From: Phycisphaerales bacterium
Lineage (GTDB): Bacteria > Planctomycetota > Phycisphaerae > Phycisphaerales > UBA1924
Assembly: GCA_029260345.1 (NCBI GenBank)
Contig: JAJDDK010000001.1
Span: 1 to 64,000, forward strand
DNA: 64,000 nt
Direction of reading: 5' to 3'
The notes below the pieces were generated by a model that made no database searches, had not been told where the DNA came from, and was given only the letters and a program-made list of their open reading frames with translations. Shown piece by piece: positions 1-64,000 of the stretch (position 1 is its first letter; each line of letters starts with the position of its first letter). The position numbers and the translations under genes are program-made.

Positions 1-49
1 CACCGGTCTCCAAAACCGGGGGTTGGGGGTTCGAGTCCCTCCGGGCCTG
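1..49 (+). tRNA. tRNA-Trp (CCA), 5' part cut by window edge
   Basis: Only the anticodon arm, T arm and 3' acceptor strand are inside the window. The anticodon loop reads CTCCAAA, giving anticodon CCA. The T loop TTCGAGT at 30-36 is closed by a five-base-pair stem, and the acceptor strand at 42-48 is followed by discriminator G at 49, as expected for tRNA-Trp. No CCA tail is encoded. Confidence 0.9.
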
Positions 50-95
50 TTTCAGGTCTGGGGTGTCCGAACTCGCGAGGTCTGCGAGTCACTAG

Positions 96-167
96 GCGCC
101 CATCGTCTAACGGTTAGGACCCCAGCTTTTCAAGCTGGTAATCGGAGTTCGATTCTCCGTGGGCGTA
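96..167 (+). tRNA. tRNA-Glu (TTC)
   Basis: A full cloverleaf can be folded: acceptor 96-102 pairs with 160-166, anticodon stem 122-126 pairs with 134-138, and the seven-base loop between them carries anticodon TTC at 129-131. The T loop TTCGATT follows. The discriminator is A at 167 and CCA is not encoded. Confidence 0.95.
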
Positions 168-208
168 TTGTTTGTTGGACCGCGTTGCGACACTGTCGGA
201 GCGCATTA

Positions 209-282
209 GGGGCTGTAGCTCAGCTGGTTCGAGTGCCGGTCTGTCACACCGGAGGTCGCGGGTTCGAGTCCCGTCAGCCCCG
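209..282 (+). tRNA. tRNA-Asp (GTC)
   Basis: Acceptor GGGGCTG at 209-215 pairs with 275-281, and the discriminator is G at 282, as is usual for tRNA-Asp. The anticodon loop CTGTCAC carries GTC between CCGGT and ACCGG stems. A standard T loop TTCGAGT is present. CCA is not encoded. Confidence 0.95.
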
Positions 283-323
283 TTAGCGGTTTTTTGAAAA
301 TTTGATTTCGGTTGTTCTTGATC

Positions 324-396
324 GGGGCCGTAGCTCAGTTGGGAGAGCGCCTGAATGGCATTCAAGAGGTCAGGGGTTCGATTCCCCTCGGCTCCA
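324..396 (+). tRNA. tRNA-Ala (GGC)
   Basis: Acceptor GGGGCCG at 324-330 pairs with 389-395 with one G-T pair, and the discriminator is A at 396. The anticodon loop ATGGCAT gives GGC. The D arm TAGCTCAGTTGGGAGAGC is canonical. CCA is not encoded. Confidence 0.95.
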
Positions 397-410
397 CTTC
401 CAGGAACTGG

Positions 411-494
411 GCTCGGGTGGCGAAATTGGTAGACGCGCAGGCTTCAGGAGCCTGTGGGGGAAACCCCGTGAGGGTTCGAGTCCCTCCCCGAGCA
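411..494 (+). tRNA. tRNA-Leu (CAG)
   Basis: A class II tRNA of 84 nt with a long variable arm (about 447-467). Acceptor GCTCGGG at 411-417 pairs with 487-493, and the discriminator is A. The anticodon loop TTCAGGA between CAGGC and GCCTG gives CAG. CCA is not encoded. It is followed 39 nt later by a second Leu gene. Confidence 0.95.
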
Positions 495-533
495 TTTTGG
501 TCGGGCCCAGTTGGAAGTTTGAGGAAGATCGAT

Positions 534-617
534 GCCCACGTGCTGGAATTGGTAGACAGGCTGGTTTGAGGGACCAGTGTCGGAAACGGCGTACAGGTTC
601 GAGTCCTGTCGTGGGCA
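534..617 (+). tRNA. tRNA-Leu (GAG)
   Basis: A class II tRNA. Acceptor GCCCACG at 534-540 pairs with 610-616 and the discriminator is A at 617. The anticodon loop TTGAGGG between CTGGT and ACCAG gives GAG. A long variable arm precedes the T arm. CCA is not encoded. Confidence 0.95.
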
Positions 618-673
618 CTTTTCGCGGCGGCTTTTGGCGATCTCCGGCGTTGGGCGGCGTGCTTGCTCAGTGC

Positions 674-693
674 GACGTGGCTTGTGCCACGTC
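674..693. other. Perfect 8-bp hairpin in the tRNA array spacer
   Basis: GACGTGGC at 674-681 and GCCACGTC at 686-693 form a perfect stem around a TTGT loop, inside the longest spacer of the array (618-840). There is no T-tract after it, so it is more likely a processing or pausing structure than an intrinsic terminator. Nothing else was recognised in this spacer. Confidence 0.4.
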
Positions 694-840
694 TCCTTCG
701 GCGCGCACTTACCCGCCTTGGGTCTCATCCAAAATCCGCTCGCGAAAAGTCGTTGACCGGTTTGGATGTGGTCGATGGCTTTGCTTTATTTGGTGGCCGA
801 TCTCGGTTGATTGTGGCATCGTAGGTGTCTGTGGTTTTAT

Positions 841-915
841 GCGCCCGTAGCTCAGTTGGATTAGAGTGCCTGACTACGGATCAGGAAGCCGGGGGTTCGA
901 GTCCCTCCGGGCGCA
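841..915 (+). tRNA. tRNA-Arg (ACG)
   Basis: Acceptor GCGCCCG at 841-847 pairs perfectly with 908-914, and the discriminator is A. The anticodon loop CTACGGA gives ACG; in bacteria this A34 is normally deaminated to inosine by TadA so that CGU, CGC and CGA are read. CCA is not encoded. Confidence 0.95.
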
Positions 916-994
916 CTGGCGGCTGCGTGATCGGAATCTTGCCCCGATCCGTCGGCAGCGGTAAGGTTCGCGACTCCCCAGACGGGAGCGCCTT

Positions 995-1077
995 GGGCGG
1001 TTGCCGGAGTGGTCAAACGGGGCAGGCTGTAAACCTGCTGGCTTACGCCTTCGGGGGTTCGAATCCCTCACCGCCCA
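995..1077 (+). tRNA. tRNA-Tyr (GTA)
   Basis: A class II tRNA of 83 nt. Acceptor GGGCGGT at 995-1001 pairs with 1070-1076 and the discriminator is A. The anticodon loop CTGTAAA between GCAGG and CCTGC gives GTA. It is the last gene of the array and is followed within 21 nt by a terminator. Confidence 0.95.
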
Positions 1078-1097
1078 CTTCTTTCAGACCACAAAAT

Positions 1098-1135
1098 AAG
1101 CCACGCCTCATCTGGGGCGTGGCTTGTTTCTTTTT
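1098..1135 (+). terminator. Intrinsic terminator after the tRNA array
   Basis: AAGCCACGCC at 1098-1107 pairs perfectly with GGCGTGGCTT at 1115-1124 and is followed by GTTTCTTTTT. On the minus strand the same hairpin is followed by ATTTTGT, so it may also end the pseudopilin transcript coming from the right. Confidence 0.85.
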
Positions 1136-1152
1136 GCGAACGACGCCTCAAA

Positions 1153-1485
1153 TTATTCTTCAGGCTCCACGAGCGCCACGATGCCGGTCTCGTTGTCGTA
1201 GACCAGCTCCCACCCTTCAGGCAACTCAGGAACGGCGCCCATCCGGAACATGTCCGGCGATAATTCGTCCGGCCAAATGCCGTTCTTCGATCGATAGATT
1301 TCAACAGCCTTTTGCGCGGCGTCGAGATTCGCAAGCGCCGCAGTCTCCGCCGCCCGATCCGCGTACCGCCCGACCAGCGGCGTCGCGAGCGCCGCAAGGA
1401 TCGCCAGGATCGTGATGACGAGCAAGAGCTCCACGAGCGTGAACGCGCGACGGCATAATCGGACGTGCCGGAGATGAAACTTCAT
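1153..1485 (-). CDS. Type II secretion pseudopilin-like protein
   Basis: A 110-residue protein with a short basic leader and then the prepilin cleavage and N-methylation signature FTLVELLLVITILAILA at about residues 15-31, with the conserved Glu five residues into the mature protein. A prepilin peptidase would cut before Phe15, and the hydrophobic helix would enter a pilus or pseudopilus. The globular part is short (about 75 residues) and acidic toward the end, closer to a minor pseudopilin of the GspG/GspH size class than to a major pilin. No secretion ATPase or secretin lies nearby, so its machinery is encoded elsewhere. It probably shares the bidirectional terminator at 1098-1135. Confidence 0.8.
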   Translation of the reverse strand: MKFHLRHVRLCRRAFTLVELLLVITILAILAALATPLVGRYADRAAETAALANLDAAQKAVEIYRSKNGIWPDELSPDMFRMGAVPELPEGWELVYDNETGIVALVEPEE

Positions 1486-1642
1486 GAACCGTCTCCTCGC
1501 AGACGCATCAGTGCGGTGACGAAGCCTTCGTCGATCAAAAATGAGGAAAGATTAAGCCAAAAATGGACTCATTCACCCGGGTCGAAAACGTCACGACGAC
1601 GCGCACGTCACCGCCGCAATTATCGCTCTCACACAAATTTGC

Positions 1643-2812
1643 TTACGTCCGCTTCAAGTTCTCGCGGCTGATCATCAGCTTGAGCGTCTGACTCACGAGA
1701 TCGATCTCGCGCAACGTCAATCGATTGAAAAATGGCAGCGCCAGCGTGCGATGGCTCACGCTCTCCGCCACCGGAAAATCACCAGGCGCATAGCCAAATC
1801 GCTCACGATAAAACGGCTGCAAGTGAATGCACGGGAAGTACGCCGCGGCGCCGATGTCATGCCGGTGCATGCCTTGAATAATGCGGTCCCGCTCCTCGGC
1901 CGTGTATTGATCAGCCAGCCGCACCACAAACACAAACCAGCTCATGCGCGTGTGCTGATCCACCGTCGGCAGCAGAATGTCGGACGTATCCAACAAGAGC
2001 TGGACATATTCGTTGGCGACAATTTCTCGTTTTTCAAGAATGTCACCAAGCCTGCGCATTTGCGCAACACCCAGCGCGCAATTGATCTCGGGAAGTCGAT
2101 AGTTGTAGCCAAGACGATCGTGTCGAAACGCCATGCCGAGCGTTGACGATTGCGGCTGCCCCTGCCCGGGAATCGCGCGACCCTGATTTCGCATCGAGCG
2201 GCACACATCCGCGATCGTGTCGTCATCCGTCACGATCATGCCGCCTTCACCCGTCGTGATCTGCTTGTTTGGATAAAAGCCGAACACCGCGACGCGCCCA
2301 AATGACCCAATCGACCGGCCCTTCCAGGCGCCGCCCAGCCCTTCGCACGCATCTTCAATCAGCGGCAGTTCATGCTTGGCGGCAATCGCGCGGCAGCGAT
2401 CCATGTGCGTCGGATTGCCGAAGACCTCGACGGCGAGAATCGCTTTCGTGCGCGGCGTGATCGCGGCTTCGATCCGCTCCGGGTCCATGTTCAGCGTCAC
2501 TGGGTCGATGTCCACGAACACCGGCTTCGCTCCGACGAACAAAATGCAATTCGACGAGGCGATAAAGCTGAACGGCGTGGTGACGACTTCATCCCCCGGC
2601 CCGATTCCAAGAGCAAGCATCGCCAGATGAAGCCCGGCCGTCCCTGAGGAAACCGCGACCCCGTGCCGCCGCCCGGCGCGGCTGGCGACCAGCTCCTCGA
2701 ATTCCTCCATCATCGGCCCGCCGGCAAGCCGGTCCGACCGTAGAACCATTTCAACGAGCCGAAGTTCGTCATCGGTGATGTCAGGCCGCGAAAGTGGGAT
2801 CTCATCAATCAT
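1643..2812 (-). CDS. DegT/DnrJ/EryC1/StrS family aminotransferase
   Basis: A 389-residue PLP enzyme of the nucleotide-sugar aminotransferase family. Asp154 in IEDACEG would bind the pyridine nitrogen of PLP, and Lys183 in FYPNKQITTGEGG is the expected Schiff-base lysine. SSGTAGLH at about 55-62 is the phosphate-binding region. The full family length is present. Members transfer an amino group to keto-sugars on nucleotide carriers, for O-antigen, capsule or glycoprotein glycans; the exact sugar cannot be told from sequence. It stands alone here, with no sugar dehydratase or glycosyltransferase next to it. Confidence 0.9.
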   Translation of the reverse strand: MIDEIPLSRPDITDDELRLVEMVLRSDRLAGGPMMEEFEELVASRAGRRHGVAVSSGTAGLHLAMLALGIGPGDEVVTTPFSFIASSNCILFVGAKPVFVDIDPVTLNMDPERIEAAITPRTKAILAVEVFGNPTHMDRCRAIAAKHELPLIEDACEGLGGAWKGRSIGSFGRVAVFGFYPNKQITTGEGGMIVTDDDTIADVCRSMRNQGRAIPGQGQPQSSTLGMAFRHDRLGYNYRLPEINCALGVAQMRRLGDILEKREIVANEYVQLLLDTSDILLPTVDQHTRMSWFVFVVRLADQYTAEERDRIIQGMHRHDIGAAAYFPCIHLQPFYRERFGYAPGDFPVAESVSHRTLALPFFNRLTLREIDLVSQTLKLMISRENLKRT

Positions 2813-2960
2813 TCGGGTGCCGTTGTCTCGAAGGGGTCGCTGTCATGTCGCCGCGTCCCGATCAGCCGTGACCGGATCGCGCAGTGTACGTCTGCCACGC
2901 AACGCAGTCGCATTGCGACTGAAGGTGGTAGATCGGCGTTTGAGACTGGTCCGGACGAAC

Positions 2961-2993
2961 CAAAAATGAAAGCCGCGACCAACTGGCCGCGGC
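2961..2993 (-). terminator. Intrinsic terminator (minus strand)
   Basis: Read on the minus strand, GGCC-rich arms at 2985-2993 and 2972-2980 form a nine-pair stem with one mismatch, followed by TTTCATTTTT-like sequence at 2961-2970. It lies 31 nt downstream of the small secreted protein gene at 3024-3347. Confidence 0.65.
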
Positions 2994-3023
2994 GAGTGAT
3001 TCAATGTGATGTTTTCTTTGCGG

Positions 3024-3347
3024 TCAGAGCGACTGGCGACGACGACGGCGTGACGCGAGCAAGCCCAGCCCAACAGCGCCCATCGCGCCACTCACGGGCA
3101 GAGGCGCTGGCGTCGGGGTTCCGCCCTCGGGTGAATCGTCGACCAGAAGCGTCGACATCATTTCGTCGTGTCCATGTCCGCTTGCGGCCTGACCGGACAA
3201 TCCGAAGGATTCGCCGGGAATGCCATTGGGCCCAAACCCGGCGCCGGACAAATCGATGTGCTCATCTGCGGGACCAGCGACAGCTGCCCCGGCAAAGCCA
3301 ATGGCAACGATGCCACCGACCAATGAAAGAAACTTCCTGTGCTGCAT
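3024..3347 (-). CDS. Small exported protein with PEP-CTERM-like tail
   Basis: A 107-residue protein with a signal peptide (residues 1-24, ending AVAG), a short Gly/His-rich central part, a Thr/Pro linker (TPTPAPLPVSG), a hydrophobic segment (AVGLGLLAS) and the basic end RRRRRQSL. This tripartite C-terminus is the PEP-CTERM-like sorting signal common in planctomycetes, recognised by an exosortase-type system. The central part is only about 50 residues and matches no domain I know. It has its own terminator at 2961-2993. The 237-base stretch upstream (3348-3584) is AT-richer, and I see no gene in it. Confidence 0.65.
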   Translation of the reverse strand: MQHRKFLSLVGGIVAIGFAGAAVAGPADEHIDLSGAGFGPNGIPGESFGLSGQAASGHGHDEMMSTLLVDDSPEGGTPTPAPLPVSGAMGAVGLGLLASRRRRRQSL

Positions 3348-3584
3348 CTTTCTCTATTCTCCCAACGGGTGGCCCCTCCACCCGATTCGTTCCATCATAA
3401 CGTCCGAAAACAAATGATCAAGCTTTCCCTAAGCTACGACCCTTCTGACGCTGATGGATACAACATCACAGTATTACTCAATTTATGCAAACGTCAAGAG
3501 AATTCCAGGCCACGTAAACGGAAGTCCCGGATAACTCAAAACTGTCCAATAATTCGCCATTTCCCTCGTGAGAGGGTCCGAAAA

Positions 3585-3658
<74 letters not shown>

Positions 3659-3760
3659 TCTTGAAGATCTGGACCGTCGGCGACCGCCCGAATCCGGGCC
3701 GGAGACTATCCCCGATGAAACTGGTCGTCAACGGTTCGGACGCCCAAATTGCCTTTCGGC

Positions 3761-4846
3761 TCACTTCGTTTCGAGACTTCGCCGCCAAAAGTCGAGCGAC
3801 ATCGCCTCCTTTGCCATCCACAATGTCTCCTCCGCGACGACATTCGCCCGCTCCGTCCCCGCGCGAATGATGTCCACGACAGCCGCGTCTCCCTGTGGCC
3901 CTTCGTACTGTGCGCGCCGTTCACGAATTGGCTCCAACAACTCATTCACCGCGTCCACCACTGCCATTTTCACATGACCATCGCCAAGATTGTCGCCCTT
4001 GCGATAGCGCTCCTTCATCTCCGCAACGGCGCCGGCATCCTTGATGAACACATCTGCAAACGTGAAGACCGGATTGATGTCCGGGTCACCAGGGTCATTC
4101 GGTTCGCGGCTCTGACCGGGATAAATCGCGCCGATCTTCTTTTTCACCTGCTTTGGCGTATCCGAAAGAAACACGGCGTTGTTCAAGCTCTTCGACATCT
4201 TGTGCTTGCCGTCCGTGCCGACCAGCCGACCAATGCGCCCGATGAGCGCCTCCGGAATTGGAAACACACCGCCCTGCGCCTCGTAATCCTCGTCTTCCGC
4301 ATGTGAATCCACGCCGCAGTACACCTGATCAAAACGCCGCGCGACCTCGCGGCACATTTCAATGTGCGCCACCTGATCTTCACCGACGGGCACATATTTG
4401 GGGCGGAACACAAGAATGTCCGCGCACTGACCGACCGCATACATCGGGAATCCGAAGGGATACGTGTCGCCAAGACCCTTGGAGTCAATCTCCGTCTTCA
4501 GCGTCGGGTTGCGCATCACCCGGTTGAATGGAATCAGCATTGCAAAGAACCACGAGAGTTCCGCGATGGCCGGCACTTCGGTCTGCAACACGATCGTCGA
4601 GCGATTCGGGTCGATGCCGCACGCGAGCCAGTCCTTCACGATTTCGATCGTGTCCTGATGGATCTCTCGGGAGCGCTCGGCGCGCGTCGTGAATGCATGC
4701 ATATTCGCCAGCAGGAAGTAGCAGTCGTACTCATCCTGCAAACGGAGCCGGTTCTCAATGGAGCCGACGTAATGCCCAAGGTGGAGCCGCCCGGTGGGCG
4801 TATCTCCCGTCAGGACTCGTGGCTTGTCACTGTTCGTGGTTGTCAT
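3761..4846 (-). CDS. trpS: Tryptophan--tRNA ligase
   Basis: A 361-residue class I aminoacyl-tRNA synthetase that charges tRNA-Trp. The HIGH-type signature HLGH is at residues 22-25 (context TPTGRLHLGHY) and KMSKS is at 216-220. FGFPMYAVGQCADIL and PVGEDQVAHIE are family landmarks of the Trp subgroup. Length is slightly above the bacterial norm of about 330-350 residues because of a short N-terminal extension. It is followed on the same strand by tRNA-Ile about 100 nt away, and a tRNA-Trp gene lies 3.7 kb to the left. The start follows the only ATG placed well before the HIGH motif. Confidence 0.97.
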   Translation of the reverse strand: MTTTNSDKPRVLTGDTPTGRLHLGHYVGSIENRLRLQDEYDCYFLLANMHAFTTRAERSREIHQDTIEIVKDWLACGIDPNRSTIVLQTEVPAIAELSWFFAMLIPFNRVMRNPTLKTEIDSKGLGDTYPFGFPMYAVGQCADILVFRPKYVPVGEDQVAHIEMCREVARRFDQVYCGVDSHAEDEDYEAQGGVFPIPEALIGRIGRLVGTDGKHKMSKSLNNAVFLSDTPKQVKKKIGAIYPGQSREPNDPGDPDINPVFTFADVFIKDAGAVAEMKERYRKGDNLGDGHVKMAVVDAVNELLEPIRERRAQYEGPQGDAAVVDIIRAGTERANVVAEETLWMAKEAMSLDFWRRSLETK

Positions 4847-4880
4847 GGGGCCGACAGGCTACCGGCAGCCCTCTTGGGCG

Positions 4881-5837
4881 TCACTTGAAGATTATCGCCT
4901 GCGCGAGGTTCGCTGCATTGAACGCGATGTGCATCACGACCGCCGTGCCCAGCCGCCCGGTTCGCTCAAACGCCAGGCCGAAAGCGATTCCCAGCACGAA
5001 CAAGCCCGCGATCGCTTCCGGTCGCACGGACGATACGTGCGCCGCGGCAAACACCGCCGCCGTGACCACAATCGCAAGGACAGGCGAGCCACCCGCCGCC
5101 CGAATCGCCGTCTGCAGGAACCCTCGATAGATCAGTTCCTCCACGATCGGCGCCGCGATCACGACGGCCGCAACCAAACCCCACCACGCGAGCGTTCTCT
5201 CGCTTGAAGTTAATTCGGCAAGCAATTCATGCGAGATTGGATCCGATGGTGCGCCACGAAGCGTGTCCGCCAAAAGTCCCGCGGCTAGAAGAACCACCAT
5301 CACGATCGGCGCCGCAAGGAGATACGCCCCGACCCCAACGAAGGGGTCGCGGCCTCGAATTTTGAATCCGGCGCCTTCGTACGCCTTCGGGCGTGAAAGA
5401 AACATGCCGGCGAACGCCATGATTGCCGTGATATAGGCCGCCCACGCCATCAGCGCTTGCGCATCAAGGCTCTGGGCGTCCCAGTCCAACGACTCAATCG
5501 CCAGCGCCCCAAACATGCTCCCCGCGACCATGATCGCGTACAGCGCCAGCCCTGACCCCATCCAGAACACGGCCGTCGCCGCGTGTGGGTCGCGCCGCCG
5601 AAGCAACTGCGTTTCACGAATCGATAACACCCGGCAGCGCCACAGGACGATGAGGACAACTCCGGCAATCACTCCCCAGACAAAAATGGCCAACAATTGC
5701 GGCGACATCGCTCCCTGAAGCTCTACCGAACCACTGCTCGAGGCCAGTACACTCCCCGAGCTCATCCCAAGAACCACCGTCACCACCACGAGCCACCGGA
5801 CGCCCCCGATGACCCCCGACGCCCCTCGCCCACCCAT
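4881..5837 (-). CDS. CPBP-family intramembrane metalloprotease (Abi/CAAX-like)
   Basis: About 318 residues with a signal-like N-terminus, several membrane segments, and the three CPBP motifs near the C-terminus: EELIYR (Glu233, Glu234, Arg238), FAAAH (Phe263, His267) and HIAFN (His303, Asn307). These form the proposed intramembrane glutamate protease site of the CAAX/Abi family; the substrate is unknown. The frame is open further upstream, but a longer protein would run deep into trpC on the other strand, so I use the ATG at 5837. That still overlaps the trpC start by 29 bases. A later non-ATG start is possible. Confidence 0.8.
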   Translation of the reverse strand: MGGRGASGVIGGVRWLVVVTVVLGMSSGSVLASSSGSVELQGAMSPQLLAIFVWGVIAGVVLIVLWRCRVLSIRETQLLRRRDPHAATAVFWMGSGLALYAIMVAGSMFGALAIESLDWDAQSLDAQALMAWAAYITAIMAFAGMFLSRPKAYEGAGFKIRGRDPFVGVGAYLLAAPIVMVVLLAAGLLADTLRGAPSDPISHELLAELTSSERTLAWWGLVAAVVIAAPIVEELIYRGFLQTAIRAAGGSPVLAIVVTAAVFAAAHVSSVRPEAIAGLFVLGIAFGLAFERTGRLGTAVVMHIAFNAANLAQAIIFK

Positions 5838-6657
5838 CACGCTCGAACAGATCGTCGCCCACAAGCGGCGCGAGGTGAAGGCTGCGAAGTCAGACGCTGA
5901 CATTGCCCAGTTCAAAGAAATGATCGAAGAGCTTGGGCGCCCGCGAAACTTTTTCAGCGCCGTCACGGCGCCCAGCCGCACCGGGCGGACCGCCATCATC
6001 GCCGAGATCAAACGGAAAAGCCCAAGCGCCGGCCAGATTCGACCGGAATACGCGGGCGATTTGTTTGATCCGGCGGACATCGCCAAACGGTATCACGCCA
6101 ATGGCGCCGCGGCGATTTCATGCCTGACGGACCGTCACTATTTCGACGGAGATATTTCGTTCATCCATCGCATTCGTGACGCCGTGCCGCTCCCGGTCCT
6201 GCGCAAGGATTTCATCATTGATCCGTGGCAGATCTGGGAGTCACGTGCGTACGGCGCGGACGCTGTTCTGCTCATCGCTGAATGCCTGAACGAAAGCGAA
6301 ATTCTTGACCTCATGATTCTGGCGCACGAACTCAACCTCACCACGCTCGTTGAGGTGCATTCGGCCGACAATCTGCTTCGCTTGCGCCCGCACGTCGGTT
6401 TCCCGGCCCGCAGCTACATGCTGCTCGGCATCAACAACCGCGACCTCGCCACGATGAAGACGGATCTGAATCACACCATTCGCCTCGTGGATCTAGTCGA
6501 GGACAAACGCATTCTTGTGAGCGAGTCTGGGATCCGCACGAAAGCGGATCTTGACCGCTTGCGCGCCGCAGGTGTGCGCATTGCATTGGTTGGGGAATCA
6601 CTGATGGCCGAAGCCGACCCAGGCGCCGCGCTGGCGCAGCTGCTTGGTCGTTCGTGA
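5809..6657 (+). CDS. trpC: Indole-3-glycerol phosphate synthase
   Basis: A 282-residue TIM-barrel enzyme that closes 1-(2-carboxyphenylamino)-1-deoxyribulose 5-phosphate to indole-3-glycerol phosphate in tryptophan synthesis. IVAHKRREV at 15-23 is the usual N-terminal helix. Glu66 and Lys68 in AEIKRKSPSAG, Lys133 in LRKDFIIDP and Glu158 in IAECL fit the catalytic residues, and LVGESLM near the end is the phosphate-binding loop. Other trp genes are not adjacent. The start overlaps the 5' end of the divergent CPBP gene, so both promoters would lie inside the neighbouring gene. Confidence 0.96.
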   Translation: MTPDAPRPPITLEQIVAHKRREVKAAKSDADIAQFKEMIEELGRPRNFFSAVTAPSRTGRTAIIAEIKRKSPSAGQIRPEYAGDLFDPADIAKRYHANGAAAISCLTDRHYFDGDISFIHRIRDAVPLPVLRKDFIIDPWQIWESRAYGADAVLLIAECLNESEILDLMILAHELNLTTLVEVHSADNLLRLRPHVGFPARSYMLLGINNRDLATMKTDLNHTIRLVDLVEDKRILVSESGIRTKADLDRLRAAGVRIALVGESLMAEADPGAALAQLLGRS

Positions 6658-6685
6658 ATCTCAAGTAGGAACGCAAATTGTCGAC

Positions 6686-7582
6686 TCAGCCAAGGCTGGA
6701 GCGACGCCTCAATTGCTCCCGCTGCACCTGCGTCACGCATTTGCACAGCGTGTTGATGACGAACTGCTTGTACGACGGGTTGTGGCTGAATTCGAACGAC
6801 ATCCCGAGGTATCGGCGTTGTTCACTGTCCATGCGCACGTGAGCGAGCCGCGCCACCACGCCAAGTGGCGCCGGCAAGTGCGGCGTCAAATGAAGCGTCA
6901 ACCAGAACATGCGGTGCTGATCAAACGGCTTGGCGTCGTCGGCATCGACGACCAATCCGGCGCCGCCGCCGCCAACGTTGACGAGCGTTGTTTCGGTCGG
7001 TGGTCCGACCTCAGGTAGAAGAAGCGGCTCCGCCTCTCCCACGAAGCCGGCGAGTTGCCCCTCGTTCATCATCTCGATCCGCGTGCGGATTGCCGTTTCG
7101 GCTGGGATCGTGCTCGCCGCCGAGAGCAGCGGATGCGCATCGACGCGCGGCAGCTCCAGACCAACCGTTGAAACGCGATAGAACTGACGACGCTGGCATC
7201 GCTCAACCGTCGAAGGCAAAGACAGCCGAATCGCGACGACGCTCTTGTCCGCGTTTAATTTCGTCTTTGTGCGGCCGAGACTTCGGGTGCGAAACATCCA
7301 GCGGTTCTGCCCGAGCGAAAACACCACCACCATTTGCACGCCATCATGAATCTCGATGCGCTGGCCGAGCGTCATCGGCTCCTCGATGAGGATTTCATCG
7401 TCACTAACCGCCATGAGGCGGACGCGCCAGATGAGATCGACGCCGCCGGCCTGAGCATCGTGACCTGCACCCTCGTCATCATTCGACTGGCGCTGAAAGG
7501 TGATCTCAACGGCGCCGTTGCGTTCGCAGACTTTCTGCAACGTTTGGCGCCAGTTCTCTGTCCGTGAGCGTGATGCGGGCAC
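6686..7582 (-). CDS. YcgR-like PilZ-domain protein with altered motif
   Basis: About 298 residues. The N-terminal half resembles the YcgR N-domain, and the PilZ domain starts at RRQFYR (about residues 131-136), which contains the RxxxR half of the c-di-GMP-binding motif. The second half, normally D/N-x-S-x-x-G, reads NVGGGG, so the Ser is missing. C-di-GMP binding is therefore possible but not assured. I chose the GTG at 7582 because GAGAGGA sits five bases before it; a longer GTG-started version begins at 7666. It is the last gene of a minus-strand run, 144 nt after the transglutaminase gene. Confidence 0.65.
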   Translation of the reverse strand: MPASRSRTENWRQTLQKVCERNGAVEITFQRQSNDDEGAGHDAQAGGVDLIWRVRLMAVSDDEILIEEPMTLGQRIEIHDGVQMVVVFSLGQNRWMFRTRSLGRTKTKLNADKSVVAIRLSLPSTVERCQRRQFYRVSTVGLELPRVDAHPLLSAASTIPAETAIRTRIEMMNEGQLAGFVGEAEPLLLPEVGPPTETTLVNVGGGGAGLVVDADDAKPFDQHRMFWLTLHLTPHLPAPLGVVARLAHVRMDSEQRRYLGMSFEFSHNPSYKQFVINTLCKCVTQVQREQLRRRSSLG

Positions 7583-7726
7583 GACAGTCCTCTCTCGCGA
7601 ATCGTCCTGAAAATCACCACAAGACGGTCCTGCAAGATCGACGAGCCGCCACGTCCGCTTGACCACGATCCCGTGACTCTGCTCATGCGCAACGTGTCTT
7701 TGACCGGCGCAACCGTTGCCGGAACG

Positions 7727-9937
7727 TTATCGGGCGGTTCGCGAACGCCGATGCTCACGCATTTCCGCCAGGCGTTCGCGAAGGCGGCTTAACGTCCCTT
7801 CGGCATGGCGCAGCTCGTCCTCGGTCAGCAGTCGCCGCCCGTAACGCGAGGCGTAATACAAGTCCGCGATTGTCCCCACTGCCGCCGCGAGTTCTGCATC
7901 AATGCGCGTCAGCGCCGCCGCATGATCCTTCACCGGACGCCATGTTGGCTTCGCCAGCCTCGAACGCTTCAAAGCGACCAGTGCTTCGTTGTAGAAACCG
8001 CGCTGTTGCAACCGCTCGACCGCTCCGGGGTCCTCCCGAAGCTCCGCCGCACGTTCGCGGCGTTTGGCGCGCACGATCGACCACACCGCAGCAAGCTGCA
8101 CGAGTGCGAAACCGAGCGCCGCGGTCGCGCCAAAGGCGACCACGCCGCGCAACATCGCAATTACAATGATCGGCGCCCCGCCCGCCTGTCGCGGTAAAAG
8201 CGCATCACGCAGCATGCCCTGCGCCGTGCGCTCTATTCCGAGCGGATCCTCACCCACCATCTCCTGCCGGCGCGTTTCGTTGAACGCGACGACGGAATTG
8301 ATCCACCAGCGGCTCACACCATCCATGAATCCACGAATGACCGCCGCGAATCCGCGCGGAGGCTCGTGCGCCGTCGCCAGATCATCCGGCGGCGAGGCGT
8401 CGAGACTCACCCATTGACCGCTGTCGAGCTGCACTTCCGTCCATGCATGCGCATTGCTTTCGCGAACGAGATACGCGCCGCTGTCCTCGTCAAACTCAAC
8501 TGCCATGTACCCCGTGATCACCCGCGCATCAATCCCGACGCTCAGGCACATCGCCGAAAGCGCCGACGCGAAGTATTCGCAATGCCCTTCTCGCGTGCGA
8601 AAAAGAAACATTTCAATCGGATCTTCACCTGCGTCCGGCGCGTTCATCTGCGTGGTGTAGATGTAATTCCGATGCAAATGATCGACCAGCGCTCGCGCCG
8701 CGCCCAGCACATCCGTGGGTGATCGATCATCCGGATCCAGCGGAAAACCAGCGTCCTGCACCAGCGAAACCGCGAGATCATGCACCGGGCCATCCTGAAA
8801 AATGCGCTCCGGTCGCGCCAGCGGCGCCCCCGCTTCTTCAAGCTGCACGCGCACGGAATAGCGCAATCCCCCACCGCCGCCCGGTGCGCGAATCTGTAAA
8901 TCCCGCTGACCAATCTCCACGCGTGCGTTGCGCTCTAGCGTGAGTGAATACGGGCGCAACATCGTGAAGAGATAATCATTGGGTCGCCGCCGCAGCGTAA
9001 TATCAAGCGTAAACGTCGGCACCTGCGGCGACGGCGCGTCAAAGGCCACGGGCGCCCCCGGCGCGAACGAATAGGCAAGATCGCGTCGTTCAGAATCATC
9101 ACTGCGCGTCCATCGGCCATCGCGATACAGATCAAGCACGGCGCCGCGCAGCAGCAGCGGTCGCTCTTCAGATCCAACATTGCGGCCGGAGGCGTCCAGC
9201 AACACCACATCCATGACGGGTGTCTTTGATTCCGTGATGAAACCGGCGGAGCCGAGCGTCACCGAATCATTGAAACCCGAGACGCGCATGCTTTCGGGCC
9301 CCCCCCAATCACCGATGAATCCCTCACCAATCCCGCGCGGGACCAGCACGAAAATCCCAACGGCGGTCGCAAACGAAAGCACACCCAGCGATGCGGAGAG
9401 CTTCAAGAGATCAACACGGGAACGTCGTGAACTTAAAATTCGGCGGACTGGTTTTCGCGAGGGTTCGCGCACTTCACGCAGCGCCGTCAGTTCATGCAGC
9501 AGCGTCGTCCAAATCATCAGCGGCATGTACACCAGGAGCGCCGCGCCAAGCCAAATTGAGTTGCTCGTGAGAAGGGCGCCGATCACGAGGAACACACTCA
9601 TGATCACCAAGACGCCTCGATCGCGCACTGTCCACCGGTCATAGAGCTTGGCGATTTGCAGCCACAGCAGCAGCCGCGACACCGCGATCACCAAATCATG
9701 CGCATCCGTCAGCACGCGCAGCACCGAATACGCCAAGGCCGTCAAAATCACGAGCAAAACGACGCCCCGCGGCAGCGGCCTTCCTTGCGACCCGAGGCTC
9801 ACCGGCCACGCCATGATCCACGCCGGCAGCGCAATCAGCGCCAGTAGCCAGTCGCCTTCGGCAATGCAATACGTCGCTACGCCGACGCCGATCGTCAGGT
9901 ACACCAGTCGCCGAATTCGGTCCGTTGCAGAATTCAT
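7727..9937 (-). CDS. TgpA-type transglutaminase-like membrane protein
   Basis: A 736-residue protein with an N-terminal block of about six membrane helices (DUF3488-like), a periplasmic part with the transglutaminase core, another membrane helix near 590 and a cytoplasmic tail. The catalytic triad is visible: Cys453 in EGHCEYFAS, His497 in NAHAWTEV and Asp513 in SLDASP. TgpA relatives sit next to DUF58 and MoxR genes and act at the cell envelope, but their substrates are largely unknown. The start overlaps the stop of the DUF58 gene by four bases, indicating translational coupling. No MoxR gene is seen in the window. Confidence 0.9.
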   Translation of the reverse strand: MNSATDRIRRLVYLTIGVGVATYCIAEGDWLLALIALPAWIMAWPVSLGSQGRPLPRGVVLLVILTALAYSVLRVLTDAHDLVIAVSRLLLWLQIAKLYDRWTVRDRGVLVIMSVFLVIGALLTSNSIWLGAALLVYMPLMIWTTLLHELTALREVREPSRKPVRRILSSRRSRVDLLKLSASLGVLSFATAVGIFVLVPRGIGEGFIGDWGGPESMRVSGFNDSVTLGSAGFITESKTPVMDVVLLDASGRNVGSEERPLLLRGAVLDLYRDGRWTRSDDSERRDLAYSFAPGAPVAFDAPSPQVPTFTLDITLRRRPNDYLFTMLRPYSLTLERNARVEIGQRDLQIRAPGGGGGLRYSVRVQLEEAGAPLARPERIFQDGPVHDLAVSLVQDAGFPLDPDDRSPTDVLGAARALVDHLHRNYIYTTQMNAPDAGEDPIEMFLFRTREGHCEYFASALSAMCLSVGIDARVITGYMAVEFDEDSGAYLVRESNAHAWTEVQLDSGQWVSLDASPPDDLATAHEPPRGFAAVIRGFMDGVSRWWINSVVAFNETRRQEMVGEDPLGIERTAQGMLRDALLPRQAGGAPIIVIAMLRGVVAFGATAALGFALVQLAAVWSIVRAKRRERAAELREDPGAVERLQQRGFYNEALVALKRSRLAKPTWRPVKDHAAALTRIDAELAAAVGTIADLYYASRYGRRLLTEDELRHAEGTLSRLRERLAEMREHRRSRTAR

Positions 9938-11070
9938 GATGAAACCGGCGCCACCACCGGACGAACCGGCGCCACCGCACGATCGGCGGAAATATGCAGA
10001 GCGCCCGGCGGCGCGATGGATGGGTCAATCGATTTGGAGTGAATCACAATGAGCGATCCGCCTTCGTGATTCACTGATTGAGGCTTCCGCAATGAAGAAT
10101 TACCCTCCAGAGCGAGCCGCGCCAGCGCGTCTTCGATCGGGTCCGCCGCGTTCGACTCAGTCCCATTCGTGCGGCTCTCCACACGGAGATGACCAACGGG
10201 AGAAATCAGCAGCACACGCGCCCCGCGCCGGCATGCCACATCCGCCATGCCGGCCGCAACACTGATCGCGCGTTCATCGCTTTCGTCGGGAGGCGCATCA
10301 GGCGCTTCGGCGTCCGCGAAACTCAGTCCGATGACGATGTCCGCCGACACCGCTGCATACGCTTCGCGCACCACCAGTTCACCCGTCCGCGCGGTCGCCC
10401 GCCATGCAATGTGGCGCAACGGATCACCCGGCGCATACTCGCGCAATCCGTAAAATTCTGCATCCCGGCCAATGCGCTGCGACACGCGTTCGGTTGAACC
10501 GATTCCCGAAAGCGCCTGATCAAGCAGTTGCCGCGCCGTCGGCGTCAGCGCGGGTCGAATCAGCGTTTGGCCCGGCTGCACAAATGTCACCGATTTCTTC
10601 AGAATGCCAAACGGAAAGGTCGTCCAAATGCGCACGTGCGTCAGTTCCGCTTCGCCGCGCGCCAGCGGCGTCACGATCGCCGTCGCATGGCGCACTTGCC
10701 GGCTCGGCACGTGCACGAGCGCCGCCTGAATCGTCGGCAGCAATTGGCGCCACGGCGCTTTGCGCCGGCCATCTCCTTCTTCAATCACCAGTCCAAATGC
10801 GGGGAGCCAGCGGCTCGTGTTGTAAACGCGATACACGAACAGCATGGGCTCGCCAACGCGGCCCACCCCGGTCGGCGCTCGGCGCACTTCAAGATTCATC
10901 AGCGCCATTCCGCTCACAAATCCGGAAACCAAGATCGAGCCAAGCGCCAAACCAAAGGCGAAAAACAATAAATTGTTCTGGCTGTTCACAGCGCCAAGCC
11001 CCATCAGCAACGTCACGCCGATGTACAGCGCGCCGGGGCCATGGAAGTGATATCGCCGCCGAGCCTTCAT
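9934..11070 (-). CDS. DUF58 domain protein
   Basis: A 378-residue protein with two N-terminal membrane segments (about residues 13-60), a beta-rich middle and the DUF58 signature YGLREYAPGDPLRHIAWRA in the second half, followed by a von Willebrand A-like part with a DxS-like motif lost or altered. DUF58 proteins commonly accompany MoxR AAA ATPases and transglutaminase-like proteins and are thought to act in envelope protein assembly. Here the gene is coupled by a four-base overlap to the TgpA-type gene. The short gap to the SpoIID/LytB gene upstream (54 nt) suggests one transcript. Confidence 0.88.
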   Translation of the reverse strand: MKARRRYHFHGPGALYIGVTLLMGLGAVNSQNNLLFFAFGLALGSILVSGFVSGMALMNLEVRRAPTGVGRVGEPMLFVYRVYNTSRWLPAFGLVIEEGDGRRKAPWRQLLPTIQAALVHVPSRQVRHATAIVTPLARGEAELTHVRIWTTFPFGILKKSVTFVQPGQTLIRPALTPTARQLLDQALSGIGSTERVSQRIGRDAEFYGLREYAPGDPLRHIAWRATARTGELVVREAYAAVSADIVIGLSFADAEAPDAPPDESDERAISVAAGMADVACRRGARVLLISPVGHLRVESRTNGTESNAADPIEDALARLALEGNSSLRKPQSVNHEGGSLIVIHSKSIDPSIAPPGALHISADRAVAPVRPVVAPVSS

Positions 11071-11124
11071 TGTGGGATTCTACGGATGAGCCCCGCCGAT
11101 GGATCCGAGGCCGTATCGCCCAGC

Positions 11125-12447
11125 TCAAAACATGCGAGAAAGTTCAGCGCCGGGGTAATACACCGCCAAAATCTCTTCCGGCGATTTTCCCGTCCGCGAG
11201 AGCCCTTCAGCGCCAAACTGGCACATCCCCACGCCGTGGCCGAAACCGCGACCCGTGATGATCACGCGCTCACCCTTGATCTCCACGCTCACATCACCGC
11301 TCCACACCGTGTCCGCCGCCTCAGGGCGACCCAGACCCGATGATCCGTTGTGATTCATCGCCAGGCGCAGTTCCTCCGCCGACATCCGCCACGTCGCGCC
11401 TTCGGCGTCCGTGATGCGATACGTCGCCGGACGCTGGGCCGCGTTGTGTCGCTCAGGCTCAATGGAATGAAGACTGCGAATCGATCGAATCGCCATGCCC
11501 TGATCGGCGCCAAAAGCGCGCATGCGACGTGCCAGGACCGTCGAGGATCGCTCCACCGTCCAGCGGTAGCGCGGCGAAAAATCACACGGGCACTCGTGCG
11601 GCACGCCCTGAATCGGCGCCGCGAGATTGAATTCAAATCCGCGCCCGATTGGCCACGTGTCGCGCGCCGAGCCCGGCCGTCCGCCGCACGTGCTCGAGTA
11701 GTACGCCCGCAGCACAGCGCCCTGATACGTCAGCACCTTGCCGCGCGTCTGCGCGACGGCCAGCTTCGCTTTGTCGCTCGCATCGGAACCGCCGTACGCC
11801 TGATCCTGCGTCGTGCTTTCAACATCGAACGACGATCCGATCGCAATGCGACGCTCCCGCTCCTGAATGGCGTAGCTGCGCGCGGCGATCGCCTGCGCCG
11901 AATATGTCGTCAGCGACCAATTCGGATACAGCTCACGCGACAACACGCCCGGCAGATACTCCTCAAGATTCACATGCTCAATGAGGTCGAACGTCTTCTC
12001 GTCCTCTCGCGCCTCAATCGCCATGAATCCCGGGTATTCCGCATCGCCGAGGCGAATGCGGCCGGACATGGCTTCAAGGCGCAACGGCGAAGTCGCTGAA
12101 TACGTGCGCGATCGACCGTCGGCGCCTCGCACATTCAACCCTGACCCCACGAGCCGCACTCGCACCGGGCTTTGAAACACACGCCCGTCGCGCCCGCGCC
12201 CTCGCAAGGTGTCAACCAGCACTCCGCTGTCCGCGTTGAGCACCACTTCATTCACGTCGCGCATCAATCGAACGCGCATCACCACATCGGAGGCCAGCGG
12301 CCTTGATGTCGGCGTTCGGTCAACGTCGTCCAGCGGACGCTGCTCCGCCGTGAACGACGCCATCGGCAAGACCAGCAAAAATGCGAATAGGGGACGATGG
12401 CGCCAGCGGCGGCTCAATCGTCTGCTGTCCGGCGCACGACCATCCAT
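11125..12447 (-). CDS. SpoIID/LytB domain protein (peptidoglycan-active)
   Basis: A 440-residue exported protein with a signal peptide (hydrophobic FAFLLVLPMASFTA at about 21-34). Two family blocks are clear: LEEYLPGVLSRELYPNW with AQAIAARSYA in the middle, and GFGHGVGMCQFGAEGL followed by ILAVYYPGAEL at the end. In Bacillus SpoIID is a lytic transglycosylase needed in sporulation, and LytB-type relatives modify amidase action. In a non-sporulating Gram-negative-type cell the role is probably cell-wall remodelling. It lies between the TPR/alpha-CTD gene (67-nt gap) and the DUF58 gene, in a run that also encodes other envelope proteins. Confidence 0.9.
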   Translation of the reverse strand: MDGRAPDSRRLSRRWRHRPLFAFLLVLPMASFTAEQRPLDDVDRTPTSRPLASDVVMRVRLMRDVNEVVLNADSGVLVDTLRGRGRDGRVFQSPVRVRLVGSGLNVRGADGRSRTYSATSPLRLEAMSGRIRLGDAEYPGFMAIEAREDEKTFDLIEHVNLEEYLPGVLSRELYPNWSLTTYSAQAIAARSYAIQERERRIAIGSSFDVESTTQDQAYGGSDASDKAKLAVAQTRGKVLTYQGAVLRAYYSSTCGGRPGSARDTWPIGRGFEFNLAAPIQGVPHECPCDFSPRYRWTVERSSTVLARRMRAFGADQGMAIRSIRSLHSIEPERHNAAQRPATYRITDAEGATWRMSAEELRLAMNHNGSSGLGRPEAADTVWSGDVSVEIKGERVIITGRGFGHGVGMCQFGAEGLSRTGKSPEEILAVYYPGAELSRMF

Positions 12448-12514
12448 GTCGATTGCCTCAAGAGGGTGCAGCGGGCCTTCGACGCCGTTTCAACATCGAA
12501 GGTGCGCCAAATGA

Positions 12515-13606
12515 TTACAGCGGCAACGGCGGAGGCGGCGTTCCGCCAACTTCATCCTCGAAGTCCAGATCGCGGAGTGAAAGACCAAAGTCCGCCAAAC
12601 GCTCGCGCACTTCGTCAAGCGACGTCTGACCGAAGTTTTTCACGCCCATCAATTCCGCCTCAGTGCGCGCCGCCAGTTCGCCCATCGAGCGAATCCCAAG
12701 CGATTGCAGCGCCTTACGGGCCCGCACGGACAAATTCAGATCGCCGATCGGCTTCTCCAGCGCCTTCTCCGCGCCGGACTGCTTGGCCCGGTCATAAATC
12801 TCGCGGCGAATGTGCCGGTGCGCTTCTTCCACACGCTGGCCGAGGCGAAGGCCCTTCACCGAAAGCATGTCGCGAATTTCCTGAAGCGACGCTTCGCCGA
12901 AATTCTTGTACGCCAGCAGTTCGCTTTCCGAGACGCGCAGCAGATCGCCAAGCGTACGGATGTTCATTTTCTTGAGACAATTGCGCGCACGAACGGAAAG
13001 CTCAAAGTCCGTCACCGGGGTATCGAGAAGCGCATTGCGCTTCAATAGGTCACGATCAAGCTCTTCGTCGTAGTACATCTCGCGCGAGGCGATGACGTCT
13101 TTCATGAACAGCCGCGCCCGCGGATGATTCGGGTCGGTGTCGAGCACCTGACGCAGGCACTTTTCCGCCCGCGCATATTCGCCGTCGTCTTCGTAGAGCA
13201 CCGCGAGATTGATCAGCGCGTTCACCGGCGCCGGCGACTGCGACACGCACCTCTCGTACATGGCGATCGCTTCACCTTCTTCGCCCGCCAGATCCAGCAG
13301 AAAGGCAAGCCGGAACAGCGCATCCTGATTGTTCGGGTCCGATCCCGCCGCCTTCCGAAGCTCCGCGATCGCTGAAGAGCGGTCACCGGTGGACTCCGCC
13401 TCGCGAGCGGCGCCAAAGTGCTTTTGAGAGGCGTCGCGCTCTGCCTGCGTGGGCTGAGAAGCGCCAATGACCGTATCCATCACATCCTGGGGCATAGGTG
13501 ACTCCGACAAACCCCCGCCGCCGGCCGATGCGGCCGCCAGCGCAGGGCGATCTACTTTCAAGGATAGCTTTCCGGCGAACTCACCAATGTACGACACCGG
13601 CGGCAC
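12515..13606 (-). CDS. TPR protein with tandem RNA polymerase alpha C-terminal domains
   Basis: A 363-residue protein with an unusual layout. Residues about 60-165 form tetratricopeptide repeats. Residues 198-255 and 285-345 each match the alpha-subunit C-terminal domain (alpha-CTD) of RNA polymerase, with helix-hairpin-helix motifs NFGEASLQEI and NFGQTSLDEV. The arginine matching E. coli Arg265, the key UP-element contact, is kept in both (Arg206, Arg295). Asn268 is kept only in the first copy, and Lys298 is replaced in both. The tail is acidic then Pro-rich. There is no alpha N-terminal domain, so this is not RpoA. It lies 21 nt after fabI on the same strand. A transcription-related scaffold role is inference. 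Confidence 0.85.
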   Translation of the reverse strand: MPPVSYIGEFAGKLSLKVDRPALAAASAGGGGLSESPMPQDVMDTVIGASQPTQAERDASQKHFGAAREAESTGDRSSAIAELRKAAGSDPNNQDALFRLAFLLDLAGEEGEAIAMYERCVSQSPAPVNALINLAVLYEDDGEYARAEKCLRQVLDTDPNHPRARLFMKDVIASREMYYDEELDRDLLKRNALLDTPVTDFELSVRARNCLKKMNIRTLGDLLRVSESELLAYKNFGEASLQEIRDMLSVKGLRLGQRVEEAHRHIRREIYDRAKQSGAEKALEKPIGDLNLSVRARKALQSLGIRSMGELAARTEAELMGVKNFGQTSLDEVRERLADFGLSLRDLDFEDEVGGTPPPPLPL

Positions 13607-13627
13607 AGCTTCAACCCGTCGACCCGA

Positions 13628-14413
13628 TCAAATCCCGATCGTGTTGACGCCGCAATCGACGTAGATGTTCTCGCCGGTCACGCCCGAGGCCAGATCCGAC
13701 ACCAGGAACGCCGCGACGCCCCCGACGTCTGAACCCTCGACATTTCGCTTCAGAGGCGCCCGAACCGGGGTGTGCTCCAGCATCGTGTCGATCCCGCCGA
13801 CCGCGCTGGAGGCCAGTGTCCGAAGCGGGCCGCCCGAAATCGTGTTGACGCGGATATTTCGCTCGCCCAGCTCGGCCGCGAGATACCGCGTCGTGCATTC
13901 CAGGGCCGCCTTCGCAACGCCCATCACGTTGTAGCCCGGCACCACCTTCTCGGAGCCGTAATAGCTCATCGCGAGGATTGACCCGCCCCCGGAGGCGCTC
14001 ATCGGCTCGCGGGCTCGCTTGGCCATGGCCGCCAATGTGTACGCACTGATGTCAATCGCCGAGAGATACGACGCGCGCGGCGTGTCGGTGAACTTGCCCG
14101 GCGCCAGCCACTCGCGGTCCGCAAAGGCGATCGAGTGAATCAGAAAATCGAGCCGCTCGTGTTTTTGGGTGAACGCGTCAAAGACGGCATCGATGTCCTC
14201 GTCTTTGCTCGCATCGCACGGCGCCAGCCACGCATCGCCGAGCTCGAGTTTCTCCATCGCTTTGCGCGTGCGCCGTTCGTTCTTTTCACCGGGAAGGCAC
14301 GTGAACGCGCACGTCGCGCCGTTCTTCGCGAGCGCTTCAGCAATGTGAAAAGCGTACGAACGATCGTTCGCGACGCCGAAGATAAGCCCGGTTTTTCCTG
14401 CAAGCAGTGACAT
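13628..14413 (-). CDS. fabI: Enoyl-[acyl-carrier-protein] reductase (NADH), FabI type
   Basis: A 261-residue short-chain dehydrogenase-fold enzyme that reduces trans-2-enoyl-ACP in the last step of each fatty acid elongation cycle. The N-terminal LIFGVANDRSYAFHIAEAL is the FabI form of the cofactor site. The catalytic pair Tyr161 and Lys168 has the FabI spacing Y-x6-K (YNVMGVAK), with a second Tyr ten residues before. ISGGPLRTLASSA is the flexible substrate loop. Upstream, 35 nt away, is a lipoprotein gene; downstream is the TPR/alpha-CTD gene. Other fatty acid genes are not adjacent. Confidence 0.96.
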   Translation of the reverse strand: MSLLAGKTGLIFGVANDRSYAFHIAEALAKNGATCAFTCLPGEKNERRTRKAMEKLELGDAWLAPCDASKDEDIDAVFDAFTQKHERLDFLIHSIAFADREWLAPGKFTDTPRASYLSAIDISAYTLAAMAKRAREPMSASGGGSILAMSYYGSEKVVPGYNVMGVAKAALECTTRYLAAELGERNIRVNTISGGPLRTLASSAVGGIDTMLEHTPVRAPLKRNVEGSDVGGVAAFLVSDLASGVTGENIYVDCGVNTIGI

Positions 14414-14448
14414 TGTGAGAACACCCTCTCTACAGAAATCAATGCGAT

Positions 14449-14931
14449 TTATTTGAACTTCTCGTACTGCTCGTACGGCGTCTCTTCCTCAGGCGGAAGC
14501 GTATCTGGCCCGCCGCGCAGCGTGATCAAGATCCGCTTTCCCTGCGGCGGGAGCCGAAACGTCTGGCTCACGCCTTCGTAGCCCTTGCGGCGGACCTGCA
14601 TCCCGACGTCGTAAATCAGAATGCCCGCTCCAGGACGACGCACCGAAATCGAAAAATTGCCGGCGGTGTCCGAAACCGCGTCACCAACCGGCTCGCGGCT
14701 GAGCTTGTCGGGGTCCGTTTCAAGAGAAATCATCGCCGACGCAATGCCCGGGCCCTCCAGACGCGGATCATCCGCATCCACGATCGCGGCGTAGCTGATG
14801 TCGCCCGCAACGACCTTTCCCTTCATCGTGTATCCGGAACATCCGCCAAGCCCGGCGGCCATCACGGCCAAAACCACAAGCGGCGTCACAAATGTTCGCC
14901 AACGAATCGTTTCCTCCAATCGCTTCAGCAC
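14449..14931 (-). CDS. Putative lipoprotein with carboxypeptidase-regulatory-like fold
   Basis: A 160-residue protein starting with GTG, preceded by GGGAG eight bases upstream. The signal peptide ends in a lipobox, GLGGC, with Cys31 as the likely lipidated residue. The mature part (about residues 35-140) carries features of a small beta-sandwich of the carboxypeptidase regulatory type: GKVVAGD at the start, VSDTAGNFSISV in the middle and ILITLRGG at the end. The C-terminus is acidic and charged. The function is unknown. It is the first gene of a minus-strand run that includes fabI, and it faces the divergent dehydrogenase gene across 114 bases. Confidence 0.75.
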   Translation of the reverse strand: MLKRLEETIRWRTFVTPLVVLAVMAAGLGGCSGYTMKGKVVAGDISYAAIVDADDPRLEGPGIASAMISLETDPDKLSREPVGDAVSDTAGNFSISVRRPGAGILIYDVGMQVRRKGYEGVSQTFRLPPQGKRILITLRGGPDTLPPEEETPYEQYEKFK

Positions 14932-15045
14932 ATTCGATCTCCCGTGTTGCGAGCGTCACGCCCGTCGCGGCCATGATACGGCGAACCGCTCGCGAGGATT
15001 GGAAACCGTGCGTGACGCCGCACGCATCGACAGCGCGGTACGCTG

Positions 15046-16098
15046 ATGCTCATGCGAGCCGTCATTTTCGAAAAACAAGCAAAGCCGGACGACGTCGCCA
15101 GTGTGGTCCGCGCCGTTGAGGATTGGCCGGAGCCTGCGCCCCCAGCGCCGGGTGAAGTGCAGATTCGCACGCTGACCTCCGCCCTCAATCACATGGACCT
15201 CTGGGTCCCGATGGGCATCCCCGGTCTGGACCTCACGTACCCGCGCATCGGAGGCTGCGATGCGTGCGGCACGATCGAAGCCGTCGGCAAAGGCGTTGAT
15301 GAAGGCTGGATTGGTCGGCGCGTGGTCTTCAATGCGGCTCAGCGCCAGCCCGAACGATTCTTTCCAGATGATCCGACTGGCGCCACACTCGCGCCGAATT
15401 ACGAACTCATTGGCGAACACACCGACGGCGCGCACCGTGAACGATTCTGCGTGCCGGTGGGAAGCATTCAGGATGTCGGCGACGCCGACCCGATCGACGC
15501 CGCAGCGTTCGGGCTGGTCTCACTCACGGCGTACGGCATGTTGCGCAAAGCCGGGGTTCGACCGGGTCATTTCGTTCTCGTGACCGGCATCGGCGGCGGC
15601 GTGGCCACTTCGGCGCTCGCGCTGTGCAAATGGATGGGGTGCCGCGTGTGTGTCACGAGTCGCCATCAATGGAAAATTGATCGTGCCATGGAACTTGGCG
15701 CGGCTCACGGCATTCTCGACGCCGGTGAAGACTGGTCCCGCGACGTGCGAAAGTGGACCAACAAGCGCGGCGTGGACGTGTGCTTTGACTCCGTCGGCAA
15801 AGCGATCCATCAAAGCTGCATTGCGTCACTGGCCCGTGGCGGCACATTCGTCACGTGCGGCAACACCTCCGGGCCGGTCGCGGAAACCCATCTCGGCCGC
15901 ATTTTCTGGAGTCAGCTCCGCATCGTCGGCTCAACGATGGGAACCAACGATGAGTTTGCCGAAGTCGTGAGCCTGTATCGCACTCAGCACATTCGACCGG
16001 TGATCGACTCTGTCCATCACTGGAAAGACGCGCCGAAGGCGTGGGCGCACCTCGAGAAAGCCCAGCAGTTCGGCAAGATTGTCTTGAAGTGGGATTGA
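15046..16098 (+). CDS. MDR-family zinc-type alcohol dehydrogenase/quinone reductase
   Basis: A 350-residue medium-chain dehydrogenase/reductase. The N-terminal GroES-like catalytic domain has NHMDLWVPMG and IGGCDACGTIEAVG; the classic GHExxG zinc motif is absent, which points to the zinc-independent or weakly zinc-dependent branch. The Rossmann domain follows with TGIGGGVATSALALC and CFDSVGK. The substrate cannot be told. The start is either ATG 15046 or the in-frame ATG at 15052, which gives the more usual N-terminus MRAVIFEK. It is followed 18 nt later by bioA on the same strand, so the two may be co-transcribed. Confidence 0.9.
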   Translation: MLMRAVIFEKQAKPDDVASVVRAVEDWPEPAPPAPGEVQIRTLTSALNHMDLWVPMGIPGLDLTYPRIGGCDACGTIEAVGKGVDEGWIGRRVVFNAAQRQPERFFPDDPTGATLAPNYELIGEHTDGAHRERFCVPVGSIQDVGDADPIDAAAFGLVSLTAYGMLRKAGVRPGHFVLVTGIGGGVATSALALCKWMGCRVCVTSRHQWKIDRAMELGAAHGILDAGEDWSRDVRKWTNKRGVDVCFDSVGKAIHQSCIASLARGGTFVTCGNTSGPVAETHLGRIFWSQLRIVGSTMGTNDEFAEVVSLYRTQHIRPVIDSVHHWKDAPKAWAHLEKAQQFGKIVLKWD

Positions 16099-16116
16099 GC
16101 CTTTCTTGGTCGTCAC

Positions 16117-17544
16117 ATGAGCACTATTGCCACCGATTTTGAACGCCTCATGGCGCTGGATCACGCCCACGTCTGGCACCCGTTCGCGCCAATGCGCCAG
16201 TGGCGCGAGTGCGAACCGATCATCATCGAGCGCGCCGAGGGTTTCACACTGATCGATGTCAAGGGGAAGGAATACATCGATGGGTATTCATCCTTGTGGT
16301 GCAACGTTCACGGCCACCGACGCCCGGAGATCGATGACGCGATTCGCGATCAGCTCGATCGCATCGCCCACGCGACCATGCTCGGCTCGGCCACCGTTCC
16401 CGCGATCGAACTTGCGGCCATGCTCGTTGCGATCGTCAATGAAGTGACACCTGCGCAAACGTCACCGAAACTCAACAAAGTCTTCTACACCGACGCCGGC
16501 GCCACCGCGACGGAGGTCGCCTTCAAGATGGCGGCCGGGCATCATTTCCATCGCGCCGACCGGGCCCGTGACACGTTCCTCGCCGTGCGCGGCGGGTACC
16601 ACGGCGACACCGTCGGCGCCATGAGCGTCGGCTTTCTGCACTCCATGCATGAGCCGTTCGAAAAGCTGGTTTTTTCGACGCAAAACATCGCCGCGCCCGA
16701 CGCGAGATCAGTTGCCGCATCGCCGGGCTTCGAACACGAATGGCCGAACTGGGACGCCGATCGGCGCACGCGCGCCTCAGAGCAAGCGCTGGGATCTCTG
16801 GAGAGCGCTCTCCGCACGCACGGCAATCGCATCGCCGCGCTCGTCATGGAGCCACTGATGCAGGGCGCCGGCGGCATGATCGAGCATCCCGATGGTTTTC
16901 TCGCTCAAGTGGCATCGCGCTGCCGCGAACACGGCGCGCTGCTCATCGCCGATGAAGTCGCCACCGGCCTCGGACGCACGGGCGCCATGCTCGCGTGCGA
17001 TCACGAGCGCATTCGCCCGGACATTCTCTGCCTCGCGAAGGGCCTGACCGGTGGCTATCTCCCGCTGGCGGCGACACTGTGCACAGACCAGATCTCAGAA
17101 AGTTTCGAGGGCGAACCGCACGAGAATCGAACCCTGTATCACGGTCACACTTACACCGGGAACCCGCTCGGCGCTGCTGCTGCAATCGCATCGCTCACCC
17201 TGATGCAGCAGGACAAAACAGTCGCCAACGCCGCAAAACTCGGATCCATCATTCGCGACCGCCTTCGCGAATCGCTCGCTGATCACCCGCACGTCGGCGA
17301 CGTTCGCCGGCGCGGCGTAATGACCGGCATCGAGCTGGTCGCCTCGCGCTACCCGTGGCAATCATTTGCCCCTGCGAAGCGCATCGGCGCCTCCGTTTGC
17401 GATGAAGCTCGCACTCATGGCGTCATGATTCGTCCGCTGGGGGACGTCGTCGTGCTCAATCCAGCGCCCGGCATGGATGAAGACACGTTGCATCGAATGC
17501 TCGATGTCGTGATCGACGCTATTCGCGGCACACGTCTCGGCTGA
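16117..17544 (+). CDS. bioA: Adenosylmethionine--8-amino-7-oxononanoate aminotransferase
   Basis: A 475-residue class III PLP aminotransferase that converts 8-amino-7-oxononanoate to 7,8-diaminononanoate in biotin synthesis, usually with S-adenosylmethionine as amino donor. VWHPFAPMRQW near the N-terminus and GYSSLWCNVHGH are BioA hallmarks. DEVATGLGRTG holds the PLP-binding Asp, and Lys308 in LAKGLTGGY is the Schiff-base lysine. A somewhat longer middle section than in E. coli BioA (about 430 residues) accounts for the size. No other bio genes are in the window. It converges with the MATE gene, with only 11 nt between stops. Confidence 0.95.
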   Translation: MSTIATDFERLMALDHAHVWHPFAPMRQWRECEPIIIERAEGFTLIDVKGKEYIDGYSSLWCNVHGHRRPEIDDAIRDQLDRIAHATMLGSATVPAIELAAMLVAIVNEVTPAQTSPKLNKVFYTDAGATATEVAFKMAAGHHFHRADRARDTFLAVRGGYHGDTVGAMSVGFLHSMHEPFEKLVFSTQNIAAPDARSVAASPGFEHEWPNWDADRRTRASEQALGSLESALRTHGNRIAALVMEPLMQGAGGMIEHPDGFLAQVASRCREHGALLIADEVATGLGRTGAMLACDHERIRPDILCLAKGLTGGYLPLAATLCTDQISESFEGEPHENRTLYHGHTYTGNPLGAAAAIASLTLMQQDKTVANAAKLGSIIRDRLRESLADHPHVGDVRRRGVMTGIELVASRYPWQSFAPAKRIGASVCDEARTHGVMIRPLGDVVVLNPAPGMDEDTLHRMLDVVIDAIRGTRLG

Positions 17545-17555
17545 AATCCGCGACC

Positions 17556-18998
17556 TCAAACCGCCGGAATTGCATCCACTGGTTCCGGTGTCGGCGCCGC
17601 GTTGTTCACAAGTTCAATCGTGCGCCACGGCCCAAACCGGAAACGCCACACCATCGTCAGCCCAAGCGCGATGATGTACGCCGCCGATGTGATCCATGGG
17701 CCAATACTTCCCAGTTGGGGCGCCAATTGCGTCACGGCCCACCCGGCCAGCACAATGATGACCCACGCCTGAATCGCGGACACAACGCCCGGCCAGACTG
17801 TGTCCCCGGCGCCGCGCAGCGCCGCCATCAACACAATCGCCATGGCGTCAAACACCTGAAACGTCGCGGCGAGGATCATCACGCGCTTGCCGACGCGCAG
17901 TAGTTCGGTCACTTCGTCCGGTGAATACTCATCACTGATGAAGAAGCGAATCGCCGGCTCGCGGAATATGACGAACAGCGCCGCAAGAATGCCCATGTAG
18001 ACGATGGCAAGACGCATCCCCAACCAGGCGCGCTGCTCCGCGCGCACGCGATCACCAGCGCCGATGTACCGCCCCACCACCGCCGTCACCGCGATCGACA
18101 GCCCCACCGCCGGCATAAACGAAAGCTGCATGTAGCGCAGAGCCACCCAGCCCGCCGCATTTTCTGCCGCGCCGAATTGCCCCACCAACACCGTCATGAA
18201 GATGCCCCAACACGCCAGTTCGTTGACCCACTGCAGCGCGCCAGGCCACCCGATTTTCAGAATCTCCTGAAGTCTTCGCCGCGAAAGGCCGCGATTCAGT
18301 CGCGTTTCGTACGCACGGTGAAACGCGGGCCCGAGGAAAATGCACATCGGGATGACGAACTCCACGACGCCGCCAATGACCGTTGCGTACCCCGCGCCAT
18401 GAATACCCAGCTCTGGAAATCCGAACTTTCCAAAGATCAGCAGGTAATCCAGCCCAAGATTGACGAGGTTTCCGATGATCGTCGCGACCATGATCGTCAT
18501 CGGGCGATGCACGCCGTAGAAGAAATAGCTCATTGATCGCGCCGCGACCGTGAACACACCGCCGATGAGCAGAATGCGTGCGTAATCAATCTCCATGCTC
18601 GTCACGCTCGGCGTATGCCCAAGCGAACGGAACAACGGAGCCACCAGCGCCGCAAACAACATCATCCCGGCCCAGCCGAACAGACAAATCCAAAGCGCAT
18701 TCCACGCATACGCGGCCGTCTTCTTTGGATTCCCCGCGCCAAGGTGTTGCGACACCCACGTGTTGACAACCGAATTCAGTCCAAAAAGGAATGAGATCGG
18801 CAAAAACGCAGCGACCGCGCCGTTGCCCTGCGCCGCCAGATGTTCCGGCCCCAGCATCCCCACCATCCAGGCGTCGATGAACTGCTTCAGCGGGTAGGAC
18901 ATCATCGTGATGATGGTCGGCCCGGCGACGATCATCAGCTCCACGGTGGGTGAGCGTTCCCGCCGCGTCGAAAGTGTTGGCTCAGTCGGATGGGTCAC
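17556..18998 (-). CDS. MATE family multidrug/Na+ efflux transporter
   Basis: About 480 residues with twelve predicted membrane segments in two similar halves, as in MATE exporters that use Na+ or H+ gradients to expel cationic compounds. Landmarks include MIVAGPTIITMMSYPLKQF in helix 1, a helix 7 region with GWPGALQWVNE, and ALRGAGDT near helix 10. The frame is open upstream to 19088, but that would enter scpB on the other strand. I use the GTG at 18998 (Val-Thr-His-Pro), preceded by GGGA. The gene is divergent from scpB. Confidence 0.88.
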   Translation of the reverse strand: MTHPTEPTLSTRRERSPTVELMIVAGPTIITMMSYPLKQFIDAWMVGMLGPEHLAAQGNGAVAAFLPISFLFGLNSVVNTWVSQHLGAGNPKKTAAYAWNALWICLFGWAGMMLFAALVAPLFRSLGHTPSVTSMEIDYARILLIGGVFTVAARSMSYFFYGVHRPMTIMVATIIGNLVNLGLDYLLIFGKFGFPELGIHGAGYATVIGGVVEFVIPMCIFLGPAFHRAYETRLNRGLSRRRLQEILKIGWPGALQWVNELACWGIFMTVLVGQFGAAENAAGWVALRYMQLSFMPAVGLSIAVTAVVGRYIGAGDRVRAEQRAWLGMRLAIVYMGILAALFVIFREPAIRFFISDEYSPDEVTELLRVGKRVMILAATFQVFDAMAIVLMAALRGAGDTVWPGVVSAIQAWVIIVLAGWAVTQLAPQLGSIGPWITSAAYIIALGLTMVWRFRFGPWRTIELVNNAAPTPEPVDAIPAV

Positions 18999-19091
18999 AC
19001 GTGTTCCCGGGCAAAAAAGAGCGGGGAGTCTAGGCCCCCCTCGTCCGCAGAGGGCAAGGGATTTCCGAATCTCTCGTGGTACCATCACGCC

Positions 19092-19751
19092 ATGAGTTCA
19101 ACTGCGAAGGATGCGAAGAAATCTGTCACTCCGGAGGCGCCCGTCGAAGTGTCGGCGGACGACCAGGCGCTTCTCGGCGCCGTGGAAGCAATCCTTCTTA
19201 CGGCGGACCGTCCCGCGACATCGAGCCGCATTGCAGAAGCCATGGGCCTCGACAAGAACGACGGCGCCACTCGAATTGGTGAATTCGTCGATGTGCTCAA
19301 TGCGCAATATGCCGCTGAAAATCGCTCATTTCGCATTGAGCGCGTCGCCGGCGGCCTGCGCATCGTGACCGTTCCGGATCATGCAGACGCGGTTGCGGCG
19401 TTTCATAACCTCGGCGCCTCATCACGTTTAAGCCGCGCCGCGATCGAAACGCTCGCCATCGTCGCCTATCGGCAGCCCATCACTCGAGCCCAAGTGGAAG
19501 ATATTCGCGGCGTCGCCTGCGGCGAGGTGCTCCGAACCCTCCTGGAGCGGCGGCTCGTCGCTATCACCGGGCGAGCGGAGGAAGTCGGCCGACCGATTCT
19601 CTACGGAACCAGCCGCACCTTTCTTGAAGAATTCGGATTGGCGACGTTAAGGGATCTCCCGCCTGTCGCGGCCGAAACAGCCCCCTCAGCCAAGCCTCAA
19701 GCCGGGGCAGGCACGACTCCCGACAGTCCGGTTGCGGCTGATTCGGATTGA
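19092..19751 (+). CDS. scpB: Segregation and condensation protein B
   Basis: About 219 residues forming two winged-helix domains, as in ScpB, the partner of ScpA and SMC in the chromosome condensin complex. DQALLGAVEAILLTADRP is the N-terminal helix region. ETLAIVAYRQPITRAQVEDIRG is the conserved second-domain block, and GRPILYGTSRTFLEEFGL closes the fold. I chose the ATG at 19092, which directly precedes the hydrophilic N-terminal tail, rather than an upstream frame extension into the MATE promoter. ScpA and SMC genes are not in the window. Confidence 0.93.
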   Translation: MSSTAKDAKKSVTPEAPVEVSADDQALLGAVEAILLTADRPATSSRIAEAMGLDKNDGATRIGEFVDVLNAQYAAENRSFRIERVAGGLRIVTVPDHADAVAAFHNLGASSRLSRAAIETLAIVAYRQPITRAQVEDIRGVACGEVLRTLLERRLVAITGRAEEVGRPILYGTSRTFLEEFGLATLRDLPPVAAETAPSAKPQAGAGTTPDSPVAADSD

Positions 19752-19787
19752 TCTAAATACCTGTCAAGACGCATTTTGCCGGACGAT

Positions 19788-19819
19788 ATTCAATCTCAAA
19801 TTTGAAATTTTCAATCTCC
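19788..19819. repeat. AT-rich TCAAATTTGAAATT-type intergenic repeat
   Basis: A short AT-rich block built of CAATCTCAAATTTGAAATTTTCAATC-like units, with internal inverted symmetry, 37 nt after scpB. It has the same composition and word content as the larger block at 49130-49257, and stands out against the GC-rich genome. Confidence 0.5.
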
Positions 19820-20091
19820 TGAAGGCAGGACAATCGCGCCTGTTCAACGGAATTGCCAAGGTTTTCGGACGCCTCCCCGCACACCCCGCACACACCCCAC
19901 AAAGGTGGAATTTCCAAGCGATTTAGGGACAGAGGGGTTGTATGGGGGCGGCCGTCGGATACATTAATCATGGTTCCATGCACAGGGACCACAGAGAATT
20001 GAGAGAACCGAAGGTCCGGACCTAGTCCGGGTCTGTCTATGAGGTTGGCGCTCCGCCGCACACGGCGCGTCGATCGGAGGAGTCAAGACTT
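19820..20091 (+). other. Leader region of the first PEP-CTERM-like gene
   Basis: No gene was recognised in this stretch. It has a hairpin CCGGAC-CTA-GTCCGG at 20016-20030 and a second small one, CGCCG-CACA-CGGCG, at 20054-20067, followed by the ribosome binding site GGAGGAG at 20076-20082, ten bases before the start codon. The two hairpins suggest a structured untranslated leader. Confidence 0.4.
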
Positions 20092-20778
20092 ATGAAGAGA
20101 GGGCTCGCACTCGTTGCGCTTGCATGCGCTGCCGGAATGGCCGCGTCCGCACATGGCGCCGTCACGTTCACCTTCTTCGATCCAGGGGCGGGCCCCGAGA
20201 TCACCTACACCGAAGGCTCCGACAACGTCACCGATCCAGGCGAAGCCACATGGACCGGGCCGAATGTCACCTTCACCGTTGATGGAACGGATGAAGGCCT
20301 CGGCGTTGTTGTCTTCACGGCAAGTGTTCAAATGGACCTTGAAATCGGCGCTGTCACCGGTCAGCCCGGCGGCACGTTCATCGCGCCAATTCTGAATGGC
20401 AGTTTTTCATTCACTGACATGGGCACCGGGGACACCATCATTTCAGCGGTGGTCGGACCAGATGCCGGCGCGGTGCTCGCGCTGGGCTCAACGGGCAATA
20501 TCATCGCGCAAGGTTCGGGAGGCGCTAACGGCTTGGTCTTTACGGCCGGCAGCGCGCTCGACACGTTCCTTGGCGGGCTCACGCTCGGTCCAATCTTCGA
20601 CGCGAACTTCACGCTCACGAACATCAGCCCCGCGGCTGTACTGAGCGACAATGATTTCCTCGAAGACTTTGACGCCAACAGCGCTTTCACCGGAAACGCC
20701 GACGTGATCCCTTCACCGGGAACCATCGCGCTGGCAGGCCTCAGCATGTTGACGCTCGTCGCAAGCCGCAAGCGATAA
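20092..20778 (+). CDS. Exported PEP-CTERM-like protein, paralogue 1
   Basis: A 228-residue protein with a signal peptide (residues 1-22, ending AHGA), a beta-rich middle of about 170 residues and the C-terminus VIPSPGTIALAGLSML followed by TLVASRKR. That end matches the PEP-CTERM-like pattern of a Pro/Gly motif, hydrophobic helix and basic tail. GPEITYTEG and VDGTDEGLG are shared with the next gene, so the two are tandem duplicates. The middle matches no domain I know; its Gly/Thr/Asp content fits a surface or matrix protein. A strong GGAGGAG ribosome site precedes the start. Confidence 0.75.
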   Translation: MKRGLALVALACAAGMAASAHGAVTFTFFDPGAGPEITYTEGSDNVTDPGEATWTGPNVTFTVDGTDEGLGVVVFTASVQMDLEIGAVTGQPGGTFIAPILNGSFSFTDMGTGDTIISAVVGPDAGAVLALGSTGNIIAQGSGGANGLVFTAGSALDTFLGGLTLGPIFDANFTLTNISPAAVLSDNDFLEDFDANSAFTGNADVIPSPGTIALAGLSMLTLVASRKR

Positions 20779-20985
20779 ATCGTTCAAGAGACATGCAACG
20801 TCCGGAAAGGACGAGATCATTTCTTGTTTGCGGAGTTCGATCGCAGTAAGCTACGACTGCACAGGTTCCAAAATTCAGCCCGCCCCTCGCACAGGGTGAA
20901 GAGAGAGTCATTTCGCGGCTCGGGCTGACCGCGAACGCAATGGAGTTCAGCGCGGTGCGCACACACCGCGCGAGGAGACGTAAAT
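20779..20985 (+). other. Structured leader between the tandem paralogues
   Basis: No gene is seen. Hairpins can be drawn at CGTCC-GGAAA-GGACG (about 20800-20815), GCAGT...ACTGC (about 20843-20860), CAGCCCG...CGGGCTG (about 20876-20929) and a perfect eight-pair stem GCGCGGTG/CACCGCGC at 20950-20971. The last one sits directly before the GAGGAG ribosome site of the second paralogue. No match to a riboswitch class could be made by eye. Confidence 0.4.
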
Positions 20986-21660
20986 ATGATGTCGCGCGCT
21001 CTCGGCGCTGCGCTCGCTTTGGGCGGGCTCTGCGCTTCTACGCAAGCCGCGGTTTACTTCACGTTTGATGATCCAGGGCCTGGACCCGAGATCACTTACA
21101 CTGAAGGAACGGACAACAATTCCGACCCCGGCGTTTTGGTCTTTAACAACAGCGCTCAGCTCGATTTCATCGTCGATGGAACGGATGAAGGGCTGGGAAC
21201 CATGACCTACACCGCCACACTCGACATGGAAATCATGATCGGCGCGGTGCAGGGCACAGTCGGCGGCATTCTGTCCGCCCCCATCCTTGGTGGCTCATTC
21301 GCATTCTCCGAAGTGGGAAGCGGCGATGACATCCTCACCGGTTCGCTTTCCAACGGCGGTCTGTTGACGCTGAACACAGTCGGCGCCTTGATCGCAACGA
21401 GCACCACCGCTGGACTCGTGATGAACGAAGGTCCGGCGCTTGCCGCATTCCTCGGCGGCCTGACGCTCACGCCGAACTTCGATATTTCGTTCACGCTGAC
21501 CAACATCAGCCCCGGCACGACGAAGAACGCTGATGATTTCATCACTTCGTTCGTGGCGAATAGCGCGTTCACCGGCAATGCCAACGTGATCCCTTCGTCG
21601 GGCCCAGTCGCACTGGCAGCGCTGTCCATGACGCTTCTCGGAGCACGCCGCCGTCGCTAA
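20986..21660 (+). CDS. Exported PEP-CTERM-like protein, paralogue 2
   Basis: A 224-residue protein with a signal peptide (residues 1-21, ending TQA), the shared blocks GPEITYTEG, VDGTDEGLG, AFLGGLTL and FTLTNISPG, and the C-terminus VIPSSGPVALAALSMTLLGA followed by RRRR. The whole length aligns with the preceding gene, which makes the pair a clear tandem duplication with diverged middles. Export would use Sec and the tail would be processed by an exosortase-like enzyme, which is not encoded here. The start follows GAGGAG by eight bases. A strong terminator follows at 21696. Confidence 0.75.
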   Translation: MMSRALGAALALGGLCASTQAAVYFTFDDPGPGPEITYTEGTDNNSDPGVLVFNNSAQLDFIVDGTDEGLGTMTYTATLDMEIMIGAVQGTVGGILSAPILGGSFAFSEVGSGDDILTGSLSNGGLLTLNTVGALIATSTTAGLVMNEGPALAAFLGGLTLTPNFDISFTLTNISPGTTKNADDFITSFVANSAFTGNANVIPSSGPVALAALSMTLLGARRRR

Positions 21661-21695
21661 GACTCAAGTCACGCGACGCAATTGAACTCGAACTC

Positions 21696-21732
21696 AAGGC
21701 GCTTCCAATGCGTGGAATGGAAGCGCCTTTTT
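21696..21732 (+). terminator. Intrinsic terminator after the paralogue pair
   Basis: AAGGCGCTTCCA at 21696-21707 pairs perfectly with TGGAAGCGCCTT at 21718-21729, followed by a T-run (TTTTT at 21728-21732). It lies 36 nt after the stop of the second paralogue and faces the end of miaB. Confidence 0.85.
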
Positions 21733-21759
21733 CCTGCGCTCATCGCATAACGAAAAGGA

Positions 21760-23394
21760 TTACTTCGACGCCGGCGCGCCAAACAGCGTCAGCGCGCTGG
21801 CGCGTTCGATCGTGATTGGCAGGATGCGCCCAATCAGGTCATCCGGCGCTGCGCCCGCTGGGGTGTCAAACATCACAATCAGGTCGCCATCCGTGCGTCC
21901 GCACAACTGGGCTGCGCCGACTGGCGCCTCATCAATCGACGTGCCGCCCTCGCCCACCTGCCGCCCGCTGATCGTGAGCGACACACCGCCGGACGCCGCC
22001 ACCGGAGCCTGACGCTTCCGCTCGTGCGCGGAGAGCCCCTCCACAAACACATTCAGCGTGGCGCCGACCTGTGACTGTGCAATCTTGTCGCTCATTTCGT
22101 TCTGAACGGCAAGCAGTTCATTGTTGCGACGGCGCTTCACCTGATCCGGCACGTCATCGGGGATGCGATCAAAAGCCACCGTCCCCGGGCGCGGCGAATA
22201 CTTGAAAATAAAGCAGTTCTTATATTTCACTCGTCGCAGAAACTGCACGGACGCTTCGAAGTCCTCGTCCGTCTCACCAGGGAACCCGACAATCATGTCC
22301 CCCGCCACCATCAGTGGGCGCCCGATCTCCGGCTGATCTAGAAACGCGCGGGCACGATCAACGAATTCCAGATACTCCGAAACGGTGTAGCCGCGATTCA
22401 TCCGCTTCAGCACCGTGTCGCTGCCGGACTGCGCCGGCACGTGCAAATACCGGCAAATCCGCGGCGAATCACGCATCACTTCCAGCACATCGTCGCCGAA
22501 GTCGCGCGGATAACTCGTGACAAATCGCAGCCGCTGAATCCCCGGCGCTTCGTCGTGAATGCGCTTCAGCAGATCGGCAAACGTGGTCACACGCTCACCG
22601 GTGAACGGATCGCGTCGATGGCCGCCCTGGTACGAGCGGCCCTTCTGCGGCTGCGTCACGCCCCCCACCGTCACCGCCGCGCCTTGTTCAAACCGGTAGT
22701 GATTCACCGTCTGGCCGAGCAGCGTGACTTCGATCACGCCAGCGTCGGCGAGGCGTTTGCATTCATCAACGATGTGATCCGGCGGACGATGCACTTCGGC
22801 GCCGCGTGTGAATGGGACGACGCAGTACGTGCAGAATTTGTTGCAGCCGCGCGTGATGCGCACGTACGACGAACCGTTGTGATCCGTCGGTGAAACCGTC
22901 CGCGAAAGGTCGAGAAGTTCGAGCCGATCCTCAGCCGCGGCAAGTGTGCCGGTGCGTCGCGAAGCGCTGCCTTGCAAAGCAACTGCCTTCGCTGACTGCT
23001 CGTGCGTCAATTCGCCATCAAGCGACGCCCGCGTGCGCACGGCGTTGTCCAGCAGCCCCGGCAATTTGTCGAGTTCGGCCGGGCCGCAAAGGATGTCCAC
23101 GACGGGCATGCGCCGCAGCAGGTCCGTGCCGTCGCGCTCGGCCATGCAGCCCAGCACGCCGACGACGAGACTCGATTCCTGCTGCTTGCGGACGGCCATT
23201 TCGCCAAGCCGCGATCGCACTTTTTGCTCCGCCAGATCTCGGACCGAGCAGGTGTTGTAGAGAACGACATCCGCCTGATCCGCCGTCGGCACAAAGCGAT
23301 ATCCCAGTGCCGCGAGCTGCCCTCGGACCAGATCCGAATCCAGCTCATTCATCTGGCAGCCGAACGTCTCAAGATAAACCGCTTTGGCGCTCAT
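21760..23394 (-). CDS. miaB: tRNA-2-methylthio-N6-dimethylallyladenosine synthase
   Basis: A 544-residue radical-SAM methylthiotransferase that adds a methylthio group to i6A37 of tRNAs reading UNN codons. The N-terminal cluster cysteines are Cys13 (ETFGCQMNELDS), Cys49 and Cys83; the radical-SAM triad is Cys184, Cys188 and Cys191 (GCNKFCTYC). The C-terminal part fits a TRAM RNA-binding domain. It is about 70-100 residues longer than typical MiaB. The additions are around residues 130-170 and an insertion near QPQKGRSYQGGHRRDPFTG, a feature seen in some other bacterial MiaB proteins. MtaB is less likely given LETFGCQMNELDS. Confidence 0.93.
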   Translation of the reverse strand: MSAKAVYLETFGCQMNELDSDLVRGQLAALGYRFVPTADQADVVLYNTCSVRDLAEQKVRSRLGEMAVRKQQESSLVVGVLGCMAERDGTDLLRRMPVVDILCGPAELDKLPGLLDNAVRTRASLDGELTHEQSAKAVALQGSASRRTGTLAAAEDRLELLDLSRTVSPTDHNGSSYVRITRGCNKFCTYCVVPFTRGAEVHRPPDHIVDECKRLADAGVIEVTLLGQTVNHYRFEQGAAVTVGGVTQPQKGRSYQGGHRRDPFTGERVTTFADLLKRIHDEAPGIQRLRFVTSYPRDFGDDVLEVMRDSPRICRYLHVPAQSGSDTVLKRMNRGYTVSEYLEFVDRARAFLDQPEIGRPLMVAGDMIVGFPGETDEDFEASVQFLRRVKYKNCFIFKYSPRPGTVAFDRIPDDVPDQVKRRRNNELLAVQNEMSDKIAQSQVGATLNVFVEGLSAHERKRQAPVAASGGVSLTISGRQVGEGGTSIDEAPVGAAQLCGRTDGDLIVMFDTPAGAAPDDLIGRILPITIERASALTLFGAPASK

Positions 23395-23496
23395 CAGGGC
23401 AAGGAGTGTAGCCCGAGCGTGAAGTTCGATCGACGGACTTACCGATTTGAGAGAACCGAAGGCCCCAATCCATGGAATAATGGGGCGATTGAATTC

Positions 23497-24489
23497 ATGG
23501 GGCCGCCCACTCGGGCGTTGTATATGCGATCAACCAGCACCGAAGTCGGAGTGAGAAGCGAGGACCCCGGGCGCGTCCCCGGCATGGTCATCGATTCCGA
23601 TCGCCCCTGCCCCAAGTGCGGCTACAACGTCCGCGGCATCGCCGTCGGCCAGCCCTGCCCGGAGTGCGGGCGGCCTGTTTTCTTTGGCCTGCAAACGCAG
23701 CCTGACTTCGCCCTTGCTGATGCGCCGTATTTCTACATCAGGCTCCAGCAAGCAGGGATGTGGGGATTGTTCCTCAGCGCGTTTGGCGCCGGCGCTGTGT
23801 ACGCATTACGCGGCGGAATCGGCGACAAACTCCCGCTCGCGCTTGGCGCCACCGCCATGGCGTGGGTCACCTCCCTCCTTGCACTTTGCATCCCGCGCCC
23901 GAGCGACCGCGAAGAGGGCACGCCACTTCCGCAAATTGCGCTCTGGAAACGCGCGGCGTCGGTCGGCACGCAATCACTCTGGATCATCGCAGCACTGCTT
24001 GCTTCGACGGCAATGCCCTGGACTGCTGACGTCACACCGTGGCTCGTGTTCGCCGCTGCAGCCGGACTGATCCCGACCATGATTTTTCTCGCCGACGTCG
24101 CTGAATTCGCCGGCGATCCCGACCGCCGACATCGGTTGATGCAAACGGCCATCGCGCTCTTGGTCTTCGGCGGGCTGGCCGCCATGGGCGTGCAGATGCG
24201 CGTCAGTATTCCATTGCCGAGCGTCAGCGCGATCGTGGCAGGCATCGCGCTTGTTCCGATCATTCTCGTGATCGTCGGCCTGGTGTCGCTCTGGAATCTC
24301 TTTCAACTTGCGGTCATCGGAAGCTGGTCAGTGCAAGTCGCGCGGCGGAATGATGAGCGCGTCGAAAAATTGCGCGAGCGTTTTCAAAACGATCGCCAGT
24401 TCGGCGCGGTTTCTTCAGATGATGTGCCGTTCGGCGGCCCCGTTCAGGCGCCGATTAATTCAATGGCCGGCATTCGACGCACGAAATAA
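23497..24489 (+). CDS. Integral membrane protein with N-terminal zinc ribbon
   Basis: About 330 residues. Near the N-terminus a zinc ribbon is formed by CPKCGYNVRG and CPECG, a short module often placed before membrane domains in planctomycete proteins. It is followed by six or so hydrophobic segments (for example GLFLSAFGAGAVYAL, ALLVFGGLAAMGV and IVAGIALVPIILVIVGLVSL) and a basic C-terminal tail. The function is unknown. The frame is open into miaB, so the true start is one of the ATGs at 23497, 23524 or 23584; I chose 23497 because GGGGCGA precedes it. The gene diverges from miaB. Confidence 0.65.
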   Translation: MGPPTRALYMRSTSTEVGVRSEDPGRVPGMVIDSDRPCPKCGYNVRGIAVGQPCPECGRPVFFGLQTQPDFALADAPYFYIRLQQAGMWGLFLSAFGAGAVYALRGGIGDKLPLALGATAMAWVTSLLALCIPRPSDREEGTPLPQIALWKRAASVGTQSLWIIAALLASTAMPWTADVTPWLVFAAAAGLIPTMIFLADVAEFAGDPDRRHRLMQTAIALLVFGGLAAMGVQMRVSIPLPSVSAIVAGIALVPIILVIVGLVSLWNLFQLAVIGSWSVQVARRNDERVEKLRERFQNDRQFGAVSSDDVPFGGPVQAPINSMAGIRRTK

Positions 24490-24494
24490 ACAAC

Positions 24495-24529
24495 GAAGAA
24501 AAAAGCGAGCCGGGCCGTCCCCGGCCCGG
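24495..24529 (-). terminator. Intrinsic terminator (minus strand)
   Basis: Read on the minus strand, CCGGGCC (24529-24523) and GGCCCGG (24516-24510) form a GC-rich stem, and the strand then runs CTCGCTTTTTTCTTCG. It probably ends the phosphotransferase transcript. Confidence 0.7.
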
Positions 24530-24573
24530 TCAACCTCAAAGAGCGTTTTGCGTAAGCCCGTTTCTCACGTCGA

Positions 24574-24593
24574 CCCGTTCGAGGACGAACGGG
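24574..24593. other. Hairpin between convergent genes
   Basis: CCCGTTCG at 24574-24581 and CGAACGGG at 24586-24593 form a perfect eight-pair stem with an AGGA loop, just before the phosphotransferase stop. It can also compete with an outer pairing AGCCCGTT/AACGGGCT. It likely helps terminate the plus-strand zinc-ribbon gene. Confidence 0.4.
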
Positions 24594-24600
24594 CTCGCTT

Positions 24601-25575
24601 CTAAACAAGCGTGAGCGAATGCTCCAGCGCCTCAAGCGCACCAACCACATGTTTCGGATGCCCCTCGCGCTCGAGAAACGCCGGCGTGCAAGCCGCAGTC
24701 AGAATGCGTCGAATGTTGGCGAGTTCGTTGTAGTCCTCACCTGGCTCCACGCCGACTTTCTTCATCGCTTTGGCGACCGCCTTCACCGGCTTGACCCCAT
24801 GCAGCATTTCCGGTTTGCCCCAATGAATGCGCTCGAGATACACCGCGTCGGTCACCCAATGCCCCGGCGTGACGCGGGCCAGATCAATCAACACACATTC
24901 TGACGGCCCCCACGGCGACCCTTCCGGACGACGCATCGCATTGCCGGGATGAAAATCACCATGCCGCCAGTACGTCGTCTTGCGCGCCCGCCAGCGCATC
25001 ACCAAACTGTCCAACGACTTGGTGACCGTCTTGAGCGCTTCTTTCCAGCGCTGCTCCTCCGGTATCGCATTCTCGCGGGCGCACTGGCGCGCTTTCTCGA
25101 TGAGTTCGTGCCAGTCCACCGGCGTCGGCGCTTTGGTCGGCGGCCCGAAAGCCTCCAGCGAAGCGCCATAAAACTGCGCGGCGGCGCCCGCCAGATCCAG
25201 AACGTCCTTCTTCGAAAGATCGCGCGACATTGGCTCGCCGGGAACGCGCTCAATCACCAGCCACGCCAAGTCGTACGCGCCAAGTTCGTCACCGCACGCC
25301 GCCACACGAGGCGTCGGCGCACCTTTTTCCCCAAGCACTCGTGTAAAGCGGTACTCCACCGGGCCGACCGGCGCTTTCACCACCACTTCGAGCACGGACT
25401 CATCGTCACATCGCCATGAGCCGTACGCCGTCGCGGCGCCGCCCTGTTGCCATGGTGTTTTGAAATATCGAAGGTCGGCGAGGCGACCGTCACACACACT
25501 GAGAATTGACGGCGCCAGCGCCGATCCAAACTGGTCGGACGACACCGGCGGTTTCTCGTGCGCATCCTCCGCCAT
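24601..25575 (-). CDS. Phosphotransferase of the aminoglycoside phosphotransferase/kinase-like family
   Basis: About 324 residues with a protein-kinase-like fold. The catalytic loop HGDFHPGN is at about residues 205-212 (catalytic Asp207) and the metal-binding Asp is in VLIDLARV about 24 residues later. LAWLVIERVPGEPM is the hinge region. The family phosphorylates small molecules such as sugars, choline, homoserine or antibiotics; the substrate cannot be read here. The frame starts with GTG codons, but I use the ATG at 25575. The gene stands between convergent terminators and nuoB, which is 46 nt upstream on the same strand. Confidence 0.8.
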   Translation of the reverse strand: MAEDAHEKPPVSSDQFGSALAPSILSVCDGRLADLRYFKTPWQQGGAATAYGSWRCDDESVLEVVVKAPVGPVEYRFTRVLGEKGAPTPRVAACGDELGAYDLAWLVIERVPGEPMSRDLSKKDVLDLAGAAAQFYGASLEAFGPPTKAPTPVDWHELIEKARQCARENAIPEEQRWKEALKTVTKSLDSLVMRWRARKTTYWRHGDFHPGNAMRRPEGSPWGPSECVLIDLARVTPGHWVTDAVYLERIHWGKPEMLHGVKPVKAVAKAMKKVGVEPGEDYNELANIRRILTAACTPAFLEREGHPKHVVGALEALEHSLTLV

Positions 25576-25621
25576 ATTCACCACAGTAGCAGACGGGGCG
25601 TCAAATCCCCGCCGGTCGGGT

Positions 25622-26191
25622 TCAGGTCGCGCCCACAGTCACGCCAATTGTCGGTTGCGGCGCCACTTCATGCGTCGGTTCAATCGCAATCGAAAGCGGA
25701 ACGCGCTTGCCGCCCGTCGGCGGAAGTCCTTCCTGATCGATGTGACGTCGAATCGCTCGAATGCCTTCCAGCAGCATCTCCGGCCTGGGCGGGCAACCCG
25801 GCACATACACATCCACCGGGATGAACTGATCGATGCCCTGCACCGTCGCATACGTATCAAAGACGCCGCCCGTCGAAGCGCACGCGCCCATTGAAATCAC
25901 CCAGCGCGGCTCCGTCATCTGCTGATAGATGCGCTGAAGCACCGGCATCATCTTGATGCCCACGCGCCCGGCCACGATGAGCACGTCCGCCTGACGCGGC
26001 GAGAAACTCATGCGCTCCATGCCGAAGCGGGCCAGGTCATAGCGGCTCGACGCCGTCGCCATCAGTTCAATGCCGCAACACGCCGTCGCGAAGGGCATGG
26101 GCCACAGCGCACTGCGCCTGCTCCAGTTGATCAGTTTCTGAAGACTGGTCGTCAGAAAGCCTTGCGCCGGAATGGCCGCTTCAATTCCCAT
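25622..26191 (-). CDS. nuoB: NADH-quinone oxidoreductase subunit B (lone copy)
   Basis: About 189 residues of the PSST/NuoB subunit, which holds iron-sulfur cluster N2 next to the quinone site in complex I. All four N2 ligands are kept: the tandem Cys38-Cys39 (TACCGIE), Cys104 (GACAS) and Cys133 (GCPPRP). MEMBRANE-side residues such as RYDLARFG are also typical. The start is the ATG at 26191, preceded by GAGGG; a longer TTG frame is less likely. No other nuo gene is nearby, which is unusual since nuoB normally sits between nuoA and nuoC. A [NiFe]-hydrogenase small subunit is a distant alternative but fits the length less well. Confidence 0.9.
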
Positions 26192-26361
26192 GGTCGCCCT
26201 CAAACGGGGTTATCGGATCGTCGCCGAGAACCGGCTCTTGGTGAATCGTACACGCTCGAACCGGTCTGTTCAGACTCGCTTGCCGTTGCAATCGGAACTG
26301 TCCGGCATCCGGATGCGGCGGGGCGCTTCAACCGGGTGAAAATTCGGCCGAAATCGCCCGC

Positions 26362-27702
26362 GTGTCCGTGCGCGCCACTCCAATCCGGATTCGCACCGAA
26401 GCCGCATTCCTGTCGGCGGTGGTCGCCGGCGCGTGGCTCGCAAGCATGATGTTCGGCGTCGGCACGCCCACTTCGGCCCGCGCCACGTCCATGCTGGTCG
26501 ATGAAGCCATCAATGGCGCCAAACTCCTCGCGGAGGCGGACGCCGCCCGACGCGCCCGCGACCTCACCGAGGCCGACCGCCTCTACCGCCTCGCCTGGCG
26601 CGACCCGTCGTCCCGCGCTCATGCGGCACAAGCCCTGCACGCCATCGAACGCGATGGATTCAAGACTCCGGTTGACGACGCCGCTCTGGACGAGACATCA
26701 AAGATCCTCGGCAAAGCGTTCCGCCGCTTTGAATCGGAGCACTTCGTTTTGCTGTCCGATTGTTCGCGCGATGTCGCTGTCGCCAAGCTGCAAGTGCTTG
26801 AGCGCGCTCATCACCAGTACTTCCGCGCTGTGGATCAACTGGGCTTCGACGCCATCCCGCCGCGGCACAAGTTGTTGTGCGTGCTGTTCGCCGAGCATGA
26901 GATGTACCGGGCCTTCGCCTCCGCCCACGATGGCGTGGATGCAGGCTGGGTCGCCGGCTACTACGCCGGACTCTCAAATCGTGCTGTGTTCTACGAAGAC
27001 CACTCCGGCCCCAACTTCACGGCTGCGACTGGTCAACTCGACGACGCCGAAGCGCGCGTCCGCGAACTGAATGAACAATCAGCCAAGGCACGGCGCGAAC
27101 GACGGCACGACGAAGCCAAATTCATCGCCGCGCAAGCCGAACAGCTCGGCCAGCGCATTCAATCCGAACGCGATCGCCTCAACAACCAGGCGCGCGAGTC
27201 ATCCATCGCCAAGACCATTCACGAAGCCATTCACCTGCTCGCCTTCAACACCGGCCTGCAATCGCGCGGCCACCAGTACCCCTTCTGGCTGACGGAAGGA
27301 TTGGCCACTTCGTTCGAAACGGACCGGCCCAACGCTGCATTCGGACCCGATCGAAGCTTCGGAGTTCGCGAAGAGGAACTGGCCCGCTCCTTCGAGCGCG
27401 GCTCCGACGTGCCACTGCGCGACCTCATCTGCTCCCTGCATCCGCCCGACGATGATGACGGCGCCACTGAAGCGATGTACGCGCAGGCATGGTCCATGTT
27501 CATGTACCTGCACCGCACGGACCGCCGCGCCCTCGCCGATTTCTTCGCAGACATCCTCGACGAAACGCCGGGCAAGATGACCAATGAACGCCGCGCCGAA
27601 CTCTTCGAGCGCCGCTTCGGCGACATCGATCGCGTCGAGCGCCGCTGGCAGAGCCACATTGAGAAATCAATCCCCGCCGTGGCCAGCGCCTTGCAGGAAT
27701 AG
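26362..27702 (+). CDS. DUF1570-like putative metallopeptidase
   Basis: A 446-residue protein with an N-terminal membrane/signal segment (AAFLSAVVAGAWLASMMFG), a TPR-like stretch at about 50-90 and a C-terminal region with HEAIH (His287, Glu288, His291) followed by TEGLA with Glu312. HExxH plus a Glu about 20 residues later is the zinc site pattern of gluzincins, and this arrangement is typical of planctomycete DUF1570 proteins. A charged helical section lies before the motif (about 225-275). The start is GTG at 26362. Proteolytic activity is inference from the motif. It converges with rnhA, only three bases between stops. Confidence 0.75.
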   Translation: MSVRATPIRIRTEAAFLSAVVAGAWLASMMFGVGTPTSARATSMLVDEAINGAKLLAEADAARRARDLTEADRLYRLAWRDPSSRAHAAQALHAIERDGFKTPVDDAALDETSKILGKAFRRFESEHFVLLSDCSRDVAVAKLQVLERAHHQYFRAVDQLGFDAIPPRHKLLCVLFAEHEMYRAFASAHDGVDAGWVAGYYAGLSNRAVFYEDHSGPNFTAATGQLDDAEARVRELNEQSAKARRERRHDEAKFIAAQAEQLGQRIQSERDRLNNQARESSIAKTIHEAIHLLAFNTGLQSRGHQYPFWLTEGLATSFETDRPNAAFGPDRSFGVREEELARSFERGSDVPLRDLICSLHPPDDDDGATEAMYAQAWSMFMYLHRTDRRALADFFADILDETPGKMTNERRAELFERRFGDIDRVERRWQSHIEKSIPAVASALQE

Positions 27703-27705
27703 TCC

Positions 27706-28164
27706 CTATTGCCCGGCGACCAGCGCCTCTCGTGCCGCAACCGCCATCGCATCACAGCGCTCATTCTCGGGATGTTCGTTGTGCCCGCGCACCCAGTGAT
27801 AATTCAAATCATGCTCCGTGCGAAGCTCATCAAGCTGGCGCCAAAGATCGTCATTTTTGACCGGCTTTTTCGCCGCCGTTTTCCAGCCGCGCTTTTTCCA
27901 TTGATCCAGCCACTCGTTGAGACCATTAAGCACATACTGACTGTCTGAATACACATCGACGCGGCTGGCGCGCGACAGCGCCCGAAGCCCCTCGATCACC
28001 GCAATCAATTCCATGCGATTGTTCGTCGTGCGCATTTCAGCGCCAGACGCTTCGCGCTCAGCACCGGAAGCTGGATGCCTCAGGATATACGCCCAGCCGC
28101 CGGGCCCGGGGTTTCCCGAGCACGCCCCATCGGTGTACAGCTCCACATGCGTCGCCTCACTCAT
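27706..28164 (-). CDS. rnhA: Ribonuclease HI
   Basis: A 152-residue enzyme that cuts RNA in RNA-DNA hybrids, for primer and R-loop removal. All catalytic residues are present: Asp12 (YTDGACSGNPGPGG), Glu52 (NRMELIAVIEGL), Asp74 (VYSDSQYV) and Asp138, with His128 in RGHNEHPENE. KKRGWK and KPVKNDDLW match the basic handle region of RNase HI. It lies 39 nt after dnaA on the same strand and may be transcribed with it. Confidence 0.97.
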   Translation of the reverse strand: MSEATHVELYTDGACSGNPGPGGWAYILRHPASGAEREASGAEMRTTNNRMELIAVIEGLRALSRASRVDVYSDSQYVLNGLNEWLDQWKKRGWKTAAKKPVKNDDLWRQLDELRTEHDLNYHWVRGHNEHPENERCDAMAVAAREALVAGQ

Positions 28165-28203
28165 GCGCGCATTCTAATTCATTCCGCGTCATGTTCGAAC
28201 AAC

Positions 28204-29658
28204 TCATCCATCGCCGAGTGAACTGCGCACGCGCCGTTCGAGCTCATCCGCCAGTTCGCCCCACGTTTCCGCGGCGACTTCAAGATCCGTATCGCATCGC
28301 TCAGACGCGGCGATCTTCTGCTCGACGCGCTTGCACGCCGTCACCACCGTTGAGTGATTTGGCCGTCCCATCGCATGCGCAATTTCAGGAAAGCTGCGAC
28401 TCGTCAGTTTGCGCGACAAATGCGCTGCGATCGACCGCGCCACCACCACGCGCTTGTGCCGGCTCTTGCCGAGCATTTCGGGCATCGTCACGCCCAGCGT
28501 TTCCGCCACGCACTCGGTAATCGCTTCAACTTTCATTGGTCGGCGCGCCTTTCGAGGACGGCTCGGCCCAAGCGCCAAACGCACCGAAGCGCCATCCAGC
28601 GGCCCCATCAGAGCGCGGCCTTCGGGCAACAGCCGATGCACCGCATCAATGCGGGTAAGCGCCCCTTCAATCTCGCGCACCGAGCCGGTGCAATGTTCAG
28701 CGATGATCGAAATGCCGTCTTCCGTGAGCGCCAGCGACCGACGCCGCGCCAATGCCGCGACCAGCCGACGGCGCGTCACCGGATCGGGCACATCCAACCC
28801 CACCACCATGCCGGCGCTGAATCGTGACACCAGTTCACGCGAAAACTGGCGAATGCGGGCCGGATGCTCATCCGACGCCAGCATGATGCGAGCGCCGTCA
28901 AGATCCATCGCGTCAAACGTGTGCAGAAACTCCGCCTGCGTCTGCGATTTGTTGGACAGGAAGTGAATGTCGTCAATGCACAGGAGGTCGAGGCCACGGT
29001 GTTTGCGCCGGAAGGCATTGATGTCGCCGCCGCGCACCGCCGTGATGAATGCGTTGGTAAATGCTTCGCCCGTCGTGTACAGCACGCGAGCGCCGGGATT
29101 CTCCGCCCGGAATCGATGCGCCACGCCTTGCAGCAAATGCGTTTTCCCGACGCCGCACTCACCGTGCATGAACACGATGTGAAAACCAAGCGGGCGATCG
29201 TGCTGCGTCAGCGCCAATGCGGCGCGATGCGCCAGTTGATTTGACCGACCCACCACAAACGTATCCAGTGTGTGCGCCGCGTTTCGATCAACTCGATTGC
29301 CCGACCGGCGCGGCGGAGGCGCCACGGTCGCCGGCTTCCAGCGCGCCGCCGTTGGCGATTCCGCGGGCGCCGCAACTGTGGTATCGGCAGCGACAACCTG
29401 TACCACCGGCGCAATCGCAATGCGCACGGGCGTTCGCGCCTCGCCGTTTTCACTCACCGCCGCTTCACCGATCGCAGCGCCAAAGCGCCGCTGAATACAT
29501 TCACCTGCAAACTTCGTGGGCGCCGTGATCACGACCTCGCCGTTCTCCAGCGAGATCGCCGCTTTGCCCCGTAAAAAGCGCCGCACGGAATCCGTGCCGA
29601 CGCAATCTTCAACTCGCTTCAAAACGCGTTCTTCGAATGACACAGCGCAAACACCCAT
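28204..29658 (-). CDS. dnaA: Chromosomal replication initiator protein DnaA
   Basis: About 484 residues. Domain I is at 1-65, then an Ala/Pro-rich linker to about 130. The AAA+ core begins at LDTFVVGRSNQLAHRAA, with Walker A GECGVGKTH at 166-174 and Walker B LLCIDDIHFL around 220-230. The C-terminal domain IV carries the DNA-binding signature MGRPNHSTVVTACKRVE. Upstream frame is open to 29826, but the ATG at 29658 starts at the first residues of domain I and has GGAAGGA 13 bases before it. The neighbours are rnhA rather than dnaN. The upstream 464-base gap is a candidate origin. Confidence 0.96.
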   Translation of the reverse strand: MGVCAVSFEERVLKRVEDCVGTDSVRRFLRGKAAISLENGEVVITAPTKFAGECIQRRFGAAIGEAAVSENGEARTPVRIAIAPVVQVVAADTTVAAPAESPTAARWKPATVAPPPRRSGNRVDRNAAHTLDTFVVGRSNQLAHRAALALTQHDRPLGFHIVFMHGECGVGKTHLLQGVAHRFRAENPGARVLYTTGEAFTNAFITAVRGGDINAFRRKHRGLDLLCIDDIHFLSNKSQTQAEFLHTFDAMDLDGARIMLASDEHPARIRQFSRELVSRFSAGMVVGLDVPDPVTRRRLVAALARRRSLALTEDGISIIAEHCTGSVREIEGALTRIDAVHRLLPEGRALMGPLDGASVRLALGPSRPRKARRPMKVEAITECVAETLGVTMPEMLGKSRHKRVVVARSIAAHLSRKLTSRSFPEIAHAMGRPNHSTVVTACKRVEQKIAASERCDTDLEVAAETWGELADELERRVRSSLGDG

Positions 29659-30122
29659 GGTCACAGGACGTCCTTCCCCGTTTCCTCGCGTCGTCGCCGA
29701 AGCGCCCAACGCGAAGGTGCGAATGAGAGAGAGATCGAGTCCATTCGCCGCTAGGCGGAAGCGGACGAGCGCCACGCAGACCGATCGCGCACCCAAGATG
29801 GCGGCGTCCTCTGCCGCACACCTCAATTGATCGTGTCATCCTTCGTCTGCTGGGAAGCGCATCATGCGCTCGGGCGCTGTCTCGTCCGCTCCTCGCCTGG
29901 TGGTCGTCCGATGACCAAGTGCGAAAGGTAAAGGCAATTCCAAACGCGCTCAACCCCAAAGATTGGTTTCCGTGTTGTTCACACGTCCCGATTGTTCTGC
30001 TCATCGGGACTTAACGCATTGGAAAATGTTTTCTCCACCAGATCAATCATTGCGCAATCTTCGTGGAAAACTTTTTTTGTGCGGTGTCACATTGTGCGCG
30101 CACGAGACTGTCAAACGTCGAT
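29659..30122. other. Intergenic region upstream of dnaA, candidate replication origin
   Basis: No gene is seen. The half nearest 30122 is less GC-rich than its surroundings and holds imperfect DnaA-box-like sites: TTGTTCACA at 29975-29983 and a TTTTCCACG-like site on the minus strand near 30062-30070. It also has a hairpin GTCCCGAT...ATCGGGAC at 29985-30010 and a seven-base T-run near 30072-30078. No perfect TTATCCACA box is present, so an oriC role is only a possibility. The region must also carry the dnaA promoter. Confidence 0.35.
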
Positions 30123-31037
30123 TCATGCATGCAGGACGGGGCGCACGAGCGCCGTTCGTCGCGCAAACGGTCGAAAACCCTCACGCTCGTACAGTTGGCG
30201 CGCTGGCGCATTGCGCTCGTCAACAGCGCACAACACCGTGCGATGAGACCGGCGCGACAGCGCCGAAAGACCGGAACGCAGCAAGCGAACCCCAAGCTGC
30301 TTCCCCCTCAAGCGCGGCCCAAGCCCCAGATACACCAGTTCCGTGTGCCCTTGCGATGGGCATGGGTTCAAAAGCAACGCCCCTTCCGGCTCGCCTTCGA
30401 AGCGCACCAACCACCATAGGCTGGGGTCGAATTCACCTGTTGCACGATGGCTGGCAATGACATCACGCGTTTCGCGCAGGCCGCACAGTTCCGGACAATC
30501 CAGCGTGTCGATGTACGTGCGATCCAGCGCGGCTGCGAGATCGTCTTCCAATCCCGCGCGCCATCGTTCAACAGTGACGCCCGACGGCAACTCCCCATGA
30601 ATCGGCCCCGGCGAAGTCCACGGGCGTTTCAAATACATCAACTCGCCAACATCCACGTACCCCGCCTGACGAAACGCCGCTGCGGCAAAGATTTCCTTTG
30701 GCTCCAGAAGTGCCTGCAAGAGCACCCCTTGCGGCGGATGGTGCGCCGCTTCCTCGAGAAGTCGCGCCGCATGCACGACCTCCGCCTCTGAGACGGTCGA
30801 GACGAACGTCATGATTGACCCGCCCGCCGACGGGACCATCAGCGCTGCAAGCTTGAGCGGACCGCTTGACGACTCCGCAAGCCCCCAAAATGAATCCAGC
30901 AGGAGCCCATGCCGCTCCGCCGCCGCAAGAAATCGCTCCCCCGAGGTCCGGTCAGCGCTGGGCCCGGCCATCAGCCGCGCGGCCTCCAGTCGGCGATTCT
31001 CCGGGATCCGCTCAATGTGAAGCGACGTATCTGGCAT
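30123..31037 (-). CDS. GNAT-family N-acetyltransferase
   Basis: A 304-residue protein. The C-terminal GNAT domain (about 150-295) has the acetyl-CoA-binding motif in LGLGPRLRGKQLGVRLLRSG and the closing DERNAPARQLYEREGF. The N-terminal half looks like a diverged second GNAT fold, with QALLEPKEIFAAAAFRQAGY resembling the motif B region, so this may be a tandem-GNAT protein of the kind that includes mycothiol synthase. The acceptor is unknown. It lies upstream of dnaA on the same strand and diverges from the exported-protein gene at 31146. Confidence 0.8.
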   Translation of the reverse strand: MPDTSLHIERIPENRRLEAARLMAGPSADRTSGERFLAAAERHGLLLDSFWGLAESSSGPLKLAALMVPSAGGSIMTFVSTVSEAEVVHAARLLEEAAHHPPQGVLLQALLEPKEIFAAAAFRQAGYVDVGELMYLKRPWTSPGPIHGELPSGVTVERWRAGLEDDLAAALDRTYIDTLDCPELCGLRETRDVIASHRATGEFDPSLWWLVRFEGEPEGALLLNPCPSQGHTELVYLGLGPRLRGKQLGVRLLRSGLSALSRRSHRTVLCAVDERNAPARQLYEREGFRPFARRTALVRPVLHA

Positions 31038-31145
31038 TCAAGTGTCCGTTTACCGCCTTCAAACTCCCGAGAGCTTGCGGCAAGCGATAGACTACCCGGC
31101 TCGACGATTCTGATCCCTTTTTCGCCACCCCGGAGGACGCGTCCC

Positions 31146-31808
31146 ATGCGCCCCAACCGAAAACTCCTCGGCCTCGCGGCCACCATCCGCACTTTCGCTA
31201 GATCCCGCCTCGCGGGGTGCGGCGTCGCCGTGCTGATGCTCGCGATCGCCCCGACCGTTGTCGCCGCCCCGCAGCCGGACCCCGTCCCGCGCCGCTGGCA
31301 GCTCGACATCAAACCCGGCCCGCTGCGTCTGGCCGTCCTTGACGTCGAAGGCGCCGGCGAGCAGGCGTACTTCTATTTCACCTATTACGTCGAGAACAAC
31401 ACCGGCGAGGACCTCCTCTTCGCCCCGTCATTCCAGCTCGCCACCGATGATGGTTCGCTGGCCAATTCTGGCGCCGGCGTCCCCAGCACGGTCACCAAGA
31501 CCATCCTCGAGCGCCTCCGAAACCCCTTCCTCCTCGATCAGATCTCCGCCGTCGGCCTGCTTCTGCAGGGTGAAGAGAACGCCCGCGAAGGCCTGGTCAT
31601 CTGGCCGGCCGCCAATTTGGAGGTGGATGAAGTATTGGTGTTCGCCGCCGGATTCAGCGGCGAAACCAAGACCATCGTCCGCCCCGACACCGGCGAGGCC
31701 ATCCTCCTTCGCAAATCCCTGATGTTGCGTCACGAGACCCCCGGCGACATCGCCGCCTTCCGGGACCAACCCATGGATCGCGTCGAACGCCGCTGGATCA
31801 TGCGCTGA
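31146..31808 (+). CDS. Exported protein of unknown function
   Basis: About 220 residues starting at the ATG after CGGAGGACG, a good ribosome site. The N-terminus has a basic region and a hydrophobic stretch (CGVAVLMLAIAPTVVAA), giving a signal peptide that ends near residue 41. The mature part begins with Trp-rich RRWQLDI and seems beta-rich (AYFYFTYYVENNTGEDLLF), which resembles the start of an immunoglobulin-like fold. No catalytic motif was seen. It is followed by the rpmA promoter and leader. Exported planctomycete proteins of this pattern occur elsewhere, but I cannot assign a family. Confidence 0.6.
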   Translation: MRPNRKLLGLAATIRTFARSRLAGCGVAVLMLAIAPTVVAAPQPDPVPRRWQLDIKPGPLRLAVLDVEGAGEQAYFYFTYYVENNTGEDLLFAPSFQLATDDGSLANSGAGVPSTVTKTILERLRNPFLLDQISAVGLLLQGEENAREGLVIWPAANLEVDEVLVFAAGFSGETKTIVRPDTGEAILLRKSLMLRHETPGDIAAFRDQPMDRVERRWIMR

Positions 31809-31815
31809 TTCCCGC

Positions 31816-31821
31816 TATACT
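31816..31821 (+). promoter_or_regulatory. Candidate -10 box upstream of rpmA
   Basis: GCTATACTCCGCGGC contains the near-consensus -10 hexamer TATACT. Almost the same sequence, GCTATACTCGCCGCC, occurs upstream of aspS. The -35 region is poor, so this is a tentative sigma-70 promoter. Confidence 0.4.
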
Positions 31822-31831
31822 CCGCGGCTCG

Positions 31832-31864
31832 CCACACCCCGGGACGGCCCGGCAATCCGTGTGG
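31832..31864 (+). other. Hairpin in the rpmA leader
   Basis: CCACAC at 31832-31837 pairs with GTGTGG at 31859-31864, with an inner GC-rich CCGGG/CCCGG pairing, followed by TTTTCG. It may be a weak terminator of the preceding gene or a leader structure of rpmA. Confidence 0.35.
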
Positions 31865-31897
31865 TTTTCGTAGTTTCTGACCTCAGTAAGGATCGTC

Positions 31898-32182
31898 ATG
31901 GCACATAAAAAGGGCCAAGGCTCAACCAAGAACGGACGCGACTCAAACCCGCAATATCGCGGAGTGCGTCGCTACGGCGGCGAATTCGCCAAGGCCGGCA
32001 CGATCCTCATCCGTCAGTGCGGCACCAAGTTCAAGCCCGGCTACATGGTCAAGCGCGCCAAGGACGACACGCTCTTCGCGATCTGCGATGGCAACGTCGT
32101 CTTCCGCAGCAACCGCGTGCACATCGTCCCGATGGACGAGAACACGCCGCGCCCCGTCGCGCTTCAGAACGTCGCGTTCTGA
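31898..32182 (+). CDS. rpmA: 50S ribosomal protein L27
   Basis: A 94-residue ribosomal protein whose N-terminal tail reaches the peptidyl transferase centre. [25 protein letters not shown] at the N-terminus is the unmistakable start of L27 and lacks the Firmicutes-type cleaved extension. [15 protein letters not shown] and CDGNVVFR follow as expected. AAGGA precedes the ATG. In most bacteria rpmA follows rplU (L21) directly; here no rplU is present and the neighbour is an exported protein gene. Confidence 0.97.
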
Positions 32183-32198
32183 TTCGCACACGAACGAC

Positions 32199-32939
32199 CT
32201 ATTTCGAATCAAATGACGACAGCTTCAATCCGGTCCGGTGATCCGGCGCTGGCGTGCCATCGGTGCGCACACCCTTGAGATAATCAAGCCGGTAGTGCTT
32301 CGTCGGCGCGCCCTCTTCGAGCGCACGGAACTGTGAAGCGCGTGAATGCTTCCACTCATGAAACTGCTTTTCCAGTTCGGCGTCTTCGCTGATCGGCGCC
32401 GTGCGCGCACTCAATGACTCAAGCAGATCAAGCGGATATGGCATCAAGTGGCAGATCGGCTCGTCCTTACGGAACCACACCGGCGACTTGGACTTCATCA
32501 GCTTCCAGTTCATCGTGAACGTCGCGGGCGACCAGTTGGTCTCGACATACCCGTCCAGCGGAACCGCATCCGGTCGCGGCATGTTCATCGGACCGCGCAC
32601 CAGAAGCCCAATCCCCGGCGGCGTGCGAAACAGCCACGGCAGCGAGAACGTCACGATGCCCGAACCGAAGACACTTGCGATCTGACGCGCATATTGCTTC
32701 GGGTTGTCCTGCACCTCAATCGCAAGCGCATCAATCTCATTTTTTCCCGACCACGTTGCTTTGAATCCGGTCGGACATTTCACAATCCATCCCGCCTGAT
32801 TCGCCATCACCAGCGGCAAGCAGCGATTCGCGCCCTTGTACGGCGTTTGATCCATCCAGTCGCGCCGCGACGCCGCCGGCTCCAGCGTCCAGCCCTTCGT
32901 CTCGCCCACGACGTACGCAGTGATCTCTTTCTCTGACAT
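32199..32939 (-). CDS. DUF6065-like protein
   Basis: About 246 residues, soluble, with a Trp- and Pro-rich sequence. The block RDWMDQTPYKGANRCLPLVMANQAGW near the N-terminus and VFGSGIVTFSLPWLFRTPPG in the middle fit what I remember of the DUF6065 family, often found near biosynthetic or modification genes, with no known function. SEWTFHM-type catalytic residues are not evident. The start is the ATG at 32939; a longer frame exists but begins with an atypical N-terminus. Stop-to-stop distance to rpmA is 16 bases. Confidence 0.55.
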   Translation of the reverse strand: MSEKEITAYVVGETKGWTLEPAASRRDWMDQTPYKGANRCLPLVMANQAGWIVKCPTGFKATWSGKNEIDALAIEVQDNPKQYARQIASVFGSGIVTFSLPWLFRTPPGIGLLVRGPMNMPRPDAVPLDGYVETNWSPATFTMNWKLMKSKSPVWFRKDEPICHLMPYPLDLLESLSARTAPISEDAELEKQFHEWKHSRASQFRALEEGAPTKHYRLDYLKGVRTDGTPAPDHRTGLKLSSFDSK

Positions 32940-32990
32940 GCGAGCAGGGTACGCGACGAATCCCAAACCTTCATATGCCCTGCATCGCCC

Positions 32991-33791
32991 TCATCCCCAG
33001 TTGGCAAGCAGCACGGCGAGGTCCGCACCGTTCACGACGCCATCCTGATTGATGTCCGCCGCGCCATCCGTCCCCCACTGCGCCAGAAGAGTCGCGAGAT
33101 CGTCCCCGCCAACGAAGCCATCACCATTCAGGTCGCCCGGAATCCCGCCCCCAATCAGATTCTCCTGCACCCAACTGATCGCTATCGACAAGTCCGCCGG
33201 GTCAGCGTTCCAGTCATAGATAAACCAGAACGGCGCCGACGCCTGCACACCGGCGTTGTTCTCAAGCTCAAACTTCATCAGATACAACCCGTCCGGCGTT
33301 CCCTGCGGCAAGACATGCGCCGGATGCACATGAATGTCCCCTAGACTCGTCACCGCGAATGCCGGTCCATTCACCAATGTGTCCGCGGTGAGCGGCGACA
33401 ACACCGCCGTCTGGCCGAACGACACTTCCACCTGCATCGTCTCCGGTCCAGCGCCGATGTCCATCACGGCAATCGAGTCAAAGTTTTCGTCCTGCCACAC
33501 GCGCAACGCATCAAGCAAATTCAGCCGCATCACGCTGAATGGCGGCAGCACACCCGTCGTCGTATCGAAACCTGGATTCTCCGTGAACGGGAATCCAAAG
33601 AACAGAACAACATCCGTCGCAAAAACGCGCTGCTCGACGATAACGCTTCCCTCAACCTGTCCGGTCTGAATGGCGTTGTCGACAACAAAAACACCGACGT
33701 CCTGATCGTGCAAACCCGAGCCGCCTGCGAACGCGCCGGTGGTGATGCCGAGAGTGACAACAGCTGAATGAATTGCGATTCGAGCGCTCAT
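32991..33791 (-). CDS. Exported protein with C-terminal dockerin repeats
   Basis: About 266 residues. A signal peptide (MSARIAIHSAVVTLGITTGAFAGG) is followed by a beta-rich domain and a C-terminal dockerin type I module: two Ca2+-binding loops, GDLNGDGFVGGDDLATLLAQW and ADINQDGVVNGADLAVLLANW. The body shares order and wording with the neighbour at 33942: a GF box, LN...V-W segment, SPxT, GLYLMKFELE and a closing AISWVQENL. I chose the ATG at 33791, eight bases after AGGGAG; a second ATG lies six bases before it. Dockerins bind cohesins in cellulosomes, but in planctomycetes they are widespread without a cellulosome. Confidence 0.78.
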   Translation of the reverse strand: MSARIAIHSAVVTLGITTGAFAGGSGLHDQDVGVFVVDNAIQTGQVEGSVIVEQRVFATDVVLFFGFPFTENPGFDTTTGVLPPFSVMRLNLLDALRVWQDENFDSIAVMDIGAGPETMQVEVSFGQTAVLSPLTADTLVNGPAFAVTSLGDIHVHPAHVLPQGTPDGLYLMKFELENNAGVQASAPFWFIYDWNADPADLSIAISWVQENLIGGGIPGDLNGDGFVGGDDLATLLAQWGTDGAADINQDGVVNGADLAVLLANWG

Positions 33792-33941
33792 GTTCATGCT
33801 CCCTGTCACTGCGTTCCAGTGACGCAGCGTGATTTGAAATTCCTTACTTCTCGACCAAAGCGAACGGCGCTCCTCCAAGCGCCGTCCGCACGTCGCCGCT
33901 GACGAGACGGCCGCGGCGACTCTCTCCTCCTCAGTGCGCCA
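33792..33941 (-). other. Leader with three hairpins
   Basis: Three stems are visible: CTGCGT/ACGCAG at 33809-33827, ACGGCGCT/AGCGCCGT at 33864-33885, and GTCGCCGC/GCGGCGAC at 33892-33920. On the minus strand the loop of the second stem reads TGGAGG, a ribosome-site-like sequence, and GAGGAG also lies between stems. No gene is present. Confidence 0.4.
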
Positions 33942-34643
33942 TCACGCCGCACGCCGGCGACGAACCGCCGCGATTCCCGCAACGCCAACCAGCGCAATGC
34001 TTCCCGGCGCCGGCACAAGATTCGCATTGACCCAATCAACCGCGGCTTCGTGCTCAAGCTCACTCAACCCGCGATTCATGACGAACCAGATCGGATCCGA
34101 AGCGCCCAGGCCCTCCGCATACACCTCAAGCGTCAGCAGATAGATCCCGTCCGCGCTGCCATCCATAGGCGCATCCAGAAACAGGTTCAGGTGATCATCA
34201 AACCCGCCGGCGCCCACAGGAATGTCGAATCCCGCAGTGAAGCCGCCCGGCGCCGCTGGTGACGTGATGTCCGGCGAAGGCCCAAGATTGATCGTCATCG
34301 AGTATGGGCTGACGGTGGAAAAATCCGTCCCGTTCCACACGAGCACGGTGTCGATGATGTTGAATCCCCAGTAGCTGTCATCAAAGTCACCGGGAAGCGC
34401 TCGGAATCCAGGCTCGTCCGCGAAATTCGGATTCATCGGATCCGCTTCACCAAACTCGGCCTCAAAGACCTGCTGGTTCATGGACAAAACCATGCCCGAG
34501 TCATCATCAAAAGCGCCGGTCGCCACCACGCCATTGACGAAGTCAGGAATCAGCAACACATCCGCGTGCTGAGCCACAACGGCGCTTGGCGCCAGACACA
34601 CCGCAGCGCCGATGACGACGTTGCGCAAAACGAAAGCTCTCAT
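33942..34643 (-). CDS. Exported PEP-CTERM-like protein related to the dockerin neighbour
   Basis: A 233-residue protein with a signal peptide (residues 1-25, ending VVA), a beta-rich body and the tail LVPAPGSIALVGVAGIAAV followed by RRRRAA, a textbook planctomycete PEP-CTERM-like end. The body appears homologous to that of the adjacent dockerin protein: ADEPGFRALP vs ENPGFDTT, GIYLLTLEVYAEG vs GLYLMKFELENN, SDPIWFVMN vs SAPFWFIYD, and VDWVNANLV vs ISWVQENLI. So one exported domain carries two different C-terminal sorting modules. GAGGAGA precedes the ATG. Confidence 0.75.
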   Translation of the reverse strand: MRAFVLRNVVIGAAVCLAPSAVVAQHADVLLIPDFVNGVVATGAFDDDSGMVLSMNQQVFEAEFGEADPMNPNFADEPGFRALPGDFDDSYWGFNIIDTVLVWNGTDFSTVSPYSMTINLGPSPDITSPAAPGGFTAGFDIPVGAGGFDDHLNLFLDAPMDGSADGIYLLTLEVYAEGLGASDPIWFVMNRGLSELEHEAAVDWVNANLVPAPGSIALVGVAGIAAVRRRRAA

Positions 34644-34701
34644 GTCAATCTCCTCATAGAGTGGGTGCAGAAACGTGAACGTGAAACGCGGTGATCAGCG
34701 C

Positions 34702-35472
34702 CTACTTCAGGCGCGGATCAAACTGATTCGAATCCGGGTTCTCGTACACGTCGCCGAACGATCGCGTCTCGGCATGCCCATCCAGAAATCCGTAGTTCGA
34801 CTTTGATTGCCACGTTGATTCACCGCCGCCATAGGCGCCGATGTTCGCTTGCTCCGCCGCGAGCTTTGGTGAAGCCTGCGGCGCAAACGACACGAACCAT
34901 TCATTTGGATGCACGTGATCGGCGCCCGCAAAGTCGCCGGTCTCCGCCATCAAAAGGAATTGAATCGTGTTCGAAGGACGATCAATCTTGTCGAGGTCAT
35001 TAAAGAACTGTGATTGCACCTGATTCTGATCGGAGCCGAAGTCGACATCAGACGTGTCGATCTGCCGCGTCACCAGCCCGTTCAGGCCGTAGCTCGTGCG
35101 CCGGAAGCGATCAGTCGTTCCCGGCAGCGGCGTCCCATCTCCGCCCTCCGCGGACGGCCAGTAAGGGCTTTGATCGCCAGGTGAATGAACGTGCAGATCG
35201 TCCCCGAAGTAGGGCCGCAGCGTGTTGAGCCAGGTGACCTCTTCTTCAACCACGCCGCCCTCACTCAACCCCGGCTCGATGAGGACGCCATCGTTGTTCA
35301 TGGAATAGGACAGACTCGCGATCTGTAGTTGTCGAACATTGCTCAGGCACGTCGCTGCCTGCGCCGCTCGGCGCACCGAACCCAGCGCGGGAAGCAAGAG
35401 CCCGAGCAAGACCGCGATGATCGAGATCACCACAAGCAGCTCAATGAGCGTAAAGGCGCGGAACCGCATCAT
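34702..35472 (-). CDS. Planctomycete pseudopilin-like protein (H-X9-DG type)
   Basis: About 257 residues starting [20 protein letters not shown], a clear prepilin peptidase site with cleavage before Phe. [24 protein letters not shown] is the region seen in planctomycete pseudopilins of the DUF1559 or related group, and [15 protein letters not shown] near the C-terminus is their DG motif. Such proteins are expanded in planctomycete genomes. GAGG lies just upstream of the two ATGs at 35472 and 35469. The frame continues a short way upstream, but that would not be a normal leader peptide. Confidence 0.85.
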
Positions 35473-35593
35473 CGGAACCTCCGCGATCGCGCACGGAATC
35501 ACACACCGCACGCGCAGAATCAGTTTTCAGTGGATGGACGTTGAAACCACCGGGCGCGCAGTCGCCGCCCGGGCGCATCGTTCAGCGACGATG

Positions 35594-35977
35594 TCAGGCA
35601 ATCGGAGGCGCGCGAGAGGCGCGCGGCTCATCAGCCCTGGCCAACACAACCAGCGTCGTGTCAGCGATGACTCGGCCAACGTCCGTTGGCGGCAGCAGCC
35701 ATGTTGATTCAACAGAAGCGACAATCGTCGCCACCGAAGTTGACTTGCTCTGGCAGAAATGGCAGTCGTCGTGCGACTTCTCATTCTCCGCCGGCGTCGG
35801 GCACGCCGGTTTCGACGGGGTTTCCGCCGAATCCTGACACTCGACAGACCACGACGAATTCGTCGAATCATGCCCGGAAAATTCATGCAGCGTGCGGCTT
35901 CCAGCGACTCCAAGAGTCGCAAGAAGAATCAGCGCGAGCGTTCTCCAGGATGGCGAAAGTCGATTCACGACGCCCAT
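35594..35977 (-). CDS. Small exported Cys/His-rich protein
   Basis: A 127-residue protein with a hydrophobic N-terminus (LALILLATLGVAGS), a Cys/His cluster (CQD...CPTPAENEKSHDDCHFCQ) and a C-terminal Arg/Pro end (PRASRAPPIA). The pattern resembles DUF2946-type metal-related proteins in having a signal, a DxCxxC motif and a final RxPP. The function is unknown; metal binding is a reasonable guess from the Cys/His content. It lies upstream of the pseudopilin gene on the same strand, 121 nt apart. Confidence 0.55.
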   Translation of the reverse strand: MGVVNRLSPSWRTLALILLATLGVAGSRTLHEFSGHDSTNSSWSVECQDSAETPSKPACPTPAENEKSHDDCHFCQSKSTSVATIVASVESTWLLPPTDVGRVIADTTLVVLARADEPRASRAPPIA

Positions 35978-36083
35978 AGCGTTCCCGTTCTACACCGCTG
36001 AGTCAAGTCTGCTCTTCAGAAAAGGCCCGCCGCGAGGCAATACGAGCCACTATTTAGCGCGCTTTGGTTCTTCCCCCAAGGGC

Positions 36084-36089
36084 TATACT
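36084..36089 (+). promoter_or_regulatory. Candidate -10 box upstream of aspS
   Basis: TATACT within GGGCTATACTCGCCGCC, about 35 bases before the aspS start codon. It matches the box upstream of rpmA. No good -35 hexamer could be found at 16-18 bases upstream. Confidence 0.4.
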
Positions 36090-36123
36090 CGCCGCCCTTG
36101 AAACCGAAAGGGACTTTTCAGAC

Positions 36124-37929
36124 ATGGACAGCACCGGCGCCTCACACCGAACCCACACCTGCGGCCAGCTCCGCAGCAGCGACATCGGCCAGACCGTCAC
36201 CATCGCCGGCTGGGTGGACTCCACCCGTCGCCACGGCGATGGCCTGATCTTCGTCGATGTGCGCGACCGCTACGGAATCACCCAGCTCGTGCTTGACGCC
36301 GAGGACTGCCCGCCCGACCAGCTCAAGCTCGCCGACCGCCTGCGCGGCGAAGACGTCGTCCGCGCCACCGGCGCCGTCCGCAAACGCGACGGCGGCGCCA
36401 ACCCGCGACTCGAGACCGGCGAAATCGAAGTCGTGACGCAAAGCCTCGAACTCCTGAACCGCGCCGACAACCCCCCATTCTTCCCGACGGACAAAGACTC
36501 CCTCCCCAACGAAGAACTGCGCCTGCGCCATCGCTACCTCGACCTGCGCCGCCCGCGCATGCAGCGCATTCTCGAAACGCGCCACCGCGTCGCCCAGATC
36601 ATGCGCCGGTATCTCGATGCGCGCCAGTTCGTCGAAGTCGAAACACCCAACCTCTGCAAGAGCACGCCCGAAGGCGCTCGCGACTTCCTCGTCCCGGCCC
36701 GCTTGCATCCCGGCGAGTTTTATGCGCTGCCGCAAAGCCCGCAGATCTTCAAGCAGATTCTGATGATTGCCGGTCTCGATCGGTATTTCCAGATCGCACG
36801 CTGCTTCCGCGATGAAGACCCCCGCGCCGACCGCCAGGCGGAGTTCAGCCAGCTCGATATCGAAATGGCGTTCATCAAGCGCGAAGACATCACCGATCTG
36901 ATCTCCGGACTTTTCCGTGCGATCTGGAAAGAAACGCTCAACGTGGATCTCCCGGAGATCCCGCTGATGAGTTACGCCGAAGCGATGAATCGATTCGGCT
37001 CCGACCGCCCCGACACGCGCTTTGGCCTCGAACTTCAGGACGCCACGCCGGTCTGCACCAAAACGGATTTCCGCGTCTTCACCGGCGCGATCGAAGCCGG
37101 CGGCGTGGTCAAAGCCATCCGCGTGCCCCACGGCGGCACAACCATCACGCGCAAGCAGATTGACGGTTACACCGAGTTCGTCAAACAGTTCGGCGCTGGC
37201 GGCATGCCCTACGTCAAGCTCGAGAACGGCGCTTTCGTGACCGGCGTTGCAAAATTCGTCGAGCCGATTCGTGAAGACCTCATCGCCGCACTCGGCCTCG
37301 AAGACGGTGATCTCGTCTTCTTCGCCGCCGACAAAGCAAAGACGGCGCACCGCGTGCTCGGCGAGTTGCGCCTGCGCCTCGCCAAAGACCTGAACATGCT
37401 CCCGCCCCACGGCAAAGCTTGGAATTTCCTTTGGGTCGTCGACTTCCCACTCCTGGATTACGACGAAGAGGGCAAACGCTGGGACAGCCTGCACCACCCC
37501 TTCACCGCGCCCAAACCCGAGTTCGTCTCGTTGCTCGAGACGGACCCCGCCGGCGCCATCAGCGATGCCTACGACCTCGTGCTCAACGGCTCCGAAGTCG
37601 CCGGCGGCAGCATCCGTATCCATTCACAAGACGTGCAAGCCAAAATCTTCAACCTCCTGGGCATGGACGATGAGCAGGCGAAGCTGAAATTCGGCTTCCT
37701 CCTCGACGCGCTCAAGTACGGCGCGCCCCCCCACGGCGGCATCGCGGTCGGTCTCGACCGCCTTGTCATGCACATCTGCGGCACCGACAACATCCGCGAC
37801 GTCATCGCCTTCCCCAAAACGCAAACCGGCGCCGACCTCATGAGCGATGCGCCCAGCACCGTCGATCTCGCCCAGCTCAAAGAACTCAACGTCGCCGTTA
37901 CGATCCCGGAACCCGCAACAACGTCATAA
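36124..37929 (+). CDS. aspS: Aspartate--tRNA ligase (bacterial type)
   Basis: A 601-residue class II synthetase. The N-terminal OB-fold anticodon domain (about 1-110) starts RTHTCGQLRSSDIGQTV. The catalytic core has class II motif 2, FRDEDPRADRQAEFSQLDIE, and motif 3 near the end, GGIAVGLDRLVM. Between them is a GAD insert domain, which marks the bacterial rather than archaeal form. The length is normal for bacterial AspRS (about 590). Whether it also makes Asp-tRNA(Asn) cannot be told without knowing if gatCAB or asnS is present. The start is the ATG after the candidate promoter. Confidence 0.97.
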   Translation: MDSTGASHRTHTCGQLRSSDIGQTVTIAGWVDSTRRHGDGLIFVDVRDRYGITQLVLDAEDCPPDQLKLADRLRGEDVVRATGAVRKRDGGANPRLETGEIEVVTQSLELLNRADNPPFFPTDKDSLPNEELRLRHRYLDLRRPRMQRILETRHRVAQIMRRYLDARQFVEVETPNLCKSTPEGARDFLVPARLHPGEFYALPQSPQIFKQILMIAGLDRYFQIARCFRDEDPRADRQAEFSQLDIEMAFIKREDITDLISGLFRAIWKETLNVDLPEIPLMSYAEAMNRFGSDRPDTRFGLELQDATPVCTKTDFRVFTGAIEAGGVVKAIRVPHGGTTITRKQIDGYTEFVKQFGAGGMPYVKLENGAFVTGVAKFVEPIREDLIAALGLEDGDLVFFAADKAKTAHRVLGELRLRLAKDLNMLPPHGKAWNFLWVVDFPLLDYDEEGKRWDSLHHPFTAPKPEFVSLLETDPAGAISDAYDLVLNGSEVAGGSIRIHSQDVQAKIFNLLGMDDEQAKLKFGFLLDALKYGAPPHGGIAVGLDRLVMHICGTDNIRDVIAFPKTQTGADLMSDAPSTVDLAQLKELNVAVTIPEPATTS

Positions 37930-38056
37930 GCACGACGCCATCCTCCCGGGTGGCACAGTTCTCCGAGCTGTGCATTGTGCGCTCAAATGAAGTGAAACCG
38001 GTGGGACGGGCGTCTCGCCCGTCACCGTGAACAGCGCCAAGCCAAACACAAGTCAC

Positions 38057-38920
38057 ATGCGCATCGCCATCGGCACATGCAGCACACTCCCGGAGCCCGA
38101 TCCGGATCAGCAATTGCTGCTCGATGCCTTGCGCGCCGCCGGCGCCGAACCAGTGCTGCTCGCGTGGGACGATGAGGCGCCGATCCCAACCGATCTCGAC
38201 CTTTGCGTCCTGCGGTCAACCTGGACGTACTACCTCGATCCCGAGCGATTTCTCGACTGGGCGGAGCGCGTCGCCTCCGTCACCACCCTGCTCAATCCCG
38301 TCGACGTCATCAACTGGAATCACCACAAGAACTATCTCGCCGAACTAGAAGCAAACGGCCTCCCCATCATCCCCACTGCCTTCTTCGATCGCGGCGAGAA
38401 TGCTTCGCTCGAAAGCGTCATGTCCGACCGCTCCTGGCTCGACGTCATCATCAAACCGACTGTTTCCGCCTCATCCTTCCTCACCAAACGCTTCACGCCC
38501 GAAACAATGGCGGAAGGCCAACAATTCCTCGCCGATCTCCTCCAAGATCGCGACGGCATGATTCAGCCTTACATGACCGAAGTGGATCATTCCGGCGAGC
38601 GCTCACTTGTATGGATAGACGGCGAAGTGACGCATTCGATCCGCAAGTCGCCGCGCCTGGCCGACGCCGATGAAAGCGTCTCTGAAGCATTAACACCGAC
38701 GCCGCAAGAAACTGAATTCGCCACGCGCGCCATGCGCGGCTTCGAAACACGCTGTCTCTATGCTCGCATCGACGTCGTCCGTAATGACTCCGGCGAACTC
38801 TGCCTCTCCGAACTCGAACTCATCGAGCCCTCACTCTTTTTGATGCAGCATCCGCCGGCGCTTCATCGCCTCGTGAACTCGATGATCCGGGAAGCGCAAT
38901 CCGCACGCCGATCCGCGTAA
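38057..38920 (+). CDS. ATP-grasp enzyme
   Basis: About 287 residues. The opening MRIAIGTCSTLPEPDPDQQLLLDAL and VLRSTWTYYLDPERFLDW resemble the prokaryotic glutathione-synthetase-like ATP-grasp group that includes DcsG-type cycloserine enzymes. VIIKPTVSASS is the ATP-binding beta-strand with its Lys, and CLSELELIEPSLF carries the metal-binding Glu residues. Such enzymes join a carboxylate to an amine using ATP; substrates are unknown. I prefer the ATG at 38057 over the GTG at 38027. It stands 127 nt after aspS, with no clear partner gene. Confidence 0.8.
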   Translation: MRIAIGTCSTLPEPDPDQQLLLDALRAAGAEPVLLAWDDEAPIPTDLDLCVLRSTWTYYLDPERFLDWAERVASVTTLLNPVDVINWNHHKNYLAELEANGLPIIPTAFFDRGENASLESVMSDRSWLDVIIKPTVSASSFLTKRFTPETMAEGQQFLADLLQDRDGMIQPYMTEVDHSGERSLVWIDGEVTHSIRKSPRLADADESVSEALTPTPQETEFATRAMRGFETRCLYARIDVVRNDSGELCLSELELIEPSLFLMQHPPALHRLVNSMIREAQSARRSA

Positions 38921-39069
38921 CTCGAAGCGACCAGCGTCATTTTCGCACTCGTCGCAAATCTCCCGGCATTTACCTCACCTTTCTTATTTCATCGCTCCAA
39001 CGGCTGCGGTAGGATTGCGGTCGCCGCGCCTCGGCGCGAATACAAAATTCTCACATGGAGACTCGCCCC

Positions 39070-40809
39070 ATGATGCAGCCGACGCGATTGCTAACCCTCG
39101 CCACCTCGTCCACTCTTGCTTTTGTCGCCGGCGCCGCGCTTGCCGGCGCGCCGCTCTTTGAAGATTACACGGCGCAATCCGGCATTCAGAACACGCATGC
39201 ATCATCGGGTTACTCGCAACCCAATTACACCGCCGGCGGCGCCGCGGGCGACTTCAACAACGATGGCTGGCAGGATGTCTATGTCATTCAAGGCCATGGC
39301 CAGGACAAACTCTTCATCAACAACGGCGACGGCACATTCACCGATCAGGGCGTCGCATGGGGCTTGCCGACGCATCGCGGCAAAGGCGCCACCACCGGCG
39401 ATTTCAACAACGACGGCTGGCTGGACGTGTATGTCACCAGCGCCGGCCCCACCACCTCCGGCGCAGCGGCGGGTCATCACAAATTGCTGCGCAACAATGG
39501 CGACGGCACGTTCACCAACGTCGCTGCGTCCGCCGGAGTGAATTTCTCCACCCCCAGCAGCGAAGATGGCTTCTGCGCCACCTTCGGTGATTACGACCTC
39601 GACGGCGACCTCGACCTGTGCGTCGCCGGATTCGCCAACAACAACGCCGGCACCAAGCTCTTTCAAAACAACGGTGATGAAACATTCACCGACGTGTCAG
39701 CCAATCTCAATTTGGATGATGTCGGTGTGGATCTGAAAGGCTTTGCGCCGCGTTTCATCGACATGAACGGCGACCGCTACCCCGAACTTCTCATGTCATG
39801 CGATTTCGGCACGCGCAGCCGCTACTTCCGCAATAACGGCAATGGCACATTCAACGACCTGACCGACGCCGCCCAGGCAGGCGATGATGAAAACGGCATG
39901 GGCCAGACCGTCGGCGATTACAACAATGATGGTCTCATGGACTGGTACGTCACATCGATCTACTTCCCGTCCATCAACTGGACCGGCAACAAGCTCTACA
40001 TCAATCAGGGCAATGATCAGTTCAACGAAGTCTCGGGCGCTGCCGGCGTCGATGACGGCGGCTACGGTTGGGCAGCGCTCAGTGTTGACTTCAACCACGA
40101 CGGATGGGTCGATATCGCGGAAACCAACGGCGACAGCGGCGATTTCGGCACCACCTTCTTTGAAGAGCCCTCCTACCTCTGGCTCAACAACGGCGACGGC
40201 ACATTCACCGAAGACGCCGTGGCGCAAGGCCTCATTCACAACGACGCCGGGCGCGGCATGATCAACTTCGATATGGACAACGACGGTGATCAGGACGTCA
40301 TCATCTTCACCAACCACGGCCCGCTCAGCGTCTTCCGCAATCTCCTCAACGACACCGAAGGCGCTGCCACCAACTGGCTGCGCCTCTTTCTCGACACCAG
40401 CGCCTCGAGCGACATCGCTCCCAACGGATGCGGCGCCTTCGTGTACGTCACCGCAACATTCAACGGTGAACCGCACACGATCCTCCGCGCCATGACACCC
40501 GGCGACAGCTTTGAGAGTTCTAGCGAATGGACCGTTCACTTCGGCCTCGCTGACGCCGCGGTGATCGACGAAATCCGAGTCGAATGGCCGAACGGCCTCG
40601 TCACGACGCGAACCAACGTGCCGGTCAATCAATCAATGACCATCTCATCGTCACTGCCCGGCGATCTCAACGGCGACGGTGTGATCAATGGCTCTGACCT
40701 TGCCGCACTGCTGGCGCAATGGAACACCAATGGTTCAGCCGACATCACCGGCGATGGCGTGGTCAATGGGTCCGATCTTGCGGCATTGCTGGCGATGTGG
40801 ACCACCTGA
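39070..40809 (+). CDS. Exported VCBS/FG-GAP repeat protein with ASPIC/UnbV and dockerin modules
   Basis: About 579 residues. A signal peptide (LAFVAGAALAG) is followed by several FG-GAP/VCBS repeats with DFNNDGWxDVYV and NNGDGTF motifs, which bind Ca2+ and build a beta-propeller. Then comes an ASPIC/UnbV module (GCGAFVYVTA...GDSFESSSEWTVHFGL...RVEWPNG). The C-terminus is a dockerin with GDLNGDGVINGSDLAALLAQW and ADITGDGVVNGSDLAALLAMW. The same CRTAC1-like layout occurs in many planctomycete surface proteins. The start is the ATG at 39070, nine bases after GGAG; an ATG at 39055 is the alternative. Confidence 0.88.
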   Translation: MMQPTRLLTLATSSTLAFVAGAALAGAPLFEDYTAQSGIQNTHASSGYSQPNYTAGGAAGDFNNDGWQDVYVIQGHGQDKLFINNGDGTFTDQGVAWGLPTHRGKGATTGDFNNDGWLDVYVTSAGPTTSGAAAGHHKLLRNNGDGTFTNVAASAGVNFSTPSSEDGFCATFGDYDLDGDLDLCVAGFANNNAGTKLFQNNGDETFTDVSANLNLDDVGVDLKGFAPRFIDMNGDRYPELLMSCDFGTRSRYFRNNGNGTFNDLTDAAQAGDDENGMGQTVGDYNNDGLMDWYVTSIYFPSINWTGNKLYINQGNDQFNEVSGAAGVDDGGYGWAALSVDFNHDGWVDIAETNGDSGDFGTTFFEEPSYLWLNNGDGTFTEDAVAQGLIHNDAGRGMINFDMDNDGDQDVIIFTNHGPLSVFRNLLNDTEGAATNWLRLFLDTSASSDIAPNGCGAFVYVTATFNGEPHTILRAMTPGDSFESSSEWTVHFGLADAAVIDEIRVEWPNGLVTTRTNVPVNQSMTISSSLPGDLNGDGVINGSDLAALLAQWNTNGSADITGDGVVNGSDLAALLAMWTT

Positions 40810-40849
40810 ATGCCGGGGCCGATGACGCAGGCGCGAAATCATTGCTCGA

Positions 40850-41254
40850 TTATTTGCCGTCCGTACGACGACGCACTGCTTCGCGCTGCAGGAATTCATC
40901 GACACGACGTTCGATGTCGCGTTCTTGACGCGCATTCGCGATCCCTGAAGTCCACGCGGGGGCCCCGCCGACCGCTGCATAGACGAAGAAGAGCACTGAG
41001 ATGATCGCCACCCCCGCGACGCCGCCGATGCGATAGGCAACAACACAAGCAAACGTTCCAATCGCCGCAAGGAGTATTGCAAAGAACAGCCACGACCAAT
41101 GCGAAACGCGACGTGTGGGGGGTGGAGCCCCAACCTCTTCGCGATGTTCAATTTCGCGAATGAGCCGCGCTCGCAACGACTCGACCTCCGCTGCAAGTTC
41201 GTCCTCAATCATCGAATGAGATTCGCCGCCGGTGTTCTTCTCATTAGCCCCCAT
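40850..41254 (-). CDS. Small membrane protein of unknown function
   Basis: A 134-residue protein with a charged, probably coiled-coil N-terminal part (ELAAEVESLRARLIREIEHREE at about 19-40), two membrane helices (about 53-75 and 77-95) and a basic cytoplasmic tail that may again be helical (QERDIERRVDEFLQREAVRRR). No family was recognised. It lies 36 nt downstream of gcvPB on the same strand and converges with the dockerin gene at 40809. Its job may be unrelated to glycine cleavage. Confidence 0.6.
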   Translation of the reverse strand: MGANEKNTGGESHSMIEDELAAEVESLRARLIREIEHREEVGAPPPTRRVSHWSWLFFAILLAAIGTFACVVAYRIGGVAGVAIISVLFFVYAAVGGAPAWTSGIANARQERDIERRVDEFLQREAVRRRTDGK

Positions 41255-41290
41255 GGCTCGTCCTTTCGTTCTGCGGCGAATCGTTCCCTG

Positions 41291-42829
41291 TCAACCCTCA
41301 AAAACTGTCTTCGGCTTGCGATCCGCCGCAACAATGTCAAGCCGCTTCACCGTCGCGTTCTGCGGCGCCAAAGTCAGTGACGATGCATCGCGCTCAATTT
41401 CATCCGCAATGCGGTGCATCACGGCGACGAATCGGTCCAGCGTCTCGAGTGACTCCGTCTCAGTCGGCTCAACCATCAGGCAATTGCGCACCGGCCAGTG
41501 CATCGTCGGCGGATGCACACCGTAATCAATCATGCGCTTCGCAATATCAAGAAGCTGCACGCCCTTGCCGAGCAGTCGATCCGGCACGGTCACAAATTCA
41601 TGCGCACAGAATCGACCGCTCTCCGGGTGGAAGAACGGCATCTCGTACCGGTCCTGAAGCCGCGCTGCGAGATAGTTCGCGCTGAGCACCGCCTGCTCCG
41701 CCACTTCACGCAGCCCGTCAGGTCCGCACGCTCGCAAATACGTCCAGCATCGCACCAGCACGCCGAATTGCCCAACGAACGATCGCACCTTGCCGATCGA
41801 CTTCGGGTGATCAAACTCAAGCGCGAAGACGCCATTGTTCTCCACGACCTGCGGCACTGGTAGATACGGCGCCAGGAAATCGCGCACCACAATCGGCCCA
41901 GCGCCCGGCCCGCCGCAACCGTGCGGCGTCGAAAACGTCTTGTGCGTGTTGTAATGCATCGCGTCAGCGCCGAAATCACCGGGACGCGTGCGCCCAAGAA
42001 TCGCATTCATGTTCGCGCCATCGAGATACAGCAGCGCGCCCGCATCGTGCACGATCTTTGAGATCTCATCGATCTTGCGATCAAACAAACCCGCCGTGTT
42101 CGGGTTGGTGATCATCAGCGCCATGATCGTGTCGGCGCCTTCTTCTTCGATAATGCGCTTCAGGTCATCAATATCCGTGTACCCACCCGGCGCTTTCACC
42201 GCGATGACATTGGCGCCGCACATCGTGCAGGAAGCCGGGTTCGTGCCGTGCGCATTCTCCGGCGCCAGCACCTTGTTGCGCTGCGGTTGACCGTGATCCT
42301 TGAAATACGCGCGAATCACCTTCAGCGCCGTGTACTCACCATGCGCGCCAGCCGCGGGCTGCAAACTTGCCTCATCCAGCCCGGCGATCTCTTCAAGGAA
42401 CCGCCGCGTTTCATACAGCAGCTTCAGCGCGCCTTGCAGATCCTCGTCGTCCTGAAGCGGATGCAGGCTCGTAAACCCGGGCAGACTCGCCGCGTGCTCA
42501 TTGATGCGCGGATTGAACTTCATCGTGCATGAGCCCAGCGGGTAAAACTCGCCGTCAATGCAGAAGTTGCGCTGCGACAAGTGCGTGTAGTGACGGATCA
42601 CTTGCAGCATGCCAAGCTCCGGCCACGCCGGCGCTTCACCAGTCAGATCCGCAGGAATCGCCGTCTCCGCGACATCCAGCGCCGGAAGCGTCACCGCGTG
42701 CGCGCCGGGTGAGGACTTCTCAAACACCAGCGGCTCCGTGGCGCGCTCGCCGCGCGTTCGCGGCGTCTCGGCGTCGGACGGAATCTCGACGTGAACGGGC
42801 TCAGCAGGTTTCATCATCGTGGTAGGCAT
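41291..42829 (-). CDS. gcvPB: Glycine dehydrogenase (decarboxylating) subunit 2
   Basis: A 512-residue PLP protein, the C-terminal half of the two-subunit P-protein of the glycine cleavage system. It binds PLP, decarboxylates glycine and passes the aminomethyl group to lipoyl-GcvH. CIDGEFYPLGSCTMKFNPR at about 90-108 and NAHGTNPASCTMCG are family hallmarks, and the Schiff-base Lys lies in HYNTHKTFSTPHGCGGPG. It follows the DUF1028 gene by 26 nt, and gcvPA lies beyond that, all on the minus strand. GcvT, GcvH and Lpd are not in the window. Confidence 0.96.
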   Translation of the reverse strand: MPTTMMKPAEPVHVEIPSDAETPRTRGERATEPLVFEKSSPGAHAVTLPALDVAETAIPADLTGEAPAWPELGMLQVIRHYTHLSQRNFCIDGEFYPLGSCTMKFNPRINEHAASLPGFTSLHPLQDDEDLQGALKLLYETRRFLEEIAGLDEASLQPAAGAHGEYTALKVIRAYFKDHGQPQRNKVLAPENAHGTNPASCTMCGANVIAVKAPGGYTDIDDLKRIIEEEGADTIMALMITNPNTAGLFDRKIDEISKIVHDAGALLYLDGANMNAILGRTRPGDFGADAMHYNTHKTFSTPHGCGGPGAGPIVVRDFLAPYLPVPQVVENNGVFALEFDHPKSIGKVRSFVGQFGVLVRCWTYLRACGPDGLREVAEQAVLSANYLAARLQDRYEMPFFHPESGRFCAHEFVTVPDRLLGKGVQLLDIAKRMIDYGVHPPTMHWPVRNCLMVEPTETESLETLDRFVAVMHRIADEIERDASSLTLAPQNATVKRLDIVAADRKPKTVFEG

Positions 42830-42855
42830 CGCTCAGTGGGTTCCCAGAAAGTCGT

Positions 42856-43938
42856 TCATGGCGTAGGAGTCGGCGTCTCGCCGGCCGCCAGCAGCCGCGA
42901 CATCAGTTCAGTGTCATCAGGAAGAATCTTCGATGCAGGCAAACGGCGCAAGGTCTCGCGCCAGTCGCCGTGCTCATCTTCAAACGCAATCGCCAAGTGC
43001 GGCAGCGCCTCATTCACCATCCCGGCGTTCGCCAGCGAAACACCAGTCCAGAAGTGCATCTCCGCAACTTGCGGCGCCAGCTCCAGCGCCGCCGAATATT
43101 CACGCAGCGCAGTCGCAGTATCGCCATGCTCAATCGCAACGTCGCCCGCGTTCATGTGTTCATACGCCGCGTGCAACGTCAGCAGCCGGCGCAACTCCGC
43201 GATTGGTTCGGCATGATCTTCAATACGAATTTCGAGCACCGTGTCCGCGCCCGCATCGCCTGTGGCTTCGCCCGCGACCACAATCATCGCCGCCGATTGC
43301 TTGCCACGAATGTCGCCGCCTTCATCCTGAGCGGCGGCCATCGCTACGAACAGGCGCTCCGCAAGCGTCCCTGAAGCGCGCGAGAACGCAGACACCATCG
43401 CCGCCGGAATCGTTGACGGCCCCATCAGATTCGCCTGGACGGAATACACCGTGCCATCGTCAAGCGTTCCCGTCAGATGTCCGGCGTGTGCAATGCACAA
43501 ATCGCCCGTGTGAGCTGCGACGTCGCCATCGGCGCTGATCATCGCAACTTGGCGGTACGCCGCGCCTTGATCAACTGACTTCAGCGCTTCGAGCGCCTGC
43601 GTTGCGGACTTTCCGCCTCGCATCAGGTCGAGCCCAAGCGGCCCGTAACTGATCTCGGCCAGACTCTGCGTCGCCACCGCGCCAACGCCCGCCTCGGCCC
43701 ACGGCACGACAGACCCAACGCTGAACCAGTGACTCTGCACCGCAACGCCAAGTTGCCCGGTTTCGCCATCGCGGGCGACGATCGAATACGTCGCGACCGG
43801 TCGGCTCGGTACTCGCTCACCGAACGATTCGGGAATCACGACCTGATGAGGCGCAGGGTGACTGGCGCACGAACACCCAACTGCGACGACGACGCTCAGA
43901 AGCGCTCCAATCAGGATGTGAGACCCATCAATCTTCAC
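42856..43938 (-). CDS. DUF1028 lipoprotein with TPR-like tail
   Basis: About 361 residues. The N-terminus has a lipobox-like AVGC around residue 22. The DUF1028 domain follows (about 48-250), with TYSIVARDGETGQLGVAVQSHWFSVG and VVPWAEAGVGAVATQSLAEISYG, a fold in the Ntn-hydrolase superfamily. The C-terminal 110 residues form TPR-like helices (EHGDTATALREYSAALELAP). A GGAG lies before the GTG at 43938, which I use as the start; the GTG at 43944 is the alternative. It sits between gcvPA (22-nt gap) and gcvPB (26-nt gap). Its role in relation to glycine cleavage is unknown. Confidence 0.8.
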   Translation of the reverse strand: MKIDGSHILIGALLSVVVAVGCSCASHPAPHQVVIPESFGERVPSRPVATYSIVARDGETGQLGVAVQSHWFSVGSVVPWAEAGVGAVATQSLAEISYGPLGLDLMRGGKSATQALEALKSVDQGAAYRQVAMISADGDVAAHTGDLCIAHAGHLTGTLDDGTVYSVQANLMGPSTIPAAMVSAFSRASGTLAERLFVAMAAAQDEGGDIRGKQSAAMIVVAGEATGDAGADTVLEIRIEDHAEPIAELRRLLTLHAAYEHMNAGDVAIEHGDTATALREYSAALELAPQVAEMHFWTGVSLANAGMVNEALPHLAIAFEDEHGDWRETLRRLPASKILPDDTELMSRLLAAGETPTPTP

Positions 43939-43960
43939 AATCACTCCATCAGCGCCGAAC

Positions 43961-45328
43961 TCAGCCGTGCTTCTTCAGTGACGCCACCAGCGCATCCATC
44001 TCAGCCTTTGTGCGCATTTCCGTGACGGCGATGAGCAGTTCGTTCTCGCCACCCATGTGCGCCATGCGATCGCATGACAGATCAACGCCCGCCAGCAATC
44101 CATCCGCCTTCGCCGCGTCGATGATCTGCCGCGCCGGCTTCGGGCACGTCACCACGAACTCATGGAAAAATTCGCCGCCGTACCGCAACGAATACCCCGG
44201 CAGCGCCGCGATGCGCTTCGCCAGATCATGCGCCTTGTGCCAGCACTGCTCCGCGACCGCGCGAATCCCCGCCGGGCCCATCGCCGACATGTGCATCGTG
44301 GCGCGCAGCGCCAGCAGCCCCTGATTCGTGCAAATGTTGCTCGTCGCCTTGGCGCCGCGAATGTGCTGCTCGCGCGTCTGAAGCACCAGCGAAAACGCGC
44401 GGCGTCCATCCGCATCCATCGTTTCACCGACGAGCCGCCCCGGCATCTTGCGCAGGAACTCCTGCTTCGCGCTGAACAGTCCGAGATACGGCCCGCCAAG
44501 CTGCATCGGCACGCCCAGCGGCTGGCCTTCGCCCGCCGCGATGTCAGCGCCGCACGCGCCCGGCGTCTTCAACAAAGCACACGCGATCGGATTGAACACC
44601 GCCACACCCAGCGGCTTGGCGCCAACCGTGACTGCATTCTTCACCGTCTCAAAGCACGTCGCCCAATTCTCGATCAGTCCAAACACATTCGGCGACTGCA
44701 CAATCACGCACGCGGTGTCGTTGTCCGCATGCTCCGCGATCACCGCCGGCGCGATCACGCCATCCTCGGAAACCGGAAGTTCAATCAGCTTCGCGGGAAG
44801 ATCATCCATGTACGTGCGCAAGACGCGAAGCGTGTCCGGGTGCAGCGTCCCCGCCACCAGCACGCGCCGCTTGCCCGTCGAATTCAGCGCCAACAGCGCC
44901 GCTTCCGCCACCGCTGTCGCGCCCTCGTACATCGACGCGTTTGCAATATCGAGCCCTGTCAGCCGCGCAATCTGCGTCTGAAACTCAAAGAACGCCTGAA
45001 GCGACCCTTGTGACGCCTCCGCCTGATACGGCGTGTATGCGGTCAAGAATTCGCCGCGCGAAATGATCTGATCAATGAATGACGGAATGAAGTGGTCGTA
45101 CACACCCGCGCCCATGAAACACGCGCGTGTCGAGCCGCCCCGATTGGCGCCCGCGAGCACCGCAAGTTCGCGCTGCAATTCCAGTTCAGATGCGGCCGGC
45201 GGCAAATCCAGCTCACCCGCAAATCGGGACGACGCCGGGATCGCGTCAAACAGCGCATCGATCGAGTCAACGCCGATTGCATCAAGCATGGTCTGGCGCT
45301 GCTGCGGCGTAATGGAGACATAATTCAT
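43961..45328 (-). CDS. gcvPA: Glycine dehydrogenase (decarboxylating) subunit 1
   Basis: About 455 residues, the N-terminal half of the split P-protein that pairs with GcvPB to form the active decarboxylase. MNYVSITPQQRQTMLDAIG at the start and FMGAGVYDHFIPSFIDQIISRGEFLTAYTPYQAEASQG are typical. CGADIAAGEGQPLGVPMQLGGP and ATSNICTNQGLLAL are later signatures. The open frame extends upstream to 45526 but I use the ATG at 45328, where the family begins. It is the first gene of the three-gene minus-strand run and diverges from the M28 peptidase gene across 212 bases. Confidence 0.96.
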   Translation of the reverse strand: MNYVSITPQQRQTMLDAIGVDSIDALFDAIPASSRFAGELDLPPAASELELQRELAVLAGANRGGSTRACFMGAGVYDHFIPSFIDQIISRGEFLTAYTPYQAEASQGSLQAFFEFQTQIARLTGLDIANASMYEGATAVAEAALLALNSTGKRRVLVAGTLHPDTLRVLRTYMDDLPAKLIELPVSEDGVIAPAVIAEHADNDTACVIVQSPNVFGLIENWATCFETVKNAVTVGAKPLGVAVFNPIACALLKTPGACGADIAAGEGQPLGVPMQLGGPYLGLFSAKQEFLRKMPGRLVGETMDADGRRAFSLVLQTREQHIRGAKATSNICTNQGLLALRATMHMSAMGPAGIRAVAEQCWHKAHDLAKRIAALPGYSLRYGGEFFHEFVVTCPKPARQIIDAAKADGLLAGVDLSCDRMAHMGGENELLIAVTEMRTKAEMDALVASLKKHG

Positions 45329-45540
45329 GGCGGGTGCTTGGCTCTCGAATGGGAGGGAATCGGCCGACCGGGACGATCGCCCGGCGAGGGCCACTGAAGC
45401 CCGTGGGGCGAGACTCGGACTGTAGGCGGAGCATGGTCGCTGACGCAACGAACAGCGGGATGAAAGGGTACAGTTCCTCGAACAAAACGGGTGAATTCGA
45501 GCCTTTGAAAGCGCCCACCTCACCAAACAGAGGATCTTGC

Positions 45541-47571
<2,031 letters not shown>

Positions 47572-47602
47572 GAGCCGCGTCCGAAAACCAGTCGATTTTC
47601 CC

Positions 47603-47634
47603 CCAGCCCGCATAGTCGGGCTGGTTTTCTTTTT
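47603..47634 (+). terminator. Intrinsic terminator after the M28 gene
   Basis: CCAGCCCG at 47603-47610 pairs with CGGGCTGG at 47617-47624, followed by TTTTCTTTTT. It lies 32 nt after the stop codon. Confidence 0.9.
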
Positions 47635-47687
47635 GAGCGCCGTTGATCGCTCCGGACACCCCAATTTCGAGCCGATGCACGCCTCAT

Positions 47688-48101
47688 ATGAAGCGTCGCC
47701 GCCCCATCCGAACCGCTCTTCTCCTGATGGGTTTGTGTGTGACGCTGTGGCGACTGCCAACCACCATCGAAACGTTCGCCGCTTCCATGGGCGCCGGTGA
47801 TTCACCGACCCAGTCGCTGTTCGCCGCGCTCAATTCCGCGGCCGGAGGCAGCAGCGCCACGCAATCCGCCAAAGCGGAAGCGAAAAAGGATCCGACGCTT
47901 ATCGCGGCCGGCGGGCGCGAACTCTCCGATGAAGAACGCGAGCGCATGCTCAAGCGAGCCCGCGCCATGGCGCCGCTTCCGCTCGACAAAAAAGCCAAGC
48001 TCAAGCCCGGTGAAAAATCGCCTGAGCCGAATCAGCAGGAAGCGCTCAACGCCCTCCACGAGCAACTCGAAGAGGCAATGAAGCTGAAGAATCCCGGCTG
48101 A
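47688..48101 (+). CDS. Small exported or membrane-anchored charged protein
   Basis: A 137-residue protein with an N-terminal hydrophobic segment (RTALLLMGLCVTLW, residues about 8-21), then a Ser/Ala-rich linker and a charged, helix-forming region with LSDEERERMLKRARAM and EALNALHEQLEEAMKLK. No family was recognised. The reading frame is open 45 bases further upstream, but the ATG at 47688 puts a basic end directly before the hydrophobic part. It lies just downstream of the terminator and converges with thyX, 21 bases apart. Confidence 0.6.
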   Translation: MKRRRPIRTALLLMGLCVTLWRLPTTIETFAASMGAGDSPTQSLFAALNSAAGGSSATQSAKAEAKKDPTLIAAGGRELSDEERERMLKRARAMAPLPLDKKAKLKPGEKSPEPNQQEALNALHEQLEEAMKLKNPG

Positions 48102-48122
48102 TTCGCGATTCAAAAACTGCGT

Positions 48123-49028
48123 TTAGTCCAAACCCAGCTTTGCCCGCTTCTCCAGCCATTCCTGCTGCTCGCGCTTGTTCTCTGTCGCAAGCTCCGAGCT
48201 GTTCGAGCGCAGCGCTTCAATCTCAAGTCGCGTGAGCTGCATGGATTCCATCCGGTAATCCCGGAACGCTTCCACTGTCAGTGGCACGATCGGCTCAATC
48301 AATCGCAACATCGCCTCGCCGAAATCGCGAATCTCTTTCTGCGCGTGCGGATCAACCCGCAGCGACAGGAAGTGCAGCAGATTGTGCAAATCAATCTTCC
48401 AATACCACTCCGTGTACACACTCTGCGGCAGACCAATGCGCGCCAACTCGCGCGCGAGGCCCCGCTCAGTCAACTCAAGGTAATCCTTGTGCATGCTCTC
48501 GGCCTTCTCGAGATAGGACACAAACTTCTGCGCCGTGTCTTCATCGATCGGCTCGTCACGTCCCTGCCGGTTCAGCTTGCTCTGCGCGCGCACATCATCA
48601 CGGTTCGGCACATAGAACCGATCCGGCACGAGTGAATACCGTGCGCTGTATTCATTCACGTTTGCAGTGCGATGGCGAATCCACTGTCGCGCCACAAAGA
48701 TCGGCATCGCCACGTGGAATTTGAACTCCACCATTTCAAATGGCGTCGTATGCCGATGGCGCAGCAGGTACCGAATCAGCCCGCGATCTTCATTGACCTT
48801 CTTCGTGCCCGCGCCGTATGAAACACGCGCCGCCTGCACGATCGCCGCGTCGCCCGTCTGACCCTCCGGCGCCAGGCGCGGCATCACGTCCACCAGCGCG
48901 ACAAACCCGTGCTCATGGACCTGAATCTCACGTCGAGCGGCGCCGCCCATCAGGTCGACCATCGCCGACTCCGGCGAAACATCACGAATGGGGCTTCCCT
49001 GCTCCGACACGGCAATCTCCGTCTGCAT
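48123..49028 (-). CDS. thyX: Flavin-dependent thymidylate synthase
   Basis: About 301 residues. ThyX makes dTMP from dUMP with FAD and NADPH, using methylenetetrahydrofolate as carbon donor. The ThyX motif RHR-x7-S is at 118-128 (RHRTANVNEYS). RYLLRHRHTTPFEM is the FAD-binding region and RYSLVPDRFYVPN follows. The length exceeds that of short ThyX proteins (about 220-250) because of extra residues at both ends. The start is the ATG at 49028, after GGAGGA; an upstream frame extension lacks a plausible start. No thyA is seen in this window. Confidence 0.96.
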   Translation of the reverse strand: MQTEIAVSEQGSPIRDVSPESAMVDLMGGAARREIQVHEHGFVALVDVMPRLAPEGQTGDAAIVQAARVSYGAGTKKVNEDRGLIRYLLRHRHTTPFEMVEFKFHVAMPIFVARQWIRHRTANVNEYSARYSLVPDRFYVPNRDDVRAQSKLNRQGRDEPIDEDTAQKFVSYLEKAESMHKDYLELTERGLARELARIGLPQSVYTEWYWKIDLHNLLHFLSLRVDPHAQKEIRDFGEAMLRLIEPIVPLTVEAFRDYRMESMQLTRLEIEALRSNSSELATENKREQQEWLEKRAKLGLD

Positions 49029-49129
49029 CGCGATCCTCCAGCTCAACACTGTAGTTTCGCTTGACGCCCGCGGCTCCGTCACGTTGCGACGGGTTTTCCA
49101 CAATCGCCAACAGGTCTGCCGACAGGTTT

Positions 49130-49257
49130 TTCAGATTTCAAATCTCGAGTCTTTGAACTCAAATCTCAAATTTCAGATCTCAAATTCGAAATTCCCATCG
49201 CCATTCCTCAATTTCCAAGTCCCAGATCTCAAATCTGAAATCTCAAAGCTGAAATCC
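49130..49257. repeat. AT-rich low-complexity repeat block
   Basis: About 128 bases built mainly from imperfect 8-10 base words such as TCAAATCTC, AAATTTCAGATC and CAAATCTGAAATC, with many internal inverted repeats. It separates thyX and the MFS gene in an otherwise GC-rich region. The same word set appears once more, much shorter, at 19788-19819. No open frame of interest crosses it. Confidence 0.75.
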
Positions 49258-49264
49258 GATCCCC

Positions 49265-50647
49265 TCACCCCAATCGCGCCGCCGCACGAATCAGCCGGGG
49301 CGAAATCAGCAGCGACACCACCCCCGCCATCGCCAGCATTCCACCAAACGTGAAGAACGCCGCCTGAAGCCCCGCTTCCTTCGTAATCCGCTCCGCCATA
49401 ATCGGTCCTAGCGCCGAGATCGCCCAGCCCGACCCCATCAATATCCCACCCGTCATTCCTGTCGCATGTGGCAACAACCGCTGCGCCAGTGACAACGACG
49501 TCGGGATCACCCCGAAATATCCAAACGCCACTAGCCCTGAGGCGACAAGCATCCCCGGCACACCCAACCCCGGCATGATCATGATGATCGGAGCGGCAAG
49601 CAGCCCCGTCAGAATCATCGCGCGGCGTTCATGTCCGTGCCCTACCCATCGCCCAAGCGCCAGTGCCGACAACCCCATCCCAACTTGCCCCACCGCAATC
49701 ACATTGGCGTGCAGATTTGAGACCGCATCCCCCATCGCCTCCGGATTCGTCGCCGGATTCACACGCAGCTCTGCCCATCGCTTGAACAAGTAGAGCAATC
49801 CGAGATTCACCGTAAAGCGCAGCGTGTTGCCCACAAACAGCACCGCCACAGCAAACCATCGCTGCCCCTCCGTCGCCACCGCCGACAAAATTTCGTCAGC
49901 GCGCGACCCGCTCGCGCTCGTCCGGTGCGGCACGCGCCGCGTCGCCATCCACATCGCCCCCGCCGCAAACAGACCCGGAATCGCCATGAACGCCAGCAGT
50001 TTCATGCCGTCCGCATCAAACACATGTTGCGCGCTGACGCGCGTCGCAATCAGCGGCCCAAAGAAGCCGCCGGCGCCAACGCCAGCCGCAAAGAAAATCG
50101 CCAGCCCCACGCCGCGCGCCGACCGCTTCGAATTGACATTGTGGAACGTGTCGCGCCCCAGCCGCCCGGCTAGCGCCGACGACACCGGATGAAAAATCCC
50201 CACGCCCGCCATGCCGATGATCTGAAGCGCCAGTAATTGCATATACGTCTGCGCAAAACCAATGGAGCTCACCGCCATTGCGGCAATCGCCAGCCCCAGC
50301 GCCCCGAACAATCGCGTATTGAGCTTGTCCCCGATCCACGCGAAGATCGGCTGCGACAACCCGCTGATAATGCCATTGACCGAAATCACCAGCGCCGCTT
50401 GCGCTTCCGTCAGCGCCAGCCGCACTTGCAGCGTCGCCACCAGCGCCACAAAAAACATCGGGTACAGATCAACCACAAAATGCGCAACGACGACAGTCCA
50501 GTAGCGCGCCGCCGCTCGATCAATCACCGTAAACGTTGGCGCCGCGTCAGCCCTGCCGAATCGCTTGCGCGCCGGCGCCTCCGGCGCAGCCACGGCTGCC
50601 CCGGCCGATTCTGCGGCCTCCGGTAATCGGTGCACAGGCTCATCCAC
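49265..50647 (-). CDS. MFS transporter, fosmidomycin-resistance-like
   Basis: A 460-residue major facilitator protein with a hydrophilic N-terminal tail of about 45 residues and twelve membrane helices. HFVVDLYPMFFVALVATLQVRL and GIISGLSQPIFAWIGDKL are close in style to the Fsr (fosmidomycin resistance) group, and GWAISALGPIMAERI is in the second half. The start is a GTG at 50647. Substrate specificity is unknown. It lies 24 nt after the last gene of the respiratory operon and could be read through from it. Confidence 0.82.
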   Translation of the reverse strand: MDEPVHRLPEAAESAGAAVAAPEAPARKRFGRADAAPTFTVIDRAAARYWTVVVAHFVVDLYPMFFVALVATLQVRLALTEAQAALVISVNGIISGLSQPIFAWIGDKLNTRLFGALGLAIAAMAVSSIGFAQTYMQLLALQIIGMAGVGIFHPVSSALAGRLGRDTFHNVNSKRSARGVGLAIFFAAGVGAGGFFGPLIATRVSAQHVFDADGMKLLAFMAIPGLFAAGAMWMATRRVPHRTSASGSRADEILSAVATEGQRWFAVAVLFVGNTLRFTVNLGLLYLFKRWAELRVNPATNPEAMGDAVSNLHANVIAVGQVGMGLSALALGRWVGHGHERRAMILTGLLAAPIIMIMPGLGVPGMLVASGLVAFGYFGVIPTSLSLAQRLLPHATGMTGGILMGSGWAISALGPIMAERITKEAGLQAAFFTFGGMLAMAGVVSLLISPRLIRAAARLG

Positions 50648-50671
50648 GTGCGAGCAGGATAGGCCGCGCGA

Positions 50672-51451
50672 TTACGAAAAGTCGTCAGGCTTCCGCGAGA
50701 CATAGGACGCCGCGAACATCAAGGCGCCAACCACGCCCGTCAACATCGAGACACCCGCCACCGGCCAGCTCCAGCCCATCGAATTGATCGCCTCTTGCAC
50801 TGGACCATAGTTCGGGTACGCAATCGGTGAACTTGAACGCATCGCTGGTGTGTGCAGGCTCGGCGTCACCGTCATCGCGCAGGTGAACTCCCACGAATAC
50901 GGCGTCCTGGCGAGTTCGCGGTAGGTCCGCTCCAGCCGCGTGATGGCTCCATCCGGTTCAAGAACCAAGAGCACGTAAACCCAATCCTTGTAATGCGCGC
51001 TGCCCCACGTCTCAGGGTCAAACCCCGGCGCCCCTCCGCGCGCCACAACGACCAGCCGCGAACCCGGCGCCTGCTCGCGCAGCAGTTCAAATTGATCCGC
51101 CTGATCCCCAGCCTCACCGGCCAACAGCAGCACGCGCATCCAGTCGGTGTGCCGATCAAGTTCGCCAAGCTCCGGAATGTCGCGCCCAACCACCGGCAGC
51201 GTCTCCACCGCCTCGCCGTATTGCACGACAATCACCGGCGGCGTCGCATTCACGTCCGTCTCAATCTCGACGGAGCGACCGAGATATTCAAAATCTGCAC
51301 CACCCAGGGGAATGAAATAGTTCTGTGCCAAAGGCTCCGCCGCGCGCAGCGCCTCTAGCCGATTAGACATCGTCCAGATCGACGCGCCAAAGGCCGCCGC
51401 CGAAACCGTCAGCAGCGCCGCGCCCGACCATCGCAGTGTTGTCTGTTTCAT
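50672..51451 (-). CDS. Membrane protein of unknown function at the end of the cox operon
   Basis: About 259 residues with one membrane helix at each end (ALLTVSAAAFGASIW near 12-26 and VAGVSMLTGVVGALMFAASYV near 233-253) and a large domain between. The middle has WYxLLLVLEPDG-like and LERTYRELARTPYSWEFTCAM sections with no recognised fold. GGAGG precedes the ATG at 51451. It lies 43 nt after the cox4-like gene and is transcribed in the same direction as the respiratory genes. No homologue came to mind, so its role in oxidase assembly or electron transfer is a guess from position. Confidence 0.65.
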   Translation of the reverse strand: MKQTTLRWSGAALLTVSAAAFGASIWTMSNRLEALRAAEPLAQNYFIPLGGADFEYLGRSVEIETDVNATPPVIVVQYGEAVETLPVVGRDIPELGELDRHTDWMRVLLLAGEAGDQADQFELLREQAPGSRLVVVARGGAPGFDPETWGSAHYKDWVYVLLVLEPDGAITRLERTYRELARTPYSWEFTCAMTVTPSLHTPAMRSSSPIAYPNYGPVQEAINSMGWSWPVAGVSMLTGVVGALMFAASYVSRKPDDFS

Positions 51452-51494
51452 ATGCGGCGCCTCCAATCGGAGCGCCTGTCAAAACCGTGCGAAC

Positions 51495-51983
51495 TCAGTG
51501 CGCCGGCGGCTCATCCGCATGCTCGCCCTCGGCGCCTTGGGCCGCTTCACCTTCATGCCCGTGCGGCGTGATCGTGCCGGCCGCAATCGCTGCGGCTCGG
51601 GCTTCCTCCGCGATCACCGGCGCCTTAATCGCTTCCGATCGTACATCGTCGATCATGTGCCGCGAATCCATGTCGATCAGCGTGAACAGAAAGAACAACC
51701 CAATCGTGAGCGCCGTGTAGAACAGCACGAGCGAATTCATCGCCCGATCATGCAGCAGGTGCATGAAGAACGCCGCAACCAGCACCGCCTTGAACGTGGC
51801 GATCGCCACGGCGAGCCACAGGTTGAGCGATTCACCGAGGTCAATCTGCGAGGCGCCGACCGTCAAGCCCGTGAAGATGAGCAAGACGACCAGGATCGTG
51901 TTCAGCAGACGCATCGACGACACATGGTGATGTCCATGATCATCGTGCGCGTCATTTGCAGTGGTGGTGGCGGCTGTGCTCAT
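51495..51983 (-). CDS. Cytochrome c oxidase subunit IV-like (prokaryotic)
   Basis: A 162-residue protein with a His-rich N-terminus (HDDHGHHH), three membrane helices (about 25-45, 55-77 and 85-105) and a long, acidic C-terminal tail. AIATFKAVLVAAFFMHLLHD matches the prokaryotic COX4 family, and the helix count fits. It stabilises the oxidase core. It is three bases from the subunit III gene, indicating tight coupling. Confidence 0.88.
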   Translation of the reverse strand: MSTAATTTANDAHDDHGHHHVSSMRLLNTILVVLLIFTGLTVGASQIDLGESLNLWLAVAIATFKAVLVAAFFMHLLHDRAMNSLVLFYTALTIGLFFLFTLIDMDSRHMIDDVRSEAIKAPVIAEEARAAAIAAGTITPHGHEGEAAQGAEGEHADEPPAH

Positions 51984-51986
51984 GGG

Positions 51987-52685
51987 TTACGGCACCAGAT
52001 AGAGGAGCGGGAACAGGAAGATCCAGATGAGATCGACGACGTGCCAGTACAGGCCCACGTTTTCAACGGCGGTGTAGTGCTTCGGACCAAAGTGGCCCTT
52101 CAGCGCCCGCCAGCCGATCCACCACAGCAGAAACACACCAATCAGCACGTGAAACCCGTGCGTCGCCGTCGACACCCAGTACACGCTCAGGAAAATCGGG
52201 TCATAGGCGCTCGGCAGATACTCGCCGTGACCGCCGGGAAACGTGAATAGCGCGCCGGGAATCTCACCCGCCTGGTACTTCGGGTAGTACTCCAGCGCGA
52301 GCTTGATGACGAGGAACGCGATCCCGCACAGCGATGCGAAGAACACATTGAAAGCAAGAATCATCTTTTGACCAAGCTGCGCTGCCCGAACCGCGACCGC
52401 GACGTTCCACGAGCTGATCAGAAGCACCGCCGTATTGATCGCGCCGATTTTCCAGTTCAGATATTCCTGCGACGCCCCGCGGAACGCCTCCGGATAGAAC
52501 ATCCGCAGCACGAAGTACGCGCAGAAGAAACCGGAGAACAGCAGCAATTCCGTCGCGAGGAAAAGCCACATGCCAAGCTTGGCGGCTTCGAACTCGTCCT
52601 CGTTGTTGCGCCAGTGCGGCTGGTGCTTGTACGTCTCCCAGTACTCGCCTTTGGCGCCGCCCGAGTTTGTTGGAATGCTTGTCAT
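51987..52685 (-). CDS. Cytochrome c oxidase subunit III
   Basis: A 232-residue protein with about five membrane helices. KLGMWLFLATELLLFSGFFCAY and the conserved Glu in TEL are typical of subunit III. The C-terminal part has STATHGFHVLIGVF and YWHVVDLIWIFLF, also strongly conserved. It binds subunit I and helps keep the proton path stable. It follows subunit I by 54 nt and precedes the COX4 gene by three bases. Confidence 0.95.
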   Translation of the reverse strand: MTSIPTNSGGAKGEYWETYKHQPHWRNNEDEFEAAKLGMWLFLATELLLFSGFFCAYFVLRMFYPEAFRGASQEYLNWKIGAINTAVLLISSWNVAVAVRAAQLGQKMILAFNVFFASLCGIAFLVIKLALEYYPKYQAGEIPGALFTFPGGHGEYLPSAYDPIFLSVYWVSTATHGFHVLIGVFLLWWIGWRALKGHFGPKHYTAVENVGLYWHVVDLIWIFLFPLLYLVP

Positions 52686-52739
52686 GCAAAGTCTCTGAAG
52701 TGAGTCTGGCGTCTGATGCCCGGTTCCTGAGGCCTACCG

Positions 52740-54488
52740 TCAGTGCTTCGCCTTCCCATCCGGCGCCGGAAGCGGGAATTCACCCGGCTCCGTGTGCGGC
52801 GGGACCGCATCGTCGAAGTCATACGGCCCGTGACGCACCACCGGCTCGTGGTGGAAGTTGTGCTCAATCGGCGGGCTCGCCGCTTCCCATTCCAGGCTCA
52901 AACCGCCCCACGGGTTCGGCGGCGCCTTCTTGCCGCCAAACAGCGACGTCACGAACACCGCAAGGTGAATCAACATGCCCGCCGCCAGAATCCACGACCC
53001 AATCGTGCTGATCTGATGCAGCGTGGTGAACTCATCCACATACGTCGCATAGCGGCGCGGCATGCCCAGCGTGCCGAGGAAGAACTGCGTAAAGAACGTC
53101 ATGTTGAAACCAATGAACACAAGCCCCGCGCCGAACAGCGCCCATCGCTCGTTGTACATCTTGCCGAACATTTTCGGCCACCAGTGGTGGATGCCGCCCA
53201 GGAACGCCATCACCGTGCCGCCCATCATCACATAGTGGAAGTGCGCGACGACAAAGTACGTGTCATGCAAGTGCATATCCACCGACAATGAGCCGAGGAA
53301 AAGCCCCGTCAACCCGCCGATGGAAAACAGGAACAGGAAGATCAGCGCATACACCATCGGCGTGGTCAGCGCAATAGATCCCTTGTAGAGCGTCGCCGTC
53401 CAGTTAAAGACTTTGATGGCTGATGGAATCGCCACAAGGAACGTCAAGCCGCTGAAAATCGCGCTGGCCAGTTCACCCTGAGCGGTGAACATGTGGTGAC
53501 CCCACACGATGAACGAAATCGCCGCAATGCCGAGCGAACTGAACGCGACCAGCTTGTAGCCAAAGATCTTCTTGCGGGCGTGCACCGCGATCAGCTCACT
53601 CATGATGCCCATGCCCGGCAGAATCATGATGTACACCGCCGGGTGCGAATAGAACCAGAAGAAGTGCTGGTACAGCACCGGATCGCCGCCGTACATCGGA
53701 TTGAAGATGCCGATCTTGAAGACGTTCTCAATCGTCAGCAGCAGCACCGTGATGCCCAGCACCGGCGTCGCCAGCACCTGAATGATCGCCGTCGCATAAA
53801 TCGCCCAGATGAAGAGCGGCATGTCGAACCACCCCATGCCCGGCGCACGAAGTTTGTGCACCGTCACGACGAAGTTCATGCCCGTAAAGATCGAACTGAA
53901 ACCGAGGATGAACACCGCGAGCGTCATCGCAATAACGCGCCCGTACTGATCAAATGAAACGCTGTACGGCGTGTAGAACGTCCAGCCCGTATCCACACCG
54001 CCCAACAGGATCGACACGATCGCGAAGATCGAACCGATCACATAGATGTACCAACTAAACAAATTGAGCCTTGGGAACGCAACATCCTTGGCGCCCAGCA
54101 TCAAGGGAAGCATGAAGTTACCCAGCGCTGCGGGGATGCTCGGAATAATGAAGAGAAACACCATCACGGCGCCGTGCAGCGTGAAGGCTTTGTTGTAGCC
54201 GAGGTTGGTCGAGAATGGCCACATGCCGCTCGTGTCGCCCCCCACCGTCACCGCGGGCTGGAACAACTCAAGACGCACCAAAATCGCCGCGGCGCCACCC
54301 AGCGCAAACGCCGCCATCACGGCGAACAGATACATGACGCCGATCTTCTTGTGATCGATCGTCGTCATCCAGTCCCAAACGTTGACGAAGAATCCGCCCT
54401 TGGATGCGTAATACGGCGCATCGTGGTCGTCGTGTCCGTGGGCGCCGGCGGTGTCTGCTGGAATCGTGGTCATGGCTCTTTCACTCAT
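52740..54488 (-). CDS. Cytochrome c oxidase subunit I, A2-type
   Basis: A 582-residue haem-copper oxidase core subunit. His105 (FTLHG) is a haem a ligand; the CuB ligands are His282, His331 and His332, and Tyr286 would form the His-Tyr cross-link. Haem ligands lie in [15 protein letters not shown]. At the position of the D-channel glutamate (HPEVY in A1-type oxidases) the sequence is YSHPAVY (280-286), which is the mark of the A2 subfamily, where Tyr-Ser replaces the Glu function. Electrons come from the subunit II cytochrome c domain or ACIII. The gene lies between subunits II and III. Confidence 0.96.
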
Positions 54489-54535
54489 CGTCTCGCCGCG
54501 ACAACAATCATCGCGGCGTGGTGTTCAACCTCGTC

Positions 54536-55690
54536 TTACTGCGCTTCCTCTTCTTGAACAGCTTCATCAGCAGCCCCATCAGCGGCCTCGTCAGCAGCCT
54601 GCGGATTCAAGCTCTTGATGTATGCGATGATCGCGCCGAGTTCCCGATCATTAATCTGCCCTTGGTAGGAAACCATCTGATTTGGATATCCTTCAACGAG
54701 CTTTGCCGCTGGAACATAAATGGATTCGCGGATGTAGTTCTCATCGACGACGACATCCTCCATGCTTCCATCGCTGTTTCGAACTCGTTCAGTTTCGCCG
54801 TAAATGCCGAGCCACGACGGGCCGGTCCCAACTGAACCATCAACCGTGTGGCAGGAAAAACATGCTTTCTGCATGGCGAGGATTTGACCAACTTCAGCCA
54901 GCGGCTTGGGTCCATCTGGACCGTTCCAGATGTCCGCCAGCTTCGCCTTGGCGACTTCATAGTCACCCGCCGGCATGACGCGAATGATCGCCGCCATTTG
55001 CGAGTGCTGATCGCCGCAGTACTCCGCGCAGAACAGGTAGTGATCCTTGTACGGCACTTCTTTGCCGTCCGCATCCATGAATGTTGAATCAAACTCGCTG
55101 GTCGCTTCGAACCATGTGGTCGTGTACCGATTCGGCATCACGTCGATCTTCACGCGGAAGTCCGGCACCCAGAACGAGTGCAAAACGTCCTCACTGTCCA
55201 GCAACACCTTGATTGGTCTGCCTGCGGGAACCGGAACAATCGGCACGTCCATGTCCGCAACGACCGTGGTCTCGGTCGGGCTGGCGCCGTTGTCATAAAT
55301 AGCCTGCCACGCCCACTGCCGCGCTTTGAAGTGGATCTCCTCGGCGCCGGCAGGAACCACGTGCATGTACATGTAGTCGCGGAATCCCCACACAAACATC
55401 ACCGCGAGGAGCAGCATCGGTAGAAACGTCCAGCTCAATTCCAGCGGCGTGTTGTGCGCGGCGCTGCGCTGTTGGGGCACACCGGGAATGCGACGGTACT
55501 TGAACACAAACACCGTCATCAGCCCGACGATCAACAGAAAGAAGAACGTCGAGACCCAGAAAATGAACATGAAGAGCGAATCGCTCTTCGGCGCGAACGT
55601 GGAGGCCTGATCGCCAAACCACATGCGGGCGCCCACGTTCCAGATCGGTTCCGCCGCCAGCGTCATCATGCTCGTCCCCAGCGTGGTCAT
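54536..55690 (-). CDS. Cytochrome c oxidase subunit II fused to a cytochrome c domain
   Basis: A 384-residue protein with two membrane helices near 42-63 and 88-103. The CuA site is complete: His171, Cys221, Cys225, His229 and Met232 (CAEYCGDQHSQM). A C-terminal haem c domain follows with CFSCH at 277-281 (a caa3-type fusion), then an acidic tail. The built-in cytochrome c would receive electrons from ActE or ActA and pass them to CuA. Its stop overlaps nothing, but its start overlaps the SCO gene stop by four bases. Confidence 0.95.
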   Translation of the reverse strand: MTTLGTSMMTLAAEPIWNVGARMWFGDQASTFAPKSDSLFMFIFWVSTFFFLLIVGLMTVFVFKYRRIPGVPQQRSAAHNTPLELSWTFLPMLLLAVMFVWGFRDYMYMHVVPAGAEEIHFKARQWAWQAIYDNGASPTETTVVADMDVPIVPVPAGRPIKVLLDSEDVLHSFWVPDFRVKIDVMPNRYTTTWFEATSEFDSTFMDADGKEVPYKDHYLFCAEYCGDQHSQMAAIIRVMPAGDYEVAKAKLADIWNGPDGPKPLAEVGQILAMQKACFSCHTVDGSVGTGPSWLGIYGETERVRNSDGSMEDVVVDENYIRESIYVPAAKLVEGYPNQMVSYQGQINDRELGAIIAYIKSLNPQAADEAADGAADEAVQEEEAQ

Positions 55691-56583
55691 GCCTTATTCA
55701 CACCCGCAGTCGAAGGGTTAGTCTCGGCGCAGGCGAGGGCCCGGCGCGTTCGTCGCCGATCAAACGAAACCAAAGCCGCAATCACGCTCGAAAGCAGCGC
55801 CACCGTCGTCAGGCCCGCGAACGTCATCACCCGCTGCGCCGCCAGCACATAGCTGCCCGCGTTCGGGTCGTAGTGGTAGCAGCGAAGCAGAATGCGATCA
55901 AAAATATCGCCTACCTTGCCGTCCGAAGCGTCCACCAGCGCGAGCCGCAACTGGCGCTCCTTGTAAGCGACGCCGTAGAGATAATTCGAAACCTTGCCGT
56001 CCGGCGACAGCACAATGATTGCCGTCGGATGAGAAAACTCCCCCGCCTCCGGCAAATATTTGTATTTCCAGCCGACGCTGTCGCAGAACTCGCGAATCGT
56101 CGTCGCATTTCCGGTCAGGAACGGCCACGCGGATTCATCTGTGTAGCGCGTCACACCCGCCAGCGCGGCGCCTCGCTCGGCGTACGCCGCCTGCGCCGTG
56201 TCACGATGGTCGAAACTGATCGTCAGCGCGCGGTACTCGTCACCAAGCGTCCACGCCAAATCATTGAACACTTTCTTCGTGTTGTTGAACACGACCGGAC
56301 ACACAACCGGGCAACTGAAATAGCCGAACACCAGCACGACCGGCCGTTCGCCATCGAAATAATCACCCACGCGCACGGCGTTGCCGTCCTGATCCGTGAA
56401 GATCGTGTCGAGTGCAGCAAGCTCGCCGCGCATTTCCGCGATGTCCGCGGCGGCCATGTCCGGCGGCGGCTCATCCAAAATCACTTGCGCCGGCGCGGAG
56501 CCCGCCACAAACGCAGCGCACACGACCACCGACAGGAACAACGCCTGCATGCGGCCGATCAGGATGCGCTGCGCACGATTCAT
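55687..56583 (-). CDS. SCO1/SenC-family copper chaperone
   Basis: A 298-residue protein with an N-terminal membrane anchor or signal (residues 12-32), the thioredoxin-like SCO domain with CPVVC (Cys91, Cys95) and the third ligand His in EFSHPTAII near residue 185, and a second membrane helix near the C-terminus (about 250-270). SCO proteins deliver copper to, or reduce, the CuA site of subunit II. Position directly before cox2 with a four-base overlap supports this role. The C-terminal helix is longer than usual for SCO1. Confidence 0.92.
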   Translation of the reverse strand: MNRAQRILIGRMQALFLSVVVCAAFVAGSAPAQVILDEPPPDMAAADIAEMRGELAALDTIFTDQDGNAVRVGDYFDGERPVVLVFGYFSCPVVCPVVFNNTKKVFNDLAWTLGDEYRALTISFDHRDTAQAAYAERGAALAGVTRYTDESAWPFLTGNATTIREFCDSVGWKYKYLPEAGEFSHPTAIIVLSPDGKVSNYLYGVAYKERQLRLALVDASDGKVGDIFDRILLRCYHYDPNAGSYVLAAQRVMTFAGLTTVALLSSVIAALVSFDRRRTRRALACAETNPSTAGVNKA

Positions 56584-56978
56584 TGCTCTCCGCTTGCGTA
56601 CGACGCCGCGACCTTGTCCATGGCTTTCTCAAGCGGGATGCGAACCACGCCCGTCGACGCATCGACCCAGGCGTACCCGCGGAGCTGCGATTCCCACTCC
56701 GCTTGCATGCTGGTGAAGCCGGACGCGAGACTCACTTCTTGCTTGAGCGCAATCTCTTTCTGAGACTCCATCTTGAAGTACACCGTGATCAGAATGATGC
56801 AGGCAACAATCGAGATGAACCCGCCGAGACCGACGCTGAAGATCACCAGCGGTGACACCGCACCGTGCGCATGTTGCGGCGGCGCTTCACCTTGGTGAGC
56901 ATGCCAGGCGTCATCGGTGTACGCCCGGTGATCAGGGTCAACCCACGGGCTGCTGTCGTTGTTTGAATCGTGGCTCAT
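56580..56978 (-). CDS. Small single-pass membrane protein between act and cox genes
   Basis: About 132 residues. A hydrophilic, His-rich N-terminus (HRAYTDDAWHAHQGEAPPQHAH) is followed by one membrane helix (about 45-65) and a C-terminal domain with ESQLRGYAWVDASTGVVRIPLEKAMD. The last part resembles the short assembly-type proteins often found in ACIII-oxidase clusters, with a fixed motif YxWVDxxxGxVRIPxxxAM that recalls small proteins next to SCO genes. The start is the ATG at 56978, after GGAG. It overlaps the SCO gene by four bases. Confidence 0.75.
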   Translation of the reverse strand: MSHDSNNDSSPWVDPDHRAYTDDAWHAHQGEAPPQHAHGAVSPLVIFSVGLGGFISIVACIILITVYFKMESQKEIALKQEVSLASGFTSMQAEWESQLRGYAWVDASTGVVRIPLEKAMDKVAASYASGEQ

Positions 56979-57026
56979 GGCGATCATCTCCGCCGCGCCG
57001 AAGCGCTGCTGAGTCTAGGTTCGAAA

Positions 57027-58268
57027 TCAGACGTAGTTCTTGTGCGCGATGCCTTCATCCATGCGCGGGTCGTTCACTGGGACAACAGGATTGGACGCGA
57101 TCTTCCGCACCAGCAGGCCGAAGAAAATGCACACCGGGCCGAGGATGGCGACTGCGTCCAGCCAGCCGAACATGATCGAGTGGCCATCCGGGGTGTGCAC
57201 CGTCGGTCGCACCACCCAGAAGAGGTCAAGCGCGTTGAACGCCAGCAGCCAGATGGCGACCGTTGCAAGAATCATCGGATTGCGTCGGGCCGGGCGCGCC
57301 ATCAGCACGACAAACGGAATCACGAATCGGCCGAACGCCAGGGCCACGGAATAGGGCATCCACCCATCAGTGCGCCGCACCTGGAACCACATCGTTTCTT
57401 CCGGAATATTGCCGTACCAGATCAGGAAATACTGACTGAATCCGATGTACGCCCAGAACACCACGAACCCGAACATCAATTTTCCGAGGTCGTGCAGATG
57501 CTCCTGCGTGACGAGGCCTTCCATCACTCCGGCGCGGCGCAGAATGATCAGGATCAACGCGCACAGCGACGTCGCCACACCGATGAATCCGGCGAAGAAG
57601 TACACGCCGAACATCGTGCTGAACCAGTGGTAATCGAGACTCATCATCCAGTCGAACGCGGCAAACGCCGTCGTCAGCGCCATGATCAGCAGGCCATAGC
57701 TCGACATCTTGCGCGCCTTGGCCGACCGCCAGCGATCACCATCGGAATCCTGCCCGATAGACAGTCGATACAGACGCTGTGAGAAGTACAGCCACGCGCC
57801 GAAGTAAATCACGGCACGCACATAGAAAAACGGCTTATTCAGGAAGGATGCTTTCGCCGCGTACACGACATCGCCGTCGGTGTAGTGCGGATCCATCCAG
57901 TGAAAGATCATGGGAGCAAGGATCGCCACCGGCAGGAAAAACACGAGACACACCGGAATCATGCTCATCACGTTTTCGAGCTGCCGCCGAATCGTCGCCG
58001 ACCAGCCCGCGTTCACCTGATGAAGAATCATTACGAGAATCATCGAACCGAGCGCGAGGCCCAACGTCACCAGGAATCCGACATGAAAGGATGCGAGCGC
58101 AACCTTCTTGGCGGTGTCGTCGCCAAGCACAGCGCCGAGGATCGTCAGCGCGATCGTGATGCCGCCCAGCGCCAGCAGCGCCAGCGACGCCATGCGCCCA
58201 GCGCCGACCGGCAGCGCCGTGTTCGCGGCGGAGAGCAATTTCGATTTATCCGCAATCGCGTGCGCCAT
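57027..58268 (-). CDS. actF: Alternative complex III quinol-binding membrane subunit ActF
   Basis: A 413-residue polytopic membrane protein with about ten helices. GFVVFWAYIGFSQYFLIWYGNIPEET and ASFHVGFLVTLGLALGSMIL are recognisable ActF features. In ACIII, ActF is the smaller NrfD-like quinone-site subunit paired with ActC. The start codon overlaps the ActE stop by one base (TAATG). It is the last act gene here, 48 nt before the small membrane protein. Confidence 0.93.
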   Translation of the reverse strand: MAHAIADKSKLLSAANTALPVGAGRMASLALLALGGITIALTILGAVLGDDTAKKVALASFHVGFLVTLGLALGSMILVMILHQVNAGWSATIRRQLENVMSMIPVCLVFFLPVAILAPMIFHWMDPHYTDGDVVYAAKASFLNKPFFYVRAVIYFGAWLYFSQRLYRLSIGQDSDGDRWRSAKARKMSSYGLLIMALTTAFAAFDWMMSLDYHWFSTMFGVYFFAGFIGVATSLCALILIILRRAGVMEGLVTQEHLHDLGKLMFGFVVFWAYIGFSQYFLIWYGNIPEETMWFQVRRTDGWMPYSVALAFGRFVIPFVVLMARPARRNPMILATVAIWLLAFNALDLFWVVRPTVHTPDGHSIMFGWLDAVAILGPVCIFFGLLVRKIASNPVVPVNDPRMDEGIAHKNYV

Positions 58269-59092
58269 TACTCCGCGCCTCCGCCAGTGGAACCGCCGGC
58301 GCTCGTGGCGCCGCGCGAATTGTTCAGTTCACGTTGCAAGGCTTCCGGCACATCCGCCATCGTGCCCTGCTGCACGGCCTGAAGCGTGCGCAAGTACGCG
58401 ACAATCGCCCACGCATCACGCGGGCTGACGCGATCGCCATACGCCGGCATGCGCAGTTCCGGAAGCGTGCCCGGCGTGTTCGCAAGACCATTGCGAATCA
58501 CATGGAAGATGTATCCGTCCTGCCCCTTCTCACCACCCGGCATGTACTGCGGCTGGTGATACGAAGGAATTGGCGTTGACCAAAGCTGGCCGACCATCCC
58601 ATCACCGGCGCCCGTGCCGCCGTGACAGGTGATGCAGAAAATATTGAATCGGTTCTGTCCGTATTCGATGAACGACTTCATGTCAGCCGGCGTCACCGAC
58701 TGCCCGCTCGGAATCTCAAGGACTTCACGCACAGGCATGACTTCGACGTACGTGCCGTCCGGATTCATGCCGCGATACACGCGATCGTCGCCGCGAAGCA
58801 GGCTCGCACGCGTCTCGTCCGGCGCCACCCAGTCATCATTCGTCTCAGCGCGACGTCCAAACGGCACCGTTCCCGCCACCGGCTCGCGCATCGTGCGCCC
58901 GTCCGCGAAGAACGTGGACTCCGCCTGCGGCTTGTACTTCGGCTGATCGTCCATGCCAGGAAAAAACTGGCGCGGCCGCTCTGCCGTGCGCTCGCCCCGA
59001 CATCCGCTCATGGCGCCGGTCGCCGTCACGAGCAGCGCAGTAACGAAGCACACAAAGAATTGCATCGAATTCATGGCGCCTTTTGAGGTCAT
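58268..59092 (-). CDS. actE: Alternative complex III monohaem cytochrome c subunit ActE
   Basis: A 274-residue lipoprotein. The lipobox TGAMSGC gives Cys31 as the lipidated residue. A single haem c is bound by CITCH (Cys153, Cys156, His157), with a Met ligand probably in LRMPAYGD. ActE carries electrons from the quinol site toward the oxidase. The gene overlaps ActD by four bases and ActF by one, so all are translationally coupled. The C-terminal Gly/Ser-rich tail is a local addition. Confidence 0.93.
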   Translation of the reverse strand: MTSKGAMNSMQFFVCFVTALLVTATGAMSGCRGERTAERPRQFFPGMDDQPKYKPQAESTFFADGRTMREPVAGTVPFGRRAETNDDWVAPDETRASLLRGDDRVYRGMNPDGTYVEVMPVREVLEIPSGQSVTPADMKSFIEYGQNRFNIFCITCHGGTGAGDGMVGQLWSTPIPSYHQPQYMPGGEKGQDGYIFHVIRNGLANTPGTLPELRMPAYGDRVSPRDAWAIVAYLRTLQAVQQGTMADVPEALQRELNNSRGATSAGGSTGGGAE

Positions 59093-59646
59093 TGGTCCTC
59101 CACCATTTCGATGTTGAAACCGCCGGCCTTCTCCAGCAGCTTCGACGTCGCATCGGAGTTGAACTTCGCATCCTTCGATTCGATGCCGATGAAAAAACCA
59201 TCGTCACTGGCGCTCAGGAAACGCTCGCTTGAAAACAGCGGATGGTTCCAGCGCGGCAAGCCGTTGATCGCCAACATCCCGAACACAGCGCTGATGCCCG
59301 CAAAGAGCACGCCGAGTTCGAACGTCACCGGCGTGAACTGCTCCCACGCGCCGAACGGTTTGTCATTCACCACGATGGGGTACGCCACGGCGCTGGTCCA
59401 CCATTGCAGGAGAAAGCCGCCCGAAGCGCCCATCGCCGCAAACGTGCCGACGATCCACGCCATCTTGCTGCCTTTGAGACCCATCGCCTCATCCATGCCG
59501 TGAATCGGAATCGGAGCGTAGACATCCCACTTGGAGTAGCCCGCGTCACGAACTTGCTCCGCCGCGTGATAGACCGCGGCGGGTGATTCGAATTCCGCGA
59601 GGACGCCCCACGTTCCGCCATGTGATTTTTTCTTCAGGCCCGCCAT
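59089..59646 (-). CDS. actD: Alternative complex III subunit ActD (DUF3341)
   Basis: A 185-residue protein with two central membrane helices (about 60-80 and 105-127) flanked by soluble ends. VLAEFESPAAVYHAAEQVRDAGY and the DVYAPIPIHGMDEAMG block match DUF3341, the ActD subunit family. ActD anchors other ACIII subunits to the membrane. It lies one base from actC and overlaps actE by four. Confidence 0.95.
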   Translation of the reverse strand: MAGLKKKSHGGTWGVLAEFESPAAVYHAAEQVRDAGYSKWDVYAPIPIHGMDEAMGLKGSKMAWIVGTFAAMGASGGFLLQWWTSAVAYPIVVNDKPFGAWEQFTPVTFELGVLFAGISAVFGMLAINGLPRWNHPLFSSERFLSASDDGFFIGIESKDAKFNSDATSKLLEKAGGFNIEMVEDQ

Positions 59647-59647
59647 G

Positions 59648-61170
<1,523 letters not shown>

Positions 61171-61174
<4 letters not shown>

Positions 61175-64000
61175 GCCAGCGCCCCTTCAGTGGTCAGAAT
61201 GGGAAGGCTCATCACATGGCCCTCGTCGTGGGATGCAGGCTCCGCGTGGCCGTCGTCGCCATGATCGGCGCCGTGATGCTCGAACGGATCGAGAATCGGC
61301 TCGCGAAGCCGGGGGTTCGGATTGCGCAGCCGCGCCATGTACGTCGTGCGCGGCCTCGTATTCAGATATCCAAGCAACAGGTACGACCGCGCATCGTCGC
61401 GCAGCGCTCGCACCTTGCTCAGCGGATCTTCAATGTCGCCAAAGACGATGGATTCCGTCGGGCACGCCTGCTGGCACGCCACCTGGAAGAAACCATCGGG
61501 GATGTTGTCCAGCCCGAGCAGCTTCGTCTCAACGCGCGAGGCGTTGATGCGCTGAATGCAATACGTGCACTTTTCCATCACGCCGCGCTCGCGGACCGTG
61601 ACGTCTGGGTTGTACTGCATCGTCTGCACTTGACCGTCGCCTTCGCCGATCTTTTCGCGTAGTCGCGGCGGAATCAGTTGGCTGTTCTTCACCACGCCGC
61701 CAAGAAGTTCTTCACCGACGTAGCTGCCATTGAGGCGCTTGGTCGCATAATCAAAGAAATTGAAGCGACGTACTTTGTACGGGCAGTTGTTCAGGCAGTA
61801 CCGCGTGCCAATGCAGCGGTTGTACGCCATGTTGTTTGTGCCTTCGGGGCCATGCACCGTCGCATTAACCGGGCACACCGTCTCGCACGGCGCCGCCTCG
61901 CAATGCACGCACGCGACCGGCTGCACGACCATTTCCACATCGTCGCTGCTGCGACCGCCGGTGTATGGACCGGCGTCGCCGAAGTCGAGGCTGAACTTAT
62001 CCGGATGCGCCGGGTCGTCGCTCGCGAAGTAGCGATCCACACGAATCCAGTGCATTTCGCGGCCCTTGAGCACTTCGTACTTGCCCACGACCGGGATGTT
62101 GTTTTCCGCCTGGCACGCGACGGTGCAGGCGCCGCACCCGGAACACGTCGATAGATCGATCGACATCCCCCACTGCGGCGATGTCGTGTACGGGTGCGGA
62201 TCCTTGTACATGCTCTTGACTTCAGGCGTGTGCGCCAACGCGCCCACGCGCTCGGCGAACTTCAGATCCCGCGGATTGCCGTAGGAATCTTTGCCGTCAA
62301 TCACCGTGTCGCCTTCGGCGCGCCACGCCTGCACATCGAACTCACGAAGAATCGCGCGGCCTTCCATCGCCCAGTGATTCTGCACGCACGGCACGTGGTG
62401 CCCGCCGCCAATCTTGGTGACGGTCGCGCCCGTCGCATAACGCATCGCGCCGGTGGTTCGCAGCAGATAGGTATTGAATCCAATGCCCGTTCCGAGAAGA
62501 CCGGCGCGTTCGCGCCCGCCGCCGAGCGTCAGCGTCACCGTGCCCGGCGCCATGCCCGGCTCGCGGAACACCGGAATCTGCATGCTGCGCCCGCCGACCG
62601 AAATTTCGATGATGTCGCCATCGACAACACCAAGCTCCTTGGCGAGCCCCGCGCTCATGAGCGCCGGATTGTCCCACGCGACCTTGGTGATCGGGTCGGG
62701 CAGCTCCTGCATCCAGCCGTTGTTGGCCCAGCGACCGTCGCCAATCGTGCGATCCTGCATGAAGATGACTTCAATGCCGCTGGACGACGCCGGCGTGAGC
62801 GAAGTGATGGCTTGCGCCACCGCGCCTGAGTTCAGGTTCGGTGATGTGCCGCTGGACGTTGTGCCTTCCAGGAAACCGTTGTGCAGCGCACGATTCCAGC
62901 GTTTCTCGAACGCGCTGTCCGCAAGGCTCTGCATGCCCGGCGCCGATGCACGCCATGTGGCGCGAACGATTTCAAACCCATCCGGGTGATCATTGCCAAG
63001 CAGCAGCGAAAGGAACTCGATAGAGCTTCGACCTTCGAAGAGCGGCGCGATCATCGGCTGCACGACGGACAGCGTGCCGTCTTGCGCCGTGACGTCGCCC
63101 CAGCTCTCGAGGTAGTGCGCCCCGTTGAGCTGCCATGTCGACATCGCACCCGTTTCATCGTCATCAACATTGAGCGTGATCGACGTCGGAATGCGCGACC
63201 AGAGCTGATGCAGGCCAAGTTCAGCCGGCGCGTTGTAGACAGGATTCGCGCCGAGCACGACGAGCGTGTCAATGCGCCCCGAATTGATGAGTTGCGCCAG
63301 TCGCTGAATCGATGCAACGCTCGATGCAGCGCAGTCCTCGCCAATCGGCTGCATGCGCACCGTGGCGCCATTGGCGCCGAGTGCCGTGTTCATGGCGTGA
63401 ACAATGGCGTGAACCGCCGCAGGCTGCGTCGGACCAACGGTGACCACGCACTCGCCGCGATGAGCGAGCAGGTCATCCGCGACCGCGTCAATCCATTCGT
63501 GATCCAGTCCGGCCAGCGCGGTGTCGTCTTGACGATCCGACATCGCCCGCGTCACCGGTCCGTACCCGGCGCCGCCGACACGCTCGATAATCGCCTTGCC
63601 CAGCGCCACCACATACGACTGCACGCCCGATGGCTTCAAACGCAAACGATGATCCGACGAGCCGCCAACCAGCGTCATCGTGGATTCAATCGCATAAATG
63701 CGGCTCATCTCGCTGCCATCGCCGTGCGTCGACGTGACGCGACGACCCGCCGCAAAGCCGCGCGAGTTCGGAAGCGTCGCACCTTCACCACCAAGGAAGT
63801 CATCATCGATCGAAACAATGACCTTCGCCTTGGCCAGATCGTATTGCGCTGTCATCGGCGAACCGAATGCGATCGAGGCGCCCTCGCGGGCCGCTTCGTT
63901 GTCAATCGCTTCGTACGGCAGCCACTGTGCTTGCGGCCAGCGCTGCATGATCTGATCACGCATCCGGTCGCGCGACGGGCTTGATGTCTTCTCGACAAGG
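61171..64000 (-). CDS. actB: Alternative complex III iron-sulfur subunit ActB, 5' end beyond window
   Basis: At least 943 codons are open to the right edge, so the start lies outside the window; the in-frame ATG at 63963 is too late for the family. The upstream part resembles the molybdopterin oxidoreductase fold, although ACIII ActB does not bind molybdopterin. The last third is a ferredoxin-like domain with four cysteine groups: [11 protein letters not shown] (about 62150-62105), [13 protein letters not shown] (about 61920-61880), [13 protein letters not shown] (about 61820-61780) and CTYCIQRI with CQQACP (about 61580-61450). It transfers electrons within ACIII. actA is expected just upstream. 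Confidence 0.96.

What the first reader, a model, noticed from the sequence alone, without database searches (positions are those of the whole stretch)
12515..13606. TPR protein carrying two RNA polymerase alpha C-terminal domains
Sequence shows TPR-like repeats (about residues 60-165), then two alpha-CTD modules (198-255 and 285-345), and no alpha N-terminal domain. The residue equal to E. coli Arg265, which contacts UP-element DNA, is kept in both copies. Free-standing alpha-CTD pairs are not part of the standard transcription machinery. Inference: it could bridge RNA polymerase or UP-element DNA to a TPR-bound partner, acting as a transcription regulator or decoy.
Basis: partly seen in the sequence, partly recalled or inferred. 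Interest (0 to 1): 0.75.

Follow-up and report, generated by a model that had tools for sequence, protein, structure and literature searches.

The report
Planctomycete TPR protein with twin αCTDs
Nearly all sampled genomes of the bacterial phylum Planctomycetota carry one copy of an unstudied protein that joins a protein-binding repeat domain to two copies of the DNA-gripping tail of RNA polymerase, which suggests a phylum-wide transcription factor nobody has yet tested.

Summary
Both C-terminal modules are true RNA polymerase αCTDs: Pfam 79 and 72 bits, PDB profile hits only to RpoA, and AlphaFold/Foldseek matches at about 0.7 Å to αCTD bound to AT-rich DNA. Generic HhH is far weaker. The genome has a normal separate RpoA.

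The protein is much more than a local oddity. A full-length relative is present in 291 of 294 Planctomycetota genomes sampled, nearly always one copy. Of 170 orthologs examined, 168 have exactly two αCTDs. Module 1 is better conserved than the αCTD of the phylum's own RpoA, and its DNA-face positions are almost fixed. The gene heads an ancient, eroding ruvA-ruvB-queH-spoIID-tgt-yajC-secD cluster; in the window only spoIID remains.

Best explanation: a phylum-wide trans-acting αCTD pair that binds AT-rich upstream DNA, perhaps beside sigma region 4, tethered by its TPR to RNA polymerase or a regulator. DNA binding is strongly predicted; the TPR partner and sign of regulation are unknown. No paper describing it was found. 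Other phyla could not be searched.

The parts
12515..13495 (-). TPR - αCTD - αCTD gene, 326 aa from the conserved ATG (the ORF extends to GTG 13606)
   Evidence: ORF and translation; ortholog starts; relatives in 291/294 genomes of the phylum
13079..13447 (-). TPR helices, residues 17-139 (about three TPR units)
   Evidence: Pfam TPR families; AF2 helices with pLDDT about 98 and Foldseek matches to TPR structures
12833..13027 (-). αCTD module 1, residues 157-221; most conserved part of the protein
   Evidence: 79.2 bits to PF03118; column table; majority-residue frequency 80%; Foldseek to αCTD/AT-rich DNA
12776..12838 (-). linker helix between the modules, residues 220-240; variable sequence
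   Evidence: AF2 helix 220-240; 35% majority-residue frequency for residues 222-247
12563..12757 (-). αCTD module 2, residues 247-311; position 268 changed to K/R
   Evidence: 71.7 bits to PF03118; column table
11125..12447 (-). SpoIID-domain gene next downstream, about 67 bp gap, same strand; conserved neighbour, probable operon partner
   Evidence: PF08486 E 2.8e-21; first labelled downstream gene in 46 of 66 loci from the named-genome scan

Best explanation
The protein is a phylum-wide, RpoA-independent carrier of two αCTDs. Each αCTD, module 1 above all, grips the minor groove of AT-rich DNA upstream of promoters as the RpoA αCTD does, and module 1 keeps the acidic patch (E. coli 259/261) that lets a promoter-proximal αCTD touch sigma region 4. 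The N-terminal TPR binds a protein partner, most likely RNA polymerase or a transcription regulator, so the protein adds or redirects αCTD contacts in trans at many promoters, i.e. it acts as a global transcription cofactor. Shown: the domains, their predicted fold, the conserved DNA face, near-universal single-copy presence in the sampled phylum, ancestral operon position. Inferred: DNA binding, sigma contact, TPR-RNAP tether, sign of regulation.
For: Two αCTDs far above cut-off and PDB profile hits only to RpoA. AF2 mean pLDDT 93; the αCTD half matches Caulobacter αCTD on AT-rich DNA 9zum (0.7 Å over 64 residues) and αCTD/sigma region 4/UP DNA 3n97. Module 1: R265 100, N268 88, C269 98, N294/G296/E302 100, S299 98, D259 95, E261 93%; module 2 keeps R265, N294, G296, S299, E302 and has K/R268. 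DNA-face positions are more conserved than the rest: 98 v 74% (M1), 82 v 58% (M2), permutation p 5e-5 and 0.003. In 13 genomes module 1 is 64% identical on average against 53% for the RpoA αCTD. Present in 291/294 genomes, nearly all one copy; 168 of 170 orthologs have two modules. Heads the eroding ruvA-ruvB-queH-spoIID-tgt-yajC-secD cluster.
Against: No binding, expression or knockout data. Position 297 is Glu in 94% of module 1 (Lys in 76% of RpoA), which lowers positive charge on the DNA side. Structure predictions do not test complexes. Nothing in the sequence names the TPR partner. The conserved neighbours are repair, tRNA-modification and secretion genes, not transcription genes. The Planctopirus TraDIS paper's main text does not name the gene, and its tables were not readable here.
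Confidence: 0.45

Rival explanations
1. Decoy or repressor: the free αCTD pair occupies UP elements, or αCTD-contacting activators, without bringing RNA polymerase, and so lowers αCTD-dependent transcription.
For: No alpha NTD, so it cannot assemble into RNAP by that route; intact DNA face; module 1 close to a genuine αCTD.
Against: Near-universal, nearly always single copy, head of a housekeeping operon: unusual for a dedicated inhibitor. The TPR would have no role.
Confidence: 0.15
2. Nucleoid-associated or architectural protein: tandem αCTDs grip AT-rich minor grooves genome-wide and the TPR multimerises or recruits, independent of promoters.
For: Two DNA-binding modules joined by a predicted helix; near-universal; module 2 has K/R at 268 and a mean net charge of +1.9.
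Against: The acidic sigma-facing patch 259/261 is also kept in module 1, which general DNA binding would not need.
Confidence: 0.15
3. Adaptor in transcript elongation or transcription-translation coupling: the αCTDs bind αCTD-type protein partners (for example NusA) rather than DNA, and the TPR links to another machine.
For: E. coli αCTD is known to bind NusA and many activators (own knowledge); TPRs are protein-binding modules; Glu297 on the DNA face of module 1.
Against: R265, G296, S299 and E302, the DNA-contact set, are almost invariant, which a purely protein-binding role would not obviously need.
Confidence: 0.12
4. DNA recombination or repair factor working with RuvAB: αCTD used as a helix-hairpin-helix-type binder of junction DNA.
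For: RuvA lies next downstream in 27 of 57 wider-phylum loci, often 4 bp away or overlapping.
Against: The same cluster holds queH, spoIID, tgt, yajC, secD, and the gene stays when ruvAB leave; αCTD scores far exceed generic HhH.
Confidence: 0.08

Closest known systems
RNA polymerase alpha subunit C-terminal domain (RpoA αCTD, PF03118)
   Same: Same fold and residues: Pfam 79/72 bits, about 42-50% identity and 0.7-1 Å to solved αCTDs, DNA-contact residues kept.
   Different: No alpha NTD; two αCTDs in one chain behind a TPR; Arg at 267, Glu at 297 (module 1), Lys/Arg at 268 (module 2). The genome has its own complete RpoA.
Small free-standing αCTD-like protein PRK07758 (NF005841, 95 aa)
   Same: αCTD-like module outside RpoA; weak match at 202-254, 49.7 bits against a cut-off of 115.
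   Different: Single module, no TPR (model is only 95 positions long).
BREX kinase PglW (NF033442)
   Same: Its model aligns to the αCTD modules at positions 784-860.
   Different: Large kinase-containing defence protein; 41 bits against a cut-off of 990.
TPR-containing SARP regulator AfsR (PMC10936776)
   Same: A TPR protein acting in transcription initiation; the abstract describes cryo-EM of how its SARP domain activates transcription. An AfsR-RNAP structure, 8hvr, appears among αCTD matches.
   Different: Has its own DNA-binding SARP domain and a NOD domain; the present protein carries αCTDs itself.
TPR proteins such as MamA and designed CTPRs
   Same: TPR fold.
   Different: No αCTD.

Membership tests
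RNA_pol_A_CTD domain (PF03118) | Profile score above the curated cut-off for each module | tested here: met
   79.2 and 71.7 bits against 23.8; all 70 members of A4 match
RNA_pol_A_CTD domain (PF03118) | αCTD fold | tested here: met
   AF2 pLDDT 92; Foldseek 0.7-1.0 Å to RpoA αCTDs
RNA_pol_A_CTD domain (PF03118) | DNA-contact residues (E. coli R265, N268, C269, G296, S299, E302; K298) | tested here: met
   Module 1 keeps all but K298, which is T in 95% of the phylum's RpoA too; module 2 keeps R265, G296, S299, E302 but has K/R268 and A/C269
RNA_pol_A_CTD domain (PF03118) | Binding to AT-rich DNA | not testable with these tools
   needs EMSA or footprinting
RNA polymerase alpha subunit (RpoA) | Alpha N-terminal domain for assembly and beta/beta' contact | tested here: not met
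   Only TPR and αCTD found by Pfam; RpoA equivalogs 141 bits or less against cut-offs of 228-523; true RpoA elsewhere
Generic helix-hairpin-helix DNA-binding protein | HhH profiles score better than αCTD | tested here: not met
   HHH_5 25-29 bits against 143-146 for αCTD
TPR protein | TPR units above curated cut-offs | tested here: met
   TPR_19 54 bits against 25; Foldseek to TPR structures
Planctomycetota core gene | Present in nearly all members, one copy | tested here: met
   291/294 genomes, nearly all one match at E<=1e-20; 55 of 59 in a second draw
Planctomycetota core gene | Restricted to the phylum | not tested
   No genome of another phylum could be reached; no plasmid record had a place covering >=80% of the protein

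The most novel reading that the evidence does not exclude
Planctomycetota have an additional, conserved component of the transcription initiation machinery: a TPR-tethered tandem αCTD that works in trans at promoters beside RpoA's own αCTDs, so that upstream-promoter recognition in a whole phylum depends on a factor absent from model bacteria.
Probability: 0.35. Interest if true: 0.82.

Novelty: new variant of a known kind. Interest (0 to 1): 0.66.

Why it matters
A near-universal, nearly always single-copy transcription-type protein in a large phylum with unusual cell biology has, as far as this search could see, no name or experiment. If its αCTDs act at promoters it would show that the αCTD, normally a fixed tail of RNA polymerase, can work as a separate subunit, and it would change how promoters and UP elements are read in Planctomycetota. 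Module 1 being more constrained than the αCTD of the phylum's own RpoA makes the question directly testable in a genetically tractable species such as Planctopirus limnophila.

Tried and rejected
Generic HhH (UvrC, ligase or RuvA type): rejected on score. Pseudogene or chance ORF: rejected by 60-76% identical orthologs and near-universal presence. Loss of K298 as a sign of lost DNA binding: rejected, since RpoA of the phylum also has Thr there (95%). A link to RuvAB as the main function: weakened, since the gene stays when ruvAB are gone. Search outside the phylum through the 'Bacteroidia' record L086: its genome and its 'phylum' draw behave as Planctomycetota, so no outgroup was gained. Whole-model Foldseek was dominated by TPR designs, so the αCTD half was folded apart. 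Ten literature searches gave no paper on this protein.

Full report
Observation. The ORF lies on the minus strand. Orthologs begin at the motif M-x(2,4)-D-(P/V)-M-D, which sets the likely start at ATG 13495 and a protein of 326 aa. Pfam gives TPR repeats followed by two RNA_pol_A_CTD domains of 79.2 and 71.7 bits, cut-off 23.8. No alpha NTD is present and no NCBIfam equivalog reaches its cut-off. The only other αCTD in the genome is in a complete RpoA at C1:124892-125068. Phmmer against PDB hits RpoA chains and TPR proteins; a profile of the αCTD half hits only RpoA chains.

Structure. AlphaFold2 with 113 aligned sequences gives mean pLDDT 93 for the whole protein, pTM 0.65: TPR helices 17-139, a further helix 144-157, αCTD 1, a 21-residue linker helix, αCTD 2. 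The αCTD half folded alone (pLDDT 92) matches by Foldseek Caulobacter αCTD bound to AT-rich DNA (9zum, 0.7 Å over 64 residues, 48% identity), E. coli αCTD with CAP and DNA (3n4m, 1lb2), and αCTD with sigma region 4 on UP/-35 DNA (3n97). The TPR half matches TPR proteins.

Distribution. All 61 genomes of the first survey (own genome and 60 relatives) have some match; 59 have the full-length protein, the other two (G001, G026) only weaker matches. In an even draw of the phylum 291 of 294 genomes of at least 90% completeness have it at E<=1e-20, nearly all with a single match; in a second draw 55 of 59. In the class, nearly all of 99 genomes have exactly three αCTDs: RpoA plus the two here. Named relatives are Phycisphaerales, Sedimentisphaerales and other Planctomycetota, apart from two record titles that look mislabelled. 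Other phyla could not be reached, so phylum restriction is not shown.

Conservation. Of 170 orthologous open frames 168 have exactly two αCTDs; in L173 and L177 only one is recognised and the second is degenerate. The set holds some genomes twice, once from each collection. In E. coli numbering, module 1 has R265 100%, N268 88, C269 98, N294 100, G296 100, S299 98, E302 100; position 298 is T/A/S, but the phylum's RpoA is also T (95%). Module 2 has R265 99%, K/R268 95, A/C269 95, N294 97, G296 96, S299 95, E302 99. Both have Arg/Lys267 (97-99% in module 1, 92-94% in module 2), not typical of RpoA; module 1 has Glu/Asp297 where RpoA has Lys. The acidic pair 259/261, known from E. coli work as the sigma-facing patch (own knowledge; compare 3n97), is D/E in about 98% of module 1 and less kept in module 2. 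DNA-face positions are more conserved than the rest in both modules; this test does not separate DNA contact from structural need, as for G296. In 13 genomes paired by species, module 1 is 64% identical on average, module 2 50%, the RpoA αCTD 53%. Within the protein, majority-residue frequency is 55% for TPR, 80% module 1, 35% linker, 67% module 2. Outside the Phycisphaerales-rich set the N-terminal part is about 100-140 residues longer, and two such proteins showed only TPR and αCTD in Pfam.

Neighbourhood. In 27 of 57 wider-phylum loci the next labelled gene downstream is ruvA; in others spoIID (6), tgt (5) or queH (1); in 46 of 66 loci of the named-genome scan it is spoIID. Full versions read TPR-αCTD, ruvA, ruvB, queH, spoIID, tgt, yajC, secD (L115, L128), shorter ones lack ruvAB-queH (L119, L120) or also spoIID (L113); identities by Pfam for RuvA, QueH, SpoIID, Tgt, RuvB, YajC and SecD by sequence reading. 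The simplest account is an ancestral cluster headed by this gene and eroded by lineage. In the window the SpoIID gene 11125-12447 follows after about 67 bp. The neighbours are housekeeping genes and do not point to one function.

Interpretation. DNA binding through at least module 1 is strongly predicted from homology, fold and residues. Because the alpha NTD is missing, RNAP contact, if any, must be made by the αCTDs (to sigma or regulators) or by the TPR. A phylum-wide, nearly always single-copy gene with a more constrained αCTD than RpoA itself is most easily read as a general transcription cofactor; a decoy, a nucleoid protein, a NusA-type adaptor and a RuvAB partner remain as rivals. None is excluded by data.

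Literature. Searches of the open PMC library found no description. The main text of the P. limnophila TraDIS study reports 739 essential genes, 108 essential proteins of unknown function specific to the phylum, and does not contain 'TPR' or 'tetratricopeptide'. Subscription papers were not searchable, so 'undescribed' is limited to this library. Automatic annotation may well already label such proteins by their domains in public databases; that was not checkable here.

Noticed in passing
L173 and L177 (same family), C-terminal region: The second αCTD has decayed (R265 region lost) while module 1 is intact: a natural single-αCTD variant that could show which module matters.
   Followed up: partly
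G393:C215:8334-8807: A 701-aa open frame matches query residues 150-302 at 31% identity: possibly another protein with an αCTD pair.
   Followed up: no
genomes G404, G409, G412, G415, G425, G428: Four or five αCTD matches instead of the usual three in the class.
   Followed up: no
NCBIfam NF033442 (BREX PglW), model positions 784-860: The BREX kinase PglW model aligns to the αCTD modules, suggesting that PglW carries an αCTD-like domain.
   Followed up: no
L086 (titled Bacteroidia) and L044 (titled Vicinamibacteraceae): Record titles disagree with gene content; both behave as Planctomycetota.
   Followed up: partly
window 7727-11070: TgpA-type transglutaminase (with DUF4129) and DUF58 gene pair on the minus strand, downstream of the SpoIID gene.
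   Followed up: no
αCTD position 298 in RpoA of Planctomycetota: Lys298 of E. coli RpoA is Thr in 95% of the 21 Planctomycetota RpoA examined.
   Followed up: no
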